Assembly: GCF_029338515.1 (NCBI RefSeq)
Contig: NZ_CP119988.1
Span: 1,798,001 to 1,862,000, forward strand
Length of the DNA: 64,000 nt
Direction: 5' to 3'
Source: Haloglomus litoreum
GTDB lineage: Archaea > Halobacteriota > Halobacteria > Halobacteriales > Haloarculaceae
Positions 1-64,000 of this stretch are shown here, piece by piece; position 1 is the stretch's first letter; each line of letters starts with the position of its first letter. Both the position numbers and the translations under genes were made by a program. The notes below the pieces were generated by a model, which worked only from the letters and a program-made list of their open reading frames with translations, did no database searches and was not told the origin of the DNA.

Positions 1-1000
<1,000 letters not shown>

Positions 1001-1035
1001 GCGAGGCTGTGCCTATCGGTGGAACGAACACACTG

Positions 1036-1090
1036 ATACAATTGCAACAAACTCTTTATATGGTATACGGGCGATATTAATCGCGAATTT
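1036..1090 (+). promoter_or_regulatory. AT-rich promoter-like patch with a palindrome
   Basis: This stands out against the GC-rich surroundings. It contains CTTTATATGG (1054-1063), which reads as a good archaeal TATA element on both strands (CCATATAAAG on minus). The perfect inverted repeat GCGATATTAATCGC at 1071-1084 lies where an operator over a start site would sit. No convincing gene starts just downstream on either strand: the next plus gene begins at 1371. It may be the abandoned promoter of a lost gene. Confidence 0.4.
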
Positions 1091-1116
1091 CTACAACATG
1101 TGCCGGGAGTCCCGTT

Positions 1117-1236
1117 CTATGAATTTCTACCGCTGTCTCCCGATGTCGTCGACCAGCCCCCCAGCCGTTCGACCGCGTCGACGGCACCGGTCCCGGAGAC
1201 GTAGGTGATGGGCTCGACGCCGTAGGCGCCGCGGTG
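1117..1236 (-). pseudogene. Possible decayed coding remnant
   Basis: The 1001-1370 interval lacks an intact gene. On the minus strand, from about 1236 to a TAG at 1117-1119, one frame reads like genuine haloarchaeal protein (GAYGVEPITYVSGTGAVDAV...) with GC or G-ending codons almost throughout. The frame loses protein-like character upstream of about 1240, where the neighbouring frame looks better (FASAFADRGGVPAVAPTAA), suggesting a frameshifted fragment. I cannot name the parent family. It could also be chance in GC-rich DNA. Confidence 0.25.
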
Positions 1237-1370
1237 GGGGCCACGGCGGGGACGCCCCCTCGGTCGGCGAACGCCGACGCGAACGCTGGGCCCCTGCTCG
1301 ACAGGCGGGGCGACGGGGCGGTCGGGCGAAGAACGGCCGGTTTATGTCGGGTCATCACGGACGTTCGACC

Positions 1371-2564
1371 ATGCAACGCCCACAGGTCGGCGAGCTATCG
1401 CCACCGGACCGGCTGCTGATGGGCCCCGGCCCGAGCGAGGTCCATCCGCGGACGCTCCGCGCGATGGCTGCGCCCCCCGTCGGCCACCTCGACCCCGCGT
1501 TCATCGAGGTGATGGACGAGACACAGGAACTGCTGCGCCACGTCCTCCGGACCGAGAACCAGTGGACCATCCCGGTCTCCGGGACCGGGAGCGCGTCGAT
1601 GGAGGCCGCCATCGGAAACCTCACCCGCCCCGGCGACACGGTGCTGGTCCCGTCGAACGGCTACTTCGGTGACCGGATGGCCGCGATGGTCCGGCGCGCC
1701 GGCGGCGAGCCCGTCCGCGTCGACGCGCCGTGGGGCGAGCCGCTCGACCCCGACGACGTGAACGAGGCGTTCGCCGAGCACGACCCGGACCTGTTCGGCT
1801 TCGTCCACGCCGAGACCTCCACCGGCGTCAAGCAGCCCGACGTGCCCGCACTCACCGACATCGCCCATGACAACGACGCGCTGGTCATCGCGGACGTGGT
1901 CACGTCGCTGGGCGGCGTCGAGTTCCGGATGGACGAGTGGGGCGTCGATGCGGCCTACTCGGCCGGCCAGAAGTGCCTCTCCTGCCCGCCCGGCGCGTCG
2001 CCGCTCTCGCTCAACGGCCGCGCGATGGAGCGGGTCCAGTCCCGCGAGGAGCGGCCCCGCTCGTGGTACCTGGACCTCACGCTGCTGGACGAGTACTGGG
2101 GCGACGAGCGCGCGTACCATCACACCGCCCCCGTCTCGAACGTCTACGCGCTCCGTGAGTCCCTCCGGCTCGTCGTCGAGGAGGGGCTCGAGGAGCGCTG
2201 GGCCCGCCACGAGCGGGTCGCGGGCGCGCTCCGCGAGGGGCTGGCCGCGATGGGCCTGGAACCGGTCGCCGAGCCGGACTGGTGGCTCCCCTCGCTCAAC
2301 ACCGCCCGCCTCCCCGAGACCGCCCACGTCGAACCCGGCGACGTCATCGACCGGATGCTCCACGAGCACGACATCGAGATCGCCGGCGGGCTCGGGGACC
2401 TCGCGGGGGAGGTACTCCGCGTGGGCTGTATGGGCCACGGTGCCCGCCCGGACAACGTGACCGCGCTCGTCGCCGCGCTGGGCGACTCGCTGCTCGCGCT
2501 GGGCGTCGATGTCGACGCGGACGCCGGGCTGAGTACGGTCCGGGCGTCGCTCCGCGAGTCGTAG
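1371..2564 (+). CDS. Class V PLP aminotransferase (alanine-glyoxylate/serine-pyruvate type)
   Basis: 397 residues from ATG 1371. It opens with the family's LLMGPGPSEVHPR segment and has the PLP-binding Asp context VIADVVTSLGG and the Schiff-base lysine in SAGQKCLSCPPG (about K201). This fits the AGXT/SPT subgroup, which transaminates alanine, serine or glyoxylate. Start choice: ATG 1344 would add 9 residues, but it lies in a TTTATG element that looks like the TATA box for a leaderless message beginning at 1371. It appears monocistronic. The exact substrate cannot be told from sequence. Confidence 0.92.
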   Translation: MQRPQVGELSPPDRLLMGPGPSEVHPRTLRAMAAPPVGHLDPAFIEVMDETQELLRHVLRTENQWTIPVSGTGSASMEAAIGNLTRPGDTVLVPSNGYFGDRMAAMVRRAGGEPVRVDAPWGEPLDPDDVNEAFAEHDPDLFGFVHAETSTGVKQPDVPALTDIAHDNDALVIADVVTSLGGVEFRMDEWGVDAAYSAGQKCLSCPPGASPLSLNGRAMERVQSREERPRSWYLDLTLLDEYWGDERAYHHTAPVSNVYALRESLRLVVEEGLEERWARHERVAGALREGLAAMGLEPVAEPDWWLPSLNTARLPETAHVEPGDVIDRMLHEHDIEIAGGLGDLAGEVLRVGCMGHGARPDNVTALVAALGDSLLALGVDVDADAGLSTVRASLRES

Positions 2565-2663
2565 GGCCGCCGTGGGCGACGGGCGGGCGGGACGGCCGCC
2601 GGTCCGGTCGCACACTACTCCAACACGGCGACCTTTTGCGCACCGACCACCAACGGAGGGCCA

Positions 2664-4631
2664 GTGACCGATTCGCAGGAGGAGGACGCCGAGGAGGACG
2701 CGGAGCAGGGACCCGAGGGCGACGGCTCCGAGCAGCCGGCCCCCGACCTCCCCATCGATGCGTTCTACGACCTGCTGGAGGACCGCGAGCGGCCGGTCGT
2801 CACCGCGACGGAGGTCGCCACCGCGCTCGACTGCTCGCACGCCGACGCCGAGGACGCCCTCGCGGCCCTCGTCGCCGAGGGCCGGGTCCGGCGCCAGGCC
2901 GTCGAGAACGACCCCGTCGTCTGGTACCCGACCGATTGGAAGGAGACGCAGGGCCGCGAGCGGAGCGTCGTCTTCCCGAACCGCCGCGAGATCATCGTCG
3001 ACCAGCCGAGTCAGTTCACCCGCGCGCAGCTCTCGACGTTCGCGCGGCTGGAGGACGTCAACGGTGAGCGGGGCTACCGGTACGTCGTCCGCGAGGACGA
3101 CATCTGGCGCGCGCCACAGGAGACGTTCGAGGCGCTGCAGCGCTCGATGCGGCAGGCGCTCGGCGGGCGGTACGAGGCGCTAGAGGAGTGGGCCGAGGGC
3201 CAGTGGGAGCGCGCCCGCAAGTTCCGACTCTACACCCACGACGAGGGCTACGTCGTGCTGGCCGCGGCGAGCGCGGACCTGCTGGGCAACGTCGCCGAGC
3301 AGCACCTGGACGAGGGCGTCCTCCGGGCGCGCATCGGCGACACGGAGGCCTGGGTCGCGGAGGACCGCACCGCCGAGGTCAAGCGGACGCTGTACGAGGC
3401 CGGCTACCCGGTGCTGGACGAGCGCTCGCTGGACGAGGGCGACGACCTGCCGCTGGACCTGCACCTCCGATTGCGCGACTACCAGAACGACTGGGTCAAG
3501 CGGTTCATCAGCAAGGGCTCGGGCGTGCTCGTCGGGCCGCCCGGCTCCGGGAAGACGGTCGCGGCGATGGGCATCATGGCGGCCATCGAGGGCGAGACGC
3601 TGATCCTCGTCCCGTCGCGCGAACTGGCGAGCCAGTGGCACGACGAACTCCTCGCGAACACCTCGCTCACCGAGGAGCAGGTCGGGGAGTACCACGGTGG
3701 CCGCAAGGAGGTGCGTCCGGTGACCATCGCCACCTACCAGACCGCGGGGATGGACCGCCACCGGCACCTGTTCGACGACCGCAAGTGGGGGCTCATCGTC
3801 TACGACGAGGTACACCACATCCCGGCACCCATCGCCAGGCGGAGCGCACAGCTCCAGACGAAGCACCGGCTGGGCCTCAGCGCGAGCCCCATCCGGGAGG
3901 ACGAGAAGGAGGACGAGATCTACACCCTCGTCGGCCCGCCGGTCGGCACGGACTGGGAGGCGCTGTTCGAGGCCGGCTACGTCGCCGAGCCCGAGGTGGA
4001 GATTCGGTTCGTCCCGTGGGCGAGCGACCTCCACGAGGACGAGTACGCCGCCGCACACGGTCACGAGCGCCGGATGGTCGCAGCGACCAACCCGGCGAAG
4101 GCCGCCGAGATCGAGGCCACCCGTCGCGACCACGTCGGCGAGAAGACCCTCATCTTCGTCGAGTACATCGACCAGGGGAACGCGCTGGCCGAGGAACTCA
4201 ACGTCCCGTTCGTGAGCGGCGAGACGCCCCACGCCCGCCGGCGGAAGCTGTTCGAGGAGTTCCGGACCGGGCCACGCGACGCGCTCATCGTCAGTCGCGT
4301 CGGCGACGAGGGCATCGACCTCCCCGGCGCGGAGGTGGCCATCGCCGCCTCGGGGCTGGGTGGCTCCCGGCGACAGGGCGCCCAGCGCGCCGGCCGGACG
4401 ATGCGCCCCGTCGGGAAGGCGCGGATGTACGTGCTGGCGACGCGCGGGACGAGAGAGGAGGAGTTCGCCCGCCAGCGAACCCGCCACCTGGCCGCGAAGG
4501 GCGTCCGGGTCCGCGAGCGCGACAGCGCGGCCTGGTCGTTCGAGGCGGGCGAGGCGACGCAGGTCGAGGACGAGGCCGGGTCGGCGGGCGCCGACGGCGG
4601 AGTGGGCCCTGGGACGGGGGACGGCGGCTGA
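2664..4631 (+). CDS. XPB/Rad25-like superfamily 2 DNA helicase
   Basis: 655 residues from GTG 2664, preceded by a GGAGGG Shine-Dalgarno. The N-terminus is acidic and is followed by a winged-helix-like segment (about residues 45-92). The helicase core has Walker A GPPGSGKT near residue 290, motif II as DEVHH near 380, motif III SASP near 410, motif V RVGDEGIDLPG near 545 and motif VI QRAGRTMRP near 575. The DEVHH box and layout match archaeal XPB homologues, ATP-dependent DNA translocases tied to repair and transcription. The stop overlaps the next gene by one base. The short acidic/glycine-rich tail is typical of halophiles. Confidence 0.9.
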   Translation: MTDSQEEDAEEDAEQGPEGDGSEQPAPDLPIDAFYDLLEDRERPVVTATEVATALDCSHADAEDALAALVAEGRVRRQAVENDPVVWYPTDWKETQGRERSVVFPNRREIIVDQPSQFTRAQLSTFARLEDVNGERGYRYVVREDDIWRAPQETFEALQRSMRQALGGRYEALEEWAEGQWERARKFRLYTHDEGYVVLAAASADLLGNVAEQHLDEGVLRARIGDTEAWVAEDRTAEVKRTLYEAGYPVLDERSLDEGDDLPLDLHLRLRDYQNDWVKRFISKGSGVLVGPPGSGKTVAAMGIMAAIEGETLILVPSRELASQWHDELLANTSLTEEQVGEYHGGRKEVRPVTIATYQTAGMDRHRHLFDDRKWGLIVYDEVHHIPAPIARRSAQLQTKHRLGLSASPIREDEKEDEIYTLVGPPVGTDWEALFEAGYVAEPEVEIRFVPWASDLHEDEYAAAHGHERRMVAATNPAKAAEIEATRRDHVGEKTLIFVEYIDQGNALAEELNVPFVSGETPHARRRKLFEEFRTGPRDALIVSRVGDEGIDLPGAEVAIAASGLGGSRRQGAQRAGRTMRPVGKARMYVLATRGTREEEFARQRTRHLAAKGVRVRERDSAAWSFEAGEATQVEDEAGSAGADGGVGPGTGDGG

Positions 4632-5089
4632 TGGGCCGGGTCCGCCGCCGGACGCGCATCGCCGCGCCACGCGAGCGCGTGTTCGACCTCGCACGGCACG
4701 TCGAGGCCCACGTCGCCACGATGCCCGACGAGCGGGCGCTCCAGGGGTCCGGCCTGCTCGAACTCGGGGACCGGGTCACCTTCCGCCAGCGCCAGTTCGG
4801 CGTCCCGTTCGAACTCACCGCGGAGGTGGTCGCCATGGACCGTCCCCGCTCGTTCCGTGACGAGCAGGTCGAGGGCGTCTTCGGCGCACTCACCCACGAA
4901 CACAGGTTCGAACGCGACGGCGACGCGACCGTGATGACCGACGACGTGCGGTTCGAGCCCCCGTTCGGGCCGCTCGGGCCGCTCGTCGAGCCGGTGGCCA
5001 AGCACCGGCTCCGCCGGCTCGTCGACTACCACGCCGAGGCGCTGAAGGCGGTCGCCGAGGGCGACGAGTGGCGGCGCTTCCTGGAGTGA
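4631..5089 (+). CDS. SRPBCC (START-like) family protein
   Basis: 152 residues. Its ATG shares the A of the upstream helicase TGA (TGATG), so the two are co-translated. The N-terminus reads as the first beta strand of the SRPBCC fold (RRRTRIAAPRERVFDLARHV), with FRDEQVEGVFGALTHEHRF in the middle and a long C-terminal helix from about residue 115. Members bind hydrophobic ligands or act as cyclases; no catalytic signature is visible, so function is unknown. The link to the helicase seems only transcriptional. Confidence 0.82.
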   Translation: MGRVRRRTRIAAPRERVFDLARHVEAHVATMPDERALQGSGLLELGDRVTFRQRQFGVPFELTAEVVAMDRPRSFRDEQVEGVFGALTHEHRFERDGDATVMTDDVRFEPPFGPLGPLVEPVAKHRLRRLVDYHAEALKAVAEGDEWRRFLE

Positions 5090-5129
5090 GCGGCCAAACT
5101 ACAAGCCACCACCCCGTCAACGCCGTGGC

Positions 5130-5705
5130 GTGAGCGACGACACAGAGTCGGCGACGGACGACGGCACCGGGAGCACGGACCCGGAGGACATCGGTCGCGG
5201 TCGCCGTCACGAGCGACTGGCACGCCATCCGACACCCGGGCCGAAGAACTCGCTGCAGCACTGGCGCGAGGCCAAGTCCATCCCCACCGTCGTCGTCAAC
5301 TACATCTTCGTCCTCGTGGCACGGCTGGCGCCCGCGCTCCCCGTGAAGGCGTGGGCGCTGCGGCGTATCGGCGTCACGGTCGGGGAGGGGGTGTCGTGGG
5401 GGCTGGAGGCGACGCCGGACGTCTTCTGGCCCGAACTCGTGACGCTGGAGGACCACGTCATCGTCGGCTACGACGCGACGCTGCTGTGCCACGAGTTCCT
5501 GCAGGACGAGTACCGGACCGGCGAGGTCGTCCTCCGCGAGCGGGCGATGCTCGGCGCGGGCGCCGTCGTCCTGCCGGGCGTCGAGATCGGCGAGGGGGCA
5601 CAGGTCGCGGCCAACTCGCTCGTCGCCGAGGACGTGCCCGCGGGCGAGACGTGGGCCGGGGTGCCGGCCGAACCCGTCGGTGACGACGGAACGGCCACGG
5701 AGTGA
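5130..5705 (+). CDS. Left-handed beta-helix (hexapeptide) acyltransferase
   Basis: 191 residues from GTG 5130. The N-terminal 40 residues are polar and acidic, then a hydrophobic stretch (VNYIFVLVARLAPALPV) could sit at the membrane. From about residue 80 come hexapeptide-type repeats (VTLEDHVIVGYDA, RAMLGAGAVVLPGVEIGEGAQVAANS) ending in the AGVPAEPV motif common in acetyltransferases of the LbetaH superfamily. These O- or N-acylate sugars or small molecules using acyl-CoA. The histidine in LLCHEF is a plausible catalytic base. Substrate unknown. Confidence 0.85.
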   Translation: MSDDTESATDDGTGSTDPEDIGRGRRHERLARHPTPGPKNSLQHWREAKSIPTVVVNYIFVLVARLAPALPVKAWALRRIGVTVGEGVSWGLEATPDVFWPELVTLEDHVIVGYDATLLCHEFLQDEYRTGEVVLRERAMLGAGAVVLPGVEIGEGAQVAANSLVAEDVPAGETWAGVPAEPVGDDGTATE

Positions 5706-5717
5706 GGGGCCGGCAGG

Positions 5718-6515
5718 TCAGTCCCGGATGCGGACGATGCCGTTCTTGAACACCTGCCTGTTGGGCACGACGAACTCCCGGCCGTCGCTCTCGATGCGGG
5801 TGACGAGGACGTCCACCTCCTGGACGATGCCGCGCTGGCCGTCGATGACGACCTCGTCGCCGATGGTGTAGGGCTCGTTGAGGACGAGGAAGATGCCGGC
5901 GGCGCCCGAGGCGAGCATATCCGAGAACGCCAGGCCGCCGATGAAGAACACGCCGAAGGCGTACGCCGCCAGCAGGATGAGGAGCGCGGCGGTCACGACG
6001 CCGAGTTGGCCGAGCGCGATGAGCGCCGCGATGTAGAAGATGCTGTACTTGACGACGAGCGGGAGCGCGTTCACCTCCGGCAGTTTGACCGAGCGGAGCC
6101 GCTCGCTCACCACGAGTTCGGCCTTGTCGCCGAGGATGAGGCCCGTGATGACGACCAGCGCGGCGATGAAGAGGCTCGGGAGGAAGTCGGTCAGGCCCGT
6201 GATGAAGATGCCGGCGTTCACGACGCCCGCGACCCGGAGGGCGAAGATGGTGCCGACGACGACGATGAACAGGCCCGACAGGCGCGAGACGAGTTTCACC
6301 GTCGAGGTGCCGAGCCGACGTGCGGTCCGCTCGAACAGGGTCCCCTCGACCTCGTCGGGGACGCCCGCGTCGGTCAGCAGGCTGTTGAGGAGGCGCGTGA
6401 CGGCGATGCCGATGACGAGTGCCGTGACGACGATGAGGCTCGCGACGAAGAGATCGAGCTCGCTGGTGAGCAGGCGTCTGAGCAGTTGCCGCAGTTCGGC
6501 GATCTGCGCGACCAT
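5718..6515 (-). CDS. MscS-type mechanosensitive channel
   Basis: 265 residues with hydrophobic segments at about 20-42, 65-88, 92-112 and 128-165, then the MscS beta domain signature LNEPYTIGDEVVIDGQRG and a short C-terminus ending VFKNGIVRIRD. The pore helix region is glycine/alanine rich, as in small-conductance channels. It starts 3 nt after the dacZ stop and is almost certainly co-transcribed with it. MscS channels release osmolytes on hypo-osmotic shock; pairing with c-di-AMP synthesis suggests a shared osmotic role (inference). Confidence 0.93.
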   Translation of the reverse strand: MVAQIAELRQLLRRLLTSELDLFVASLIVVTALVIGIAVTRLLNSLLTDAGVPDEVEGTLFERTARRLGTSTVKLVSRLSGLFIVVVGTIFALRVAGVVNAGIFITGLTDFLPSLFIAALVVITGLILGDKAELVVSERLRSVKLPEVNALPLVVKYSIFYIAALIALGQLGVVTAALLILLAAYAFGVFFIGGLAFSDMLASGAAGIFLVLNEPYTIGDEVVIDGQRGIVQEVDVLVTRIESDGREFVVPNRQVFKNGIVRIRD

Positions 6516-6518
6516 GGC

Positions 6519-7328
6519 TCAGTAGTCCTCCGGGTCGATCTCCAGCACCAGTTCCCCGCCGGAGAAGGCCCGCACCAGCCCGTCGGACTCGGAGAGGACG
6601 ATGGCGACGGCGTTCGTGTCGCGCGTGATGGCGCCGCCGGCCATGTGCCGGGCCCCGAGGCCCTTCGGGATGTCGACGCCCTCGGCGGAGGGTTCGAGGT
6701 AGCGGTACGCGGAGACGATCTTCCCCGAGTCCGAGATGATGAAGGCGCCGTCCAGCCGGGAGAACTCCTTCAGCATCACGTTCACGATGGGGTCGCCGAC
6801 GTGGACGTGGCTCTTCTCGAACGGGTTGTACGAGAGGGGGCGGGACTTGTTCATCACCTTGCCCGCGTCGCCGACGACGAACAGCGCGCCGACAGGTTTG
6901 CCCTTCTGGCCCTTCTTCCCGAGTTCGATTGCCACCTCCAGCACGTCCCGGATCACGGAGGCCTCGGCCCGGCTGTCCGCGAACAGTTCGTAGACGCCCG
7001 AGCGGGCGAAGTCGCCCGCCCGCACCCGGACGAGGCTGTCGATGTCCTCGGCGAAGGTCTTCGCCGCACACAGCACGGCGTCACCCTCCTCGATGAGGCC
7101 GTTCTCCAGCGCGCCCTCCAGTCCGAAGCGGATGCGCTGGGCCACGTCCGCGAACTCGAGCGGGAGTTCGACGTAGTGCTCGGCGTCGATGGCGTTCTCG
7201 CCGGCCACCACGACGACGGGCTTCTCGGCCTCGGCGACCCGTTCGTAGTACGACCCGCTCGGGCTGAACAGCAGCACGGCTTCCACGCCGTCCGTCATCT
7301 CGCCGACCAGGTCGCGCAGGTCGCTCAT
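6519..7328 (-). CDS. dacZ: Diadenylate cyclase, DisA_N domain (c-di-AMP synthase)
   Basis: 269 residues from ATG 7328. The in-frame ATG at 7352 is less likely, because a CATAAACC TATA-like element lies about 30 nt upstream of 7328. The C-terminal half holds the DAC domain with the catalytic motifs DGAFII (near residue 195) and GARHMAG (near 230), where the classical second motif is GxRHRAA. The N-terminal domain of about 120 residues matches the archaeal DacZ layout. It makes c-di-AMP from two ATP. In Haloferax volcanii c-di-AMP is linked to osmotic homeostasis. First gene of a two-gene operon with the MscS channel. Confidence 0.93.
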   Translation of the reverse strand: MSDLRDLVGEMTDGVEAVLLFSPSGSYYERVAEAEKPVVVVAGENAIDAEHYVELPLEFADVAQRIRFGLEGALENGLIEEGDAVLCAAKTFAEDIDSLVRVRAGDFARSGVYELFADSRAEASVIRDVLEVAIELGKKGQKGKPVGALFVVGDAGKVMNKSRPLSYNPFEKSHVHVGDPIVNVMLKEFSRLDGAFIISDSGKIVSAYRYLEPSAEGVDIPKGLGARHMAGGAITRDTNAVAIVLSESDGLVRAFSGGELVLEIDPEDY

Positions 7329-7481
7329 CGCTCCGTACCTCTCGCACGACACGTAAGAGGTTTATGGGCCGTCAGGCGCGCGTCTCACGCGTGCCAGTTC
7401 CCCGACAGGTCCGCTCGAGGGGATGGTACCCGACACGGGCTCGACACCACGCTATTTGGTACCGGGGGACGAGCCACCCCC

Positions 7482-8303
7482 ATGGCCACCGACGAATCAC
7501 CGGCCACCCGGATGTACCGCCACCGCCACGACACGCTCGTCACCGAGCGGGGGGACCCCTCGGACCCGACGCTGGTCTGCGCGCACGGGACCCTGATGGA
7601 CCGGACGATGTTCGACCCGCAGCTCGACGCCCTCTCGGACGACTACCACGTCCTCGCGTACGACCTGCGCGCACGGACCGACCAGTACGCCGGCGACTAC
7701 GACCTCTACGACCTCGCCGACGACTGCGAGGCCCTCCTCGACGCGCGCGGTATCGACTCCTGCACGCTCGCGGGGATGTCGATGGGCGGCTTCACGGCAC
7801 TCCGGGTCGCCGACCGCTACCCCGAGCGGCTGGACGCCATCGTCATGGTCGACTCCATCGCGCAGCCCCACGACGAGAGCGACATCGAGCAGTACGGGGG
7901 GATGATCGACACCGCCCGCGAGATGGGCGAGGTGCCCGAGCCGATGGGCGAGACGGTCAGACACATCCTGTTCGGCGCCACCTCCAACCAGGAGCGCACC
8001 GACCTCGTCGACCGCTGGGTCCAGCGGTGGCTGACGTACCCGGGCGAGGCCGTCTACCGGGAGGTCTCCTCGTGGCTCGAACGCCCGGACTTCACCGACG
8101 AACTCTCCGCTATCGACGCTCCGGTGCTCGCCATCCACGGCGAGGAGGACACCGCACTGGAGATGGAGAAAGCGGAAGACATGGTCGAGCACCTGCCCGA
8201 CGCGCGGCTGGAGCCGATTCCAGAGGCCGGCCACTCCTCGAACACGGAGAACCCCGAGGCCGCGAACGCCGCCATCCGGGGGTTCCTGGAGGAGGTGTAC
8301 TGA
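7482..8303 (+). CDS. Alpha/beta hydrolase
   Basis: 273 residues. It shows the oxyanion HG (CAHGTLMD), the nucleophile elbow GMSMGG with Ser100, an acid in the APVLAIHGEEDTAL strand, and the catalytic His in PEAGHSSNTENP near residue 250. This is a single-domain hydrolase with a helical cap around residues 125-185. The family includes esterases, carboxylesterases and proline iminopeptidase-like enzymes; substrate not assignable. ATG 7482 is chosen because the upstream open frame loses haloarchaeal codon character, and GCTATTTGGTACC about 30 nt upstream could serve as TATA box. Confidence 0.9.
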   Translation: MATDESPATRMYRHRHDTLVTERGDPSDPTLVCAHGTLMDRTMFDPQLDALSDDYHVLAYDLRARTDQYAGDYDLYDLADDCEALLDARGIDSCTLAGMSMGGFTALRVADRYPERLDAIVMVDSIAQPHDESDIEQYGGMIDTAREMGEVPEPMGETVRHILFGATSNQERTDLVDRWVQRWLTYPGEAVYREVSSWLERPDFTDELSAIDAPVLAIHGEEDTALEMEKAEDMVEHLPDARLEPIPEAGHSSNTENPEAANAAIRGFLEEVY

Positions 8304-8320
8304 GGCCGAGGACAGCTCCC

Positions 8321-8500
8321 TCAGCAGGTCAGTCGCCCGCACTCGACGACGTTCCCGGCCTGCCGGGCGACCTCGCTCACGTCGCTGATGCCGAACACGA
8401 CGGTCGCGACCACGCTCCCGAGGATGACGGCGATGCTGACCATCATGATGACGCCGATCACCGGGCTGACTGCGCGCTCGTCATCGAACAACGTCTGCAT
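8321..8500 (-). CDS. Short type IV pilin / archaellin-like protein
   Basis: 59 residues from ATG 8500 (an ATG at 8515 would add five). It has the archaeal class III signal DDERAVSPVIGVIMMV, with prepilin peptidase cleavage expected before the AVSP segment, followed by a hydrophobic helix to about residue 38. This is the PilA N-terminal domain arrangement typical of haloarchaeal adhesion pilins. The mature part is very short and ends with two cysteines (VVECGRLTC), so it may be a minor or truncated pilin. It is a single gene between a hydrolase and tRNA-Ser. Confidence 0.82.
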   Translation of the reverse strand: MQTLFDDERAVSPVIGVIMMVSIAVILGSVVATVVFGISDVSEVARQAGNVVECGRLTC

Positions 8501-8627
8501 CCGTTGTCCATCCATGTGGAAGGCGGCTACCTGTGACTCCCACCTTGCCTCACCGCCTGCATTGAAGTTGGCGACGGGACGGACGAAGTACCCATGCCGG
8601 GTACGTGACGTTACGTATCGGAGGATG

Positions 8628-8712
8628 CGGTGGGGATGGGATTTGAACCCATGAGGCGCGAAGCGCCAGTTGCTCTCAAGGCAACCACCTTGGGCCACTC
8701 GGTCACCCCACC
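8628..8712 (-). tRNA. tRNA-Ser (anticodon UGA)
   Basis: Read on the minus strand it folds as a class II tRNA: acceptor GGTGGGG (8712-8706) pairs with CCCCACC (8635-8629), discriminator G at 8628, D stem ACC/GGT, anticodon stem GTTGC/GCAAC with loop CTTGAGA (anticodon TGA), a long variable arm GCGCTTCGCGC, and T arm ATGGG-TTCAAAT-CCCAT. The long variable arm plus UGA anticodon identify serine. CCA is not encoded. A small hairpin (GTACCC/GGGTAC, 8588-8604) lies 24 nt past the 3' end. Confidence 0.97.
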
Positions 8713-8784
8713 TCGTGCGACGATTGACCGCGGGGTCGCTAAGTCCTGTCGGTGGCGGACGCGGCGCCGTGCGGGTCCCGGCAG

Positions 8785-9546
8785 TCACTCCCCGGCCAGT
8801 TCCAGCCCACCGTCCTCGTCCGTCACCACGGTCAACCCGGAGTCGTCCAGCCACTCGGCGACGTGGCTCGGGACCGGTCGCCCGGCCGTGCGGCGCGTCT
8901 CGACCTGCAACAGCGCCTCGGCGAGGTCGGCGCCCGTCTCCAGCATGGGCAGGGACTTCAGGAAGTCCACCTCGTGGCCGGCGTCACCCGCGCGGTCCGT
9001 CAGCGTCCGCAGCGCGGGCGGCGTGTACGCCCCGTCGAAGTCGATGGGCTCGGTGAAGCCCGCGAAGTAGACCCGCCCGCCGGTCGACGGGCCGAGCACG
9101 ACCGGCGCGCGCCGGAGTTTCATCGCCGCCTCGTCGATCTCCTGCCGGGAGCAGAACGCCGCCGCCGGCTCCGTGACCGCCACGGAGGCGACCTCCTCCT
9201 GCTCCAGCAGGTGGGTGACGGTGTTGCCCGCGCGCCCGGCGAACGTCTCGCCGACCTGCACCTCGAAGCGGGCGTCGGCCGGGGCGTCGAGCGCCGATTC
9301 GAGCGCGTCCCGGACCTCCGCTTCGGCGTCGGCATCGGCGGGGACGTGCTCGTCCGGAATCGCATCATCGGGCCGGTAGTTGACGAGCAGGTCGCCGCCG
9401 CTCCCCTCGACCGCGGCGCAGATGTCACGGAGCCCGGCCGCGTACAGGTCGGCCGCCTCATCGGCCGAGAGCGGTGCGGTCTCGACGAGGTCGGGGAAGA
9501 CGAGTCCGGGACGGGGCGGGTCCGCGAGCACGCAGACGACGGTCAT
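8785..9546 (-). CDS. DUF2064-like protein (nucleotidyl/glycosyltransferase A-type fold)
   Basis: 253 residues. The segment APVVLGPSTGGRVYFAGFTEPIDF resembles the 'LGPADDGGYYLxG' block of DUF2064 proteins, which share the GT-A/nucleotidyltransferase fold (CofC, MobA-like). The N-terminus MTVVCVLADPPRPGL sits where the nucleotide-binding loop of that fold lies, but the classical lysine-rich loop is missing. The function of the haloarchaeal branch is unknown. Transcribed alone, back to back with the small membrane gene at 9606. Confidence 0.75.
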   Translation of the reverse strand: MTVVCVLADPPRPGLVFPDLVETAPLSADEAADLYAAGLRDICAAVEGSGGDLLVNYRPDDAIPDEHVPADADAEAEVRDALESALDAPADARFEVQVGETFAGRAGNTVTHLLEQEEVASVAVTEPAAAFCSRQEIDEAAMKLRRAPVVLGPSTGGRVYFAGFTEPIDFDGAYTPPALRTLTDRAGDAGHEVDFLKSLPMLETGADLAEALLQVETRRTAGRPVPSHVAEWLDDSGLTVVTDEDGGLELAGE

Positions 9547-9605
9547 ACGTCGACGTGTCGCCGACGAGTCTTGAGCTTTTTATTCCAGCGGCGTCAGCGA
9601 TGCGT

Positions 9606-9821
9606 ATGGACTACACCCGGCCGCTCGGCGTCCTCGTCGCGCTCGGCGTCGCACTCGGTGTCGTCGGTTCGCTGGTCTCGCTCGTCACCGGCTCGCTCGG
9701 CGGCTTCCGGACGGCCGCCGCGGTCGTCACCATCGCGCTCGTCGTCGTCAGCGTCGCCGCCATGGTCGTCGTCGGTACACGCGGCAGCGCGGAGTGGCTG
9801 GAGAACAGCGGCTACTGGTGA
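9606..9821 (+). CDS. Small two-helix membrane protein
   Basis: 71 residues (an ATG six bases upstream at 9600 is also possible). Two hydrophobic helices at about residues 8-28 and 35-57, joined by GSLGGFRT, then a short C-terminus ending ENSGYW. A TTTTTATT element at 9576-9583 is 23-30 nt upstream of 9606, fitting a leaderless transcript and this start. No recognisable function. It faces away from the DUF2064 gene. Confidence 0.72.
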   Translation: MDYTRPLGVLVALGVALGVVGSLVSLVTGSLGGFRTAAAVVTIALVVVSVAAMVVVGTRGSAEWLENSGYW

Positions 9822-9866
9822 ACCGGCACCCGAAGACACATCACGCCGGACGCCGGTGCCGGCAGT

Positions 9867-10355
9867 ATGCGCCTGTCAGCCCTCCTCCTCGTTCTGTCAC
9901 TCCTCCTCGCCGGTTGCGGCGGCTTCGTCGGTGACGCGCCGACGGACTCCCCCGCCCCGGCCGCCGAGGACGCGCCGACGGACTCCCCCGCCCCGGCCGC
10001 CGAGGACGTGCGGTACGGCATCGCTGTCGAGAACGAGTACGCGTCGAACCGGACCTTCACGGTCCAGGCACGCACGCCGTCCGGGTCGGTACTGCTGAAC
10101 CGGTCCCGGCAGCTCGTGGCCGGGGAACGGTGGCACGTCGCGAACGTCAGCGCTGCGGACTACGGGGAGGCCGAGTACGAACTGGCGGTGCTGGTGGATG
10201 GCGACCCGTCGTACGAGGGGAGCTTCAGCTTCCGGGAGTCCGAGCGGGTCACCCGCCGCACGGGCGCGACGCTCGTGGTCCTCGGTGAGAGCACCGGCGA
10301 GACTCACACGTGTGCCGGGAACGTGACCTGCTACCGCCAGCACGTCGAGGAGTGA
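9867..10355 (+). CDS. Secreted lipoprotein, hypothetical
   Basis: 162 residues. A signal sequence MRLSALLLVLSLLLAGC ends in a lipobox (LLAGC), so Cys17 is the predicted lipidated residue and the protein is anchored outside the membrane. Next comes a proline/alanine-rich linker built from a perfect 12-residue duplication (DAPTDSPAPAAE twice), then a beta-rich domain with several NxS/T sites (NRT, NRS, NVS, NVT). A cysteine pair near the C-terminus (THTCAGNVTCYR) may form a disulphide. Family unknown. Confidence 0.82.
   Translation: MRLSALLLVLSLLLAGCGGFVGDAPTDSPAPAAEDAPTDSPAPAAEDVRYGIAVENEYASNRTFTVQARTPSGSVLLNRSRQLVAGERWHVANVSAADYGEAEYELAVLVDGDPSYEGSFSFRESERVTRRTGATLVVLGESTGETHTCAGNVTCYRQHVEE
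9933..10004 (+). repeat. Perfect 36-bp tandem duplication inside the lipoprotein gene
   Basis: GACGCGCCGACGGACTCC... is repeated exactly at 9933-9968 and 9969-10004, keeping frame and doubling the DAPTDSPAPAAE linker. Zero mismatches over 36 bp indicates a recent or slippage-prone duplication. Confidence 0.95.
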
Positions 10356-10364
10356 ACCGCCGGG

Positions 10365-11327
10365 TCAGTCCGCACCGACGCGGTCGGCACCCTCGATGTG
10401 GACGAGCTCCTCGACCGGCGGCAGTTCGGCGTCCTTCGAGGTGATGATCTCGATGCGCCGCGAGAGCTTCTCGCTGGCGTACTCGACGAGCGGCGTGCTG
10501 TCGAAGTCCGTGTCGTACTGGTCGTCGTCGACGATGCCCGCGATGTGCGGGAGCAGCTCCTGCAGCGTCTCCTGGATGATGGCCTCGTCGACGTCGCCGT
10601 TCTCGACGTGCTGCTGGACCTTCTGCATCCCGAAGCCGACGTGCCGGCCCTCGTCGGAGCGGATGCGGGTGATGCCCTCGATGAGGCCGTCGAGCATGAC
10701 GCGCTCCTCGCCCTCGAACTGCTCGAACTCCGGGCCGGTATCCGAGTACTGGGCCTGGTAGCCGTAGTAGGCCGTCTGCGCGAGCACGGACTCGACGGCG
10801 AGGTGGTAGTGGCAGTAGGCGATGACGCGGTTCCGGGCCGTGTTCTCGCCGTCCTCCAGCAGCCTGTGCATCGCGGCCTCGGTCTTGTCGAACAGCTGCT
10901 CGTACGGCTCGTTGAAGAACTCCTCGGCGGTCGGCGGGAGCCGCTCGATGCCCCGGGCCTCGGCGACCGGGTCGATGACCTCGCGCCAGTAGCGGTCGAA
11001 GAAGACCGCGTGCTTGGCCTCCTCGTAGATCTGGCTGGAGACGAACATCTGGTCGTTGATGTCGTCCAGCGCGATGGCCAGCGGCGCGAGGTCCTCGGTG
11101 ACGGCCTCCTCGCCGGCGCCGAACTTCGCGATGGAGGAGCGGAAGCCCCGGAACTCCTCGTCGCTCCAGTCCGAGTCGAGGATGCGCTCGCGGTCCTGCT
11201 CCAGCAGTTCCGTCGGGATGTCCTCGTACGGGTCCCAGTGCCGGTAGACGGCGTTCTTGAAGTACCCGCCCGCGAAGGAGTCCGGGTCCAGGCGCATCGA
11301 CCGCTCGCTGTCCGCGTAGCGTGACAT
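10365..11327 (-). CDS. R2-like ligand-binding oxidase (R2lox) type ferritin-superfamily protein
   Basis: 320 residues, all-helical ferritin-like. Metal ligands are readable: Glu73 in GAGEEAVTED, Glu103 and His106 in YEEAKHAVFF, Glu179 in HLAVESVLA, Glu226 and His229 in SDEGRHVGFG. Tyr174 precedes Glu179 by five and Val76 follows Glu73 by three. These are the spacings of the Tyr-Val ether-link pair in R2lox (Val71/Tyr162 in the mycobacterial protein), which favours R2lox over a class I ribonucleotide reductase beta subunit. No large reductase subunit is nearby. R2lox proteins carry a Mn/Fe cofactor and bind a long-chain lipid; physiological role unknown. A GTATTTAATG element 59-68 nt upstream is the likely TATA box. 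Confidence 0.8.
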   Translation of the reverse strand: MSRYADSERSMRLDPDSFAGGYFKNAVYRHWDPYEDIPTELLEQDRERILDSDWSDEEFRGFRSSIAKFGAGEEAVTEDLAPLAIALDDINDQMFVSSQIYEEAKHAVFFDRYWREVIDPVAEARGIERLPPTAEEFFNEPYEQLFDKTEAAMHRLLEDGENTARNRVIAYCHYHLAVESVLAQTAYYGYQAQYSDTGPEFEQFEGEERVMLDGLIEGITRIRSDEGRHVGFGMQKVQQHVENGDVDEAIIQETLQELLPHIAGIVDDDQYDTDFDSTPLVEYASEKLSRRIEIITSKDAELPPVEELVHIEGADRVGAD

Positions 11328-11488
11328 GTCCTCACATGAACGGGCAGTACAGCTTCAAGTCTTCGCCGTGCAACCGGGCATCATTAAATACGGGGCGGTG
11401 ATTCACGGCTCCCGGACGACCTTCACGCAGCCGGGGCCGTCCCGGTCGTGGCCGGGGCCCCCGCCATTGCGGTTCCCGTGCGCGACGG

Positions 11489-11953
11489 TCAGTCCCCGGC
11501 CGCGGCGAGGTCCGCGAACGTCTCGCGGGCGTTCTCGACGGCCGTCTCGCGCTTCGCCGGGTAGGCCTCCACCTTCGCGCGGAGCGTGATGCCCTCCCCC
11601 AGCTCCGTGCGACCACCGAACGCCGCCTGCTTGTCCAGCGAGAGGAAGAACGCGCAGTTGTCGTCGACCCGGTCGTCGAGTTCGTCGAGCACCTGGTCCA
11701 TCGCGTCGGCCTCGGCCAGCACCGAGAGGACGTGCCGGACGTCGTCGGCCCGCTCCAGCCGCGTCGAGAACACGAGGATGCGGTCGCCGTTGAACCCCTC
11801 CGTCTCGGACCGTTCGAGTTCCGGCGGGTCCCGTGGGTCGTCGTCGCCACGCGACGGGAGGAAGTGGTCGAGCGCGTCCGCCACGCGGTGCTCGTCCTCG
11901 GTCGCGTAGCAGAAGGTCCGCAGTTCGACGTAGTGGAAGGGGACCGACGCCAT
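11489..11953 (-). CDS. RNA-binding protein of the COG1325 (exosome-associated) family
   Basis: 154 residues. It starts with FHYVELRTFCYATEDEHRVADAL, the typical first strand/helix of archaeal COG1325 proteins, and ends with the characteristic ITLRAKVEAYPAKRETAV segment. The family is predicted to be RNA-binding and is sometimes called an exosome subunit by genome context; direct function is not established. It is 10 nt downstream of the small SH3-like gene and probably in the same transcript. Confidence 0.85.
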   Translation of the reverse strand: MASVPFHYVELRTFCYATEDEHRVADALDHFLPSRGDDDPRDPPELERSETEGFNGDRILVFSTRLERADDVRHVLSVLAEADAMDQVLDELDDRVDDNCAFFLSLDKQAAFGGRTELGEGITLRAKVEAYPAKRETAVENARETFADLAAAGD

Positions 11954-11963
11954 CGGGCGCTCG

Positions 11964-12185
11964 TTACTCCGCCTCGTCTTCGTCCTCGGCGCCGCCGACC
12001 TCCTCGTCGGGCGCCGCCTCGATAGCGTCCTCGGAGATGCCGGCCTCCTGGCCGTCCTCGAACTGGATCATGTAGGTGGCGTCGCCGAACATCGTCTCGG
12101 AGACCTGCGAGACCTCCCCCACCTGACCGTCGTACTCGCTGTGTTCGTCGTGCAGCACGACCGTATCGCCCTTCTCGAAGCTCAT
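11964..12185 (-). CDS. Small SH3-like/KOW-type beta-barrel protein
   Basis: 73 residues from ATG 12185. The core (KGDTVVLHDEHSEYDGQVGEVSQV, then YMIQFEDGQEAGISEDAIE) has the alternating strand pattern of a small SH3-like barrel, followed by a very acidic tail. Such barrels bind nucleic acid or partner proteins; no function is assigned. It probably heads a two-gene operon with the COG1325 RNA-binding protein, which hints at an RNA-linked role (inference). Confidence 0.78.
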   Translation of the reverse strand: MSFEKGDTVVLHDEHSEYDGQVGEVSQVSETMFGDATYMIQFEDGQEAGISEDAIEAAPDEEVGGAEDEDEAE

Positions 12186-12456
12186 GCCAGCGAGTTCTCC
12201 ACGGCGGCGCAAAAACACGTTGGTTCGCACCGCAGCGCTCGTCTCCGACCACGGCCCCGTCGACTGTCACAGCCACCGCCCAGGGTGCGGCGGCAGCGGC
12301 CGTCCCGGGCCCATCGGGGACTGTCGAACGGTTTTTGCGACGGCCCGCCGTACGCGGGGCCATGCACGCTCTCGCTCGCCCTCTCCCGTGGTCCGCGACC
12401 GCGGGGCCACCACCAGCGTCGCCGCCGAGCCGGTCCGCCGACGCCGGGGTGGCCTG

Positions 12457-13014
12457 ATGGCACTCGACGACCTGTGGTACCTCGCCGACGAGGCCGACCA
12501 GCGCGCCGAACAGGCCTACCACCGGCTCCGCGAGCGCCACGAGGCCTTCCTCGAACGGGTCCGCGAGAAGCACGTCTCCCGCCGCCGATTCCGGACGCTC
12601 GCGGCGCGCATCCGCGAGACCGGTACCCCCTACGGCGCCCACACCATCGTCTACCGCCCCTCGGGTGAACTGTTGCTCGTCCGTCACGACACCGTCGATA
12701 TGTGGGTTCTCCCCGGCGGCGAGGTCGACCCCGGTGAATCACTCCGGGAGGCCGCCCGCCGTGAACTCGGCGAGGAGGCTGGTGTCGAGGCCGAGTACGA
12801 GGGCCTGGGTGTCCTCGGCCGCGTCGAGGTCAGTGCCGGCAGCTACGACACCTGGGGCGTCCTCCCCGTGTACGCCGCGCGGGCCCCGGACGACGCGACC
12901 CCCCGCGTCAGCGACCCGGACGGCGAAATCAGCGACGCCCGCTGGTTCGACCACCTCCCCGCGGACACCCGCGACCGCGACATCCTTCGCGAGTGGCGGC
13001 GTGAGCGGCTGTGA
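12457..13014 (+). CDS. Nudix hydrolase
   Basis: 185 residues. An N-terminal helical region (about 1-55, rich in Arg/Glu) precedes the Nudix domain with a full Nudix box GGEVDPGESLREAARRELGEEAGV in which every consensus position (G, E, REL, EE, G) is intact. The domain hydrolyses nucleoside diphosphates linked to another moiety, with Mg2+ held by the glutamates. The N-terminal helical extension is common in haloarchaeal Nudix proteins. Substrate not predictable. A CGGTTTTTGCG element lies about 120 nt upstream. Confidence 0.92.
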   Translation: MALDDLWYLADEADQRAEQAYHRLRERHEAFLERVREKHVSRRRFRTLAARIRETGTPYGAHTIVYRPSGELLLVRHDTVDMWVLPGGEVDPGESLREAARRELGEEAGVEAEYEGLGVLGRVEVSAGSYDTWGVLPVYAARAPDDATPRVSDPDGEISDARWFDHLPADTRDRDILREWRRERL

Positions 13015-13045
13015 AGAACGGAGCTGTGGCGTGCCGGCGGACCCT

Positions 13046-14704
13046 CTAGCTGCTCGCCGTCTCGGTCGGTGTGGGCGTCGCGGTGCTGGTCTCGGTCTCG
13101 GTGGACTCGCTGCCGGAGTCATCGCCCGAGGCACCGTTCGCGTCGTCGTTCGCGCTGTCGGCGCCGTCGGACTGCCCGCCGCTCTCGGTCTCGGTCTCGT
13201 CCTCGAACGTCTCGGTCAGCGTCACCGTCTCGTCCTCGTAGGTCACCTCGACCTCGACCTCCTCGGCGTCGCTGGGCACCGCGAACGTGACGTTGCCGTC
13301 GGCGTTCGTCAGGTACTCCGTGCCGTTGTACGCGACCGTCGCGTTCTCCACGGCGGTCCCGTTCTGGGAGACGTAGACCGTCGCGTTCTCGCCGGCGGAG
13401 ACGTTGCCGACGAACGCCGCGTCGAACGCGGCCGTCTCGTTGGCCGCCGCCTCATCGTCGCCGCGCTCGGCCTGGCCGTCGCCCTCGTCGTCCTCCATCT
13501 CCTCGTCGTCCTCGTCGACGCGGTTGATGGGGACGTCCGTGCCGGACTCGCTGGCGACCGGCTTGATGTTGTACGAGCCGGAGTTGCCCCGCTTGACGAC
13601 CGTGATGTCGTAGACGAAGTCGACCTCGCTGTCGGGGGCGACCTCGAAGTTCTCGTTGAGCTGGAGCCGCGAGGAGGGGAGCTTCACGTCGGCGCTGGAG
13701 CCGTCGGTCAGCGTCCCGTTCACGTCGCTCACGCTGATGAAGACCTTCGTGTAGTTGCCCGCCGGCACGTCGAAGGTCCGCAGCAGGGTGGCGTTGTCAC
13801 CCTTCAGCTCCGTCAGGTCGACGCTGCGGTCGTCGACGGCGTACGTCGTGTTCGAGCCGTTCGCCGCCGGCCCTCGCAGCGACACCTCATCGATGGTGAC
13901 GTTCAGGTGCTCGAAGTCGTCGATGGCGTTCTGCTGGTCGCTGACGTAGAAGTTCATCCGGCCCTGGTCGGCGGCGGACTCGTTACCGGCGGACTCGTTG
14001 CCCGTCGGCGTCGCCGTCGGGGTGGCCTCGTCGTCGTCGGACTCGCCGTCGGCGTCAGCGTCCTCGTCGTCCTCCATCTCCTCGTCGTCCTCGTCGACGC
14101 GGTTGATGGGGACGTCCGTGCCGGACTGGCCGGCGACCGGCTTGATGTTGTACGAGCCGGAGTTGCCCCGCTTGACGACGTTGATGTCGTAGACGAAGTC
14201 CACGGACTCGTTGTTACCGACCGTGAACTGCTGGTTGATGCGGAGCTTCTGGGAGGGGAGCTTCACGTCGGCGTTGGAGCCGTCGGTCAGCGTCCCGTTC
14301 ACGTCGCTCACGCTGATCCGAACCTGCGTGTAGGTCCCGTTCTCGACCTCGAACTTCTCGAGGAGCGTGGCGTTCTCGCCCTTGAGCTCGGTCAGGTCGG
14401 CCGTCCGATTGTCGACCTCGAAGGTCTGCCAGCCGCTCTCCTCGTCGTCCTCCATCTCCTCGTCTTCCGCGTCCGACTCGTTCCCGTCGGCCTTCTGGAA
14501 GGCGACCTCGTCGATGGTGACGTTCAGGTGCTCGAAGTCCTCGATGGCACCCGGCTGGTCGCTGAGATAGAAGTTGACCGTCCCGACCGCATCGCCCGAT
14601 GTGCCGTCGCTCGGCTCGCCACTCGAGCCGGGACCACCGAACGAGGAACATCCGGCGGTCACGAGCATGAGCGCGACGAGCACTGTCGCCATCTGCTGTT
14701 TCAT
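13046..14704 (-). CDS. Lipoprotein with two DUF4382 domains
   Basis: 552 residues. Signal and lipobox MLVTAGCSS (Cys19). First DUF4382 domain at about 42-215 (VNFYLSDQPGAIEDFEHLNV), second at about 250-415 (MNFYVSDQQNAIDDFEHLNV), each followed by an acidic run DEDDEEMEDDE. Then a carboxypeptidase-regulatory/Ig-like domain (about 435-510, NATVAYNGTEYLTNADGNV) and a Ser/Thr/Glu-rich tail. DUF4382 proteins are cell-surface lipoproteins of unknown role. The two domains are nearly identical at DNA level over long stretches (offset 579 bp), so the gene grew by internal duplication. A paralogue lies 165 bp upstream on the same strand. Confidence 0.9.
   Translation of the reverse strand: MKQQMATVLVALMLVTAGCSSFGGPGSSGEPSDGTSGDAVGTVNFYLSDQPGAIEDFEHLNVTIDEVAFQKADGNESDAEDEEMEDDEESGWQTFEVDNRTADLTELKGENATLLEKFEVENGTYTQVRISVSDVNGTLTDGSNADVKLPSQKLRINQQFTVGNNESVDFVYDINVVKRGNSGSYNIKPVAGQSGTDVPINRVDEDDEEMEDDEDADADGESDDDEATPTATPTGNESAGNESAADQGRMNFYVSDQQNAIDDFEHLNVTIDEVSLRGPAANGSNTTYAVDDRSVDLTELKGDNATLLRTFDVPAGNYTKVFISVSDVNGTLTDGSSADVKLPSSRLQLNENFEVAPDSEVDFVYDITVVKRGNSGSYNIKPVASESGTDVPINRVDEDDEEMEDDEGDGQAERGDDEAAANETAAFDAAFVGNVSAGENATVYVSQNGTAVENATVAYNGTEYLTNADGNVTFAVPSDAEEVEVEVTYEDETVTLTETFEDETETESGGQSDGADSANDDANGASGDDSGSESTETETSTATPTPTETASS
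13484..14345 (-). repeat. 579-bp-period intragenic duplication (two DUF4382 units)
   Basis: The blocks around 13484-13620 and 14063-14199 match almost base for base, including the acidic run and the stretch encoding NRVDEDDEEMEDDE; so do 13676-13742 and 14255-14321. The constant offset of 579 bp equals 193 codons, one domain plus linker. The matching blocks alternate with diverged ones, suggesting duplication followed by gene conversion. Confidence 0.85.
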
Positions 14705-14869
14705 TATATATCCGTCCGTAACTAAATCGTCTCATACTTAGAAGGCTTATGGCCGAAACTGCCCGGTATTCGGCCCGGAAGGCCCACTACTGCAGTATTT
14801 GCCGAAGAATGGGCGCCACGTCAACGCTCCTCGCCCCGCTGCGGACGGGCGGGCACGGGGGCTGGTGTG

Positions 14870-15835
14870 TCAGCTCGCCTCGGCGCCCGGGAACTTCCGG
14901 GTGAGTTCGACCTCGCCGTCCTCGTACTCGACCTCGATCTCCACCACCTCGGCATCGTCGGGCACGTCGAACATCACGGTCCCGTCGCCGCCGGTCCGGT
15001 ACTCCTCGCCGCCGATCTCGACGGTGGCTCCGGCGACCGGCTGGCCGCGCCGGGTCACCTTCACCGTCGCGGCCTCGCCGCGGTCGACGCTCCCGAGAAA
15101 TCGGGCGCTCACGCCCGACTCGCCGTCCTCGGCGACCTCCTTGATGCCGACGTCGGTGCCGGATTCGGCCACGACGGGCGTCAGGACGTACTTGCCGGAG
15201 TTGCCGGCCTTCACGACCGTCGCGTCGAAGACGAAGTCCAGGGATTCGTTGCTCCCGACCGTGAACCGCTTCTCGACCTGGAGCTTGCCCGACGGCAGCT
15301 TCACGCGGGTCGAGCTCCCGTCGTCGAGCGTCCCGTTCACGTCGCTCACGTACAGGAACACCCTGTCGTAGGTGCCGTCGGGGAGGCGCTGCTGACCGAC
15401 GACGGTCGCGTTCTCGCCCTGCAGTTCGGTCAGGTCGACCGTCGTGTCGTTGATGTCGTAGCTCTCCCAGCCTTCCGACTCGAGTTCGTCGTCCGCCTCG
15501 CGCTCGTCCTCGTGTTCGTCCGCTTCCTCTTCCTCGGCGTCGGTCTCGTTCGCGGATTCGTTGGCGTCCATCCCGTCGGCTGTCGAGCCGACGTCGTCCG
15601 ACGCGTTCACGCGGTGGTACGCGACCCTGTCGATGGTGACGTTCAGGTGCTCGAAGTCACCCATCGCGCCGGGCTGGTCGCTCACGTAGAGCGTGACCGT
15701 CCCGGAGCCGTCGGTCATCGCGGCGTCGCCGGGGCCGCTACCACCGCCGGCGCCACCGGGAACGCCACCGGTACAGCCCGCCAGCACCAGCATCGCAGCC
15801 GCGAGCATCGCAGCGACCGCGTTGTGTCCGAGCAT
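14870..15835 (-). CDS. Lipoprotein with one DUF4382 domain
   Basis: 321 residues. Lipobox LVLAGCTGG (Cys20) and a glycine-rich linker, then a DUF4382 domain at about 45-235 beginning VTLYVSDQPGAMGDFEHLNV and containing an acidic insert near 75-110. The C-terminal 80 residues form the same Ig/regulatory-like domain as in the downstream paralogue (ATVEIGGEEYRTGGDGTV). It lacks the second DUF4382 copy and the Thr-rich tail. Likely surface-anchored; role unknown. Same strand as the 13046-14704 gene, possibly an operon, though the AT-rich gap at 14705-14760 looks like a separate promoter. Confidence 0.88.
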   Translation of the reverse strand: MLGHNAVAAMLAAAMLVLAGCTGGVPGGAGGGSGPGDAAMTDGSGTVTLYVSDQPGAMGDFEHLNVTIDRVAYHRVNASDDVGSTADGMDANESANETDAEEEEADEHEDEREADDELESEGWESYDINDTTVDLTELQGENATVVGQQRLPDGTYDRVFLYVSDVNGTLDDGSSTRVKLPSGKLQVEKRFTVGSNESLDFVFDATVVKAGNSGKYVLTPVVAESGTDVGIKEVAEDGESGVSARFLGSVDRGEAATVKVTRRGQPVAGATVEIGGEEYRTGGDGTVMFDVPDDAEVVEIEVEYEDGEVELTRKFPGAEAS

Positions 15836-16006
15836 CGTACCCCCTCGTAGCGGGTTCGACCGGATAAGGGGGAACGCCCGTTCGTTCCGTTCCTATCGTC
15901 GCGCCGTCTTGCGATTGAACGGGGTGAACGGAGTGAACGACGCGCGTCGTCGACGTCGGCGCCGTCCTTCCGACACGGGTTTCACGCCCCGCTCCCGACA
16001 GCGGGT

Positions 16007-16933
16007 ATGTCCCTGCACGTGACGTTCCTCGGCACCGGTGGGGCGGTCCCCTCGGTCCGGCGGAACACGTCGGCGCTGCTGGTGCGCCGCGAGGGCGACC
16101 GTCTGCTGTTCGACTGCGGCGAGGGGACCCAGCGCCAGATGATGCGCTTCGGGACCGGGTTCGACGTCTCCCACCTCTTCGTCTCCCATATGCACGGGGA
16201 CCACACGCTCGGCATCCCCGGGCTGTTGCAGACCTGGGACTTCAACGACCGCGAGGCCGGCCTCGCCATCCACGTCCCGAACGGCGAGCGCCGGACGATG
16301 CGGAACCTCCTGAACGGGACCGGCACCGAACCGGGGTTCCCGGTCCGCATCAACGAGGTCGGCCCGGGCGACACCGCGCTCGACCGCGAGGAGTACGAGG
16401 TCCGCGCGTTCGAGACGGAGCACCGGACTCGCTCGGTCGGCTACGCCCTCGTCGAGGTCGACCGGAAGGGTCGGTTCGACCGCGAGCGCGCGGAGGAACT
16501 GGGCGTTCCGGTGGGGCCGAAGTTCTCCGAACTCCACGAGGGCAACGCCGTCGAACTGGAGGACGGAACCGTGGTCCGACCCGACCAGGTCGTCGGCGAC
16601 CCCCGCCCCGGACGCACCGTGGTCTACTCGGGCGATACGCGACCGACCGACGCGACCGAGGTGGTCGCCGAGGACGCCGACCTGCTGGTCCACGACGCCA
16701 CCTTCGCCGAGGCCGACGCCGACCGCGCGCCGCAGACGGGTCACTCGACGGCGGCCGAGGCCGCCGAGCTCGCGGCCCGGGCGGGCGCGAAGCGGCTCGC
16801 GCTCGTCCACATCTCCTCGCGCTACGCCGGCCGCTCGTCGGTCCTCGCCGAGGAGGCCCGCGCGACGTTCGGGGGAGCGGTACTGCTCCCGGACGACGGG
16901 GACGAACTCGAGGTCCCGTACCCGGACGGGTAG
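16007..16933 (+). CDS. rnz: Ribonuclease Z (tRNA 3' processing endonuclease)
   Basis: 308 residues, the short-form RNase Z length. Metallo-beta-lactamase motif SHMHGDHTLGIPGLLQTW, N-terminal FLGTGGAVPS, later DCGEGTQRQ, metal Asp in YSGDTRP, and C-terminal His in LVHISSRYA. Together these are diagnostic for RNase Z, which cleaves tRNA precursors just after the discriminator base, required here because the tRNA-Ser gene in this window does not encode CCA. Single gene. Confidence 0.95.
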   Translation: MSLHVTFLGTGGAVPSVRRNTSALLVRREGDRLLFDCGEGTQRQMMRFGTGFDVSHLFVSHMHGDHTLGIPGLLQTWDFNDREAGLAIHVPNGERRTMRNLLNGTGTEPGFPVRINEVGPGDTALDREEYEVRAFETEHRTRSVGYALVEVDRKGRFDRERAEELGVPVGPKFSELHEGNAVELEDGTVVRPDQVVGDPRPGRTVVYSGDTRPTDATEVVAEDADLLVHDATFAEADADRAPQTGHSTAAEAAELAARAGAKRLALVHISSRYAGRSSVLAEEARATFGGAVLLPDDGDELEVPYPDG

Positions 16934-17028
16934 CGCGACCCGGAGAGCCCGTTGCACGGACCACAGGCGCCGCACAAACGTCGCGCGCCGCCCGGAGACT
17001 CTTGTGCCAGCGCGGCGAAGCATCCGAC

Positions 17029-17448
17029 ATGTCCCAGGACTACGAGTGCCCGTTCTGTGAGATCGTCGGGGGCGAGGCGGCGGCGAGCGTCGTCGCCGAG
17101 ACCGACGAGACGCTCGCGTTCGTGGACCTCAATCCCGCGACCGAGGGCCACACGCTGGTCATCCCCAAAGAGCACGCTGCCGGGCTCGAGGGGCTGGACC
17201 CGGCGGTCGGCGGGCGACTGTTCGAGGAGGGGATGGCGATAGCGGCCGCGGCCCGCGAGGCGCTCGACCCCGACGGCATCAACTTCTTCCTGGCCGACGG
17301 GGTCGCTGCGGGCCAGGAGGTGTTCCACGTCCACCTGCACGTCGTTCCGCGGTACGAGGGCGACGACGTACAGTTCGTGGCCGAGCAGTCCCGGGCCGAC
17401 CGCGAGGAGCTGGATGCGGTCGCCGACCGACTTCGCGGGGCGCGGTGA
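17029..17448 (+). CDS. HIT family nucleotide hydrolase/transferase
   Basis: 139 residues from ATG 17029. Begins with CPFCEIVGGE and has the histidine triad VFHVHLHVVPRY near residue 105, where the middle His is the nucleophile. DLNPATEGHTLVIPKEH is the typical second block. HIT proteins hydrolyse purine phosphoramidates or dinucleoside polyphosphates. The stop is 2 nt from the convergent XRE regulator's stop, so the two share essentially no terminator space. Confidence 0.93.
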   Translation: MSQDYECPFCEIVGGEAAASVVAETDETLAFVDLNPATEGHTLVIPKEHAAGLEGLDPAVGGRLFEEGMAIAAAAREALDPDGINFFLADGVAAGQEVFHVHLHVVPRYEGDDVQFVAEQSRADREELDAVADRLRGAR

Positions 17449-17449
17449 G

Positions 17450-17647
17450 CTACCCCTCCAGCCAGAACAGCTCCTCGACGGGGCAGTCGAAGTGGTTCGC
17501 GAGCTTCAGCGCCAGCTCGAGCGACGGGTCGTAGCGCTCCCGTTCGATGGCGTTGATGGTCTGGCGCGTGACCCCCACGGCCTCGGCCAGGCCGCCCTGG
17601 CTCAGCCCCTCGTGCTCGCGGTGTTCGCGGAGGCTCGACTCCATCAT
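17450..17647 (-). CDS. XRE/Cro-C1 family transcriptional regulator
   Basis: 65 residues from ATG 17647. The whole protein is one helix-turn-helix domain (LSQGGLAEAVGVTRQTINAIE) ending VEELFWLEG, the compact YozG-like type. Its ATG overlaps the stop of the upstream membrane gene (ATGA), so the two are coupled. Small XRE regulators paired with a DUF2178 membrane protein recur in archaea and bacteria and are presumed autoregulatory. The operon promoter has GTGTAAA direct repeats (18063-18088) that are a good candidate site. Confidence 0.92.
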   Translation of the reverse strand: MMESSLREHREHEGLSQGGLAEAVGVTRQTINAIERERYDPSLELALKLANHFDCPVEELFWLEG

Positions 17648-18048
17648 CGACGCTGGGCGCGAGCCAGGAGCACGAAGACGCCCCAGACGGCGAACAGGGC
17701 CGCCACGAAGTAGCCGGCGTACGCCAGCCACAGCGGCCACTCGGCATAGCCCAGGGCCTCCGCGGCGACCATCGTCGGGAAGACGACGGCCGAGGTCACT
17801 CCGAGGAGGGCGATGGTGTGCCGGCCGGCCTCGCCGAACACGTCACGGTCGCGCTCGTCGAAGACCGTCCGGTCGGTCCGGGCATGGAGGGTGATGGCCG
17901 CGCCGCCGCCGAGGACGAAGGCGGCGACACCGAACAGGGGGTACCCGGCCAGCAGCAGGCCGGCGTAGAGGACGCTCCCGACCGCCCAGAGGGCGGCGTA
18001 CGTGGAGCGGGTCGATGCAAGCGGGGACGGGGATGCGGTCTCGGCCAT
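17644..18048 (-). CDS. DUF2178-type four-helix membrane protein
   Basis: 134 residues from ATG 18048. Four hydrophobic helices, at about 15-35, 38-55, 80-100 and 107-130, with the polar loop RTDRTVFDERDRDVFGEAG between the second and third, which is the conserved feature of DUF2178 proteins. First gene of a two-gene operon with the XRE regulator. Function unknown; it may act as a membrane partner or sensor for the regulator (inference). Confidence 0.85.
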   Translation of the reverse strand: MAETASPSPLASTRSTYAALWAVGSVLYAGLLLAGYPLFGVAAFVLGGGAAITLHARTDRTVFDERDRDVFGEAGRHTIALLGVTSAVVFPTMVAAEALGYAEWPLWLAYAGYFVAALFAVWGVFVLLARAQRR

Positions 18049-18062
18049 GATGTCAAGCACCC

Positions 18063-18088
18063 TTTACACTGTAATGTGTTCTTTACAC
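18063..18088 (-). promoter_or_regulatory. Putative operator of the DUF2178-XRE operon
   Basis: Two GTGTAAA direct repeats (read on minus; plus TTTACAC at 18063-18069 and 18082-18088) lie 19 bp apart, about two helical turns. The first is part of a perfect 11-bp palindrome TTACACTGTAA (18064-18074). The palindrome covers -16 to -26 from the ATG at 18048, overlapping the TATA/BRE region of a leaderless promoter, so binding there would block transcription. Confidence 0.5.
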
Positions 18089-18177
18089 CCACTTCAACCT
18101 TTCTCCCTCGCGGCGGCCGGCCGACACGGCTCCTCCCGGGCACGGGATTTATTCTCGCTCGTCGCCGAGAGTGGTGT

Positions 18178-20160
18178 GTGAGCACCCGAACGAGTGCCCT
18201 CGACGCGGTCGTGTTCGGGGTGGACATCCAGAGCGGTGACGTGCGCGGTGACTCGCCCTCCTACGCCGTGGTGGCTTTCGACGGCGAGAACGTCGACCGG
18301 GACGTGGTCTCCTACCGGAAGCTGACCCGGCTCATCCAGCGCGAGGAGCCCGCCATCGTCGCGACCGACAACACCTTCGAACTCGCGACGGACAGGGACG
18401 ACCTCGTCCGGTTCCTCCGCGAACTCCCCTCCGGGACGAAGCTCGTCCAGGTGACCGGCGCCGAGCAGCCCGAACCCCTCTCCCGGGTCGCACGTCGGCA
18501 CGGGGTGCCGTACGGGAAGAAGCCGATGAAGGAGGCCGAGGCCGCCGCCCGACTCGCCGCCCGCAACGTCGGCCAGGAGGTGTCGGCGTTCGCCGACCGG
18601 ACGACGGTGAAGGTCGCCCGCGGGCGCTCGACCGGGGGCGGCGGTGGCTGGTCCGAGGACCGCTTCACCCGCCGCATCCACGGCAACGTCAAGTCGAAGG
18701 CCCGCGAGGTCGAGCGACAACTGGACGAGGCCGGGCTGGAGTACGAACAGGAGGTCACGGAGAAGTACGGCGGCTACTCGCGGGCGCTGTTCCACGTCGA
18801 GGCGACCCCCGCCGAACTCCCGGTCTCACGGGAGCGCGCCGGGGACACGCGCATCGAGATCGAGCGCGAGCGCAAGGACGGCATCGAGTACTCGCCGCTC
18901 GTGAGGCGCCGCGACCACGTCCTCGTCGGCATCGACCCCGGGACGACCACCGCGGTCGCCATCGTCGGGCTGGACGGCGCGGTGCTGGAGACGCTGTCGA
19001 CCCGCACGGCGGACACGGCTGCCGTCATCGAGTGGATCATCGAGCGCGGACGACCCATCCTCGTGGCGGCCGACGTCGAGCCGATGCCCGAGACCGTCGA
19101 GAAGATCCGCCGCTCGTTCGACGCCGCCGGGTGGGTCCCGGAGACGGACCTCCCGGTCGACACCAAGCAGCACCGCACCCGAGAGGAACCCTACGACAAC
19201 GACCACGAGCGCGACGCGATGGCCGCCGCGCTCCACGCCTTCGACGACCACGAGGACCAGTTCGAGCGCATCGCCCGCAAGGTCCCCGCGGGCTTCGACC
19301 GCGGCGAGGTGACCGCCCGCGTGGTCGCGGGCGAGGAGTCCGTCGAGGCCGTCATCGACGACCTGACCGACGACCCCGAGGACGAGACGGAGGAGTCGAC
19401 CCACGAGCCCCGCGAACTCACCGCCGAGGAGCAGGAGATCAAGCGGCTGGAGGCCCGCGTCGAGCGCCTGGAATCGCACGTCGAGGAGCTCCGCGGGACC
19501 GTCCAGCAGAAGGACGAGCGCATCGCCGAGTACGAGGAGGAACTCAGCGAGGCCCGGCGCGAGGAGCGCCAGGAGGCCCGCGAGCGCCGCGAGGTCGCCC
19601 GCCTCGAACGCGAGAACGACCGCCTCGAACGCGAACTCGCCGAGGAGCGCGAGACCGTCGAGGAGCTGGAGGGCAAACTGGAGCGGCTGAAGGCGCTCTG
19701 GCGCCTCGACCACTCGGACTTCGCCGACGTGGCCGACGAGCAGGCCGGCCTCGTCCCGGTCAAGCCCGTCGCACAGTTCACCACCAACGCCATCGAGGAC
19801 GCCCAGGAGCGGTTCGGGCTCGCCGAGAACGACGTGGTCCTCCTCCGGGACGCGTCGGGCGCCGGTCGGCGCACGGCCGAGCTGCTCGCCGAGACCGAGC
19901 CCCGGGTCGTCCTGCGTCACGGTAACCTCTCCGAGCAGGCCGACCGGGTACTGTTCGAGCACGGCATCCCGGAGGGGCCGGCCGACGACGTGACCGTCCA
20001 GGAGGTCGACGAACTGGCGGTCGCCCGCGAGCGCGAGGTCGAGGCCGTCATCGACGACTGGGAGGACCGGGCCGCCGAGCGCCGGAAGGACCAGAACGCG
20101 GAGATGGTCGACCAGATCATCAGCGAGCACCGGGCCGACCGGCCGACCGAGAGCGACTGA
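18178..20160 (+). CDS. DUF460 protein with RNase H-like fold and coiled coil
   Basis: 660 residues from GTG 18178. The N-terminal domain (LDAVVFGVDIQSGDVRG) is the archaeal DUF460 signature; a second RNase H/RuvC-like strand set begins near residue 249 (VLVGIDPGTTTAVAIVGLDG), with acidic residues in the expected places. Residues about 415-512 form a long charged coiled coil, and a C-terminal domain follows (LVPVKPVAQFTTNAIEDA). COG2433 proteins are predicted nucleases acting on RNA or Holliday-like structures, but no activity is established that I can cite. Single gene. Confidence 0.9.
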   Translation: MSTRTSALDAVVFGVDIQSGDVRGDSPSYAVVAFDGENVDRDVVSYRKLTRLIQREEPAIVATDNTFELATDRDDLVRFLRELPSGTKLVQVTGAEQPEPLSRVARRHGVPYGKKPMKEAEAAARLAARNVGQEVSAFADRTTVKVARGRSTGGGGGWSEDRFTRRIHGNVKSKAREVERQLDEAGLEYEQEVTEKYGGYSRALFHVEATPAELPVSRERAGDTRIEIERERKDGIEYSPLVRRRDHVLVGIDPGTTTAVAIVGLDGAVLETLSTRTADTAAVIEWIIERGRPILVAADVEPMPETVEKIRRSFDAAGWVPETDLPVDTKQHRTREEPYDNDHERDAMAAALHAFDDHEDQFERIARKVPAGFDRGEVTARVVAGEESVEAVIDDLTDDPEDETEESTHEPRELTAEEQEIKRLEARVERLESHVEELRGTVQQKDERIAEYEEELSEARREERQEARERREVARLERENDRLERELAEERETVEELEGKLERLKALWRLDHSDFADVADEQAGLVPVKPVAQFTTNAIEDAQERFGLAENDVVLLRDASGAGRRTAELLAETEPRVVLRHGNLSEQADRVLFEHGIPEGPADDVTVQEVDELAVAREREVEAVIDDWEDRAAERRKDQNAEMVDQIISEHRADRPTESD

Positions 20161-20216
20161 CCGCGGTCGGCACTACCCGTGCGTGAGGGTGGACGAGAAG
20201 CGTGGTCGGCCGCCGT

Positions 20217-20420
20217 TCAGAGCATCCCGCCCATGCCCATCTCCTCCATCGCGGACTCGACGAGCCCGCGGGCGACCATCCCCATCCCGATCACGACGAG
20301 CGTGACACCCAGCGCGGCGACCTTGTTCTCGCGGGCGACCACGAGCAGGCCGAGTACAAGCGCCAGGGCCCCCTTCTGTCCGACCTCACCGAGCGACTCC
20401 TTGGTTTCCTCGACGTCCAT
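20217..20420 (-). CDS. Small two-helix membrane protein
   Basis: 67 residues. After a 16-residue charged N-terminus (MDVEETKESLGEVGQK) come two hydrophobic helices at about 18-30 and 34-50, then an amphipathic Met/Gly-rich end (MEEMGMGGML). Halophile-typical small membrane protein; no assigned function. The 288-bp interval upstream (20421-20708) contains AT-rich bits near 20430-20450 that could be its promoter. Confidence 0.7.
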   Translation of the reverse strand: MDVEETKESLGEVGQKGALALVLGLLVVARENKVAALGVTLVVIGMGMVARGLVESAMEEMGMGGML

Positions 20421-20660
20421 ACCCGACCGGATTGGGCCGTGTGTGATAAAGTCACGGAAACCCGGCCGGGCGGCGAGATATGCCGGACTTCACGCCCTCG
20501 GGTCGGGGCCGACGGAATCACGAAGAGGGCCAGTACCTCTCCAGAGGGGCTATCGGATCGTAATGGGTGGCATATCCGGAAATCGTGCGGAATATGAATG
20601 TAATGCTCATGGGCGGGCCACGGACGACGCCCTGGACCGGGGGCCCCGACCGTCCGATCC

Positions 20661-20701
20661 GGCGCGCCCGCCGGTGGATTCACGGTCGGCGCGCCCGCCG
20701 G
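20661..20701 (+). repeat. 14-bp direct repeat before the dehalogenase-like gene
   Basis: GGCGCGCCCGCCGG occurs at 20661-20674 and exactly again at 20688-20701, 27 bp apart, ending 7 bp before the ATG at 20709. The first copy is flanked by CCGATCC and the second by CGGTC. It could be a regulator site or chance in GC-rich DNA. Confidence 0.55.
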
Positions 20702-20708
20702 CCCTCGT

Positions 20709-21575
20709 ATGCTGGATGTCGAGCCCATGGACCACGAGCAGTGGACCGCCGAGCAGGAGACGACGAGCGTCATCGTCGACGACCACAGCGTCCGGATGGC
20801 CTACCGCGACGCGGGCCCGACCGAGCGCGACGAGCCACGCGACACGCTTGTCTTCGTCCACGGGGTGCCGACGTGGGGCTACCTCTGGCGGCGGGTCGCG
20901 CCCGCCTTCGAGGACGAGTTCCGCGTCGTCGTCCCGGACATGGTCGGCTACGGCAACTCCTCGATGCGCGAGGGGTTCGACCGCTCCATCCGCGCCCAGG
21001 AGCAGGCGCTCGACGGCCTGCTCGCGGACCTCGGCGTCGACTCGTTCACGTTCGTCGGGCACGACATCGGCGGCGGCGCGGCGCTCCGGTTCGCCGCCCA
21101 CCAGCCCGAGCGGGTGCGTCGGTTCGTCGCCTCCAACCTGGTCTGCTACGACTCCTGGCCCGTCGAGTTCATCGTGAACCTCGGACTCCCGCGGACGGAG
21201 GGCATGGACCGCGAGGAGTTCGTCGGGCAACTGGACTTCGCGTTCGCCGAGGGCGCGGCCGCGGACGACCCGGACGAGGCGTTCGTCGCGGGGATGCAGG
21301 CGCCGTGGCTCCGCGAGGGCGGCCAGCGCGCCATCGCCCGCGCGGCGGTCGCGACGAACACGAACCACACGACCGAGATCGACTACGACGCCATCGACAC
21401 CGACCTCCTCTGCCTGTGGGCCGAGGACGACGTGATGCAGCCCATCGAGTACGGCGAACGGCTGGCCGAGGACGTGGGCGGTGAGGTCGTCCGGCTCTCC
21501 GGCGCGTACCACTGGGTGCCCGAGGACGTGGGGGGCGAGTACCGCGAGGAACTCGCGGACTTCCTCGACGGGTGA
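20709..21575 (+). CDS. Alpha/beta hydrolase, haloalkane dehalogenase-like
   Basis: 288 residues (an ATG at 20727 would remove six). Key motifs are HGVPTWGYLWR (dehalogenases: HGxPTWSYLYR), the nucleophile elbow GHDIGGG with Asp119 instead of Ser, the acid region LCLWAEDDVMQP and the C-terminal His in SGAYHWVPED. An aspartate nucleophile means either a haloalkane dehalogenase or an epoxide hydrolase. The PTWGYLWR context leans to the former, but the halide-binding Trp next to the nucleophile is not present (Ile follows Asp). Substrate uncertain. Confidence 0.82.
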   Translation: MLDVEPMDHEQWTAEQETTSVIVDDHSVRMAYRDAGPTERDEPRDTLVFVHGVPTWGYLWRRVAPAFEDEFRVVVPDMVGYGNSSMREGFDRSIRAQEQALDGLLADLGVDSFTFVGHDIGGGAALRFAAHQPERVRRFVASNLVCYDSWPVEFIVNLGLPRTEGMDREEFVGQLDFAFAEGAAADDPDEAFVAGMQAPWLREGGQRAIARAAVATNTNHTTEIDYDAIDTDLLCLWAEDDVMQPIEYGERLAEDVGGEVVRLSGAYHWVPEDVGGEYREELADFLDG

Positions 21576-21678
21576 GTGCCCTCGGAAGGTCGTTCATCGA
21601 CGGCTGAGACGGGTACTCGAACCGGCAGAGCCGCGTGTGTCCGAAAAAGGCACGTACCCGCCCCGTGACGGGCGGGGT

Positions 21679-22203
21679 ATGAGCAACGACGCGCCCGACT
21701 GGGAGTTCAAGCCGCGGGACGTCTACGTCCTCCGCGAGCTGTCCCGGGACCCGCAGCTCTCCTCGCGGGACCTCGCTCGCATCCTCGAGGAGAAGTACGA
21801 CATCGACGTCTCGCACGTCACCGTCAGCGAGTCCATCCGCGGGATGCGCGAGCACGGCGTCTTCCGCGAGGCCGTCATCCCCAACGAGGAGTACTACATC
21901 TTCGGCCTCTTCGAGTTCAAGCTCAACCCCGAGAACTTCGCCGACGGGTGGCGCGACGCGATGGAGTACATCCGGGACTCCCCGAACACGCTGTTCTACT
22001 TCCTCTCGGACGGGGAGTACCAGTGGAAGTCCGTCATGATGTTCTCCTCCCGGCAGAACGAGTCCAAATGGATCCACGAGTTTTACAAGGCACACGGGCC
22101 GGTCGTCGAGAACATCCGCAACTCCGTCATCCACAACGTCCTCAAGTTCCGGACGGACCCGGAGATCCTGGCGAGCCTCGACGAGAAGAACCCGCGGGAG
22201 TAG
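21679..22203 (+). CDS. Winged helix-turn-helix regulator (Lrp/AsnC-like N-terminus)
   Basis: 174 residues. The N-terminal wHTH is clear (YVLRELSRDPQLSSRDLARILEEKYDIDVSHVTVSESIRGM, about residues 16-58). The C-terminal part (about 65-170) starts VIPNEEYYIFGLFEFKL and has an alpha/beta pattern like a ligand-sensing ferredoxin-like domain, but does not match the classical AsnC RAM motif. Likely transcription regulator; target unknown. Confidence 0.83.
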   Translation: MSNDAPDWEFKPRDVYVLRELSRDPQLSSRDLARILEEKYDIDVSHVTVSESIRGMREHGVFREAVIPNEEYYIFGLFEFKLNPENFADGWRDAMEYIRDSPNTLFYFLSDGEYQWKSVMMFSSRQNESKWIHEFYKAHGPVVENIRNSVIHNVLKFRTDPEILASLDEKNPRE

Positions 22204-22216
22204 CGGACCGACGGTC

Positions 22217-22744
22217 TCAGTCGAGGGGTTTCTCGAACTCGTACTCCCCGACGGTCTCACCGCCCACCTCGGCCTCGACCTCGCGTATCCGCTCGAAGCC
22301 GCGCGATTCGAGGTAGCCGACCGCGACGGTGTTGTCGGCGAGCGCCGAGCAGACGAGCCGTTCCGCCCCGCGCCCGGCGGCCCACGACTCCAGTTCCGTC
22401 AGCAGTGCCGTCCCGATGCCCTCGCCCCAGTGGTCCGGGTCGACGTAGAGCGTGAACAGTTCGGCCTCGTCGGTCCACTCGCGGGTCGCGCTCGCGAAAC
22501 CGACCACCTCGCCGTCACCGTCGCCGTCCGCCCCCTCTTCGGCGACGGCCACGAGGAACCGGAAGTCCTCCTCGTCGGCAGCCTCGGCGGCCACCTCCGC
22601 GAGGAACGACTCGTCGTAGAGGTCGGCCAGCGCCAGTCGGACGGCGTCGGCCGACAGCGCCGATGCGGGGCCCGCCCACCACGCGTCCGCGGCGACCGCG
22701 GCGATGTCGTCGGCGTCCTCCGGCGTGGCCTCGCGGATGATCAT
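22217..22744 (-). CDS. GNAT N-acetyltransferase
   Basis: 175 residues. Starts MIIREATPEDADDIAAVA, with the acetyl-CoA pyrophosphate-binding motif DPDHWGEGIGTALL (Q/RxxGxG/A type) and the C-terminal NTVAVGYLESRGFERI block. The ATG overlaps the rio1 stop (ATGA, 22741-22744), making it the third gene of the aif1A-rio1 operon. Such positioning could mean it acetylates a translation component, but that is inference; GNATs have wide substrate ranges. Confidence 0.92.
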   Translation of the reverse strand: MIIREATPEDADDIAAVAADAWWAGPASALSADAVRLALADLYDESFLAEVAAEAADEEDFRFLVAVAEEGADGDGDGEVVGFASATREWTDEAELFTLYVDPDHWGEGIGTALLTELESWAAGRGAERLVCSALADNTVAVGYLESRGFERIREVEAEVGGETVGEYEFEKPLD

Positions 22745-23691
22745 CGCGGCTCCTCGGCCGACTCGTCGGGTTCGGTGTCGGGCTCGGCCCCCGGGACGCT
22801 CGGCGCCTCCTCGGGCGCCGCCTCGTCGCCCTCGCGTGCCCGCGTGACGTAGTCGAGCAGTTCGTCGGCGTCCGCCTCGGCGCCCGCGCGGGCGAAGAAG
22901 TCGGCCACGTTCCGGCAGTCGCGCTCCAGGAACTCCCGGTGGTTGGGGTGGTGGACGGTGACGGCCTGCCCCAGGTCGAGCAGGGCGAGTTCCCCCTCGT
23001 GGACGACGATGTTGTACTCCGAGAGGTCGCCGTGGACGAGGCCGGCGTCGTACAGGCGGCGGGTGTACTCCCGGACGACCTCGTAGGCCGTCTCGGGGTT
23101 CTCGACGTTCACCTCGTTGAGGCGATGGGCGCGCCGGCCGTCGGTGCCGAGGAACTCCATGACGAGGACGTTGCGCTGGACGGCGATGGGTTCGGGGACC
23201 CGGACGCCGGCGGCGATGGCGCGCCGGAGGTTGGCGTACTCCTTCTTCGTCCACGCCGTGACGACCTTCTTCTTGTCCGAGCCGATGCCCTCGAAGCGGG
23301 GGTCGCCCTCGAGGTAGTCACGCATCGAGCGGAAGTCCGAGGCGTTGATGCGGTAGATCTTCACCGCGACCTCCGATTCGGGGCCGGCCGCGAGGTAGAC
23401 GTTGGCCTCCTTCCCCGTCGAGAGCGGGCCGCCGAACGCGTCGATGTGGCCGTCCTGGACGAGTTTGTACAGCGCGCCCAGCGTGGCGTCGTCGAACACC
23501 GACGCCTCGACCTTGAACTGGTCGGCGTCCTTGATGCGCTTGCGGAACTCCAGGAACTCGCGGTCCCGCTTGCGGGCGATGCGGTCGGCCTCCGTGTCCG
23601 AGACGTCGAGTTCCTCCCACTCGTCGCCGAAGTCGTCACCCTCGCCCTCACCCGGTTCGAGCAGGTCGACCTCGACGTCCTGGTCGGCCAT
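22741..23691 (-). CDS. rio1: Rio1-family serine protein kinase
   Basis: 316 residues. RIO1 signature: nucleotide loop STGKEANVYLA near residue 90, ATP lysine in VAVKIYR, catalytic loop LVHGDLSEYN near 220 and metal-binding Asp in LLDLGQAV. The N-terminal and C-terminal tails are acidic and low complexity. Rio1 is an atypical kinase/ATPase for late small-subunit maturation. The ATG overlaps the aIF1A stop by one base (TGATG), and its own stop overlaps the acetyltransferase start. Confidence 0.96.
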   Translation of the reverse strand: MADQDVEVDLLEPGEGEGDDFGDEWEELDVSDTEADRIARKRDREFLEFRKRIKDADQFKVEASVFDDATLGALYKLVQDGHIDAFGGPLSTGKEANVYLAAGPESEVAVKIYRINASDFRSMRDYLEGDPRFEGIGSDKKKVVTAWTKKEYANLRRAIAAGVRVPEPIAVQRNVLVMEFLGTDGRRAHRLNEVNVENPETAYEVVREYTRRLYDAGLVHGDLSEYNIVVHEGELALLDLGQAVTVHHPNHREFLERDCRNVADFFARAGAEADADELLDYVTRAREGDEAAPEEAPSVPGAEPDTEPDESAEEPR

Positions 23692-23981
23692 CAGGCGGAG
23701 ATGTGGCCCTCCTCACGGAGCTGGTCGGCGTCCTGCTTGTCGTAGCGCCACGTGATGTCGCCCTTCTCGTCCTGCCAGTCCCAGGGCTCCACGAGGACCA
23801 CGTCGTCCTCGCGGATCCAGATGCGCTTCTGCATCCGCCCCGGGATGCGCGCGGTTCGCTCCTTCCCGTCCATGCACCGGACCTTCACCCGGTTCGCACC
23901 GAGCATCTCCGTGACGACCGCGAACACCTCGTCGTCGTCCGGCATGCGGAGGTTCTTCCGGCCGCCGTCGTCCTCGCTCAT
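23691..23981 (-). CDS. eif1A: Translation initiation factor aIF1A
   Basis: 96 residues from ATG 23981, the usual archaeal length. OB fold from [32 protein letters not shown] to [14 protein letters not shown], and a basic/acidic tail. It binds the 30S A site and helps scanning/initiator placement. A CTTAAACT element at 24004-24011 lies 23-30 nt before the ATG, indicating a leaderless operon promoter for aif1A-rio1-GNAT. Confidence 0.97.
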
Positions 23982-24153
23982 GGGGGGCGGTTCGTCGCCC
24001 CGCAGTTTAAGTGCAATGCATGATTCCGGGCCGTCGGCTCGCTGGACCCCCCACTTCGGGTGTCCCACCGACAGTGCGATTCGACCGTCTCCGTGGATAA
24101 CACACCGACCTGACGGCCCCGGTTTAACGGTGCCTGCGAACAATTGCCAATCC

Positions 24154-24160
24154 TTTATTG
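24154..24160 (+). promoter_or_regulatory. TATA-like element of the alcohol dehydrogenase gene
   Basis: TTTATTG lies 28-34 nt before the ATG at 24188 and is preceded by CAATTGCCAATCC. Between it and the start is GTTACGTACGC with the palindrome TACGTA. The spacing fits a leaderless or near-leaderless transcript. Confidence 0.6.
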
Positions 24161-24187
24161 TTACGTACGCACTCTCCGCAGGACGCA

Positions 24188-25255
24188 ATGAGAGCCGTAG
24201 TTTTCCAGGGACCCGAGGAGCCGATGGAGGTCGAGGAGGTCGACCGGCCGGACTGCCCGCCGGACGGCGTCGTCATCGAGACGGAGGCCTGTGGGGTGTG
24301 TCGCTCGGACTGGCACGCCTGGCAGGGCGACTGGTCGTGGATCGGGATGATGATGACGGAGGGTCTCATCTTCGGCCACGAGCCGGTCGGCGTCGTCGCC
24401 GAGGTCGGTGACGACGTCGAGAACTTCCGCGAAGGGGACCGCGTCACGAACCCCTTCAACCTCTCTGACGGCACCTGTATCCACTGCAAGGAGGGCCACC
24501 AGAACCGCTGCGAGCGCTCCATCCCGATGGGCTTCGTCAACTTCTCGACGGGCGCGTTCGCGGAGGAGTACCCGGTCCGGGCGGCGGACACCAACCTCAT
24601 CAAGCTCCCCGAGGGCGTCGACTCCGTCGACGTGGCGGGCCTGGGTTGTCGGTTCGCGACGGCGTTCCACGGCATCGCCCACCGCGTCGACGTCGACCCC
24701 GGCGACTGGGTCGCCGTCCACGGCTGCGGTGGCGTCGGGCTCTCGGCGGTCCACACGGCCAACGCCCTCGGCGCCAACGTCATCGGCGTCGACCTGAACG
24801 AGGCCGCACTCGAGAAGGCCGAGGAGCTCGGCGCCGACGAGACCATCAAGGTGGACGACGTCCAGGACGTCCCGCAGGCGGTCAAGAAGAAGACACCCAA
24901 ATCGCGGGGCTGTGAGGTCTCGGTCGACGCGCTCGGCATCGCCCAGACCTGCCAGAACTCCATCAACTCGCTCGGGAAGGGCGGCCAGCACCTCCAGATC
25001 GGTCTGACGACCAGCGAGGAGGGCGGCGAGGTCTCCCTGCCGGTCGACAACATCGTCACGGACGAGCGCGAGTTCATCGGCTCCTACGGGATGCCGCCCC
25101 ACGAGTACGACGAGATCTTCCGGATGATGGACCACGGGAAGATCGACCCCGGCGCCATCGTCTCCGAGACCATCTCGCTGTCCGAGGTCCCCGAGACAAT
25201 CGCCTCCATGGGCGACTACGACACGGTCGGGATCCCGGTCTGCAACAAGTTCTGA
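24188..25255 (+). CDS. Zinc-dependent alcohol dehydrogenase (MDR family)
   Basis: 355 residues. N-terminal GroES-like domain with the catalytic zinc residues [12 protein letters not shown] and GHEPVGVV, a structural zinc lobe reduced to [12 protein letters not shown] (three visible cysteines), and the Rossmann motif [11 protein letters not shown] near residue 180 followed by Asp in GVDLNEA, which favours NAD over NADP. This is the common haloarchaeal MDR alcohol dehydrogenase type. Physiological alcohol unknown. Strong own promoter; single gene. Confidence 0.94.
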
Positions 25256-25406
25256 CCCACGAGCCGGTCCCCCGGCGACCGTCGGCCTCGCGCCGACCTG
25301 CGGAACGTTCCCGCCCCGTGAGACTCGTTGACGCTGTTTTACGCGTTGCTGTGGTAGGGGGCGGTGATGTCGAGGATGTTACTGAACCAGCGCGAGGGTC
25401 GTGTGG

Positions 25407-26750
25407 ATGGCGGGTGAGGAACCGGTGCGTGTGGGGGTCCTGAGTCTCCACAACAGCAAGGAGACGAAGGCCATCCTGAACGCGGTCGAGGCGCTGGGCC
25501 ACCACACGGAGTGGCTGCGGACGGAGAACACGGTCGTCCGCTTCGAGGACGGTGGGACCACACTCTCTCCCGACGTGGACGTCGTGGTGAACCGGCTGCT
25601 CCTCTCGAACACGGACCAGCCGTCCGAGGAACTGGGGCTCGCACAGACGGTCCACGGGCTCCGGCCGATGCTCAACCCGCCGGAAGCGACCGCCCGTGCG
25701 GCCCACAAGACGGCTGCCGCGGCCCGCCTCGTCGCCGCGGGGCTCCCCGTCCCGAAGACGGTGTTCGCGCTGAGCTCGGACCAGCTCAACCGTGTCCGGG
25801 AGGAGTTCGGCGACGAGGCCGTCTACAAGACCGCCATCGGGACCCACGGTGGGGGCGCGTGGAAGGTCGGGCTCGCGGAGCCCCTCACCGCGCAGGTGGG
25901 CAAACGCCGGGCCTTCCTGCAGGAGGTCGTCGGCCGGGCCGGCGAGCCCCCCCGGGACCTCCGCGTGTACGTCGTGGACGGATCGGTCGTCGGCGCGATG
26001 TACCGGTACGCCGCCGAGAGCGACTGGCGGACGAACGTCGCCAGGGGCGGGCGAGTCGAGGACGCGAGCGACGACGCCCCCGCGGCGGTGCTCGACCTCG
26101 CCCGGCGTGCGGCCGCGACGATGGACCTCGACTGCGCCGGAGTCGACCTCATCGAGGGTGATGACCGGTGGTACATCCTGGAGGTGAACCCGACGGCCGG
26201 ATTCAAGGGGTTCTACCAGGCGACCGGTGTCAGCCCCGCCCCGCATATCGCTCGGATGGCCATCGAGGCGGCGGGCGGGTCGGTCGACCCGGCACTCGTC
26301 GAGAGTCTCGCGTCGACGCTCGACGACTCCGTCCCGGCCTGCAAGCCCGTCCCGGCGACCGAACCCGAGGCCGAGCGGGTCACCATCGGCTTCACCGAAC
26401 AGGTCGTCGTCCGGGGGACCGCCGGATCGAAGACCGTCGTCGCGAAGGCCGACAGCGGCGCCGCGCGGACGAGCATCGACATCCGACTGGCCGCGGACAT
26501 CGGCGCCGGACCCATCCACACCGTCTCGCGGGTCCGGTCGGGGAGCACGAAACAGTCGAAGGCGCGGCCGGTCGTCGACCTCGTTGTCGGCATCGGTGGC
26601 GAGCAACACACCGTGGCCGCGAACATCGAGGACCGCTCGCACATGAGCCACCGCCTGCTGCTGGGACGCGACATCCTCAGGAACTACACCCTCGATGTCA
26701 GCCGGCGGGTCGAGGACCCGGACGAGATTCCGGCCGGGAGCGAGGAGTGA
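25407..26750 (+). CDS. RimK-like ATP-grasp ligase fused to a retropepsin-like (RimB/Zn_protease) domain
   Basis: 447 residues from ATG 25407 (GTG 25401 also possible). N-terminal RimK pre-ATP-grasp domain (RVGVLSLHNSKETKAILNAV), then ATP-grasp from about 95 to 290: YKTAIGTHGGGAW, FLQEVVGRAG, RTNVARGG and metal motif LEVNPTAGFKGFYQ. From about 325 a second domain has VVAKADSGAARTSID, with Asp349 in a retropepsin-type DSG, and LLLGRDIL near the end, as in the DUF/Zn_protease (RimB) family. RimK-type enzymes add glutamate-like residues to peptides or small molecules, while RimB-like partners are usually separate genes. Here both are one polypeptide. Confidence 0.9.
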   Translation: MAGEEPVRVGVLSLHNSKETKAILNAVEALGHHTEWLRTENTVVRFEDGGTTLSPDVDVVVNRLLLSNTDQPSEELGLAQTVHGLRPMLNPPEATARAAHKTAAAARLVAAGLPVPKTVFALSSDQLNRVREEFGDEAVYKTAIGTHGGGAWKVGLAEPLTAQVGKRRAFLQEVVGRAGEPPRDLRVYVVDGSVVGAMYRYAAESDWRTNVARGGRVEDASDDAPAAVLDLARRAAATMDLDCAGVDLIEGDDRWYILEVNPTAGFKGFYQATGVSPAPHIARMAIEAAGGSVDPALVESLASTLDDSVPACKPVPATEPEAERVTIGFTEQVVVRGTAGSKTVVAKADSGAARTSIDIRLAADIGAGPIHTVSRVRSGSTKQSKARPVVDLVVGIGGEQHTVAANIEDRSHMSHRLLLGRDILRNYTLDVSRRVEDPDEIPAGSEE

Positions 26751-26765
26751 CCGGCGCGCCGGGCC

Positions 26766-27542
26766 TCACCGCCGGACGATCTCGACCTCGTGGCCGTCGT
26801 TCGTCTTCGTGAACGCGTACATCTGGTTGCAGGATTCGGGGTCGCGGTAGTCCGCGGCGTGGCGGTCCATCAGCGTCGCCCAGGCGTCGTTCAGGTCCTC
26901 GCAGCGGACGGCGACGTGACCCCAGGCGTCGCCCATCTCGTAGGAGCGGCCGTCGTAGTTGTACGTGAGCTCGACGCTCATCGCCTCGTCGGGGGCGTCG
27001 CGGGGCTTCATGAAGTAGAGGGCGAACGAGTCGTGCTCCGAGCGGCGGAACAGCTCGTAGTCCAGCTTCCGGGCGTACCAGCCGATGGCGGCCTCGGCGT
27101 CCTCGACCCGGACCATCGTGTGGTCGAGCGACCAGCGCGCGCCGTGGTCGCGCTCGACGAGCTCGATCTCGTGGCCGTCCGGGTCCGTCACGAAGGCGTA
27201 CGAGCCGCCGCAGGACTCGGGGTCGCGGTAGTCCTCGACCCCCTCCTCCATCAGCTCCTCGTAGGCCCCGTGGACGTCCTCGACGCGGACGGCGATGTGG
27301 CCCCAGGCGTCGCCGAAGTCGTAGGTGCGGTCGTCGTGGTTGTAGGTGAGTTCGAGGACGGCACCCTCCTCGTGGCGGTCCTCCGGGGCGAGGAAGACGT
27401 TGGTGAAGGTGTCGGCCTCCATCCGCCCCTCCTCGACGTAGTCGAGGTGGGTGGTGTACCAGTCGACCGACCGTTCGAGGTCCTCGACCCGCATCATGGT
27501 GTGGTCGAGCGTCGCGTCGAGCGAGGTGTCGGTGTCGGACAT
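26766..27542 (-). CDS. Two-domain VOC (glyoxalase I-like) protein
   Basis: 258 residues from ATG 27542. Two tandem VOC domains: LDHTMMRVEDLERSVDWY at about 12-30 and SLDHTMVRVEDAEAAIGWY at about 140-160. Each has the expected metal residues (His in LDHT, Glu in LELTYNH or VELTYNY, His in WGHIAV or WGHVAV, Glu in HEIELVE or HEVEIVR). Most glyoxalase I enzymes are homodimers of a single VOC unit; here the dimer is fused in one chain. Probable lactoylglutathione-lyase-type metalloenzyme; the thiol cofactor in halophiles need not be glutathione. Confidence 0.9.
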   Translation of the reverse strand: MSDTDTSLDATLDHTMMRVEDLERSVDWYTTHLDYVEEGRMEADTFTNVFLAPEDRHEEGAVLELTYNHDDRTYDFGDAWGHIAVRVEDVHGAYEELMEEGVEDYRDPESCGGSYAFVTDPDGHEIELVERDHGARWSLDHTMVRVEDAEAAIGWYARKLDYELFRRSEHDSFALYFMKPRDAPDEAMSVELTYNYDGRSYEMGDAWGHVAVRCEDLNDAWATLMDRHAADYRDPESCNQMYAFTKTNDGHEVEIVRR

Positions 27543-27646
27543 GTGCGAACCCACTCGCCCGCGGGCGATAAGGGTGGTGCCGACGCGTGATCGGAACGTC
27601 TCGACCGACCCACGCGCTTTTGTCGGACCCGGACCCCGCCCGGGGT

Positions 27647-29545
27647 ATGGCCGCCGACTCCGAGCCGGTCCCGCTGGAGACGCTCGCCGGACTCCCCGAG
27701 TTCTACCATCCCGCGGTCGCCCCCGACGGGGACCGGGTGGCCCTGTACTACGACGGGACCGGTCGGAACGAACTCCACCTGCTCGACCGGGCGACCGGCG
27801 ACCACCGACCCGTGACCGACGGCGAGGTGCCGCGGGACGCCACCTGGCACCTCCGCTGGGGCGCCGACGGCGAGCGGGTCCTCTGTCACCGGGACGACGA
27901 CGGGGACGAACAGAACGACCTCGTGGCCGTGGCGCCCGGGTCGGGCCGCTCGCCGTCGGTCGAGACGCTCGTGGCCCACGACGGACAGGCGCAGTTGCGC
28001 GACGTGGCCGACGGCTCGATACTGTACGCCAGTGACCACGGCGGCCAGCTGAACTGCTACCGCCACGACATGGCCACGGGGACGACGACCCGCGTGACCG
28101 ACCACGACCAGCCCGTGTTCGGCGGCGTCTTCGCCCCCGACGGCGAGCGGGTCGCCTACGTCGCCAACGAGTCCGACCGGCTGGAGAACCGCGACGTCTA
28201 CCTCGCCGTCCCGGGTGAGGACCCGCGCCACCTCGACCTCGGGACCGACGGCTCGGAGACGTGGGCCGTCGACTGGTTCCCCGACGGCGACCGGCTGCTC
28301 GTGGACGACGACAGCGACGACACCAGCCGCATCGGTATCCACGACCTGACGACGGGGACCACGCGCTGGCTCACGCCCGACGCGGCGACCCACCCGGAGA
28401 AGAGCGTTGCCGTCGCTCCCGGCGGTGAACGGGTCGTCGGCGTGCGCGAGCGCCGGGCGGCGACGATGCCGCTGGTCTACGACGTGGCCTCCGGCGAGGC
28501 CAGGGAACTGGCGCTGCCCGAGGGGGCTGCGGGGCTGGAGGGCCAGCGCTGGAGCGGTGCGCGCGTCTTCGCCGACGATGATACCCTCCTGCTGGGCCAC
28601 TCGACGGCCGCCCGGCGGAGGACGCTGTACGAGTACGACCTCGCGGCCGACGAGGCCCGCGAACGGCTCCCGCCGGCGTACGGCGATCTCGACCCGTCCG
28701 TGTTCGTCGACGCCTCGTACGTCACCTACGGGAGCGACGGGACCCCGAAACCGTTCGGCGACGACGACACGGGCGGGGCACCGGACCACTACGACATCGG
28801 TGGCCTGCTGTTCGACCCGCGCGACGGGCCGAGCCGACCCGACGACGCCACGGACGTCCCCGGCATCGTCTACGTCCACGGTGGCCCACACTTCCAGACG
28901 AGCCGCCGATTCAACGTCTACATCCAGTTCCTGGTCTCCCAGGGGTACGCCGTGTTCGCGCCGAACTACCGGGGCTCGACGGGCCGCGGGCGCGAGTTCC
29001 GCCATGCCATCCACGGCGACTGGGGCGGGGCCGAGCAGGCCGACATCGCGGCGGGTGGCCGCTGGCTGATGGACCGCGACTGGGTCGACGCCGACCGGGT
29101 CGGCGTGATGGGTGGCTCCTTCGGCGGCTACAGCGTCTTCTGCCAGCTCACCGGCTACCCGGCGCTGTGGGCCGCCGGCATCGCCTGGGTCGGCATCACG
29201 GACCTCCACCGACTCTACGCCGAGGACATGCCCCACTTCAAGCACAGTCTCCGGACGCAGATGGGCGACCCCGAGGACGACCGGGCGCTGTGGCGCGAGC
29301 GCAGCCCCATCGAGCACGCCGACGCCGTCGAGCGGCCGCTCGCGATGTACCACGGCGTCAACGACCCGCGGTGCCCGGTCGAGCAGTCGCGGCTGTTCCG
29401 GGACGCACTCGTCGACCGGGGACTCGAAGCCGGGACGGACTTCGAGTACGAGGAACCCCAGGCGGAGGGCCACGGCTCGACGGACATCGACCGGAAGGTC
29501 CGCCAGTTCGAGTTCATGGCCGACTTCCTCGAGCGGCGGCTCTGA
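27647..29545 (+). CDS. S9 family (prolyl oligopeptidase-like) serine peptidase
   Basis: 632 residues. The N-terminal two thirds is a beta-propeller-like region with WD/TolB-type repeats (FYHPAVAPDGDRVALYY, VFGGVFAPDGERVAYV). The C-terminal hydrolase domain has nucleophile GGSFGGYS near Ser490, Asp573 in NDPRCPVEQS and His near 609 in EGHGSTD. This is the acyl-aminoacyl peptidase/dipeptidyl peptidase layout. No signal peptide, so cytoplasmic peptide degradation is likely. ATG 27647 is chosen because an upstream ATG at 27587 precedes GC-rich non-coding-like sequence. Confidence 0.92.
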   Translation: MAADSEPVPLETLAGLPEFYHPAVAPDGDRVALYYDGTGRNELHLLDRATGDHRPVTDGEVPRDATWHLRWGADGERVLCHRDDDGDEQNDLVAVAPGSGRSPSVETLVAHDGQAQLRDVADGSILYASDHGGQLNCYRHDMATGTTTRVTDHDQPVFGGVFAPDGERVAYVANESDRLENRDVYLAVPGEDPRHLDLGTDGSETWAVDWFPDGDRLLVDDDSDDTSRIGIHDLTTGTTRWLTPDAATHPEKSVAVAPGGERVVGVRERRAATMPLVYDVASGEARELALPEGAAGLEGQRWSGARVFADDDTLLLGHSTAARRRTLYEYDLAADEARERLPPAYGDLDPSVFVDASYVTYGSDGTPKPFGDDDTGGAPDHYDIGGLLFDPRDGPSRPDDATDVPGIVYVHGGPHFQTSRRFNVYIQFLVSQGYAVFAPNYRGSTGRGREFRHAIHGDWGGAEQADIAAGGRWLMDRDWVDADRVGVMGGSFGGYSVFCQLTGYPALWAAGIAWVGITDLHRLYAEDMPHFKHSLRTQMGDPEDDRALWRERSPIEHADAVERPLAMYHGVNDPRCPVEQSRLFRDALVDRGLEAGTDFEYEEPQAEGHGSTDIDRKVRQFEFMADFLERRL

Positions 29546-29621
29546 GGACCGGGCGATCGGACCTCCTCCTCGATTGTGGAGAGACCAACTGGAAACGCTC
29601 GATACTCTCGGAACGATGCGG

Positions 29622-29873
29622 CTATCCGTCGAGTTCGGGGTCGTAGCCGCCCGTGTTCTCGCCGCCGGCCCGCGGTTCGACGCCGACCTGCCGGAGCGCC
29701 TCGTAGTAGGTCGAGGCGTCGGCCTCACCGACGAAGGCCGCCAGTTCGTCCAGCTCCAGCTCCCAGGCGGCGTACTGGACGGCGCCCCGGTTGAGCGGGT
29801 GATCGATCTCCTCGAAGTCGAGCGCCTCCGCCAGCTGTTCGCGGACCTCGTCGGTGATGTCGACGCGCGTCAC
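29622..29873 (-). CDS. Small acidic helical protein, hypothetical
   Basis: 83 residues from GTG 29873. Predominantly helical and acidic (VDITDEVREQLAEALDFEEID, then LELDELAAFVGEADASTYYEALRQVGV), ending GGYDPELDG. No catalytic motif. Codon use is normal for this genome. It follows the membrane J-protein gene by 58 nt on the same strand, so the two may share a transcript. Function not recognised. Confidence 0.7.
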   Translation of the reverse strand: MTRVDITDEVREQLAEALDFEEIDHPLNRGAVQYAAWELELDELAAFVGEADASTYYEALRQVGVEPRAGGENTGGYDPELDG

Positions 29874-29931
29874 GGCTCCCGACCTCCGTGGACGTGAGCC
29901 GGCCCGACGCGGCCTCCCCGGGCGTGGCCCA

Positions 29932-30573
29932 TCATGATGCGGCCTCCCCTGGCGTCGCCGTCTCGCCGGCCGCTGCTTCGCGAGCGGTCGTGTACGCCTC
30001 CCGGACGCGCCGGAACTCGTCCTCGTCGCCGCCGTGGTCGGGGTGGGCCTCCTTCACCTTCTCGCGGTAGGCCTGCCGGATCTCGGACTCGCTGGCACCG
30101 GTCGGGAGCCCCAGCACGGCGAACGCCTCGTCGTACGGTCGTAGCTCCCGGTCCTCCGGGTCCGGCCCGAGGTCGACCTCCGGCGTCTCGAACGGGAGCC
30201 GGGAGCCCAGGTGGATGCCGGGGAGTTCGTGCTCGACCAGCACGGGGTACGTCGGCCCGCGCTCCAGCCGGTAGAACGTCCGCGGGTCGAAGGTGATGGC
30301 CACGTCCCGCTCGGGGAGGTAGAACTCGACGCTGGTGCCGTCGACGGGGTGGTTCTCGGCGTACGCCTCGTCGATGGCGTCGAGGTACTCGCGGATCTCG
30401 ATTGTCCGGCGCTCGTTGCCGGTGCTGGAGGTGCTGCTTCCGCCGCCCGTGCCGGGGAACCAGCGCGTCCCGACGTAGAACAGGCAGGCGGCGGCACAGC
30501 TCGCGACGAACCCGATCGCGAGTCCCACGACGATCCATCGCGGGATGCCGAACCACAGGACCTCGCTTGCCAC
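29932..30573 (-). CDS. Membrane-anchored J-domain protein
   Basis: 213 residues from GTG 30573. One N-terminal transmembrane helix (about 12-34, IVVGLAIGFVASCAAACLFYV), a middle region of about 100 residues with beta character, and a C-terminal J domain (about 146-200) with the obligatory HPD at 177-179 (EAHPDHGGDEDEF). Having the J domain last and an N-terminal anchor resembles DjlA/Pam18-like recruiters of DnaK rather than canonical DnaJ: no G/F region or zinc fingers. It could deliver DnaK to the membrane. GTG 30573 is chosen because upstream codons look non-coding. Confidence 0.88.
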   Translation of the reverse strand: MASEVLWFGIPRWIVVGLAIGFVASCAAACLFYVGTRWFPGTGGGSSTSSTGNERRTIEIREYLDAIDEAYAENHPVDGTSVEFYLPERDVAITFDPRTFYRLERGPTYPVLVEHELPGIHLGSRLPFETPEVDLGPDPEDRELRPYDEAFAVLGLPTGASESEIRQAYREKVKEAHPDHGGDEDEFRRVREAYTTAREAAAGETATPGEAAS

Positions 30574-30741
30574 GCCCCGTCGTAGGTGGGGCGGAGGTAA
30601 GAACCTCTCGGGAGCGTCCCCGCCACGCACTCCGCGCCCTGCCGCCCGCTCCGACGCTTGGATGGTTCTGTCAGAATCCTTTGAAGGGTGGGAACGGCAG
30701 ACAGGGTAGCTGCGCTGCCGTATCACGACAACTGCTCAGAT

Positions 30742-33700
30742 ATGTCCCGAGACAGGAGCTCACCGGAGGGGAGTACAGGGAAGGACCGGTTCACGGACGC
30801 GGCCATCGACCGGCGGACGTTCGTCAAACTCTCGGCGGCGACCGGCGCGGCGCTCGCGCTGCCCGGCAACGCGAGCGCCGACGCGAGCGTCGGCGCGTTC
30901 GAGGCCGATTACCAGTACGTCCAGAACCACACGCCGACGGACCACGCGGTCCCGACGCTCGTCGAGTTCGAGGACGGTGCGGACCCGTCGGTACTGGAGG
31001 CGTTCGACACGAACGCCATCTCGACGACCGAGCCGCGGAGCGCCGCGTACGGGCGGCTGACGGCGGCCGAGGCCGACGCTGCGGCTACGGAACTGCCGGC
31101 GGCATCGAACTTCCAGTTTGCGCCCGGGTCGAACCCGTTCTGGCGCATCGGCTACTACCCGTTCGGCGTGTTCCCGGAGGCGCGGCGCTCGGTCGACTTC
31201 GTCGGGTTCGAGCAGCTCAAGGACGGCCTCCGCGAACTGGAGGATCGCTACCCGGACACCATCAATGTCGAGCGGTTCGGGGAGTCGCCGGGCCACCGCA
31301 ACAACGCCACCCAGCGCGACGACCCGAAGGGGATGTACCTCGCCGAGGTGACCGACTTCACCTCCGACGCCTCCTTCGAGGAGAAGGAGAAGGTGTTCTT
31401 CTCCTGTTCGCTGCACGGCCTGGAGCGGGCCGGCGCCGAGGCCGGTGCGCGCATCATCGAGAACATCGCCCGTGGCGACCAGTACGCGGGTGACCTGCCG
31501 GACCTGCTGGCGGACGCCGTCCTGATATTCGGCTTCACCAACCCGGACGGATGGGCGGTCCGGAACCCGCAGTACGACTCGGGCTGGCAGGTCGGCGGCC
31601 CCGGCACGGGGACGCCCCGGGCGCCGGCCGCCCCGCTGTTCGAGCGGGGGAACGCCGAGATCTACGACACGAACCGCCAGTACCCGACGGTCGGCTACAT
31701 CACGACGGCACACAACCCGGCCGAACCCCGGGACGCGCCCGACTACATCGACCGGAAGGTCCCGGACGCGGTGGCGGTCGTCGAGCAGTTCCGCTCGTAC
31801 GAGAACCTCAACTACGGCGCGGACCTCCACGGCGGCCCCCTGTTCGAGGACTTCGTCCTCGGGCTCATCAGCCAGGACCAGTACACCCTCGAGGAGGCCC
31901 ACGAGGTGTACGCGATGTGCGAGGTCATCAAGGAGAACCTCGACGAGGCGCTCGTCGAGTGGCAGACCGCCGGTGACCTGAGCGCACCCCTCCGGAACGC
32001 GCTGGGCAACCCGTCGGTCCCGCTCGCCGGCGGGACTCCGCCGGACGACGCGTTCGACTACGCCACCATCTACGACACCATCGGCTACACCGTCTCCGGC
32101 GCGATGCTGGACTGGATGGCCCACCCCGAGGACCTCGGCGGCCTGGGGATGACGACGCTCGACTTCGAGATGTCGTTCTCGCACATGGCCGGCGGCAACG
32201 TCTACAACCCCGAGCTCCTGCGGATGGAGGTGCTGGGCTACCGCGAGGCCATCCGGACCATCTCCGAGTTCGCGGTCCGGAACTCCGACACGCCCACGAC
32301 CGACGACGAGTTCGACACCGTCGTCGAGACGACGGTCGAGACGAGTAGCGATGGCGGCGAGTCGGTCGCGTTCGTCACGCCCACGGAGGTCACGGTCGAA
32401 CGGGAGGCGGACGCGGACCGGTACGAGCCGGGCGACGTCGTCGCGCCCGACGACCCGCTCACGCGCTCGAACGACGACCTGGCGTTCGCATCCTCGACCG
32501 GGGAGGTGGACACGTTCTCGGCCTCGGGGACCATCGGCCCCGGCGTCGGTGAGGGGGTCGCCCCGACGAGGGTCGAGGAGCCGTTCGACACCGCCGACCT
32601 GGACGGCGACCCGTTCGCGCTCGACGCCGAGCTGAGTTGGACCCCGCCCGGGGAGGACCTCGAGTTCTTCCTCGAGGACCCCGACGGCAAGCAGGTCGGG
32701 AGCGCTGTCACCGCGAGCAACCCCGAGACGATGAGCAACGTCCCGCTGGAGGCGGACGGAACGTACACCTTCGTCGTCGAGACGTACGCCAACGTCGCGG
32801 CCCAGTACGAGATTTCGGCGTCGTTCATCGGGCAGACCGACGGGAGCGGAACGGAGACCGACGAGACGAGCGAGTCGACGACCGTCCCCGGGGTGAGCGT
32901 CCCCGGAACGAGCGTCGCCACCGTCTCCCAGGAGGTCCCGGCCGGCCTGCACAGCATGCAGGTCCACACGCACTCCCAGAGCGGCATCATGGACCTCGAA
33001 CTCGTCTCGCCCTCCGGCGATGTCGTTCGGGAGTTCGAGGGGATCACCGAGAAGCGCATCGGGGGGAAGTGCTGTGGCTTCCCGGAGTGGGATGTCGCCG
33101 AGCCCGAGCCCGGCGAGTGGACCGTCCGCATGACGAACCTGCTGGCCGAGACGAAAGGGGTCGAGGTCCAGTTCGCGACGCTCTCCTCGAACTCGACGAA
33201 TCCCGACCCGAAGGGGGCACTGGGCTACGAACAGCGTGACTACGAGGTCACGCCGCTCCAGTTCGCCGCCGACTACGACGCGGCCGTCGGGGACGCCGGC
33301 GCCGTCGACCTCGTCTCGGTCGACGCGGTGGCGACCGAGGATGCGCTCTCGGGCTACGACCACGCGGTCGTCATCCACGACTACATCGACGCGGCCAACC
33401 GTGTCGGTGACGGCGCGGTCGACACCGAGTACTTCGACGCCCTCGACGCCTTCGTCGACGACGGCAACAACCTCGTCCTGACGGACACGGGTGTCACCCT
33501 GCTGGGTGTCCTGGAGAACGGGCTCGTCGGAGACGGGCAGTTCGGCGCGGACGCGTTCACCACCACGACCCAGGACGTCGCCCGCTACACGAGCAAGAAC
33601 CTCGACCACCCGCTGATGACCGACGTGCGACCCATCCAGAACCAGCTCTGGAAGGTCGCGCCGCTCGGGTACAACGTGAGCGGGCAGGCGCCGAGCCATC

Positions 33701-34455
33701 TCGTCTCGCAGGGCGCGTTCACCGGCGGGCCGGCCACGTCGTCGGTCGCGGGCACCATCGACGGCGCCGTCGCGACGGGGTCGCTCACGCGCGGGCCGGA
33801 CGACGGGACCGGCGTCCACGTCATCGGGTCGCTCCTGCCGCCCGCGAGCCAGGCGAATCTGCACCCGTTCGGCCTGCTCGACTACACCGTCTCGTTCCTG
33901 GGCTACCTCGTGTTCACCTCCGCGCTGGGCTTCCAGCAGGTCCGCACGGTCGAGGGCGAGGCGTTCCGCTTCGGCCGGGGTGACTCCTGGAGCACCGGCG
34001 GCGGCTCGGGGGGTTCCGGCGGCTCGGGAGGTGGCCCCGGCGCCGCGGGCTCCCGCGGCGACACGAACAGCCCGTACACGCCCGGGGCGACCCATCAGGT
34101 CGAACTCACGATCACCGAACTCTCGGAGACGGCCACCGTGACCGACTCGCTGCCGTCGAGCGACTGGGGGGTGGTCGGCGGTGGCGGCACCCAGAACGGC
34201 GCCGAGGTCGACCTCGGCGAGGTCGGGGCCGTCGACGCCTCCGACGACCCGGTCACGCTGAACTACTTCGTGGAGGTGCCCGAGACCAACGGGCAGGCGA
34301 CCTTCGGCCCGGCCGCGGCCAGCACCAGCGGCGGCACGACCGCGTTCGGCGGCACGAACACGGTCACGGTGGTCGGCGGGACGGGCGCTCCGGCGTCGTC
34401 CGGGACCGACACCTCCCTGACGGACGACCACGGGTTCACCGCGGACACGCTGTGA
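30742..34455 (+). CDS. Tat-exported M14 zinc carboxypeptidase, multidomain
   Basis: 1,237 residues from ATG 30742. Twin-arginine signal DRRTFVKLSAATGAALALPG with the RR in the first 30 residues. M14 domain about 150-520: HGLERAGAEAG gives His225/Glu228, the third zinc ligand is probably His in GADLHGGP near 363, and the catalytic Glu is in TLDFEMSFSH near 475. Then two prepeptidase-like beta domains (about 570-720 and 740-830), a ThuA/flavodoxin-like region (about 840-1070), a Gly/Ser linker and a C-terminal beta module similar to that of the S8 protease at 61180-63534. Single gene; presumably secreted to degrade peptides. Confidence 0.9.
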   Translation: MSRDRSSPEGSTGKDRFTDAAIDRRTFVKLSAATGAALALPGNASADASVGAFEADYQYVQNHTPTDHAVPTLVEFEDGADPSVLEAFDTNAISTTEPRSAAYGRLTAAEADAAATELPAASNFQFAPGSNPFWRIGYYPFGVFPEARRSVDFVGFEQLKDGLRELEDRYPDTINVERFGESPGHRNNATQRDDPKGMYLAEVTDFTSDASFEEKEKVFFSCSLHGLERAGAEAGARIIENIARGDQYAGDLPDLLADAVLIFGFTNPDGWAVRNPQYDSGWQVGGPGTGTPRAPAAPLFERGNAEIYDTNRQYPTVGYITTAHNPAEPRDAPDYIDRKVPDAVAVVEQFRSYENLNYGADLHGGPLFEDFVLGLISQDQYTLEEAHEVYAMCEVIKENLDEALVEWQTAGDLSAPLRNALGNPSVPLAGGTPPDDAFDYATIYDTIGYTVSGAMLDWMAHPEDLGGLGMTTLDFEMSFSHMAGGNVYNPELLRMEVLGYREAIRTISEFAVRNSDTPTTDDEFDTVVETTVETSSDGGESVAFVTPTEVTVEREADADRYEPGDVVAPDDPLTRSNDDLAFASSTGEVDTFSASGTIGPGVGEGVAPTRVEEPFDTADLDGDPFALDAELSWTPPGEDLEFFLEDPDGKQVGSAVTASNPETMSNVPLEADGTYTFVVETYANVAAQYEISASFIGQTDGSGTETDETSESTTVPGVSVPGTSVATVSQEVPAGLHSMQVHTHSQSGIMDLELVSPSGDVVREFEGITEKRIGGKCCGFPEWDVAEPEPGEWTVRMTNLLAETKGVEVQFATLSSNSTNPDPKGALGYEQRDYEVTPLQFAADYDAAVGDAGAVDLVSVDAVATEDALSGYDHAVVIHDYIDAANRVGDGAVDTEYFDALDAFVDDGNNLVLTDTGVTLLGVLENGLVGDGQFGADAFTTTTQDVARYTSKNLDHPLMTDVRPIQNQLWKVAPLGYNVSGQAPSHLVSQGAFTGGPATSSVAGTIDGAVATGSLTRGPDDGTGVHVIGSLLPPASQANLHPFGLLDYTVSFLGYLVFTSALGFQQVRTVEGEAFRFGRGDSWSTGGGSGGSGGSGGGPGAAGSRGDTNSPYTPGATHQVELTITELSETATVTDSLPSSDWGVVGGGGTQNGAEVDLGEVGAVDASDDPVTLNYFVEVPETNGQATFGPAAASTSGGTTAFGGTNTVTVVGGTGAPASSGTDTSLTDDHGFTADTL

Positions 34456-34490
34456 CCTGGCGTGGGGAAGGAGTAGTCGGGGCGGCGGCC

Positions 34491-34574
34491 GACCACTCGG
34501 CCGGGCGCTCTCGCGACTGCTCGGCCGGGCGTCCCCGGAACTGCCCGGGCGGGCGCCCCAACGACCGCTCTCTC
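34491..34574 (+). repeat. 24-bp minisatellite between convergent genes
   Basis: About 3.5 imperfect copies with period 24: unit 1 starts at 34491 (GACCACTCGGCCGGGCG), unit 2 at 34515 (GACTGCTCGGCCGGGCG), unit 3 at 34539 (AACTGCCCGGGCGGGCG) and a partial fourth at 34563. It fills the gap between the M14 gene stop and the PAC2 gene stop. Either strand would read as an 8-residue repeat, but neither frame belongs to a gene. Confidence 0.8.
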
Positions 34575-34579
34575 GCGCG

Positions 34580-35338
34580 CTACCCGATGTAGCGCAGGTC
34601 CTCGTCGCTGGGGGTCTGTGGCCCCTGCTCCATCTCCTGGATCTTCTTGATGACCTCCTCCATCTCCTCTGCGCGGTCCTCCAGCGAGGCGTAGCCGACG
34701 TCGAACTCGATCACGTCCTGCAGCACCTCCAGCACGGCGCGGGCGCTCTTCGGGTCGACCAGGTAGCCGGAGGTCTCGCCCATCAGGCAGGCCGTCGGGA
34801 TGTCGCGGCGCTCGCCCAGTCCCAGGAGGAGGCCGCTCACGCCGACGATGCCGCCGGCGGGTTCGTCCTCGCGGAACTCGACGCCCGCGTCCTCCAGCTC
34901 CTCGACCTGCTCGTCGTCGGTGGCGGCGCCGACGACGGCGTACTCCTCGATGAGCTCGCCCGTGGGGACGCCGCCGAGCGCGAACGCGCGCTCGACGCCG
35001 AACGCCTCGGCCACGTCGAGGAAGCGGTCGGTCAGGCGGTAGTGGCCCGGCGCGTCGGTCGCCTGGTGGTCGCCCGACAGCAGGAGCAGGTCCGCGCCGT
35101 CGGTCCGGACGGCGTGGAACTCGGCGCAGGCCATCGTCGTGGTGCCGTCGTCGTCGACGGCCACCTGTGGCGGGAAGTGCTCCGAGTAGACCCGTCGCAC
35201 CAGCTCCGCGTCCTCGAACTCCTCCAGCAGGTGCTCGGCCACCAGCTTCCCGACGTGGCCGACGCCCGGCAGGCCCTCGACCAGCACGGGAGCGTCCAGT
35301 TCGGGGTCCGCGTACGTCTCGACGTCGAACTCGTCCAT
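34580..35338 (-). CDS. PAC2-family (proteasome assembly chaperone-like) protein
   Basis: 252 residues. PAC2 signature GLPGVGHVGKLVAEHLL near residue 22, then GDHQATDAPGHYRLTD and the LGGVPTGELIEEY segment, ending in a helical tail with EMEEVIKKIQEMEQG. Archaeal PAC2 proteins resemble eukaryotic proteasome assembly factors; in haloarchaea a role in 20S assembly is suggested but not proven. Convergent with the M14 carboxypeptidase; the minisatellite lies between their stops. Confidence 0.93.
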   Translation of the reverse strand: MDEFDVETYADPELDAPVLVEGLPGVGHVGKLVAEHLLEEFEDAELVRRVYSEHFPPQVAVDDDGTTTMACAEFHAVRTDGADLLLLSGDHQATDAPGHYRLTDRFLDVAEAFGVERAFALGGVPTGELIEEYAVVGAATDDEQVEELEDAGVEFREDEPAGGIVGVSGLLLGLGERRDIPTACLMGETSGYLVDPKSARAVLEVLQDVIEFDVGYASLEDRAEEMEEVIKKIQEMEQGPQTPSDEDLRYIG

Positions 35339-35428
35339 ACCGCGGGGTCGGGGTCACGGCACTTGAACCCCCGCGGGTCGGAGACAGTCCGGTGCGCCCG
35401 CGGCGCCGGCGGTGCGGACGGGCCGGCG

Positions 35429-35983
35429 CTACGACTCACCACCTCCCGACGGGTGCTTGCGGGCGGTCAGTGGCTGCCGGCGGATCAGCGAGCAGTCGAA
35501 CGCGGGGTGCTCCGCGAGGTGCCGGAGGACCATGTGGCGCCGGCCACCGCTGAGTCCGTCCGTCCCGACGTCGGCGGCCGTGAACTCCGCCGGGAGGCGC
35601 TCGAACAGCGCGCGCAGTTCCACGCGCGAGTCGAACACCTTCCGGTGGCCCGCCGACTCGGCGCCCCGGCGCCTGACGACGTACGTGCCGTCGGGACGGC
35701 GCTCGCCCGCCGTGTGGACGAAGGTCCGCTCCTCCTGCAGTGCGTCGCCGAGCGACTCGCGCACCCGCGCGGCCGCTCCGTCGGAGAGGACGTGGTCGTC
35801 GCCGTCGATGCCCAGGACGACCGACCCGTCCTCGCTCCGGACCGTCAGCTCACAGCCGCAGAATTTCTCGACCCGCCGCCTCGCGGCGACGGCACTCCTC
35901 GCCGGCCGACCGGTGTGCGTCGAACGACATCGGTTCCCAGTAGGGTCACGTCGGTCATCAATCCGGCGGTCGGACAGGTCCAC
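35429..35983 (-). CDS. Conserved-looking haloarchaeal hypothetical protein
   Basis: Up to 184 residues if ATG 35983 is used. The first 35 residues are Arg-rich and unlike the rest, so the true start may lie inside. The core (LTVRSEDGSVVLGIDGDDHVLS, then FVHTAGERRPDGTYVVRRRGAESAGHRKVFDS and GGRRHMVLRHLAEHPAFDC) looks like a compact two-part protein whose C-terminal helix-turn pattern could bind nucleic acid. No family name recognised. The coding quality of the core is good. Confidence 0.65.
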   Translation of the reverse strand: MDLSDRRIDDRRDPTGNRCRSTHTGRPARSAVAARRRVEKFCGCELTVRSEDGSVVLGIDGDDHVLSDGAAARVRESLGDALQEERTFVHTAGERRPDGTYVVRRRGAESAGHRKVFDSRVELRALFERLPAEFTAADVGTDGLSGGRRHMVLRHLAEHPAFDCSLIRRQPLTARKHPSGGGES

Positions 35984-36057
35984 CTGTCCGCGGTGCCGTG
36001 TGACCGCGGCATGGTCGGACGGTCAGTTTCTTCCGGCGGGCGACCGTATACTGCCCC

Positions 36058-36204
36058 ATGCGCGACGAAGAGGAGATCCGCGAGCAGTACGAGTTCCTGA
36101 AGGCCGAGCTGGACGACGAGGACATGAAACACGAGGGCGTCAGGCAGATGTTCACCTACTACAAGCGGGCGCTGGGCTGGGTCCTCGAGGAGGAGTACAT
36201 CTGA
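36058..36204 (+). CDS. 48-residue acidic small protein
   Basis: ATG 36058 to TGA 36202-36204, starting MRDEEEIREQYEFLKAELDDE and ending YYKRALGWVLEEEYI. Acidic, helical, no TM. A TATA-like GACCGTATACTGC lies about 12-25 nt upstream, and GC-ending codons dominate. It looks like a genuine haloarchaeal microprotein rather than chance. Function unknown. Confidence 0.7.
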   Translation: MRDEEEIREQYEFLKAELDDEDMKHEGVRQMFTYYKRALGWVLEEEYI

Positions 36205-36238
36205 ACGTCCGGCACCCCGGCTTCCGCGGTCGGTAGTC

Positions 36239-36362
36239 TTAAGTGCAAACGCCGATTCGTATCGGGTGACGCTTCGCTTGGAGGGCCGAAGCGTCAGCGG
36301 GGACCAATTCAGGGCGGCAACGGCCGACCGGCCTTTTCATCCGGTCGGCCGCTGCTTTCCTT
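36239..36362 (+). ncRNA. Candidate structured small RNA with two perfect hairpins
   Basis: A TTAAGT element (36239-36244) is followed at the right distance by hairpin 1: TGACGCTTCG (36267-36276), loop CTTGGAGGGC, CGAAGCGTCA (36287-36296), a perfect 10-bp stem whose loop contains the anti-16S-like GGAGG. A 24-nt linker (GCGGGGACCAATTCAGGGCGGCAA, quoted in part) leads to hairpin 2: CGGCCGACCGG (36321-36331), loop CCTTTTCAT, CCGGTCGGCCG (36341-36351), a perfect 11-bp stem, then CTGCTTTCCTTTCG, terminator-like. Expected transcript about 95 nt from 36267. No ORF fits. Known class not recognised. The remaining 36363-36605 holds only the PadR promoter. Confidence 0.5.
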
Positions 36363-36605
36363 TCGACGACTAACCGACGAGCGACTGGACCGTCCGTCGT
36401 CGGCGGGAGACGACAGGTCAGACATCGGAGGCGTACACGTCGGGGCTGCCGGCGGGTGGCAGGGTTCCTCGTAGAGGCGGCGTCGGAACCACTATCCCAC
36501 GGTTATCGGGCCGGACGCACCCGTCCCGACACAGATTCGGGGAGTGACATGATTACATCGATACACTTATTCGAGGCCGACGACAAGGGCCTGACAGGTA
36601 CGCCC

Positions 36606-36878
36606 ATGTACGACCTCACCGGGTTCCAGCGAGACCTCCTCTACGTCATCGCGGGCCGCGAGGAGCCGCACGGCCTCGCGATCAAGGAGGAGCTGGAGGA
36701 CTACTACGAGAAGGAGATCCACCATGGCCGGCTCTACCCCAACCTCGACACGCTGGTCGAGAAGGGGCTGGTGGAGAAGGGCCAGCACGACCGCCGGACG
36801 AACTACTACACGCTGACACGACGGGGTCGGCGCGAGATCGACGCGCGCCGGGAGTGGGAGGAACAGTACCTCGATTGA
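36606..36878 (+). CDS. PadR-family transcriptional regulator
   Basis: 90 residues from ATG 36606. It is a compact PadR winged helix: MYDLTGFQRDLLYVIAG, then EELEDYYEKEIHHGRLYPNLDTLVEKGLVEKG and YTLTRRGRREI. Similar haloarchaeal PadR proteins include the oxidative-stress regulator RosR of Halobacterium; I cannot say whether this is an orthologue. CACTTATTC (36565-36573) sits about 33-41 nt upstream as TATA box, supporting this start over ATG 36549, which would add 19 unusual residues. Confidence 0.9.
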   Translation: MYDLTGFQRDLLYVIAGREEPHGLAIKEELEDYYEKEIHHGRLYPNLDTLVEKGLVEKGQHDRRTNYYTLTRRGRREIDARREWEEQYLD

Positions 36879-36902
36879 GGCCCGCGCCGCCTCGCGGCCC
36901 GG

Positions 36903-37628
36903 CTACATGTAGGCCGCGTCCCAGCGCGTCGGCTTGCGCTGGTTCCCGCACCCGTCGCACTCCATCCGGCCCATCGTGTCCATCGAGGTGATGAACGACT
37001 CGCAGTTGCCGCAGTAGAACCCCCACTTGTTCTCGCGCTCCTCGTCCGTGTAGACCGTGTGGAACGCGCCCTTCGAGCCACGGTCGGTGTCGAGGTGGTC
37101 GATGTACACCTCGTCGCCGTCCGGTGTCGTGATAGCCTCGAGGTCCTCGGTCTCGGCGTCCGTGTAGACGTTCTCGACGAAGGTCGGCCCGTCGAGTTCG
37201 ACCCGGCCCTCGCCGCTCTTGACCAGCCCCTGGCGCTCGTAGAACTTGTTCCCCTCCGTGTTGTCCGAGAGGACGCGCCCGCGGATGGTCTCGGCGCCGC
37301 GGTCACGGAGCGCGCGCCGGGTCTCGCGGAACAGGTCCCCCCCGATGCTCTCGCCGCGGTGCATGGGGTCGACATGGAGCCAGTTGATGTCGCCGTACTC
37401 GTCGACGATCTCGCTCTCGGAGAAGCCGACCACCTCCACACCGTCGTCGACGACCAGGAACAGCACGTCGTCGTCCTCCAGCTTCTCGGTGAACGTCTCG
37501 CTGGAGTACCACCGTGTGATCGCCTCCTCGATGGCACCCGGGGAGAGGGAGTAGGACGCCTCCATCGACCGCTTCGCGATCGACCGGATGGCCGACTCGT
37601 CTGCCGGTGTCGCCTCTCTGACCTGCAT
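36903..37628 (-). CDS. GNAT acetyltransferase with C-terminal zinc ribbon
   Basis: 241 residues. GNAT domain about 1-150 with VREATPADESAIRSIA, acetyl-CoA loop DPMHRGESIGGDLF and NTEGNKFYERQGL. After a beta-rich middle part comes a C-terminal zinc ribbon with CGNC near 205 and CDGC near 225 (FYCGNCESF, MECDGCGNQRK). The zinc ribbon is unusual for a GNAT and suggests binding to nucleic acid or a protein partner. CATAAAA on the minus side (37653-37659) is the TATA element for a near-leaderless message from ATG 37628. Confidence 0.88.
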   Translation of the reverse strand: MQVREATPADESAIRSIAKRSMEASYSLSPGAIEEAITRWYSSETFTEKLEDDDVLFLVVDDGVEVVGFSESEIVDEYGDINWLHVDPMHRGESIGGDLFRETRRALRDRGAETIRGRVLSDNTEGNKFYERQGLVKSGEGRVELDGPTFVENVYTDAETEDLEAITTPDGDEVYIDHLDTDRGSKGAFHTVYTDEERENKWGFYCGNCESFITSMDTMGRMECDGCGNQRKPTRWDAAYM

Positions 37629-37784
37629 ACATATCGTCAGGGTGTGGGCTGGCATAAAACCACCTCGCAGTCCCGGCAACCCGGACGCGACCACCGGTCC
37701 GTCCGGCACGGCGCGTGATGCGGCCGTCCCCTGTGGGGAGCGGCGCTCCCCTCGAGTCCGCCCCCGGGGTCCGCCCTCGGATGG

Positions 37785-37827
37785 TGTCAGCCACCAGTAA
37801 AAGCCGACCGGTGGCTGCCGACTGACA
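37785..37827 (+). promoter_or_regulatory. Two competing inverted repeats upstream of the HD gene
   Basis: CAGCCACC (37788-37795) and GGTGGCTG (37810-37817) form an 8-bp stem with a 14-nt loop containing AGTAAAAG. An alternative, mutually exclusive pairing is TGTCAG (37785-37790) with CTGACA (37822-37827). The 37629-37980 interval otherwise holds the GNAT promoter, a TATA-like ATAATCCCTAAG near 37898 and the leader ORF. Confidence 0.4.
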
Positions 37828-37937
37828 GCAATCGCCGAAACTCACGATTTCGAGACTCCTGGCCGTTCAGGGGATGGATTCGTTGCGCGGGCGGTACCAT
37901 AATCCCTAAGACTGGAAACCACCTGTAATTACGTAAC

Positions 37938-37991
37938 ATGACTGACGTTCGTGCGGCACCGCGCTACCGGAGGTGGGGCGATGGGCGTTGA
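37938..37991 (+). CDS. Possible 17-codon leader ORF overlapping the HD gene start
   Basis: ATG 37938 opens MTDVRAAPRYRRWGDGR then TGA at 37989-37991, overlapping the HD gene ATG (37981) in another frame. The message would start near 37930 after the palindromic GTAATTACGTAAC (37925-37937). The peptide is Arg-rich. Its stop lies 8 nt beyond the HD start, the arrangement of a translationally coupled leader. It may be chance. Confidence 0.35.
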   Translation: MTDVRAAPRYRRWGDGR

Positions 37992-38676
37992 GATCAAGGA
38001 ATCACCCGTCAGCGAGGCCGAATTCGAGGCGATGAAGGGGTTCGTCCACGACTACCTCGCGGCCTCGGTGGAGAACGAGGAGGAGGGCGGGCGGATGCGC
38101 TGGTACCCGTGGCACAGCGCCGAGTACCGGTTCAACCACATCCGCAACGTGACGGAACTCGCCGCCGACATCGCCCGGAAGGAGGGCGCCAACGTCGACG
38201 TGACCCGGGTGGCGGCCCTGTTCCACGACATCTCGAAGCTGGAGGCCGACCAGGATGTCCACGCCGAGGAGGGCGCCCGTGTCGCCCGCGAGTACCTCGA
38301 GACCCACGGGAACTACCCGGCGTCGTTCGTCGACGCGGTCTGTCGCGCCGTCCGCGAGCACTCCTACCAGGGTGACCTCGACGACGTGACGCTGGAGTCG
38401 CGCTGCCTGATGGAGGCCGACCTGCTGGACAAGGTCGGCGCAAACGGGACCGCGCTGATGCTGCTCCGGATGGGCTACGAGTCCCGGACCCACATGGACG
38501 CCAACGAGATGGTCGGCCGGGTGCTGGAGCGTGGGGAGGACGCCGCCGCCCGCGTCCGCTCGGACACGGCCCAGTCCATCGCCCACCAGCGGCTCAAGCG
38601 GGTGCGGTGGTTCAAGGAGTGGCTGGAGGACGAGATCGCCGACATGGAGCCGACCGTCCCGGACGAGCCCGAGTGA
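37981..38676 (+). CDS. HD-domain phosphohydrolase
   Basis: 231 residues from ATG 37981, preceded by GGAGGT seven nt upstream (Shine-Dalgarno). Metal residues: His in YRFNHIRNV near 51, His-Asp in LFHDISK near 88, His in REHSYQG near 128, and Asp in MEADLLDKVG near 150, the HD set. Such proteins hydrolyse nucleotides or cyclic dinucleotides. The C-terminal helices (about 180-225) have no known motif. The leader ORF at 37938-37991 overlaps its start. Confidence 0.9.
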   Translation: MGVEIKESPVSEAEFEAMKGFVHDYLAASVENEEEGGRMRWYPWHSAEYRFNHIRNVTELAADIARKEGANVDVTRVAALFHDISKLEADQDVHAEEGARVAREYLETHGNYPASFVDAVCRAVREHSYQGDLDDVTLESRCLMEADLLDKVGANGTALMLLRMGYESRTHMDANEMVGRVLERGEDAAARVRSDTAQSIAHQRLKRVRWFKEWLEDEIADMEPTVPDEPE

Positions 38677-38710
38677 CCGGCTCCGGTTCCAGGCGTCGTG
38701 TGCCCGCCAC

Positions 38711-39388
38711 TCAGAGCGTGGACAGCGTCTCGGCCGCCCGGAGGAGGTAGAAGACGCCGAAGCCCGCCAGGACCAGCGCGCTGACCCCGGCCACGGCCGG
38801 AGCGAGGCGGTCGACCCGCCGCTGGGCCCCGACCAGCGCGGCCGGGAAGCCCGTGATCCAGAGGCCGATGCCGGCGAACAGTCCCACGAGCAGCGCGGGC
38901 GAGCCGGTCTCGACCACGAGGAACCCGGCGAGGGCGTCCGAGAGCGGCGCGAGCGCGTCCAGCGTCCCCGGTTCGAGGAGGCCGACGCCGACGGTGAGCC
39001 AGAAGACGATCTGGTAGGGGTTGGTGAGCGCCAGCACGAACGCCTTCCGGAAGCCCCGACTCGACTCGTCCAGGGCCGCCTCCACGTCGGTGAACGTCTC
39101 GCGGGCGTCGGCCACCGCCCCGTAGGCGAAGTAGAGCATCAGGATGCCACCGAGCCCGACCATCAGCCCCGTCACCAGCGCCGACTGCCGGACGAAGGTC
39201 ACGACGCCGGCGACGGCGAGCAGGAAGAAGATGAAGTCGGCCGTCGCCGCGCCCAGTCCCGCCCGGAACCCCTCCTTCCACCCCCGGAGGACGGACTCCT
39301 CGGCGATGACGGCGTTCATCGGCCCCGGCGGCGCCGCCAGTGCCAGGCCGAAGACCACCCCCGCGGCCAGCGATACGAGCGTCGACAT
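38711..39388 (-). CDS. LysE-family exporter
   Basis: 225 residues with six hydrophobic segments; the first bears the family's AAPPGPMNAVI motif (GPxN) near residue 20 and the fourth/fifth region contains ALTNPYQIVFWLTVG. LysE/RhtB proteins export amino acids or related solutes across the cytoplasmic membrane. It ends 34 nt after the HD gene stop on the opposite strand, so the two genes are convergent. Substrate unknown. Confidence 0.92.
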   Translation of the reverse strand: MSTLVSLAAGVVFGLALAAPPGPMNAVIAEESVLRGWKEGFRAGLGAATADFIFFLLAVAGVVTFVRQSALVTGLMVGLGGILMLYFAYGAVADARETFTDVEAALDESSRGFRKAFVLALTNPYQIVFWLTVGVGLLEPGTLDALAPLSDALAGFLVVETGSPALLVGLFAGIGLWITGFPAALVGAQRRVDRLAPAVAGVSALVLAGFGVFYLLRAAETLSTL

Positions 39389-39529
39389 CGGTCCCGACTA
39401 GCGCCGGTCGTGATATAGTCGTTGTGTGGTGGGAATACGTGACACGACCCCCGTATCGGCGTGATTATCGAGTTATCTGTGTGGTTCGGGGCTTGTGAAT
39501 GGACTCTGGCAAAAATCGGGACAGTTCGC

Positions 39530-40324
39530 CTACGACGGTGTCGCCTCGGTCCCGTCCCAGCGGACACGCCCCTCGACGGCGAGTTTCTCCAGGTGGGCGA
39601 CGACGGTCGCCTCGGCCAGGTCCCGGACGCCGGTGAGGTCCTTCTCGTAGGCGGCGTCGGTGATCTCGGCGACGGTCCGGGCGCCGTCGTGGACGGCGTC
39701 GCGGACCCGCCCCTCGCGGTCGCGGCGGTGAGTGATGAGACGAGCGCAGGTCTCGCGCGGGTCGGCGATGACGGGGCCGTGGGCGGGATAGAGGGTGTCG
39801 GGGTTCCGGGCCCAGAGCCGGCGGAGCGAGGAGACGTAGGCACGCATGTCGCCCTCCGGCGCGCCGACGACCACGCTGCCCGCGGCGACGGCGAGGTCGC
39901 CGACGAGGTAGGCGTCGGTGCCCGTGGTGTCGTCCGGGAAGCGGAACCCGACGTGCTCGGGGGCGTGGCCCGGCAGGTCGACGACGGTGGCGTCACCGTC
40001 GCCGGTCGGGATGGTCGTCCCGTCGACGAACGTCCGGTCGGGGACGACGCCGGTGGCGGCCTCGAACTCGTCGCCCCGGCCGTACCGGCACCAGACGGTG
40101 GCGTCGTGTGCGCTCGCGTAGTGCTCGACGGCGCCGACGTGGTCCGGGTGGTGGTGGGTGACGGCGACGTGGGCGACCGTGCGGTCGGCGAGCAGCGCGT
40201 CGAGGTCGTCGGTCACGGCCGCCGGGTCGACGAGGAGGGCCTCGTCCGTGCCGAGACAGTAGGCGGCGGTCTTCCCGGTGGGTGCGCGGGTGGGGACCGT
40301 GAGCGGGACGCGGGTGCAGTCCAT
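39530..40324 (-). CDS. Metallo-beta-lactamase fold hydrolase with C-terminal winged helix
   Basis: 264 residues from ATG 40324. The metal motif is VTHHHPDHVGAVEH near 75; further ligands are His in LPGHAPEHVGF and Asp in VGDLAVAAG. From about 205 a winged-helix-like region (HRRDREGRVRDAV, TVVAHLEKLAVEGRV) matches the LACTB2-type layout. Members include endoribonucleases and thioesterase-like hydrolases. It is 56 nt downstream of the HTH gene, same strand, so the pair may be co-transcribed. Confidence 0.9.
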   Translation of the reverse strand: MDCTRVPLTVPTRAPTGKTAAYCLGTDEALLVDPAAVTDDLDALLADRTVAHVAVTHHHPDHVGAVEHYASAHDATVWCRYGRGDEFEAATGVVPDRTFVDGTTIPTGDGDATVVDLPGHAPEHVGFRFPDDTTGTDAYLVGDLAVAAGSVVVGAPEGDMRAYVSSLRRLWARNPDTLYPAHGPVIADPRETCARLITHRRDREGRVRDAVHDGARTVAEITDAAYEKDLTGVRDLAEATVVAHLEKLAVEGRVRWDGTEATPS

Positions 40325-40380
40325 ACTCGCGGGTCGGCGGCGAGGTGGAAAAATGGGGCGGGCGCCCGGCGGCGGCGACG

Positions 40381-40653
40381 TTACTCGGTGAGGTAGTAGA
40401 CCTGCTTGCGCGCGTCGTGGAAGGAGTAGCGCGAGCCGACGAGGTCCTCCTCCTCCAGCCGGTTCAGCGCGTAGCGCACGGTGCGGTCGGGGAGGAGCGA
40501 CTCCTCGGCGAGCTGTCCCTGCGAGAGGGGGGAGGCGTCCTCCAGCACCTTCGCGACCAGCTTCGCGCTCGGCGGGAGTTCGCGCAGGCGCTCGCGGAAC
40601 TCGGGGTCTGTCAGGGGCGACTCGTGGGCCTGCTCCTCCGGCGTCGTGCTCAT
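40381..40653 (-). CDS. MarR-like winged helix regulator
   Basis: 90 residues. The wHTH covers the protein: ELPPSAKLVAKVLEDASPLSQGQLAEESLLPDRTVRYALNRLEEEDLV, then a wing ending RKQVYYLTE. Acidic N-terminal tail. Upstream on the minus strand, ACACATATAGCG (about 40689-40700) is a plausible TATA element, suggesting a short leader. It resembles small haloarchaeal MarR/TrmB-type regulators; target unknown. Confidence 0.87.
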   Translation of the reverse strand: MSTTPEEQAHESPLTDPEFRERLRELPPSAKLVAKVLEDASPLSQGQLAEESLLPDRTVRYALNRLEEEDLVGSRYSFHDARKQVYYLTE

Positions 40654-41048
40654 ACACCCACCTCGCTCGGAACCCTCCGTAAAGCCTCGCTATATGTGTG
40701 ACAATACAATACGAACACTGCTATGTGACTAAGGGCCCCTTATACAAACTCGGGTGACAGAAGTTGCCGGAACCGACAGCGAGTGCGAGGCCCCCTGATT
40801 GCAGGACTCCTTAAGCCGTCGCGGTGTGCCTCCGTGCTCCGGCCGCGGGATATGTACGGGAAGTGGTTGGTTACGTGGCGTCGGGCCGGCTTCGGCATCG
40901 AGCGGTGACCGTGCGGGGCGACACCGGCTACAGCCGCCGGCGCGCCGGCGCGCGCACGGGTCGGCGGGGACCTGACGGCCCCCCGTGGATGGGGCAGGGT
41001 CGTCACGGTCGGGGGAACGGTTTTGCGCGCCGGTTCCGACGCTCCGGT
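40654..41048 (+). other. 395-bp intergenic region between divergent genes
   Basis: The part near the HTH gene (40680-40760) is AT-rich (TATATGTGTGACAATACAATACG) and holds its promoter plus a near-palindrome TAAGGGCCCCTTA (40730-40742). The rest, 40760-41040, is GC-rich with no convincing start or hairpin. A TTTTGCGC element at 41022-41029 may be the TATA box of the next plus gene. No gene seen. Confidence 0.5.
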
Positions 41049-41840
41049 ATGCTCGAACTGGAGCACGGGTTCAGGGTCGTCGACGTCGGGGCGACGCTGG
41101 TCGGCGAGCCAGGCGGGTCGCGCGGTCGCGCGGTCGCACCGGATCGGCTGGAGCGTGAACTCCGGCAGGCGGGTGTGGTGCGCGCGGTCGTCGCCCCGCC
41201 GTCCCGACCGAACGAGAGCGGCTACCTCGCGGCCAACAACGCCGTCGCACGACGCTCCGTCGACCGGCCGTTCGTCCCCTTCGCGCGGCTCTCCGGTCCT
41301 CGGGTGCCGGGCGACCCGCCGGACGAGCGGTCGAACCCCGGGGAGCACCCGGACACCGAGTCGGTGGCACAGTACGGCTACGACGACCGGTTCCACGGGT
41401 TCGCCATCGACCCCACACTGGATGGCCTGCCGACCCCGGGGACGCTCGACGCGCTCGGTGATGTGGGGCTACCGGTCCTGGTGACCGGCGGCCACGGGTT
41501 CCCCCCATCCCGGGTGGCCGACCTCTGTGGGCGTGGGTTCCCCGTCGTCCTCGGCGGCGTCGGCGGCGACCCCGGGACCCGCGAACTGTTCGCGACGGCT
41601 GTCGACCTGCTGGAGCGCCACGACGACCTGTTCCTCGATACGGGGACGGTCCGGTCGCGGGCGCACCTGGAGCGTGCGCTCCGCGAACACCCCGACCGGG
41701 TGCTGTTCGCCAGTCGCGCGGGCGAGGCCCACCCGAACGTGGCCGTGATGACGCTGCTCACCTGTTCCGTTCCGGAGGACACGATGGGACGGGCGTTCGA
41801 CGGCAACCCCTCGCGGGTGGTGCCGTCGCTGGCGCCCTGA
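41049..41840 (+). CDS. Amidohydrolase-like TIM-barrel protein (COG2159-type), degenerate metal site
   Basis: 263 residues from ATG 41049. The pattern of strands (RVVDVGATLVG, FHGFAIDPTLDGLP, LPVLVTGGHGFPPS, VVLGGVGGDPG, FLDTGTVRS, DRVLFASRAGE) follows the predicted metal-dependent hydrolase barrel. The usual metal residues are largely replaced (VGAT rather than HxH; HGFP retained; Asp in LFLDTG), so enzymatic activity may be altered or lost. Substrate unknown. Single gene. Confidence 0.78.
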   Translation: MLELEHGFRVVDVGATLVGEPGGSRGRAVAPDRLERELRQAGVVRAVVAPPSRPNESGYLAANNAVARRSVDRPFVPFARLSGPRVPGDPPDERSNPGEHPDTESVAQYGYDDRFHGFAIDPTLDGLPTPGTLDALGDVGLPVLVTGGHGFPPSRVADLCGRGFPVVLGGVGGDPGTRELFATAVDLLERHDDLFLDTGTVRSRAHLERALREHPDRVLFASRAGEAHPNVAVMTLLTCSVPEDTMGRAFDGNPSRVVPSLAP

Positions 41841-41877
41841 GTCGGCCCCGGGAGAAGCGCCCCCGCCCGAGCCGGAA

Positions 41878-42921
41878 CTACCGGCGGTCGAAGACGGTGA
41901 CCGCGCGATCAGTCCGCGAGGAGATGCCCCGTGGGTTCCGCCGGGGACTCCGGTCCCCGTACCGGGCCCGGATTCCGTCGACCAGGCCACGGCCCGTGCC
42001 GAGGGTGACGTCCCGGCCGTTGCCGAACCAGGTCGAGGGGCGGGCCTCGCCGCGGCCCACCTCGCGGAGCGCGTCCCACGCGTCGTCGACGGCGTGCCGG
42101 CAGACCCGGTAGGCGACCGTCGGCCGCGGGCCGTAGTTCTTGACGAGCCGGTACGTGAGCGACCGGTAGCGCCAGCGCCAGTCGGCCTCGTCGCCCCCGT
42201 CGGCGCGGGGCGACGGCCCGCGGTCGGGGTCGAACCTGACGGACATGGCCGGGCGCCAGTCGACCCCGAACCCGGTCGCCGCGAGCCGGTGGGCCGCGTC
42301 GCGTGCGCCGCCGACCTCCAGGTACTCGTCGAACCCGTCGATCGCGTGCAGCGCCTGCTGGGTGAACGCGACGTTCCGCGGATTGACGTAGGTGACCGAG
42401 CGGCCCTTGATGCGACGGGTCTCGACCTCCTCGGTGGCGACGCCGGCACGGAGCTGGCGGTTCGTCGGCCCGGAGATGGCGCCGACGGGCGGTGTCGGCT
42501 CCGCTCCGTCCCCGTCGTCGTCCGCAGGTTCCGTCCCGGCCTCGCCCGCCGTCTCGGCCCCGCCGTCGGTCGCCACCGGCGCGTCGGTGTCCGTCCCGGC
42601 ATCGGTCCCGACCCCGGGCACGCGCTCGCGGAGTGCCCCCATCCACCCCTCGTCCACGACGAGTTCGTCGCCGAGGAAGGCGATGATGTCGCCGCTCGCG
42701 CGCGCCGCGCCGGCGTTGCGAGCGACGTTGACGTTCCGCTCGTCGAGTTCGACGAGCACGTCCACCTCGTCCCGGTCGCGGACCATCCCGCTGGTCCCGT
42801 CGGCCGAGGGCCCGTTGGCGACCACCGTCTCGATGCCCGGCGCCCGCTCGGCGAGGGCGTCGAGACAGGTCGCCAGCCGGTCCCGCCCGTTCAGGGTCGG
42901 GATAACGACCGAGATATCCAT
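41878..42921 (-). CDS. Family 2 glycosyltransferase
   Basis: 347 residues from ATG 42921. N-terminal GT-A motif VVIPTLNGRDRLATCLDAL, then VANGPSADGTS, NVARNAGAARASGDIIAFLGDE, in which the GDE replaces the usual DxD. An acidic insert (about 115-150) is halophile typical. ARDAAHRLAATGFG and WRWRYRSLTYRLVKNYG follow as an acceptor-binding region. No TM. It could glycosylate surface glycans or lipids. Single gene. Confidence 0.88.
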   Translation of the reverse strand: MDISVVIPTLNGRDRLATCLDALAERAPGIETVVANGPSADGTSGMVRDRDEVDVLVELDERNVNVARNAGAARASGDIIAFLGDELVVDEGWMGALRERVPGVGTDAGTDTDAPVATDGGAETAGEAGTEPADDDGDGAEPTPPVGAISGPTNRQLRAGVATEEVETRRIKGRSVTYVNPRNVAFTQQALHAIDGFDEYLEVGGARDAAHRLAATGFGVDWRPAMSVRFDPDRGPSPRADGGDEADWRWRYRSLTYRLVKNYGPRPTVAYRVCRHAVDDAWDALREVGRGEARPSTWFGNGRDVTLGTGRGLVDGIRARYGDRSPRRNPRGISSRTDRAVTVFDRR

Positions 42922-43072
42922 ACGGTGTCGTTCGGCCACGCAGGGGCAAAAAGCCCGCGGGTCGGGGGGCGTACGGCGTGGTCCCCCGTAGCACAGGCGG
43001 TCTGCGCGGTGAAGAGGCGATAGTGGGCCGGGCCGTGCGGGCTCCGATCCCCGGGTGTCGCGCCTGAGACAC

Positions 43073-43435
43073 TCAGCGGCCGATGACGACGGCCTCGCGG
43101 ATCTCGAGGGCGGTCTCGAACTCGTCGCGCCGGCCCGCGTCCGTGCCGACGCGGCGGAGCTGTGCGGCGTGGACCCGGCGGAGGGCGTCCGTCTCGTTGT
43201 CGTCGAAGCCCAGCCGCCCCCCGAGGTCGTCCCAGTGGTCGGCCTCGACGAAGAAGCCGACGCGGTCGGGTTCGGTGAACGCCACCTCGTACTCGCGCCG
43301 GTACTCGGCGAGGCGGTCGCCGAGGTGGGCCTGTGCGAGGTCCACCAGGTCCGGGAGGCGCTGGGGACTCACGCTCGCCTTCGCCGCCGCCAGCAGCAGC
43401 ACCTGCCCGTCCATCGGGTCGCCGTCCCCGGCCAT
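43073..43435 (-). CDS. Small helical hypothetical protein downstream of the SAMP-like fusion
   Basis: 120 residues from ATG 43435 (ATG 43414 possible). Helical, acidic: VLLLAAAKASVSPQRLPDLVDLAQAHLGD, then VAFTEPDRVGFFVEADHWDD and ALRRVHAAQLRRVG. Starts 2 nt after the stop of the ubiquitin-like fusion, so it is co-transcribed. No motif for a protease, ligase or E1 partner. I cannot name the family. Confidence 0.75.
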   Translation of the reverse strand: MAGDGDPMDGQVLLLAAAKASVSPQRLPDLVDLAQAHLGDRLAEYRREYEVAFTEPDRVGFFVEADHWDDLGGRLGFDDNETDALRRVHAAQLRRVGTDAGRRDEFETALEIREAVVIGR

Positions 43436-43437
43436 CG

Positions 43438-44031
43438 TCAGCCGCCGGCACGCATGGCCTTCCGGCCGAACTGCTCCATCAGCGGCTCCAGCGTCTCCGG
43501 CGGCCCCTCGAACGTCACCGTCACCTCCGTCAGCTCCATCGAGCCCGCGACGTGGACCTTCTCCGCGCTGGTCTCGACCCGCCAGTCCGGCCCCTCGACC
43601 GTGTGGTCGTCGACCGCCTCGCCGCCGAGGTTGGTGAGGTAGTGGCGCACGAGCCGCTCGGAGATGCCGCGGAACGCCTTCTCCCGCCGGACGGTTCCCC
43701 CGACGCCCGCCTCGTCGGTCCGGCCCGCCTCGCCAGCTCGGCCCTCCTCGCTCCCCCCGGCGACGGGCGGGAACACCGACACCGCATCGCCGTCCTCGAG
43801 CGGCGTGGCCAGCCCCTCCATGTGGACCACCTCGCGGCCGTTCTTCAGCACGGAGAGCTGCGGGCGGAGTTCGCCCTCGTCGTCGAGGATCTCGCCCTCG
43901 AGCCCGTCGAACTCGGCCTCGAGCGCCCGGAGGACCGTCCCGACGTCGGCGCCGTCGTCGAACTCGCGCTCGATGGTCTTCGACCCGACGGCCTGCCGGA
44001 ACGTCGCGAAGAACCGAAGCTCGATATCCAT
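43438..44031 (-). CDS. MoaD/SAMP3-like ubiquitin fold fused to a DUF1952-like domain
   Basis: 197 residues. Residues 1-93 are a MoaD/SAMP-type beta-grasp (MDIELRFFATFRQAVG, VLKNGREVVHMEGL, VFPPVAGG) with Gly-Gly at 92-93, where free modifiers end. The chain continues through a Glu/Gly-rich linker to a second domain (about 115-195, AFRGISERLVRHYLTNLGG to LEPLMEQFGRKAMRAGG) resembling the DUF1952 domain of Thermus MoaD-related proteins, and again ends in GG at 196-197. It likely serves as a sulphur carrier or modifier precursor; molybdopterin genes are not adjacent. Confidence 0.85.
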   Translation of the reverse strand: MDIELRFFATFRQAVGSKTIEREFDDGADVGTVLRALEAEFDGLEGEILDDEGELRPQLSVLKNGREVVHMEGLATPLEDGDAVSVFPPVAGGSEEGRAGEAGRTDEAGVGGTVRREKAFRGISERLVRHYLTNLGGEAVDDHTVEGPDWRVETSAEKVHVAGSMELTEVTVTFEGPPETLEPLMEQFGRKAMRAGG

Positions 44032-44160
44032 GCCCGCCGGAAGGGCCGGACGGGACATGAGTGTTGGCGTGCCCCGCACGGCTCGCGCCGACCCGCCCGC
44101 GCACGGGCCACCGACGCCACACGGCAAGAGCGAAACGTCCCCCGTCCCTCGACCCGCGTG

Positions 44161-45072
44161 ATGACGGACACGGGCGGCGATGACGGGCGCGTCTACCACG
44201 TGAACGGCCGGCTCGTCCCCCGCGGGTCGGCGATGGTGTCGGTCGAGGACCGCGGCTTCCGCTACGGCGACGCCGCGTTCGAGACGATGCGGGCCTACGG
44301 CGGGGAGATCCTCGACTGGGACCGCCACCTCGCGCGGCTGGAACGCACCTGTGAGGCGCTCGGGATGGCCGCGGCCGTCCCCGACGACCTCGCGGTCCGG
44401 GTCGCGGATACGCTCGACGAGAACGACCTCGCGGACGCCTACGTCCGTGTCTCGGTCACGCGCGGGCCGGCCGCGGGGAAGCTCACGCCCCCGCCGGAGA
44501 CGGAACTCGACCCGACGGTCGTCGTGGTGGCCCGCCCCCTCCCGCGTGGGGGACTCCCGGACCGCGGGGGCGAGCGGGTCTGGGACGACCCCGCCGTCGT
44601 CCAGACGGTTCGGACCCGGCGCATCCCGGACGCCGCGCTCCCGGCCGACGCGAAGACCCACAACTACCTCAACGGCATCCTCGCACGGCTGGAACTGCGG
44701 CGCGCGTCGAGCGACGGTTACGCCCCGGATGAGGCACTGATGCGCGACTTCGACGGCCACGTCGCCGAGGGCGCCACCAGCAACCTGTTCTTCGTCGACG
44801 ACGGCACCCTGAAGACCCCCGAGGCCGGCGACCTGCTGCCGGGCATCACCCGGGAGGTCGTGCTGGAACTGGCCGCGGCCGAGTCGTTCCCGGTCGAACG
44901 GGGGCGGTACGACCTCGACGACGTGCGGAACGCCGACGAGGCGTTCCTCACGAACCGGACGTGGGAACTGCGTCCGGTCGCCACCGTCGACGGCATCGAT
45001 ATCGGAAGCGGCCCCATCACGTCGCTGCTCCAGCGACTCTACGACGAACGGGTGGAGACGCGGTGCTATTGA
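44161..45072 (+). CDS. Class IV PLP aminotransferase (branched-chain/ADC lyase type)
   Basis: 303 residues from ATG 44161. Fold-type IV motifs: VSVEDRGFRYGDAAFETMRAY, PLP lysine K165 in AKTHNYLNGIL, and EGATSNLFFVDDGTL then LLPGITREVVLEL. It belongs with branched-chain aminotransferase, D-amino-acid transaminase or aminodeoxychorismate lyase (PabC); pabA/B are not adjacent, so the assignment stays open. No signal peptide. Divergent from the SAMP-like gene, 129 nt between starts. Confidence 0.9.
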   Translation: MTDTGGDDGRVYHVNGRLVPRGSAMVSVEDRGFRYGDAAFETMRAYGGEILDWDRHLARLERTCEALGMAAAVPDDLAVRVADTLDENDLADAYVRVSVTRGPAAGKLTPPPETELDPTVVVVARPLPRGGLPDRGGERVWDDPAVVQTVRTRRIPDAALPADAKTHNYLNGILARLELRRASSDGYAPDEALMRDFDGHVAEGATSNLFFVDDGTLKTPEAGDLLPGITREVVLELAAAESFPVERGRYDLDDVRNADEAFLTNRTWELRPVATVDGIDIGSGPITSLLQRLYDERVETRCY

Positions 45073-45182
45073 ATCGATAATTGCCGAACATATCGTGGTT
45101 CGCTGATACGACCTGTTCCCGTCATCCCTCGGATCCTCCTATCGCAACTGTTGAACCGCCCGGCGGCCAACGCCGGAGCAGG

Positions 45183-45716
45183 ATGGAGGTCAGCGAGGAC
45201 CAGCGCATCTGCGACGTCGAGGACGTCCCCGACGAGGGGACCTTCCTGTTCACCTACCGCGACGGCTTCGACACGGCAGAGGCCCTGCTCGTCCGGTTCG
45301 GCGGGGCCGCGACCGACGGTGGCACTGCCGACCCGGACGATGTCGATGGTGGTACCGATAGCGACGCCGACGATGGCGACGGGGACTCCGACCACGCCCC
45401 CGACGCCGGAATCGCCTGCTGGAAGAACTACTGCCAGCACTGGACCGACGTGCGGCTGGACAAGGGCAGCGGCGCGCGGGTCCGCGACGGCGAACTCTGG
45501 TGCAACAAGCACGCCGCGACCTTCCGGCTCGACGACGGGGTCTGCACCCACGGTCCCTGCGAGGGGGCCGTCCTCGACGAGATCGAGGTGGCCGTCCACG
45601 ACGGCGGCGTCTACCTGACCGACGACCGCTACGAGTTCGCCTCGGTCGGTCCGGACGGGGACCGGGACCTCTCGACCGGCTCGCCGGGCGGACGGATCGA
45701 CTTCACGGGCTCCTGA
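45183..45716 (+). CDS. Rieske-type [2Fe-2S] protein with acidic insert
   Basis: 177 residues. The two Rieske cluster boxes are NYCQHWTDV (C-x-H) near 85 and LWCNKHAATF (C-x-x-H) near 105, followed by VCTHGPCEGAVLDEI, the usual Pro/Cys loop. The N-terminal half has a long Asp/Gly/Thr insert (about 50-75). It is soluble, without TM or signal, so it is a ferredoxin-like electron carrier rather than a bc1 subunit. Partner unknown. Confidence 0.9.
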   Translation: MEVSEDQRICDVEDVPDEGTFLFTYRDGFDTAEALLVRFGGAATDGGTADPDDVDGGTDSDADDGDGDSDHAPDAGIACWKNYCQHWTDVRLDKGSGARVRDGELWCNKHAATFRLDDGVCTHGPCEGAVLDEIEVAVHDGGVYLTDDRYEFASVGPDGDRDLSTGSPGGRIDFTGS

Positions 45717-45787
45717 GTCCCCCGGACTGGTCGTCCAGCGACCGCGACCGGCCAAACGCTCTTGTGCCACGCTATCGAGCCACGCGC

Positions 45788-46576
45788 ATGGGACTGCTCT
45801 CGCGGCTCGGCATCGGTGCGGCGACGGTCGAGCCGGCCCTCCACGCCCCACGGGTCGTCGCCGGCGATACCGCGCCGGTCCGGGTGACCGTCAGGGGCGG
45901 GTCCAGCGGCCAGCACGCCGACGAACTGACCGTCCGCCTGGTGACGGAGGCGACGACGGGGGGCGGGGGGACGGAACTGGTCACCGTCGCGGAGACCGTG
46001 CTCGCGACAGACCTGCGCGTCGACCCGGAGACCGAGCGCGAGTTCGCGGGGGCGCTGGATGTGCCGGTCTGGGCCCCCATCACGGGGGTCGGGGCCGAGG
46101 GCGGGACGGAGGTGGTTCTGGCGGCGACGCTCGCGATGGACTGGTCACGGGAGCCGACCGGCCGGACCGGGGTCCAGGTCGACCCTGCCCCCCGACTGGA
46201 CCGGGCGCTCGCGGCGCTCGCGGCGCTGGGCATCCAGGTCGAGCGGGCCCGCCCCGTCATCTCGTCGGTGGGGGGGAGCGAGGCCCCGACTGCCCCCGAC
46301 GACCCTCCGGTCGTCCAGCAGTTCGACTGTCACCCGCACGCCGGGCCGTACGTGGGTCGCATCTCCGACCTGACGGTGGTGGCGGTGCCCGAACCCGGGG
46401 CGCTCGTGCTCCACCTCGATACGGACGTGGCGACCGAGACGGCGTACGGGACGACCGACGCCTACGAGTGCTTCACGACCGTCGAGGTGACCGACGAGTC
46501 GGTCCCGACGCTGCGGCGGCAGTTCGAGCGTGCGCTCGGGACGGGCACCACCTCCGACCCCTCGCCCGGCGTGTAG
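45788..46576 (+). CDS. Spo0M-family protein (arrestin-like fold)
   Basis: 262 residues. The first lines MGLLSRLGIGAATVEPALHAPRVVAGDTAPVRVTVRGG give the Spo0M N-terminal strand pattern (haloarchaeal proteins also annotate as 'sporulation control protein' by homology; no sporulation is implied). Second half: CHPHAGPYVGRISDLTVVAVPEPGALVLHLDTD, then VEVTDESVPTLRRQF. Function in archaea unknown. Follows the Rieske gene by 71 nt; own promoter possible. Confidence 0.88.
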   Translation: MGLLSRLGIGAATVEPALHAPRVVAGDTAPVRVTVRGGSSGQHADELTVRLVTEATTGGGGTELVTVAETVLATDLRVDPETEREFAGALDVPVWAPITGVGAEGGTEVVLAATLAMDWSREPTGRTGVQVDPAPRLDRALAALAALGIQVERARPVISSVGGSEAPTAPDDPPVVQQFDCHPHAGPYVGRISDLTVVAVPEPGALVLHLDTDVATETAYGTTDAYECFTTVEVTDESVPTLRRQFERALGTGTTSDPSPGV

Positions 46577-46611
46577 GCTGTCGCGCGAGCCCACGACCGG
46601 CCGATGGCCGG

Positions 46612-46905
46612 CTAATCGACGCGGAAGGCCGGCTCGGCGATGGCTTCGGACTTGCAGTCCGGGCATCGGGAGGGTCGGTTGACAGGGTCGTCGAACGCCG
46701 AGAAGCCGCAGTCCCGACACTCCGGCGGCGCGACCAGGAGCTCCTCGTCGGTCGCATCGAGCGAGCGGGCGATGTGCCGGACGTGCGAGAGGGCCTGGTC
46801 GGTGGTGATGTCGAACTCGCTGGCGATGGCACTCGCCACCAGCGCCTCCGCTCTGAGGTGGTCGGCGATCAGTTGGCGTGTGGTCGGCTCGTCGACGCCC
46901 TGCAT
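46612..46905 (-). CDS. HTH protein fused to a zinc ribbon (COG3357-like)
   Basis: 97 residues from ATG 46905. N-terminal helix-turn-helix (about 1-60, EPTTRQLIADHLRAEALVASAIASEFDI, VRHIARSLD) and C-terminal zinc ribbon with four cysteines, CRDC and CPDC, 18 residues apart. Archaeal COG3357 proteins are predicted transcription regulators. Convergent with spo0M-like gene, 35 bp between stops. Confidence 0.86.
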   Translation of the reverse strand: MQGVDEPTTRQLIADHLRAEALVASAIASEFDITTDQALSHVRHIARSLDATDEELLVAPPECRDCGFSAFDDPVNRPSRCPDCKSEAIAEPAFRVD

Positions 46906-47024
46906 GATGGCCACTACCGGGCCGGCCGGCAAATCCCTTCCCCCGTGCTCCGGGGGCCGAGCGGACGCGACCGCCGGCGGGGGAAGGGAAACTGACTTTG
47001 GCGGGGGTACCGACCCAACGCGGT

Positions 47025-47993
47025 ATGCATGCTGTCGTCCTGGCCGGGGGATACGCGACGCGCCTGTGGCCCATCACGAAGCACCGCCCGAAGATGTTCC
47101 TCCCCGTCGGCGAGACGACGGTCATCGACCGCATCTTCCGTGAACTCGAGTCCGACGACCGCATCGACGACGTCTACGTCTCGACCAACGAGCGGTTCGC
47201 GGACGACTTCCGCGACCATCTCGCCGACAGCGGGTTCGACAAGCCCGTCGTCTCGGTCGAGGAGACCACGGCGGAGGACGAGAAGTTCGGCGTCGTGGGG
47301 GCGCTGGCCCAGCTCGTCGACCGCGAGGGGCTCGACGACGACCTGCTGGTGGTCGCGGGCGACAACCTCGTCGACTTCGACCTGAGCGAGTTCGTCGACT
47401 TCTTCGAGGAGCGGGAGGCGCCGTCGCTCGCGGCCTACGACGTCGGCTCGCGCGAGAAGGCGAAGTCGTACGGCCTCGTCGAACTGGACGGTGACCGCGT
47501 CGTCGACTTCCAGGAGAAGCCCGACGACCCGGCGAGCACGCTCGTCTCCATCGCCTGCTACGCGTTCCCCCGCGAGCAGCTCCGGTTCGACGAGTACCTC
47601 GACAGCGGCAACAACCCCGACGAACCGGGCTGGTACCTCCAGTGGCTGCAGGAGCGCAGCGACGTCCACGCGTTCGTCTTCGACGGCGCCTGGTTCGACA
47701 TCGGGACGCCCGAGTCCTACCTGGAGACCGTCGCGTGGTACCTCGGCGGGGACAGCCTCGTCGCCGACGACGCCACCGTCGTCGACACCGAGGTCGGCGA
47801 GAACGTCCACGTCATGTCCGGGGCCCACGTCGAGGACGCTCGACTGGAGCGGTCGCTGGTCTTCCCGAACGCCCACGTCGAGGACTGCGAACTCCACGAT
47901 TCCATCATCGACGAGGAGACCCACGTCGAGAACATCGACCTCGCGGGCGCGCTGGTCGGCGCGCATACCCACATCTCGAACGGCGAGGACTGA
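47025..47993 (+). CDS. Sugar-1-phosphate nucleotidyltransferase
   Basis: 322 residues from ATG 47025. Signature LAGGYATRLWPITKHRPKMFLPVG, Asp in VAGDNLVDFDLSEF, EKPDD and DGAWFDIGTPESYL. From about 240 a left-handed beta-helix-like tail (ADDATVVDTEVGENVHVMSGAHVEDARLE) matches the bifunctional GlmU/RmlA-type layout without a clear acetyltransferase centre. Makes NDP-sugars for surface glycans; the specific nucleotide/sugar not determined. TATA and TSS not obvious. Confidence 0.93.
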   Translation: MHAVVLAGGYATRLWPITKHRPKMFLPVGETTVIDRIFRELESDDRIDDVYVSTNERFADDFRDHLADSGFDKPVVSVEETTAEDEKFGVVGALAQLVDREGLDDDLLVVAGDNLVDFDLSEFVDFFEEREAPSLAAYDVGSREKAKSYGLVELDGDRVVDFQEKPDDPASTLVSIACYAFPREQLRFDEYLDSGNNPDEPGWYLQWLQERSDVHAFVFDGAWFDIGTPESYLETVAWYLGGDSLVADDATVVDTEVGENVHVMSGAHVEDARLERSLVFPNAHVEDCELHDSIIDEETHVENIDLAGALVGAHTHISNGED

Positions 47994-48046
47994 CCGACGG
48001 GGACGGACCGGGCCCCTGCCTTCACTGCCGTTCCGCCGCCTCCATC

Positions 48047-48805
48047 CTACTCCAGCGACGCGCCGGTCACACGCACATGGCCGCGGGTTCCCTCCCAGAC
48101 CCGCTCGAATTCGAGGTCGATGCGACGCTCCATGTGCGGCCCGTCGACGACGAACGTCTCGAACTCGCCGCCTTCGCCCAGCAGGTGGACGCCGTACTCC
48201 TCGTTGAGCCGCTCCAGGTCGGCCAGGGCCTCGCGGTCGAGCGGCCGGCCGAGCCAGGACTCGTCCAGGCCGCCCGCCGCGACCTGGACGATGCGGATCT
48301 CGAACCCCGCGTCCAGCATCGCGCCGGCCAGTTCACGGGGGTCCTCCTGCCAGAGCGGCGCGAAGACATCGCATCCGAGCCGGTCTGCCATCGCCCGGAT
48401 GCGCGAGGTCTGGTACTCGCTCTCGACGGCGCCGGCGGTGACGCCCCCCAGGCCGCCCAGGTCGTCTCGAAGGCCCTCCAGCGCCCGCTCCAGCGGCTCC
48501 AGTTCGCGGTCGCCCTGGGCGCCCGAGTCGGTCGCCGCTGCCGCCTCGAAGTCGTCGGGGTGGACGTTCACGAGGTCGATGCCGATGCTCTCGGCGGCCA
48601 GCGCCGTCAGGTCGGTCGCCGGCGTGTGGTACATGTAGGAGTCGCCCTCGGGGTGGACGGTGACGAGTCGCTCGACGGGGAGGCCGGCCTCGAGCGCCCG
48701 GTAGAGCGCCCACGAGGAGTCCTTGCCGCCGGAGAAGAGGCTCACCCACGGCTCGTCGCGGGGGAACCCGTCCGCTGGGGGCTCGCTGTCGCCCGTGTCG
48801 GTCAT
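48047..48805 (-). CDS. Diphthine-ammonia ligase (Dph6)-like ATP pyrophosphatase
   Basis: 252 residues. PP-loop SLFSGGKDSSWALYRAL near residue 24, and LLGEGGEFETFVVDGP near 215, the C-terminal signature of the Dph6/MJ0570 family that amidates diphthine on elongation factor 2. GAVESEYQTSRIRAMADRLG is also characteristic. Single gene, convergent with the nucleotidyltransferase; no TM. Confidence 0.92.
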   Translation of the reverse strand: MTDTGDSEPPADGFPRDEPWVSLFSGGKDSSWALYRALEAGLPVERLVTVHPEGDSYMYHTPATDLTALAAESIGIDLVNVHPDDFEAAAATDSGAQGDRELEPLERALEGLRDDLGGLGGVTAGAVESEYQTSRIRAMADRLGCDVFAPLWQEDPRELAGAMLDAGFEIRIVQVAAGGLDESWLGRPLDREALADLERLNEEYGVHLLGEGGEFETFVVDGPHMERRIDLEFERVWEGTRGHVRVTGASLE

Positions 48806-48885
48806 GCCCCGGCTAGTGGCGGGGTGGGTTTAGCGACACCGCTCCGTCCCGGCCCGTGGCGCACGAGCGAGCGGGAGGGCCGGGC

Positions 48886-50019
48886 TCACGACTCCGGGAA
48901 CTCCTCCTCGACGCCGTCGCTCTCCTCGGCGGTGATGTACGAGGTGAACCGGACGCCGCCGAGGCTGATGGCGATGCCGAGCAGGACGAAGGCGGCCAGT
49001 CGGGTCCAGACGCTGACGGTGAACCCCTCGACGGAGACCGGCCCCAGCTCGGTCGCGGGGACCATCACCGGTGGGATCTCGCCGGCGCGCTCCAGGAAGT
49101 ACGCCGAGAACCCGCGGACCACGAGGCCGACGGCGACCACGCCGAACGGGAGGTTGAGGAAGGCGTTGGGGACCCGTTCCTCGGCGAGGAACTCGTCGAT
49201 GAGCCGCCCCGTCGAGGCGGTGAGGGCGGCCAGCGCGAGCCACGGCACCGCCGCGAAGACGAACCGCATCCCCATGATGACCGGGCTCGCGGTCGTGTTC
49301 GAGATGTCGATGGCGCCGGCGAACAGGCCCACCATCGCCAGGCCCGCCCCGACGACGTACGTCACCAGCGACACCTGTCCGGAGTAGAACGCGTCCCGGA
49401 CCGCGCCGGGGAGCGCGGCCAGCCAGTCGTCGACGCCCAGCCCCTTGTAGAGGAGGAAGACGCCGATGACCGCGGCGATGGCCGAGACGGCGACCGTCAG
49501 CGAGTCCGCCAGCAACAGCAGGACCGGGAACGCCAGCAGCGCCGCGCCGATGGGGACGAGGACGGTCGCGCGCAGCTCCTCGTCGGCGAGGAACTGCTTG
49601 AGGACGTAGTAGGTGGACTCGATGTCGTGGCTCTGGCGCACGACGACGCGGTCGACCGCGTCCACCCGCACACGGGACTCGACGATGGGGACCAGCCGCT
49701 CGTCCTCCGCACTGTCCGTGACGACGACGGCCGAGTCCGGGCCGTACTCGGCGACCAGCTCGTCGGTCTGCCGGGCGACCGCACGGTCGGCGTCGACCCC
49801 GTCGCCGCCGCCCGAGACGACCGCGACGACGGCCTCGTCGCCTTCCGCCTCGATGTCGTCGGCGACCCGCAGGGTCTCGAGGAAGCTGTTGACACGGGAG
49901 GTCTCCGGGTCCGCGATCCCCACCTCCATCACGAGCCGCTCGATGGCCGCGCGGCCCACGACGGGCTCACCGTCGGCGAGGTCACTCCCCCGGTCCACAC
50001 AGACGACGAGCGTACTCAC
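48886..50019 (-). CDS. DUF373-family membrane protein
   Basis: 377 residues. N-terminal soluble domain (about 1-150) starting TLVVCVDRGSDL and containing VAVVSGGGDGVDADRAVARQTDEL, the DUF373 hallmark, then ATVLVPIGAALLAFPVLLLLADSL and six or so helices to the C-terminus (SLVTYVVGAGLAMVGLFAG, RLAAFVLLGIAIS). Archaea-specific integral membrane protein of unknown function. Confidence 0.92.
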   Translation of the reverse strand: MSTLVVCVDRGSDLADGEPVVGRAAIERLVMEVGIADPETSRVNSFLETLRVADDIEAEGDEAVVAVVSGGGDGVDADRAVARQTDELVAEYGPDSAVVVTDSAEDERLVPIVESRVRVDAVDRVVVRQSHDIESTYYVLKQFLADEELRATVLVPIGAALLAFPVLLLLADSLTVAVSAIAAVIGVFLLYKGLGVDDWLAALPGAVRDAFYSGQVSLVTYVVGAGLAMVGLFAGAIDISNTTASPVIMGMRFVFAAVPWLALAALTASTGRLIDEFLAEERVPNAFLNLPFGVVAVGLVVRGFSAYFLERAGEIPPVMVPATELGPVSVEGFTVSVWTRLAAFVLLGIAISLGGVRFTSYITAEESDGVEEEFPES

Positions 50020-50084
50020 GGCCGAGAGGTGGTCGCGGTCGGGTAAAAGGGTTCAGGCTGTCTCCCGGTCACCGGGTCGGGATA

Positions 50085-51089
50085 TCACCGCTCGGCCCGG
50101 ACCTCGACCTCGTCGTCGGGCGTGACCGCGTCGGCGAGGCCATGGCCGAGTGCGTACGCGACGCTCCGCGCGGCGCCCAGGAGGCGCACGTTGAAGCCAC
50201 GGCTCGGCTCGAACGTCCGTACCTGGGGGTCCTCGCGGAGGATCGTCTCGAGGCGCTCCTCGACGTCTACCCGGGTTCCGAGCTCGTCGACCAGCCCGAG
50301 GTCGCGGGCCTCGGAGCCGAGGTAGACCCGCGCCTCGGTGTCGCGGACGAACGACTCGTCGAGGTCGCGTCCCTCGGCCACCGTCTCGACGAACGTCTCG
50401 TAGAACTCGTCCGTGATGCCCTGGAGGTAGTCGCGCTCGTCGTCGTCGAGGTCGGTGAACGGTGAGCCGGCCTCCTTGTACTCCCCGGCGACGAACTGCC
50501 TGTACTCGACGCCGAGCTTCTCCAGCAGCCCCGTCGCCGTGAACCGTGGGCTCCGGACGCCGATGGAGCCGACGACGGAGCCCTCGCGAGCCCACAGCTC
50601 GTCACAGCCCGAGGCGATCCAGTACCCGCCGCTGGCGCAGGTGTCCGTGGTGTACGCGACGGTGGGGCCGTCGAAGCGCTCGGCGGCGAGCCGGATGTCG
50701 TCGCTGGGCACGACGCTGCCGCCCGGCGTGTTGAGCTTCACGAGCAGCGCGTCGACCGCGTCGTCCTCGTCGGCCCGCTCCATCTGCTCGACGATGTCGT
50801 CGGCGCCGGGCGTGGTGGGGCCGGAGGGGAGCGGGCTGCTCCCGCCGTCCCGGGTGATGGGCCCCTCGACCGCCACCTCCGCGACGTTGTACGTCGGGAA
50901 CAGCGAGCCGGCGAGCCGGCTCCCGAACCGGAGGCCGGCACCGACCGTCACCAGCACAAGGACCACGCCCAGTAACTCCGCGAGCGTGCCGGGGAACCTG
51001 ACGAACAGGACGTAGCCGGCCACCGCGCTCACCACCGCGAGGCCCGCGACGACCAGGGCGCGGGCGAGCCCTGTCATCCGGTCGTTCAC
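50085..51089 (-). CDS. Signal peptide peptidase SppA-like S49 protease
   Basis: 334 residues from GTG 51089, preceded by GGAGGG 4 nt upstream (Shine-Dalgarno), favoured over ATG 51077. Two N-terminal TM helices (about 10-55). S49 core: LLVKLNTPGGSVVPSDD near 125 and nucleophile serine in TDTCASGGYWIAS near 160, with GSIGVRSPRF and the dyad lysine likely within the FVAGEYKEAGSPF segment near 210. It degrades signal peptides or membrane proteins. Independent transcript. Confidence 0.92.
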   Translation of the reverse strand: MNDRMTGLARALVVAGLAVVSAVAGYVLFVRFPGTLAELLGVVLVLVTVGAGLRFGSRLAGSLFPTYNVAEVAVEGPITRDGGSSPLPSGPTTPGADDIVEQMERADEDDAVDALLVKLNTPGGSVVPSDDIRLAAERFDGPTVAYTTDTCASGGYWIASGCDELWAREGSVVGSIGVRSPRFTATGLLEKLGVEYRQFVAGEYKEAGSPFTDLDDDERDYLQGITDEFYETFVETVAEGRDLDESFVRDTEARVYLGSEARDLGLVDELGTRVDVEERLETILREDPQVRTFEPSRGFNVRLLGAARSVAYALGHGLADAVTPDDEVEVRAER

Positions 51090-51304
51090 GATGCGATCCC
51101 TCCGTGGACCGACGATGGGTCCCGTTCCGACGGGGGGCGGCTCCCGTACGAATCCATACCGCCCCTCCGCCCCCGCCGGGGTTAAAGACACCCGACCGTC
51201 GGTGGCGGACAGGCGACGCCACGGTGCCGACGGCGAGGGGTGGCGCCGCACTCCACGAGCCACTCACCGACTCCTGTCAGGTCACGGGCCCGGTGGTCCC
51301 GTCC

Positions 51305-51421
51305 TCCTATACGAATCTGAGTCTGAGGGAGAATACCGAGAATTAGTTGATCGATATAAAGGTTGGCTGTTTATCTGTTGGGTTCGTACCGAACGTGCTC
51401 CATAAACAGATAATCCGCGAT
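51305..51421. other. AT-rich patch with nested inverted repeats
   Basis: The 332-bp gap 51090-51421 is GC-rich until 51305, then distinctly AT-rich. TTATCTGTT (51371-51379) is mirrored by AACAGATAA (51405-51413), and within the 25-nt spacer GTTCG (51382-51386) pairs with CGAAC (51390-51394). GATATAAAGG (51353-51362) is a TATA box on plus and CCTTTATATC on minus. It lies immediately past the UPF0058 stop, so the hairpin may terminate that transcript; an unannotated small RNA is the alternative. No ORF supported. Confidence 0.5.
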
Positions 51422-51700
51422 TCAGAGCTTGCGCTCGGCGTCGTCGGCGAGTTCCTCCATCCGCTTGCCGATCCGGCCGGCGTCGGAGAACTCGTCCTCG
51501 CTCATCACCTTCGCCAGGGCGTTCCCGAGGACGAACACCGCGTGCTTGTGCTCGGATTTGGACTTGTGAACGTCGTTCGGCGTCACGTCCAGGCCCTTGT
51601 ACTCCTCGAACACGCTCGAGTCGACGTCGTCCATGTCGTCGAACGTCCCCATGATGGAGACCATCTGTTCGTGGAGCTCCAGCAGTTCGTCCTTGTGCAT
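51422..51700 (-). CDS. UPF0058-family protein
   Basis: 92 residues from ATG 51700. It begins MHKDELLELHEQMVSIMGTF, the family hallmark, and ends in the helical GRIGKRMEELADDAERKL. Small, helical, metal-free in appearance; widespread in euryarchaea with unknown function. Starts directly with the family's N-terminus, so upstream residues in the open frame are excluded. Confidence 0.94.
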   Translation of the reverse strand: MHKDELLELHEQMVSIMGTFDDMDDVDSSVFEEYKGLDVTPNDVHKSKSEHKHAVFVLGNALAKVMSEDEFSDAGRIGKRMEELADDAERKL

Positions 51701-51805
51701 GGCAGCGTGTTGCCGGCACGCCGACATAACAGTTGCGCGGGGTGAGATACCACGGGCTACCGCGGGCAGGGGCACGCGGAGGGCTGCTCGTCGCCGCTGT
51801 CGGTC

Positions 51806-52018
51806 TCAGAAGACGTACTCGTCCTCGTGGCCCATCATGCCGTCGTCCTCGAAGCCGGCGTCCTCGTCCTCCATCGGGCCGCTGGTCTTGTACGCGCGGA
51901 TTCCGGTCGAGAGCAGGTCCTCGATGGCCTCCTCACGGTTGACGAACTCCCCGCGCTCGACGAGCTGGGCGATCTGCATCTCCAGGTGTTCAGGAACGGT
52001 GATTTGTACCTTCGGCAT
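51806..52018 (-). CDS. Ribbon-helix-helix (CopG-like) DNA-binding protein
   Basis: 70 residues. N-terminal ribbon MPKVQITVPEHLEMQIA then two helices (QLVERGEFVNREEAIEDLLSTGIRAYK), and an acidic Met/Glu/Asp tail. RHH proteins bind DNA as dimers and often autoregulate. The region upstream (52019-52060) has TTTAAATC (minus GATTTAAA) 32 nt before the ATG, a good TATA element. Confidence 0.93.
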   Translation of the reverse strand: MPKVQITVPEHLEMQIAQLVERGEFVNREEAIEDLLSTGIRAYKTSGPMEDEDAGFEDDGMMGHEDEYVF

Positions 52019-52219
52019 CTGATTGTCTCGGGATTCGAGGGACGGTGATTTAAACCTGGCGGGGCAGGTACCGGTTCCGACAAACCCGAGCGGTGCTCTG
52101 CGAACTTTCGCTTGTGGTGTGGGTGGATGTTTTTGTCGTTCCGGAAGGAACTGCGGCGTCGCTGATAGGTCTCGTCCCGCGAACGTCAGGCCTACGGGGG
52201 TCTGGCGCCGAGGGTCCTC

Positions 52220-52813
52220 ATGGGCGATATCGTTGACGTCACGGAGCTCTACCGCGAGTTCGGCGAGGAGCGGCTGCCGCCGGGGCAGCGCGAGACGAGC
52301 GCGTTCCCCGTCCTCTCGAAGTCGGGGACGCCCGCGGTGGAGGAGCCGAGCGTCGAGGTGTGGGGCGCGGTCGAGGAGCCGACGACGTTCTCGTTCGCGG
52401 AGTTCCAGGAGCTCCCCAGCGAGACGCAGCGACAGGACTTCCACTGCGTCACCGGCTGGTCGAAGTTCGACTGCGAGTTCACCGGCGTCACCTTCCCGAC
52501 ACTGGCCGAGACCGTCGGCGTCGAGGACGATGCGGTCCACGTGATGTTCCACGCGGCGGACGGCTACACGACGGACCTCCCGCTGGAGGCCTGCATGCGC
52601 CGCGAGACGATGCTGGCCTGGGCGTTCGACGGCGAGCCGCTGCCCGCCGACCACGGCGGCCCGCTCAGGGTCGTGACGCCCCACCGCTACGCCTACAAGG
52701 GCGCGAAGTGGGTGACCGGCGTCGAGTTCCTCACGGACCCCGAGCGGGGCTACTGGGAGCGGCGTGGCTACTCCGTCACCGCCGACCCATGGAGCGAGGA
52801 CCGGTACGCGTAG
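52220..52813 (+). CDS. Molybdopterin-dependent oxidoreductase (sulfite-oxidase/MsrP-like)
   Basis: 197 residues. The Moco-coordinating cysteine is in DFHCVTGWSKFD (Cys76), with FHAADGYTTDLPLEACMR and PHRYAYKGAKWVTGVEFL following, the pattern of the sulfite oxidase catalytic domain. It lacks a Tat signal, haem domain and dimerisation domain, and is shorter than typical, so it may be a soluble variant. The pterin form and substrate are unknown. Confidence 0.9.
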   Translation: MGDIVDVTELYREFGEERLPPGQRETSAFPVLSKSGTPAVEEPSVEVWGAVEEPTTFSFAEFQELPSETQRQDFHCVTGWSKFDCEFTGVTFPTLAETVGVEDDAVHVMFHAADGYTTDLPLEACMRRETMLAWAFDGEPLPADHGGPLRVVTPHRYAYKGAKWVTGVEFLTDPERGYWERRGYSVTADPWSEDRYA

Positions 52814-52899
52814 CCCGAGCGCGTGGCCGGCCGGCGCGTTCTTCTCGCCCGCCGGGGTCGTCCCGGAGACATAAATCCATCAGACCAGTAGACGCGAGT

Positions 52900-53280
52900 A
52901 TGCCCATCGACGCCGATGAGTGGGACGCCGGTCGGACCGACCAGGGTGGCGAGGGGGGCCACGTGAAGGAGAAGCTGCTGGAGTACCTCGAACTGAACGA
53001 CACTCGCGCGTACACGGCCGACGAACTGGCGAAGGTGTACGCCCGCGAGGTCGCCGGGGACGCCGTCGCCGGCGAGGACCCGGACGGAATCAGCCCGGAC
53101 GCGCCGGACGACGGTGGGATGTTCGAGCGGTTCCTGAGCCGCGTCAACCGGACGGTCTTCCGGCGCTCGGGGGACATCCGCGAGGCGCTGGAGGAGCTGG
53201 AGGCCGAGGGCCGCGTCGAGTCGAAGACCATCGAGACCGCCGACGGCCGGCGGACCTACTACCGGGTCGCACGGGAGTAG
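52900..53280 (+). CDS. Haloarchaeal winged-helix-like hypothetical protein
   Basis: 126 residues from ATG 52900. ACATAAATCC (52870-52878) 22-30 nt upstream is a TATA box for a leaderless mRNA. Helical N-terminal part (KEKLLEYLELNDTRAYTADELAKVYAREV) resembles a wHTH, and the end (IREALEELEAEGRVESKTIETADGRRTYYRV) looks like the recognition helix plus wing. Probable DNA-binding protein; family not named. Confidence 0.78.
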   Translation: MPIDADEWDAGRTDQGGEGGHVKEKLLEYLELNDTRAYTADELAKVYAREVAGDAVAGEDPDGISPDAPDDGGMFERFLSRVNRTVFRRSGDIREALEELEAEGRVESKTIETADGRRTYYRVARE

Positions 53281-53359
53281 CGAGCAGGGCCCGGGGGCGC
53301 CGTCCGGGCGTGGGCGGTCGGCTGCTTCCGGGGATGTCTCCGGGGGCGAGGCGCCCGAC

Positions 53360-54145
53360 TCAGATGTTCGAGTCCTCGAGCGGGGGGACGCCCTGGGCGG
53401 TGATCGTCTCGCCGACGATGTACGAGGAGGCCTCGCTGGCCAGGAACTGGGTGAGGTCGGCGATCTCCTCGGGGAGGCCCATCTCCTTGTCGACGTCCCC
53501 GCGGTCCACGTCGGCCGGGTTGATGCCCATCTGCGAGGCGACGCCGGCCGTGCCGACGAGGCCGGGGGCGATGCAGTTCACGCGGATGCCGTGGGGGGCG
53601 TAGTTCGCCGACAGCGAGGCGGTGAGGTTGACCACCGCCGCCTTCGCGGCCCCGTAGTGGCTCATGTACTGCGAGCCCTCGGTTCCGGCGACGGAGGCGA
53701 AGTTGATGATGGTCCCGCCGTCGCCCTGCTCCTGCATCCGCTGGCCGGCGACCTGCGCGCCGTGGAAGGTGCCGTGGAGGTTGATGTCGACGATGGTCTT
53801 CCAGCCGTTCTCGGAGATGTCGTCGAAGCCGGCCATGAACGAGGCGCCGGCGTTGTTGATCATCGAGTCGAGGCTGCCGAACTCCTCGACGGTGGCCTCG
53901 ACGAGTGCCTCGACCGACTCCCGCTCGCGGACGTCGCACTCGACCGCGATTGCCCGGCCGGGGGCCTCGGAGTCGTTGATGCCGTCGGCCACCTCCTCGA
54001 TCTTCTCCTGCGACCGGCTCGTGACGACGACGTTGGCTCCCTCGTGGGCGAACTGCTCGGCCGTCTCGCGACCGATGCCCTGACTCGATCCGGTGATGAT
54101 GACGTTCTGCCCCTCGACGGAGAACCGCTCGTTGACGTTTACCAT
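53360..54145 (-). CDS. Short-chain dehydrogenase/reductase
   Basis: 261 residues from ATG 54145. Cofactor motif TGSSQGIGRETAEQF, DMINNAGAS (NNAG), the catalytic Ser in NFASVAG and Tyr/Lys in HYGAAKAAV, the classical SDR set. The C-terminus ETITAQGVPPLED is typical of 3-oxoacyl-ACP reductase/glucose dehydrogenase-like members. Arg in VTSRS after beta 2 suggests NADP. Substrate unknown. Divergent from the MBL gene with 167 bp between starts. Confidence 0.95.
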   Translation of the reverse strand: MVNVNERFSVEGQNVIITGSSQGIGRETAEQFAHEGANVVVTSRSQEKIEEVADGINDSEAPGRAIAVECDVRERESVEALVEATVEEFGSLDSMINNAGASFMAGFDDISENGWKTIVDINLHGTFHGAQVAGQRMQEQGDGGTIINFASVAGTEGSQYMSHYGAAKAAVVNLTASLSANYAPHGIRVNCIAPGLVGTAGVASQMGINPADVDRGDVDKEMGLPEEIADLTQFLASEASSYIVGETITAQGVPPLEDSNI

Positions 54146-54312
54146 TGGTAATTGCGGTCGCAGTCTTGACACCATTCGTTAATAAAGGTGCGCCATGGCT
54201 GTCCGGGGGCGGAGATATGAACGTGGCTCGGGAACGGTCGCTTCGGCACGTCTACCTCCATTTCGGACCGAAGGGCGAAGCCTTATTGGAACGAGTCGTC
54301 AGTTTCCAACGA

Positions 54313-55314
54313 ATGAATGAGAGTCGGCTGCGCGCCGGGACGGACTCCGTCGGGCGCGTCGAGTTCGAGGTCGAGTTCCCGCCCGGCCACGTCGCCTGCT
54401 ACGTCGTCGACGCCGGGGGGCCCGTGCTCGTCGACGCGGGGATGCCGGACGAGCGCGGGGTCGGCGGCCACGGCGAGGCGTTCCGCGAGGGGCTGGCCCG
54501 GTACGACCACGAGGTGGCCGACATCGAGCATCTCGTCCTCACGCACCCGCACGTGGACCACATCGGGCAGATTCCCGCCGTGCTGGAGGCCGCCGACCCG
54601 ACGGTCCACGCGCCGGTCGGCGTCCGCGAGCGGTTCGCACGTGACGCCGAGGCACTGGCCGAACGCGTCCGGACGAACGCCTCGGCGGCCGGCCTCTCCG
54701 GCGACCAGCTCGACGATGCCGTCGAGATGGCACGCGAATCGCTGGAGCGCGACCGCTCGCTGCTCCCGCCGACGGCAGTCGACCACTGGGTCGACCCGGG
54801 TGAGACGTTCACCGTCGGCGACCTCGACCTGACGGCTACGCACACACCCGGGCACCAGGCTGACCACCTCGTCTACGCGGCCGATATCGACGGGGAGCGG
54901 GCGTTGTTCTCGGGCGACGCCGCTATCCAGCCGTTCCGTCCGGTCCTCATCCACGACGGCCTCGACGACGGCTACCGCGAGGCGTTCGCGGCCTACCGAC
55001 GCGGCCTGGACCGGCTCGCTGCCCTCGACCCGACGCCCGACCACGTCTACCCGGATCACGGCCCGGTCCACGACGACCTCGCGGGGGTCGTCGAGCGCGA
55101 CCGTGGCTCGCTGGAGCGACGCCTCGACGGCGTCCGTGAACAGGTCGCGACCGGCGTCCGAACGGTGCCGGGCGTCGCGATGGGCATCGCCGGCGACGAC
55201 CGGAGCGTCCGCTACCTCCTCCCCGAGGCGATGAGTGCCCTCGCGCACCTCGAATCCGAGGGCGAGGTCGTCGCGACCGTCGAGGACGGCGTCCGCTACT
55301 ACGACCCGGCCTGA
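54313..55314 (+). CDS. Metallo-beta-lactamase fold hydrolase
   Basis: 333 residues from ATG 54313, with CCTTATTGG (54272-54280) as TATA about 33-41 nt upstream. Motif VLTHPHVDHIGQ near 77, LPGHQADHL ligands further on (THTPGHQADH), SGDAAIQPFRP, then YPDHGPVHDDL. C-terminal third (about 240-333) forms a wHTH-like region (ALAHLESEGEVVATVEDGVRYY). Same overall plan as the 39530-40324 gene, but longer. Likely hydrolase of thioester or RNA ends; unassigned. Confidence 0.9.
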   Translation: MNESRLRAGTDSVGRVEFEVEFPPGHVACYVVDAGGPVLVDAGMPDERGVGGHGEAFREGLARYDHEVADIEHLVLTHPHVDHIGQIPAVLEAADPTVHAPVGVRERFARDAEALAERVRTNASAAGLSGDQLDDAVEMARESLERDRSLLPPTAVDHWVDPGETFTVGDLDLTATHTPGHQADHLVYAADIDGERALFSGDAAIQPFRPVLIHDGLDDGYREAFAAYRRGLDRLAALDPTPDHVYPDHGPVHDDLAGVVERDRGSLERRLDGVREQVATGVRTVPGVAMGIAGDDRSVRYLLPEAMSALAHLESEGEVVATVEDGVRYYDPA

Positions 55315-55411
55315 GCTCCAGCAGGGACACCGTGGTTCCGTCTCTCCCACCCTGGGCGCCCGTCGTGACGGAACCCCCGTCAGTTAATCCGTCGGCCGCC
55401 GGAGGCCGGGT

Positions 55412-57067
55412 ATGGCCGCCGTACCACCACCCGTCTGGTACCTCCTCATCGCGGTCGCCGCGCTCGTCTCCGGTGCCGTGCTCTACGCGCTGGCCCGCCC
55501 CGGCGGTCGCTGGGGGCGGCATCTCCGCTCCCGGTTCGTCCTCGGCGTCCCGTGGGGGACGCTCGTCGTCGCGGCGCTCGTCGTGCTGTTCTATCTCGTC
55601 CCGCAGGACGGCCTGACCCACTGGTTCCGCCCGCTCGTCGTCCCGTACCGCGCGTGGTCGTACTTCTACCCGCTCGGCATCCTCTCGGCCGGGTTCGCAC
55701 ACTCTGGCCCGAGCCACCTCATCGGCAACCTCCTGGGGACGTTCACGTTCGGCGTCCTCGCGGAGTACGCCTGGAGCCACTTCCCGACCGGGCGAGGGAG
55801 CCAGACGTTCCGGTCGCTCCGCGAGGACCCGCGAGCGCGCATCGCCGCGTTCGTCGGTGCCACGCTGCTGGCCGGTGTCTTCATGGGTGCGTTCTCCCTG
55901 GGGCCGGTGATCGGCTTCTCGGGTGTCGTCTTCGCCTACGCCGGGTTCGCGCTGGTGCGCTACCCGCTCGGCGTGGTCGGACTCCTGGTCGGGGGCGACC
56001 TGCTCAACCTGCTCTACCGGGCGATCCGGCAGCCGACGCTGACCACGACGCCGGGCCCGTCGTTCTCGTCCCCCTACTGGGCCGAGATCGCCATCCAGGG
56101 CCACGCCATCGGCTTCTTCCTCGGGGTCGTCCTGGGCGCGTTCGTCCTCGCGCGGCGTCGGGAAGGCGCCTCGCCCGCACTCGTCTGGGTCGCGGCGCTG
56201 CTGTTCGCCGTGGACCGCGGGCTCTGGGCCGTCTACACGTTCGGTGAGGGCGGCAGTTTCGTCCTCTACCGCGCCGCGGGCGTCGCACTGCTGTTCCTCG
56301 TCGCGGCGCTCGTGGCGAGCGGTGCGGGCGCCACCGCACGCGACCTGATCGCCAGCATCGACCTCTCGCGCCGCGAGGCCGCCCTGGGCCTGCTGGTGGC
56401 GACGCTGGTCGCGCTCTCGGTCGTGGCGGTGCCGTACAACCTGCTCGCCATCGCCGACGGCGGGAGCGGACTGGACGACGCCACGGGCGTCCAGGCCGGT
56501 GACTACACCGTCTACTACGCCGAGGACGTGCCCGACCGGTTCGTCACCGCCTTCGACGTGCCCGGGGTCCAGACCTCGAACGTTACGGCGTCGGGCGCCA
56601 TCGTCGTGAGCGAGCAGCGCAACATCTGGTGGGAGGAGGTGAGCAAGCGCCGCCTCGCCTTCGACGGGACCCGCCGCATCCGGGTCGGCGGCCCGACCTA
56701 CCGCCGGACGGTCGTGGTGAACCGGACCGGCTGGTCGGTGGTCGGCGGTGGTCGGGCCTACCGTGTGCGGCTGCGCGTCGATGGGGAGCCGTGGCGGCTC
56801 GCCTACCGCTCCGAACGCGCGCGGGCCGACCCGACCGTGGCCGGGCGGAACGTGAGTATCGGGCCGCTGCCGGACCGCCCGGACGACCCCAACGCGTTCG
56901 CGGTCAACGTCACGCGGGCGGGTGAGCAGCTCGGACGCGCGCCCGTCCCGGCCAACGGGACACGCATCGAGGTCGGTGGGCTCCGGATCAGCCGCGAGCA
57001 GCGGGCGCTCTACGTCTCGCGCAACGGAACCCGGGTGCAGGTCGCCCGACGGGAGAACTACAACTGA
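55412..57067 (+). CDS. Rhomboid intramembrane serine protease with long C-terminal domain
   Basis: 551 residues. Rhomboid core: HLIGN with His near 102 (helix 2), catalytic Ser near 170 in IGFSGVVF, and catalytic His near 231 in IQGHAIGFFLG. Ten or so hydrophobic helices to about residue 350, then a 195-residue non-membrane beta-rich C-terminal domain (DYTVYYAEDVPDRFVTAFDVPG, with NVT, NRT, NVS, NGT) that is probably outside the cell. Such a tail is not part of the basic rhomboid fold. Own transcript. Confidence 0.92.
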   Translation: MAAVPPPVWYLLIAVAALVSGAVLYALARPGGRWGRHLRSRFVLGVPWGTLVVAALVVLFYLVPQDGLTHWFRPLVVPYRAWSYFYPLGILSAGFAHSGPSHLIGNLLGTFTFGVLAEYAWSHFPTGRGSQTFRSLREDPRARIAAFVGATLLAGVFMGAFSLGPVIGFSGVVFAYAGFALVRYPLGVVGLLVGGDLLNLLYRAIRQPTLTTTPGPSFSSPYWAEIAIQGHAIGFFLGVVLGAFVLARRREGASPALVWVAALLFAVDRGLWAVYTFGEGGSFVLYRAAGVALLFLVAALVASGAGATARDLIASIDLSRREAALGLLVATLVALSVVAVPYNLLAIADGGSGLDDATGVQAGDYTVYYAEDVPDRFVTAFDVPGVQTSNVTASGAIVVSEQRNIWWEEVSKRRLAFDGTRRIRVGGPTYRRTVVVNRTGWSVVGGGRAYRVRLRVDGEPWRLAYRSERARADPTVAGRNVSIGPLPDRPDDPNAFAVNVTRAGEQLGRAPVPANGTRIEVGGLRISREQRALYVSRNGTRVQVARRENYN

Positions 57068-57121
57068 GCGGTGCGGTGCTGCGGGACGTGACGACCGAGG
57101 GTGCTGCGGGGCCGTGGTCCG

Positions 57122-57754
57122 TCACTCCCCACCGCGCCACCGGATCCGGAACACCTCGGCGTCGACCACGCCCGCCTCGGCCTCGTGGTGGTCGAACTGG
57201 TTGGGCAGTTCCAGCTCCGCCCGGAACGCGTCCGTGACCTCGCCGCCGTTGTCCGCGGCGAACGACTCGACGAACTCCTGACTGCCGGCGTTGTGGACGG
57301 AGTAGGAGACCCGCGCGACCTCGGCTGCCGCCGCCAGGAACGCGCGGTCGGCGTGCTCGTTGCCGTCCTGCGCGCCGAACGGCGGGTTCATCAGGACCGT
57401 ACACGGTGGCGGGGAGAGCGGGAGCCGCGTGGCGTCCCCGCGCACCCAGGCCACGTCGGCGCGGGCACCGACCCGGCGCTCGTTCCGTCGGGCGGTGACC
57501 AGCGCGGCCGCGTCCAGCTCGACACCGACGACGCGCGCCGGCGAGCGCAGCGCCGCGCCCAGCGCCAGCATCCCGGTCCCACAGCCCAGGTCGAGGACCG
57601 TCTCGTCCTCGATGTCGCCCCGCAGGTCCGCGACGTGGACGATGTGGGCGGCGAGGTCGGGCGGCGTGTGGTACTGCTCCAGCGCCGCCACGGGGTCCTC
57701 GAATCCCGCGACCACGCCGAGTTCCTGGGCCAGCCGCCGCCGCGTCTCGGTCAC
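57122..57754 (-). CDS. METTL5-like N6-adenine methyltransferase
   Basis: 210 residues from GTG 57754. SAM motif VLDLGCGTGMLALGAAL, motif II VVGVELD, catalytic NPPF in VLMNPPFGAQDG, then HADRAFL, the METTL5/RlmF-like set for rRNA adenine methylation. Starting at ATG 57880 would add 42 residues unlike the family. Convergent with the rhomboid gene, 54 bp between stops. Possible TATA element GTATTTGTATATC near 57803-57815. Confidence 0.92.
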   Translation of the reverse strand: MTETRRRLAQELGVVAGFEDPVAALEQYHTPPDLAAHIVHVADLRGDIEDETVLDLGCGTGMLALGAALRSPARVVGVELDAAALVTARRNERRVGARADVAWVRGDATRLPLSPPPCTVLMNPPFGAQDGNEHADRAFLAAAAEVARVSYSVHNAGSQEFVESFAADNGGEVTDAFRAELELPNQFDHHEAEAGVVDAEVFRIRWRGGE

Positions 57755-57892
57755 GCTCGCCACCCGCCCGATGTGTGGCGCATATCGGACGGCAATTCCT
57801 GCCAGATATACAAATACGTTGCCGTATTTCCACCGCGCATCCGCGACCGGCCGGGCGGGACCGTTCCCAGTACCGGTCAATCACCGCCCGTT

Positions 57893-57900
57893 TTTATATA
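57893..57900 (+). promoter_or_regulatory. Strong TATA box of the universal stress protein gene
   Basis: TTTATATA at 57893-57900, within CGTTTTTATATACGAG, is 24-31 nt before ATG 57924 and is among the best archaeal TATA matches in the window. It supports a leaderless mRNA. Confidence 0.75.
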
Positions 57901-57923
57901 CGAGCCCCGAGTTGCGACGACGT

Positions 57924-58319
57924 ATGACGCGCTATCTGGTCGGCGTGGACTCGAAGGAGACGGCAGAGCAGCTGGTCGACTACCTCGACGGGAAACTGAG
58001 AGACGAGGACTCGGTGGCCGTCGTGAACTCGCTTCCAGGCGGCGAGGACACGAGCGACGAGGACGTCATCAAGGGTCGGGAGGCGACGGAGTACGTCGAA
58101 TCCCACCTCGACGACGTGGAGACCCACCAGCTCATCCGCGGGAACAGCCCGCAGGAGGACCTCGTCCAGTTCGCCGAGGAGAACGACATCGACGAACTCG
58201 TCATCGGCATCCGGAAGCGCTCGCCCACGGGCAAGCTCGTGTTCGGCTCGACCGCGCAGGACCTCCTGCTGGAGACGACCCGCCCCACGGTGGTCGTGCC
58301 GCTGACGAAACCGGTCTGA
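57924..58319 (+). CDS. Universal stress protein (UspA family)
   Basis: 131 residues. Starts MTRYLVGVDSKETAEQL and has the ATP-binding tail GIRKRSPTGKLVFGSTAQDLLLE (G-2x-G-9x-G(S/T) motif) near 105-125, so it probably binds ATP. The middle part (VVNSLPGGEDTSDEDVIKG) is acidic. Strong promoter and leaderless start suggest high expression. Divergent from the METTL5-like gene. Confidence 0.95.
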   Translation: MTRYLVGVDSKETAEQLVDYLDGKLRDEDSVAVVNSLPGGEDTSDEDVIKGREATEYVESHLDDVETHQLIRGNSPQEDLVQFAEENDIDELVIGIRKRSPTGKLVFGSTAQDLLLETTRPTVVVPLTKPV

Positions 58320-58375
58320 CGCGGCCCGCCCGGTCGAGCGACACCGTTTTAGGCGCCTCCGTGGAACCGCCGCGC

Positions 58376-58654
58376 ATGAGCGACGACCCGCGTGAGCACC
58401 TGCGTACCGCCAGCGACCGCATCGCCGAGGCCGCCGAGGAGACGGAGGGCGAGGCCGCCGAGCGACTCGGCAACATCGCCGACCGGGTCGCCGGCTTCGC
58501 CGAGCGCGATACCGGCCCGGACCACGGTGCGCTGGACACGGTGATGTACAAGCTCAACGAACTGGCCGACGAGGTGGGCGGCGAGACGGGCGAGACCATC
58601 AGGCAGGCCCGCGCGGACGTGCTGGAGTTCCGGAAGACGGTCGAGGGCGTCTGA
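58376..58654 (+). CDS. Small helical acidic protein
   Basis: 92 residues from ATG 58376, with a CGTTTTAGGCG element about 25-35 nt upstream. Helical with a heptad-like Ala/Glu pattern (ASDRIAEAAEETEGEAAERLGNIADRV), then VMYKLNELADEVGGETGETIRQARADVLEF. No TM, no catalytic motif. Halophile-type small protein of unknown function; follows the stress protein by 56 nt and may share its transcript. Confidence 0.8.
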   Translation: MSDDPREHLRTASDRIAEAAEETEGEAAERLGNIADRVAGFAERDTGPDHGALDTVMYKLNELADEVGGETGETIRQARADVLEFRKTVEGV

Positions 58655-58833
58655 ACGAGGGCCCCTCACACGAGCCTGGTTGGCTGGTCCCGGGCCCCCT
58701 CGACAGCTGGTGGGAACCGCCCGCCGAGTGGAGACGGTGCGTCCAGCACCGAGGTACGGTGTGCTACTTCGCCCCGTTCCCGACCGAACTCCTCGGTAGG
58801 CAGGTTCATTGTCCCGATAGCTCACAGTCCGGT

Positions 58834-59046
58834 ATGGCCGAGCCCCCAGCCGAGCCGTCTCGATGGAGCGACGTGTTCTGGCTCGGGCTTGCGTTCGTGG
58901 TTCTCGGAGTCTTCACTCCCGAAACGCTTGTTCTCGGAGACACCAGACTCTCGATGGTGTTGTTCTGGAGCGGCGCCGGACTACTTCTGGCCCGGGTTCT
59001 CGTCTCGGTATACCGGTTCCTCGGCTCAGCAGTCGCCTCCGGGTAG
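58834..59046 (+). CDS. Small two-helix membrane protein
   Basis: 70 residues from ATG 58834. Charged start MAEPPAEPSRWSD, then two hydrophobic helices at about 16-30 (VFWLGLAFVVLGVFT) and 42-62 (LFWSGAGLLLARVLVSVY). Slightly lower GC than neighbours in the first part. No known family. The 58655-58833 stretch contains no other gene. Confidence 0.68.
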   Translation: MAEPPAEPSRWSDVFWLGLAFVVLGVFTPETLVLGDTRLSMVLFWSGAGLLLARVLVSVYRFLGSAVASG

Positions 59047-59207
59047 ACGCGTGAGCGGGACCCGAGACCGCCCGTGAAACGGTGTCCCCACACCGAGACT
59101 CATTACGCCATAATTGCGAATATAATCAACCATACTCCGTCTTACGATATCTATCTCGGCATTCGCTCGGTAATGTATGCCGGAGCCGATGGGCTCTGGC
59201 GTTCGGG

Positions 59208-59681
59208 TTACGCTCCCCGCGCGGCCTCCAGCACCGCCTCGTAGTCCGGCTCGTTCGTCGGGTCGTCGGCCTCCCAGGCGAACGCGACGGTCCCCTCCTC
59301 ATCGAGGACGTACACGGCCCGGTTCGCGATGCCGTGCAGGCCGAGGTCCGGGATGTCCATCTCCAGGTCGTAGGCCCGGATGGCCTCCCGGGCCATGTCG
59401 CTGACGAGCTCGAACTCGAGCCCGTGCTCCTCGCGGAACGCGCCCTGCGAGAACGGGGAGTCGGCACTGACTCCCAGCAGCGTCGCGCCCGCGTCCTCGA
59501 AGTCGGTGAGGCGGCTCTGGAACGCCACCATCTCGTTGCTGCACGGCGGCGTGAACGCGCCGGGGAAGAACGCCAGCACGACGGGGCCGTCGCCGACGAC
59601 CGCCGCGAGGTCGAACGGTTCGTGGTCGCTCGTGCCGTACTTCGCGGTGAACGTGGGTGCCGGGTCGCCTTCGGATACCAT
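59208..59681 (-). CDS. 1-Cys peroxiredoxin (AhpE-like)
   Basis: 157 residues from ATG 59681. Peroxidatic motif FFPGAFTPPCSNEM with Cys47; no second cysteine anywhere, so it must be resolved by an external thiol. VSADSPFSQGAFREEHGLEF and DLGLHGIANRAVYVLDEEG are standard peroxiredoxin blocks. It reduces peroxides. The short upstream gap to 59682-59824 has no gene. Confidence 0.94.
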   Translation of the reverse strand: MVSEGDPAPTFTAKYGTSDHEPFDLAAVVGDGPVVLAFFPGAFTPPCSNEMVAFQSRLTDFEDAGATLLGVSADSPFSQGAFREEHGLEFELVSDMAREAIRAYDLEMDIPDLGLHGIANRAVYVLDEEGTVAFAWEADDPTNEPDYEAVLEAARGA

Positions 59682-59824
59682 CGTCCGAGAGGAGGGCCGT
59701 CGGACGGAAAAGACTGGCCGCGAACATCTTCCACCCCGAGTGCCCCCGAGAGAGCGAGAACGGGCGCCAGCAGCAGCCTCGGTCGTGGCGAACCGGTGGC
59801 CTCGGTCGCAGGGATCCCGTGGCC

Positions 59825-60139
59825 TCAGTCGTAGGTGACCCAGGAGAGGAACGCGAGCCCGACGAACTCCAGGGCGCGGAAGGCGGCCATCGCGTACTGG
59901 GCCGGCGGAGGCACCAGTTTCGGGTCGCCGATCCAGGCCGAGACGGTCGGGTCGAGGAGGAACAGGTACGCCCCGAGGGCGTTCTCGCCGATGAGCAGGA
60001 CGGCGAACAGCAGGAGGCCGAAGGCGTGTTTCGAGCGCAGTTCCCACCAGTTCCGCCCCCACACCGCGGCGAGACCCAGCAGTACGAACAGGTTCAGTAC
60101 GGTCAGCAGACGAACCGCGTCCACGAGTGCCGAGGCCAT
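59825..60139 (-). CDS. Three-helix membrane protein
   Basis: 104 residues. Helices at about 5-27 (LVDAVRLLTVLNLFVLLGLA), 38-60 (HAFGLLLFAVLLIGENALGAYLF) and 80-100 (YAMAAFRALEFVGLAFLSWV). Charged loops RNWWELRSK between. It is 100 nt downstream of a winged-helix regulator on the same strand, likely an operon; role unknown. Confidence 0.82.
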   Translation of the reverse strand: MASALVDAVRLLTVLNLFVLLGLAAVWGRNWWELRSKHAFGLLLFAVLLIGENALGAYLFLLDPTVSAWIGDPKLVPPPAQYAMAAFRALEFVGLAFLSWVTYD

Positions 60140-60239
60140 TCTCTGTCTCTGCTGGTGCTAGTCTGCGTCGCCGGGTATACGTTTTCCCAAATCCGGCCCG
60201 ACTCCACGACGCCCGGGTCGTCGGCCGTGCTACTGGCGG

Positions 60240-60515
60240 CTACAGCGCGTTCCGGATGATCTCCTCGATGGTCTCCCAGTTCTGCCGGGCACGGTCCGTC
60301 GGGAGGTAGACCGCCCCGTAATCGTCGCCCGTGTCGCGGACGATGTCGTTCTCCTTGAGCACGTCGAGGTGGTGACGGACCGTCTTGTAGTCCAGGTCCA
60401 GCGCCTCGGCGAGTTTGTTCGCGTTGCGGGGGCGCTCGTCGAGGGCTCTGAGGATGCGTGCGCGGTTCGACCCGCCACGCGTCCCCGTCAGCACGTACCA
60501 GAGCACGCCCTCCAT
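60240..60515 (-). CDS. ArsR-like winged helix regulator
   Basis: 91 residues from ATG 60515. wHTH: GSNRARILRALDERPRNANKLAEALDLDYKTVRHHLDVLKENDIV, wing with YGAVYLPTD, and a C-terminal helix ETIEEIIRNAL. Regulators of this size with an adjacent membrane protein recur in haloarchaea. GGTTTAAAAACG (60569-60580) about 55-65 nt upstream on the minus strand is a candidate TATA element. Confidence 0.9.
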   Translation of the reverse strand: MEGVLWYVLTGTRGGSNRARILRALDERPRNANKLAEALDLDYKTVRHHLDVLKENDIVRDTGDDYGAVYLPTDRARQNWETIEEIIRNAL

Positions 60516-60674
60516 CGTTCCCTCTCGCACGTGCCTCCCTCCTAAACGCACCGGATACCGCCCTCACATTGGTTTAAAAACGCCGGTTTCGCGCAAATTT
60601 GGGGGGAGTTGGGCATCATCTCCGTCGCAGTCCGGGAAATCCTAATCAACCAGTGCGGGACCCCTTCACACGCA

Positions 60675-61079
60675 ATGGCGCAAGCAACGGAGACCAGCAC
60701 CTCGGGCGGCATCGGGGACAGTCCACAGACCATCGTCGCCGTCCTGTTCGGCGCCGTGCTCGCCCTGGTGGGTGTGCTCGGCCCGGTACTCGGCGGCGCG
60801 AGCGGCGAACTCATCATCTTCGGTCGGAACTACCTCCATGACGCCATCCACCTCCTCTCCGGCCTGGCGGGGCTGGTGGCCGGGTACTACGCCGGCGGGC
60901 AGTACGCTGCGGAGTACAACAAGGCACTCGGCGTGGTCTACCTGCTGGTGACCATCCTCGGGTTCGCCCTGTTCGACCTCTTCGCGGATCTCATCGCGCT
61001 GAACACGGCCGACAACTTCCTGCACCTCGCGCTGGCCGTCGTCTTCCTGGCCGTCGGCTTCGCGCTCGGTGACTCCTGA
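60675..61079 (+). CDS. DUF4383-like four-helix membrane protein
   Basis: 134 residues from ATG 60675. Short polar start, then four hydrophobic helices at about 20-42, 53-75, 84-105 and 112-130, with YLHDAIHLLSGLAGLVAGYYAG and DNFLHLALAVVFLAVGF, typical of DUF4383. No known function. Divergent from the regulator at 60240-60515; the 159-bp gap holds both promoters and a run of T near 60580-60600. Confidence 0.86.
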   Translation: MAQATETSTSGGIGDSPQTIVAVLFGAVLALVGVLGPVLGGASGELIIFGRNYLHDAIHLLSGLAGLVAGYYAGGQYAAEYNKALGVVYLLVTILGFALFDLFADLIALNTADNFLHLALAVVFLAVGFALGDS

Positions 61080-61179
61080 CGGGGCTGACGGCCCCATCAC
61101 CTCGTGGGTCCCACACGGGTGAGCGGTCGCGCCGTCCCGTCGGACGGACGACCACGGGCAATGGGCCTGCCGACCGTCC

Positions 61180-63534
61180 TCAGAGGGGGGCCCCGGTGCT
61201 CACACCGACGACGTAGTTGGTCTCGGTGCCCGCGACCTGCGTGGTGGCGTCGTCGGTCTCGGCCGTCGCGGGGCCGAAGGTGTACTCGCTGGTGCCGCCG
61301 GGGCCGTCCGGCGCCTCGACGAAGTAGGTGAACGTCGTCTCCCCCGTGCCGGCCGCGACCGTTCCGAGCTCGACGCGCTTGCGCGCGCCGTCCTCCGTCT
61401 CCGTCCACGGGTGGTCCGAGGCCACGTCCCAGGAGGCCGGGATCTCGTCGTAGACCGTCACGTCCTCGGAGGGGTTCTCGACCGTGACCTCGACCTGGTC
61501 CGTCCCGCCGGCCGTGAACACCTGTCCGTCGTCCGCACGCCCCCCGCTCGCGGTCACGGAGCCGCCGTCGCCGGTTCCGGTCACGAGGTTGTCGTGGGCC
61601 TCGGCCGCGGTCGCGAAGTTCCCGTTCGCCGCGCGCTCGACCGCCGCCGCGGCGTTCACGTGCCCGGGGCCCGCGTTGGCGACGGTGTAGCCGTCGGCGC
61701 TCTCGTCGGCCGTCGCCTCGATGGTCCGGATGACGTCCATCGGGCCGAAGGTGCCGGGGTCGCCGGCGTCCTCGTGGCCGACGAACTCCAGGCCATCCGG
61801 GGCCGCGGGCGTCGTGGCCGACCGGCCGGCCTCGATGACGAGCGCCGCGATGCCCGCGGCCGCGGGACACGCCATCGACGTGCCGGAGATGCGGCCGTAG
61901 AACGGCTCCCCGTCACCCGTCGAGAGCGGCGCCAGCGCGTCCTCGGGGTCGAACGTGGACATCACGCTGTTCCCGTGGGTGAGGATGCCCGGCCGGTACA
62001 GCGTCAGCGGACGGAACGCGCCCATGTCGGTCTGGCTGATGTCGTCCGGGTCGACCTGGACGAGGTCGAACACCTGGTAGTCGAACTCGTACTGGACGGC
62101 GGCGGTCACCTGCGGGTCGAACTCGACGGTGACGGGCTCGCCGCCGGGTACGTCCAGCGCGATGTCCTCGTGGATTCTGACCGGCTCCTCTCCCATCCGC
62201 GCGAGCAGCTCCTCGTCGTCCTCGCCGTAGTTCGTGTAGAAGGAGACGGTCACCTGCTGGCCGTCGGGCGTCAGCGAGAGCGTCCCCTCCAGGACGTCCT
62301 CGTCGCCCTCCGGCATCCGCAGCTGATGGGTGACGACGCCGCTGTCCTGGTCGACGCCGGTGCCCCCTGCCGGGTCCCTGAACCCGGGCCCGAGCGTCCC
62401 CGAGAGGGTCCCCTGGTCGACGATGAGGCGGCCGTCGCCGGTGAGCGCGTGGTACCGCGTCATGTTGTTCAGGAGCAGTTGCCGGTCGTGGTACCGGTCA
62501 TCGACCGTCTCGGTCGCGCCGGGCAGCTCCGAGCCGACGCTCCGGCCCCGCGAGGAGAAGCCCGTGACCGTCTCGTCCTTCCGGCTGGCCGCGACACCGA
62601 GGACGTGCGGGGCCTTCGCGTACCGGGAGGCGGTCCCCTCGCCGGGCCCGCTGTTCCCCATCGCGAACACCGGGATGACACCCTCCTGGAACGCCTCCCA
62701 GGTGGCGACGTTCAGGGGATCGAGCGGGTTGTAGCGGCTCCCACGGGCGACACCGTAGGAGTTCGAGCAGACCACGGGATCGAAGTCGTCGCTCTCGTCG
62801 GTCTTCCGGGCGAGCATGTGGTCCCACGCGCCGACCGCGTACGGGAGGTAGACGGCCTGGCTCACGGAGTACGCCGACAGCCGTGCCGCAGGGGCCATCC
62901 CGACGTACGGACCCGTCCCCTCGGTCTTCGAGGCGAACCCGTCACCGGCGACCGTCCCGCAGCAGTGCTGCCCGTGGCCGATGTCGTCGGAGTCGGCCGG
63001 CCCGATGTCGACCCACATCTCGGGGTCGCGGTCACCGAACGGCTCGTCGACGTACTCGTAGTTGCCGACGATGCGGCCCTGGAAGTCCGGGTGGGAGCCG
63101 TCGATGCCCGAATCGATGACGACCGTGTCGACGCCCTCGCCGTTGAACTCGGCACTCGCGAAGTCGGCGGCCGCGTTGACCGCCTCGACGTGCATCGACT
63201 CGCGGGACTCGACGTCGTTGAAGTACTCCAGCTCGAACGTGTCGCTGACGTATCGGACCGCCTCGCGCTCGGCGAGGGCGGCGATCTGGTCGCCGTCGGC
63301 CTCCGTCCACGACATCGGCAGGACCTCGTAGTCGAACCGGCCGACCGGCAGGTCGAACTCGTCCAGCAGGGACTGGTCGTCGGTGTCGCGGAGGACGACG
63401 ATGACCTCCTGTCGCCCCCCGTCGGTGTCCAGCGCGTCGGCGACGGTCGTCGCGCCCGCCGGCCCGGCGAACGCGGCGCCCGCCCCGGCCGCCCCGGCCG
63501 CCTTGACGAAACTCCGCCTGTTCAGGTCAGTCAT
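61180..63534 (-). CDS. Tat-exported subtilisin-like (S8) protease with C-terminal module
   Basis: 784 residues. Twin-arginine signal NRRSFVKAAGAAGAGAAFAG, propeptide inhibitor-like region about 42-100, catalytic Asp141 in VIDSGIDGSHPD, His190 in IGHGQHCCGTVAG, and Ser near 551 in SGTSMACPAAAG. Between His and Ser is a long insert (about 290-520) with an Asp/Gln-rich beta region. The last 110 residues (QVEVTVENPSEDVTVYDEIPASW to TYFVEAPDGPGG, FGPATAET) resemble the M14 protein's C-terminal module. Secreted halolysin-like protease. The start fits CTTTGG... promoter-poor region; ATG 63534 is best. Confidence 0.92.
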   Translation of the reverse strand: MTDLNRRSFVKAAGAAGAGAAFAGPAGATTVADALDTDGGRQEVIVVLRDTDDQSLLDEFDLPVGRFDYEVLPMSWTEADGDQIAALAEREAVRYVSDTFELEYFNDVESRESMHVEAVNAAADFASAEFNGEGVDTVVIDSGIDGSHPDFQGRIVGNYEYVDEPFGDRDPEMWVDIGPADSDDIGHGQHCCGTVAGDGFASKTEGTGPYVGMAPAARLSAYSVSQAVYLPYAVGAWDHMLARKTDESDDFDPVVCSNSYGVARGSRYNPLDPLNVATWEAFQEGVIPVFAMGNSGPGEGTASRYAKAPHVLGVAASRKDETVTGFSSRGRSVGSELPGATETVDDRYHDRQLLLNNMTRYHALTGDGRLIVDQGTLSGTLGPGFRDPAGGTGVDQDSGVVTHQLRMPEGDEDVLEGTLSLTPDGQQVTVSFYTNYGEDDEELLARMGEEPVRIHEDIALDVPGGEPVTVEFDPQVTAAVQYEFDYQVFDLVQVDPDDISQTDMGAFRPLTLYRPGILTHGNSVMSTFDPEDALAPLSTGDGEPFYGRISGTSMACPAAAGIAALVIEAGRSATTPAAPDGLEFVGHEDAGDPGTFGPMDVIRTIEATADESADGYTVANAGPGHVNAAAAVERAANGNFATAAEAHDNLVTGTGDGGSVTASGGRADDGQVFTAGGTDQVEVTVENPSEDVTVYDEIPASWDVASDHPWTETEDGARKRVELGTVAAGTGETTFTYFVEAPDGPGGTSEYTFGPATAETDDATTQVAGTETNYVVGVSTGAPL

Positions 63535-63644
63535 CGCTTGTGCCTACGCTACGGACACACCCTCATGAAGAAATTCGAGAAACCGTCCAAAGGTCACGCG
63601 ACGACTCCGCGGGTGCCGACCGCGTGAGGTCGCCGGACCGCCCC

Positions 63645-64000
63645 TCAATCCGTCCGTCTCGCCACCTGCCAGCCGCCTCGCCGGTCGCCCGTCTCGCGGA
63701 GGCGCTCGTGGAACGCCCGGAGACCGGCCGCGCCCGTCTCCGAGCGGACGTGGAGTTCGATGGCGTCCTCCCGGACGGCGACGCGGTAGGTGTCGCCCGT
63801 CTCGTCGTCATGGACGAGGAAGACCGGCAGCGGCAGGTCGAACCAGTCCCCGACCCGGTAGCGATCGGCCGAGAGCACCGCCTCCGCGAGCGCGACGAGT
63901 TCGGCCTCCTCCGTCGGGCCGCTCCGGGGGGTGAGTTCGATGACCGTCGCCCCCTCGTAGCGCATCCCGCCGGCCCGCGGGAACGTCCGCTCGGGGTGGT
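63645..64000 (-). CDS. Hypothetical haloarchaeal protein, 5' end uncertain
   Basis: At least 106 residues from ATG 63965, but the same frame stays open and protein-like (HPERTFPRAGG) to the window edge, so the true start probably lies outside. Beta-alpha pattern ATVIELTPRSGPTEEAELVALAEAVLSADRYRVGDWFDLPLPVFLVHDDETGDTYRVAV, then a C-terminal helix GLRAFHERLRETGD. No family recognised and no catalytic residues evident. Convergence with the S8 gene: none, since both run leftward. Confidence 0.72.
   Translation of the reverse strand, partial: HPERTFPRAGGMRYEGATVIELTPRSGPTEEAELVALAEAVLSADRYRVGDWFDLPLPVFLVHDDETGDTYRVAVREDAIELHVRSETGAAGLRAFHERLRETGDRRGGWQVARRTD

Follow-up and report, generated by a model that had tools for sequence, protein, structure and literature searches.

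What does the DNA at positions 36,239 to 36,362 of the window, the whole 64,000-nucleotide stretch of Haloglomus litoreum contig NZ_CP119988.1 analysed here, encode? An earlier note had described two perfect hairpins between a TATA-like TTAAGT and a pyrimidine-rich tail, and had proposed a small RNA of about 95 nt that starts at the first stem. The letters of this element and all of its coordinates match the window sequence to the base. All features lie on the forward strand. The promoter (36231-36244) consists of a BRE-like CGGTA (36231-36235) and a TATA box CTTAAGT (36238-36244), of which TTAAGT occupies 36239-36244. Hairpin 1 (36267-36296) has a perfect 10-bp stem, formed by TGACGCTTCG (36267-36276) and CGAAGCGTCA (36287-36296), and its loop CTTGGAGGGC (36277-36286) holds a GGAGG motif; the loop segment TGGAGGGC is the same in all aligned copies. 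The linker AATTCAGGGCGGCAA (36306-36320), which is conserved in single-copy lineages and different in many Haloferacaceae copies, leads into hairpin 2 (36321-36351), a perfect 11-bp stem of CGGCCGACCGG (36321-36331) and CCGGTCGGCCG (36341-36351) around CCTTTTCAT (36332-36340). This U-rich apical loop, CCUUUUCAU, is a candidate U-tract that could serve as an Lsm site or a termination signal. Directly 3' of hairpin 2 lies CTTTCCTTTCG, and the pyrimidine-rich tail CTTTCCTTTC (36355-36364), with a conserved GCTTTCC motif, probably marks the 3' end.

The element overlaps no ORF of 60 aa or longer, and the length variants of the first loop between species (CTT, CTTT, and TCT) would disrupt any reading frame, in agreement with the view that no coding frame explains it. 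The region folds somewhat better than shuffled sequences (z = -2.6 on the forward strand and z = -4.4 on the reverse strand). In blastn searches, window positions 36266-36320 were about 100% identical across families, and the element was present in nearly all of 59 relatives. Chance origin is ruled out by these roughly 55 nt of near-complete identity across haloarchaeal families, together with covariation in the second stem. Comparative sequence evidence thus identifies the element as the genuine gene of a small non-coding RNA, about 100 bases long and with its own promoter.

The TATA hexamer begins 30 nt 5' of GACG in 121 of 122 distinct loci, and the upstream consensus of the 122 loci is CG.tA..tTTAagt, which includes the BRE-like CG.tA. 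Because the TATA box keeps this fixed spacing, with a BRE-like element upstream, the transcript should start at hairpin 1; this spacing and the 5' limit of strict conservation place the putative start at 36265-36267. The strand is indicated by hairpin 2, in which G.U pairs (190) far exceed single A.C mismatches (25) over the 122 loci, as expected if the forward strand is the RNA. The TATA box at -30, the stem-2 covariation, and the forward-strand G.U bias all support a small RNA that stands alone, measures about 95-105 nt, and has its 5' end at the first stem; the length is close to that originally proposed.

The two hairpins are conserved in different ways. The 5' core, D1 (36268-36305; GACGCTTCG-CTT-GGAGGGCCGAAGCGTCAGCGGGGACC), comprises hairpin 1 without the partner of the terminal U-A pair at 36267, plus the single-stranded AGCGGGGACC that follows the 10-bp hairpin and its loop UGGAGGGC. 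In the model-based alignment of 89 distinct sequences, for which E <= 1e-7 was the sole requirement, eight of the ten stem-1 pairs never vary, one is kept through G.U in one sequence, and fraying of the terminal pair from U-A to C.A is seen in four; there are no compensatory changes. The loop varies solely in the three to four nucleotides of its 5' side (CTT, CTTT, TCT, TTCT, or TCTT), and GGAGGGCC shows no variation in the 122 distinct loci, a set that required the core, as did the covariance model R1, which was built from core-bearing copies; both could therefore miss any copy whose D1 has changed strongly. A loop-linker pseudoknot, UUGG:CCAA, was considered and ruled out by CCUA linkers and CUGG loops, and GG:CC alone could be general.

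The 3' domain, D2 (36311-36361), is a terminator-like hairpin that extends the perfect part at 36321-36351 by a base of AGGGcGG...CCtTT. Its sequence drifts freely, yet its pairing is kept and its apical loop stays U-rich. In the same 89 sequences, compensatory double changes occur in all seven modelled stem-2 pairs, with 96 compensatory cells against 20.9 in shuffles (none of 500 shuffles reached 96). Across both stems together, 97% of cells hold a pair, compared with 32-51% when the structure is slid along the alignment. Stem 2 has at least 13 pairs in all 122 distinct loci (median 18), the apical loops are 61% U compared with 7% U in the 5' arm, and UUU occurs apically in 102 of the 122 loci. 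The earlier note had named loss of the stems in relatives as evidence against an RNA and compensatory changes in both stems as support for one: the stems are conserved, and such changes occur in stem 2 but not in stem 1, which is invariant in sequence. The invariance of stem 1, the covariation of stem 2, and a core that outlasts the tails of paralogs therefore define two domains, D1 kept by sequence and D2 by shape.

With R1, 389 of the 391 Halobacteriales genomes proved to carry the element; the two genomes without it belong to two different families (f9 and f11). All confident matches among 295 genomes across the phylum fall within Halobacteriales, and none outside this order is convincing. 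Two candidates outside the order (L097 and L098) were rejected, as their E values of 0.02-0.05 per genome are at chance level over about 240 genomes and one lacks stem 1. Most genomes carry one copy, and Halobacterium is an example of a one-copy genus. The Haloferacaceae (family f4, which includes Haloferax by PCNA identity) usually carry two paralogs with the same core, whose sequences beyond GGGGACC cannot be aligned to each other, and the Haloferax genomes have two copies each. Three to four model matches were seen in five genomes of this family (G380, G381, G443, G382, and G378) and in two of family f1 (G014 and G033).

Some copies depart from this pattern. A second copy in G032 (L096, reverse strand, about 1430-1487) is truncated: hairpin 1 is intact with one G.U pair, the linker is altered, and the tail hairpin is absent, so that it resembles a decaying duplicate. 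Two unannotated megaplasmid copies, on Halorubrum lacusprofundi pHLAC01 (L101, 3996-4089) and on a plasmid of Haloarcula sp. GH36 (L102, 3998-4089), have a nearly complete D1 core with diverged promoter and tail sequences. A viral, phage, or plasmid origin was rejected: R1 searches of viral contigs and phages found no copy, and the plasmid matches are these two divergent megaplasmid copies.

We compared the family with known classes of RNA. For the element, Rfam 15 (cmscan) gave no match at the gathering threshold, to tRNA or any other family, and the best sub-threshold matches (E 0.4-1) are at noise level. The housekeeping RNAs in Rfam (SRP, RNase P, box C/D, and H/ACA) are likewise universal, hyperconserved, and small, but none matches here; by reading, positions 36266-36364 contain neither a box C RUGAUGA with a box D CUGA nor an ACA box after a pocketed hairpin, in line with the original view that the RNA belongs to none of these classes. 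The bacterial protein-titrating sRNAs CsrB and RsmZ share with it the placement of GGA motifs, in the loop of a hairpin and in unpaired linker sequence, ahead of a terminator hairpin. However, the window RNA has just two GGA motifs, and CsrA (PF02599) is absent from all eight genomes tested and was detected in three control bacteria; the CsrB/RsmZ-like layout is plausible as a working analogy, not as membership. The rancRNA_s194 of Haloferax volcanii is also an intergenic haloarchaeal RNA of about 97 nt with its own TATA box. It is associated with ribosomes and is reported in nine Haloferax species only (PMC6104027), whereas the window RNA family is universal in haloarchaea; s194 was accordingly rejected as a literature name for it.

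A closer counterpart is the H. volcanii sRNA hts10 (HVO_2213s), which was found by high-throughput sequencing (Heyer et al. 2012, as listed in Jaschinski et al. 2014) and is reported from 18 other haloarchaeal genomes (PMC3956466). Its locus lies directly behind HVO_2213, near HVO_2204 and HVO_2212. The second copy in Haloferax (L072, L134, and L157) has the full core, the TATA box, and the tail hairpin. In a Haloferax genome that encodes a PCNA with 100% identity to that of H. volcanii, this copy lies 6.0 kb from CetZ1 (upstream; 99% identical to PDB 4b46), in the order CetZ1, 78-aa AsnC protein, DUF5813 gene, and RNA; the gene beyond the RNA is probably a methyl-accepting transducer. CetZ1 is HVO_2204 (PMC10927574) and HVO_2212 has 78 aa (PMC12850539). 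Because this gene order fits, copy 2 is very probably hts10, an identification made by gene order and not by comparison with the H. volcanii sequence itself. One family member, hts10, is then already known in H. volcanii, and the window copy is a new, padR-linked member of that uncharacterised RNA. In the published set of many sRNAs, hts10 appears as a conserved one with a size of 161 nt (PMC3956466), longer than the modelled RNA of about 100 nt. In the open papers seen, hts10 is credited neither with two domains nor with a paralog, universal occurrence, or a family model, and we found no description of the RNA as a family, which is also absent from Rfam; searches of the open literature with the RNA's sequence strings returned nothing relevant.

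Other literature names were considered. H225.2R (HVO_1727s2), weighed against hts10 for copy 2, has a TBP gene on one side and HVO_1728, a 16S gene, on the other, and is therefore a different locus. HVO_2908s was rejected because HVO_2906, an RNA-modification gene, was not seen near either copy. H3.2 was also weighed as a name for a family copy. The estimated position of htsf_416 (HVO_2834s) roughly fits Haloferax copy 1, an identity that is not established.

Cells without hts10 are viable; their lag on acetate is prolonged, and their growth is altered modestly (PMC3956466). Since one copy was deleted and Haloferax genomes have two, the paralog left in place may have masked a stronger phenotype, and the two copies account for the possible mildness of the published deletion. 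The universal, nearly invariant D1 contrasts with the published view of rapid sRNA turnover in haloarchaea, where, of the 27 H. volcanii sRNAs that were tested, 22 lacked a homolog in every other haloarchaeon (PMC3956466). The family points to an RNA-based function common to the whole haloarchaeal class.

Genes beside the RNA raise the alternative of a cis-acting role. The upstream neighbour (36058-36204, forward strand) is a separate, syntenic gene for a 48-aa acidic protein, MRDEEEIREQ... (MRDEEEIREQYEFLKAELDDEDMKHEGVRQMFTYYKRALGWVLEEEYI), which matches no Pfam family and is found at 72 of 121 loci. Downstream (36606-36878, forward strand) lies a separate, syntenic gene for a PadR-family regulator (PF03551, E = 5.6e-18), which accompanies the RNA in the same orientation at 80 of the 121 loci. 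This neighbour is unusually conserved, with a median identity of 89% across haloarchaeal families, and keeps its place beside the RNA; a DUF7117 gene is also near many loci. With such synteny a cis role keeps some plausibility, and an attenuator has the same layout, with a folded 5' domain ahead of a terminator-like hairpin, so that the RNA could be the leader of padR, with a riboswitch-like aptamer and a terminator. We nevertheless regard this as very improbable. At 41 of the 121 loci there is no PadR nearby, including the second copies of Haloferacaceae, which adjoin the AsnC protein and DUF5813 instead; the distance from RNA to PadR varies from 208 to 841 nt; and a putative opposite-strand reading frame in the gap, about 100-200 nt downstream of the RNA, is conserved in 11 of the first 30 loci. 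The constant linkage to a downstream regulated gene that characterises riboswitches and attenuators is lacking across the 121 loci. The synteny suggests an RNA gene that is mostly inherited in place, yet is not a padR leader. That the conserved unit is a DNA element, such as an operator or a recombination or integration site, is harder still to credit, even though the two arms of stem 1 repeat each other perfectly in inverted order, zero compensatory changes are seen there, and extra and decayed copies occur (G032 and plasmids). Against a DNA element stand the fixed TATA spacing, the stem-2 covariation, the one-strand G.U bias, and the mostly vertical synteny; an hts10-type transcript has been detected in H. 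volcanii (PMC3956466), and no copy was found in viral contigs or phages.

Two further alternatives make the exposed bases of D1 a pairing site. The earlier note had suggested that the loop could pair through GGAGG, either with the 3' end of 16S rRNA or with mRNAs at CCUCC sites. GGAGG is invariant and exposed, GGATCACCTCCT is present at the 16S 3' end in the window's genome and in a Haloferax, and other H. volcanii sRNAs occupy ribosomes (PMC6104027, PMC12482152), so the RNA could compete with Shine-Dalgarno-led initiation. But this pairing comprises just five base pairs, as expected by chance, and its flanks mismatch (the next invariant G faces A and the preceding U faces U). Apart from these five generic bases, GGAGG with the CCTCC of the 16S end, complementarity to three rRNA operons was within the shuffled range and without a shared site. 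Shine-Dalgarno-like motifs precede just about 15% of roughly called genes. We consider a ribosome-directed RNA improbable, and the anti-Shine-Dalgarno reading unsupported; the invariant part of loop and linker exceeds what such pairing would explain. A regulator that uses the loop UGGAGGG or the single-stranded GGGGACC as a seed for mRNAs has a somewhat better, still small, chance of being right: both are invariant and predicted to be single-stranded, base-pairing sRNAs are known in haloarchaea, and GCCCTCC, the complement of GGAGGGC, is in the top 5% of 7-mers of the same composition in Haloferax start regions. In the window's own genome, however, GCCCTCC ranks at 0.76, and GGTCCCC has no matches in either genome; complementary 7-mers are thus not consistently enriched at start codons, a comparison of low power (two 400-kb genome samples, about 490 predicted genes). 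Nor does a seed alone explain why both strands of a 10-bp stem are frozen. Pairing with a conserved RNA target could also account for the invariance of stem 1.

On balance we favour, with some confidence, a universal trans-acting non-coding RNA of the hts10 family, with a D1 that is read by protein and a 3' hairpin that ends or protects the RNA. The RNA would be free-standing, about 100 nt long, and transcribed from hairpin 1. Its working part would be the 5' domain, the hairpin with its loop and the single strand behind it, read in a sequence-specific manner. A partner that reads D1 bases is suggested because stem 1 bars compensatory change while stem 2 of the same molecule covaries freely. 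This partner is most likely a protein, or else an RNA that would pair with the opened 3' strand; a conserved protein touching both stem and loop seems the best candidate, since contacts to the bases of both would leave compensatory changes in D1 untolerated. The RNA may act as an RNP or a protein-titrating regulator and not as a simple antisense RNA. More tentatively, and with considerably less confidence, it may be an unrecognised universal haloarchaeal RNP with a 38-nt 5' domain frozen near rRNA levels, which arose at the base of the haloarchaea, titrates or guides a protein central to the salt-adapted cell, and was missed genetically since Haloferax has two redundant copies, one of which was deleted.

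The 3' hairpin with its U-rich loop may also recruit the Sm-like protein Lsm. We found an LSM protein in seven of eight genomes tested, and the element combines a U-rich single-stranded site with an Lsm partner in the genome, as an Lsm-bound sRNA would. Archaeal Lsm binds U-rich RNA (PMC10779274), and ten intergenic and seven bioinformatically predicted sRNAs co-purified with the H. volcanii Lsm (PMC3432209). The U-rich apical loop is therefore a reasonable Lsm contact. In one genome (G050, contig C4), the LSM gene (25422-25589) lies 3.3 kb from the RNA (28879-28985); the distance is 26-32 kb in G130 and G188, and the nearness may be chance gene order. Elsewhere in the window, a tRNA gene (8628-8712, reverse strand) is the sole Rfam match, and the gene at 30688-34455 (forward strand) encodes a large protein that has a TAT signal, an M14 zinc carboxypeptidase domain, and a long region at its C terminus.
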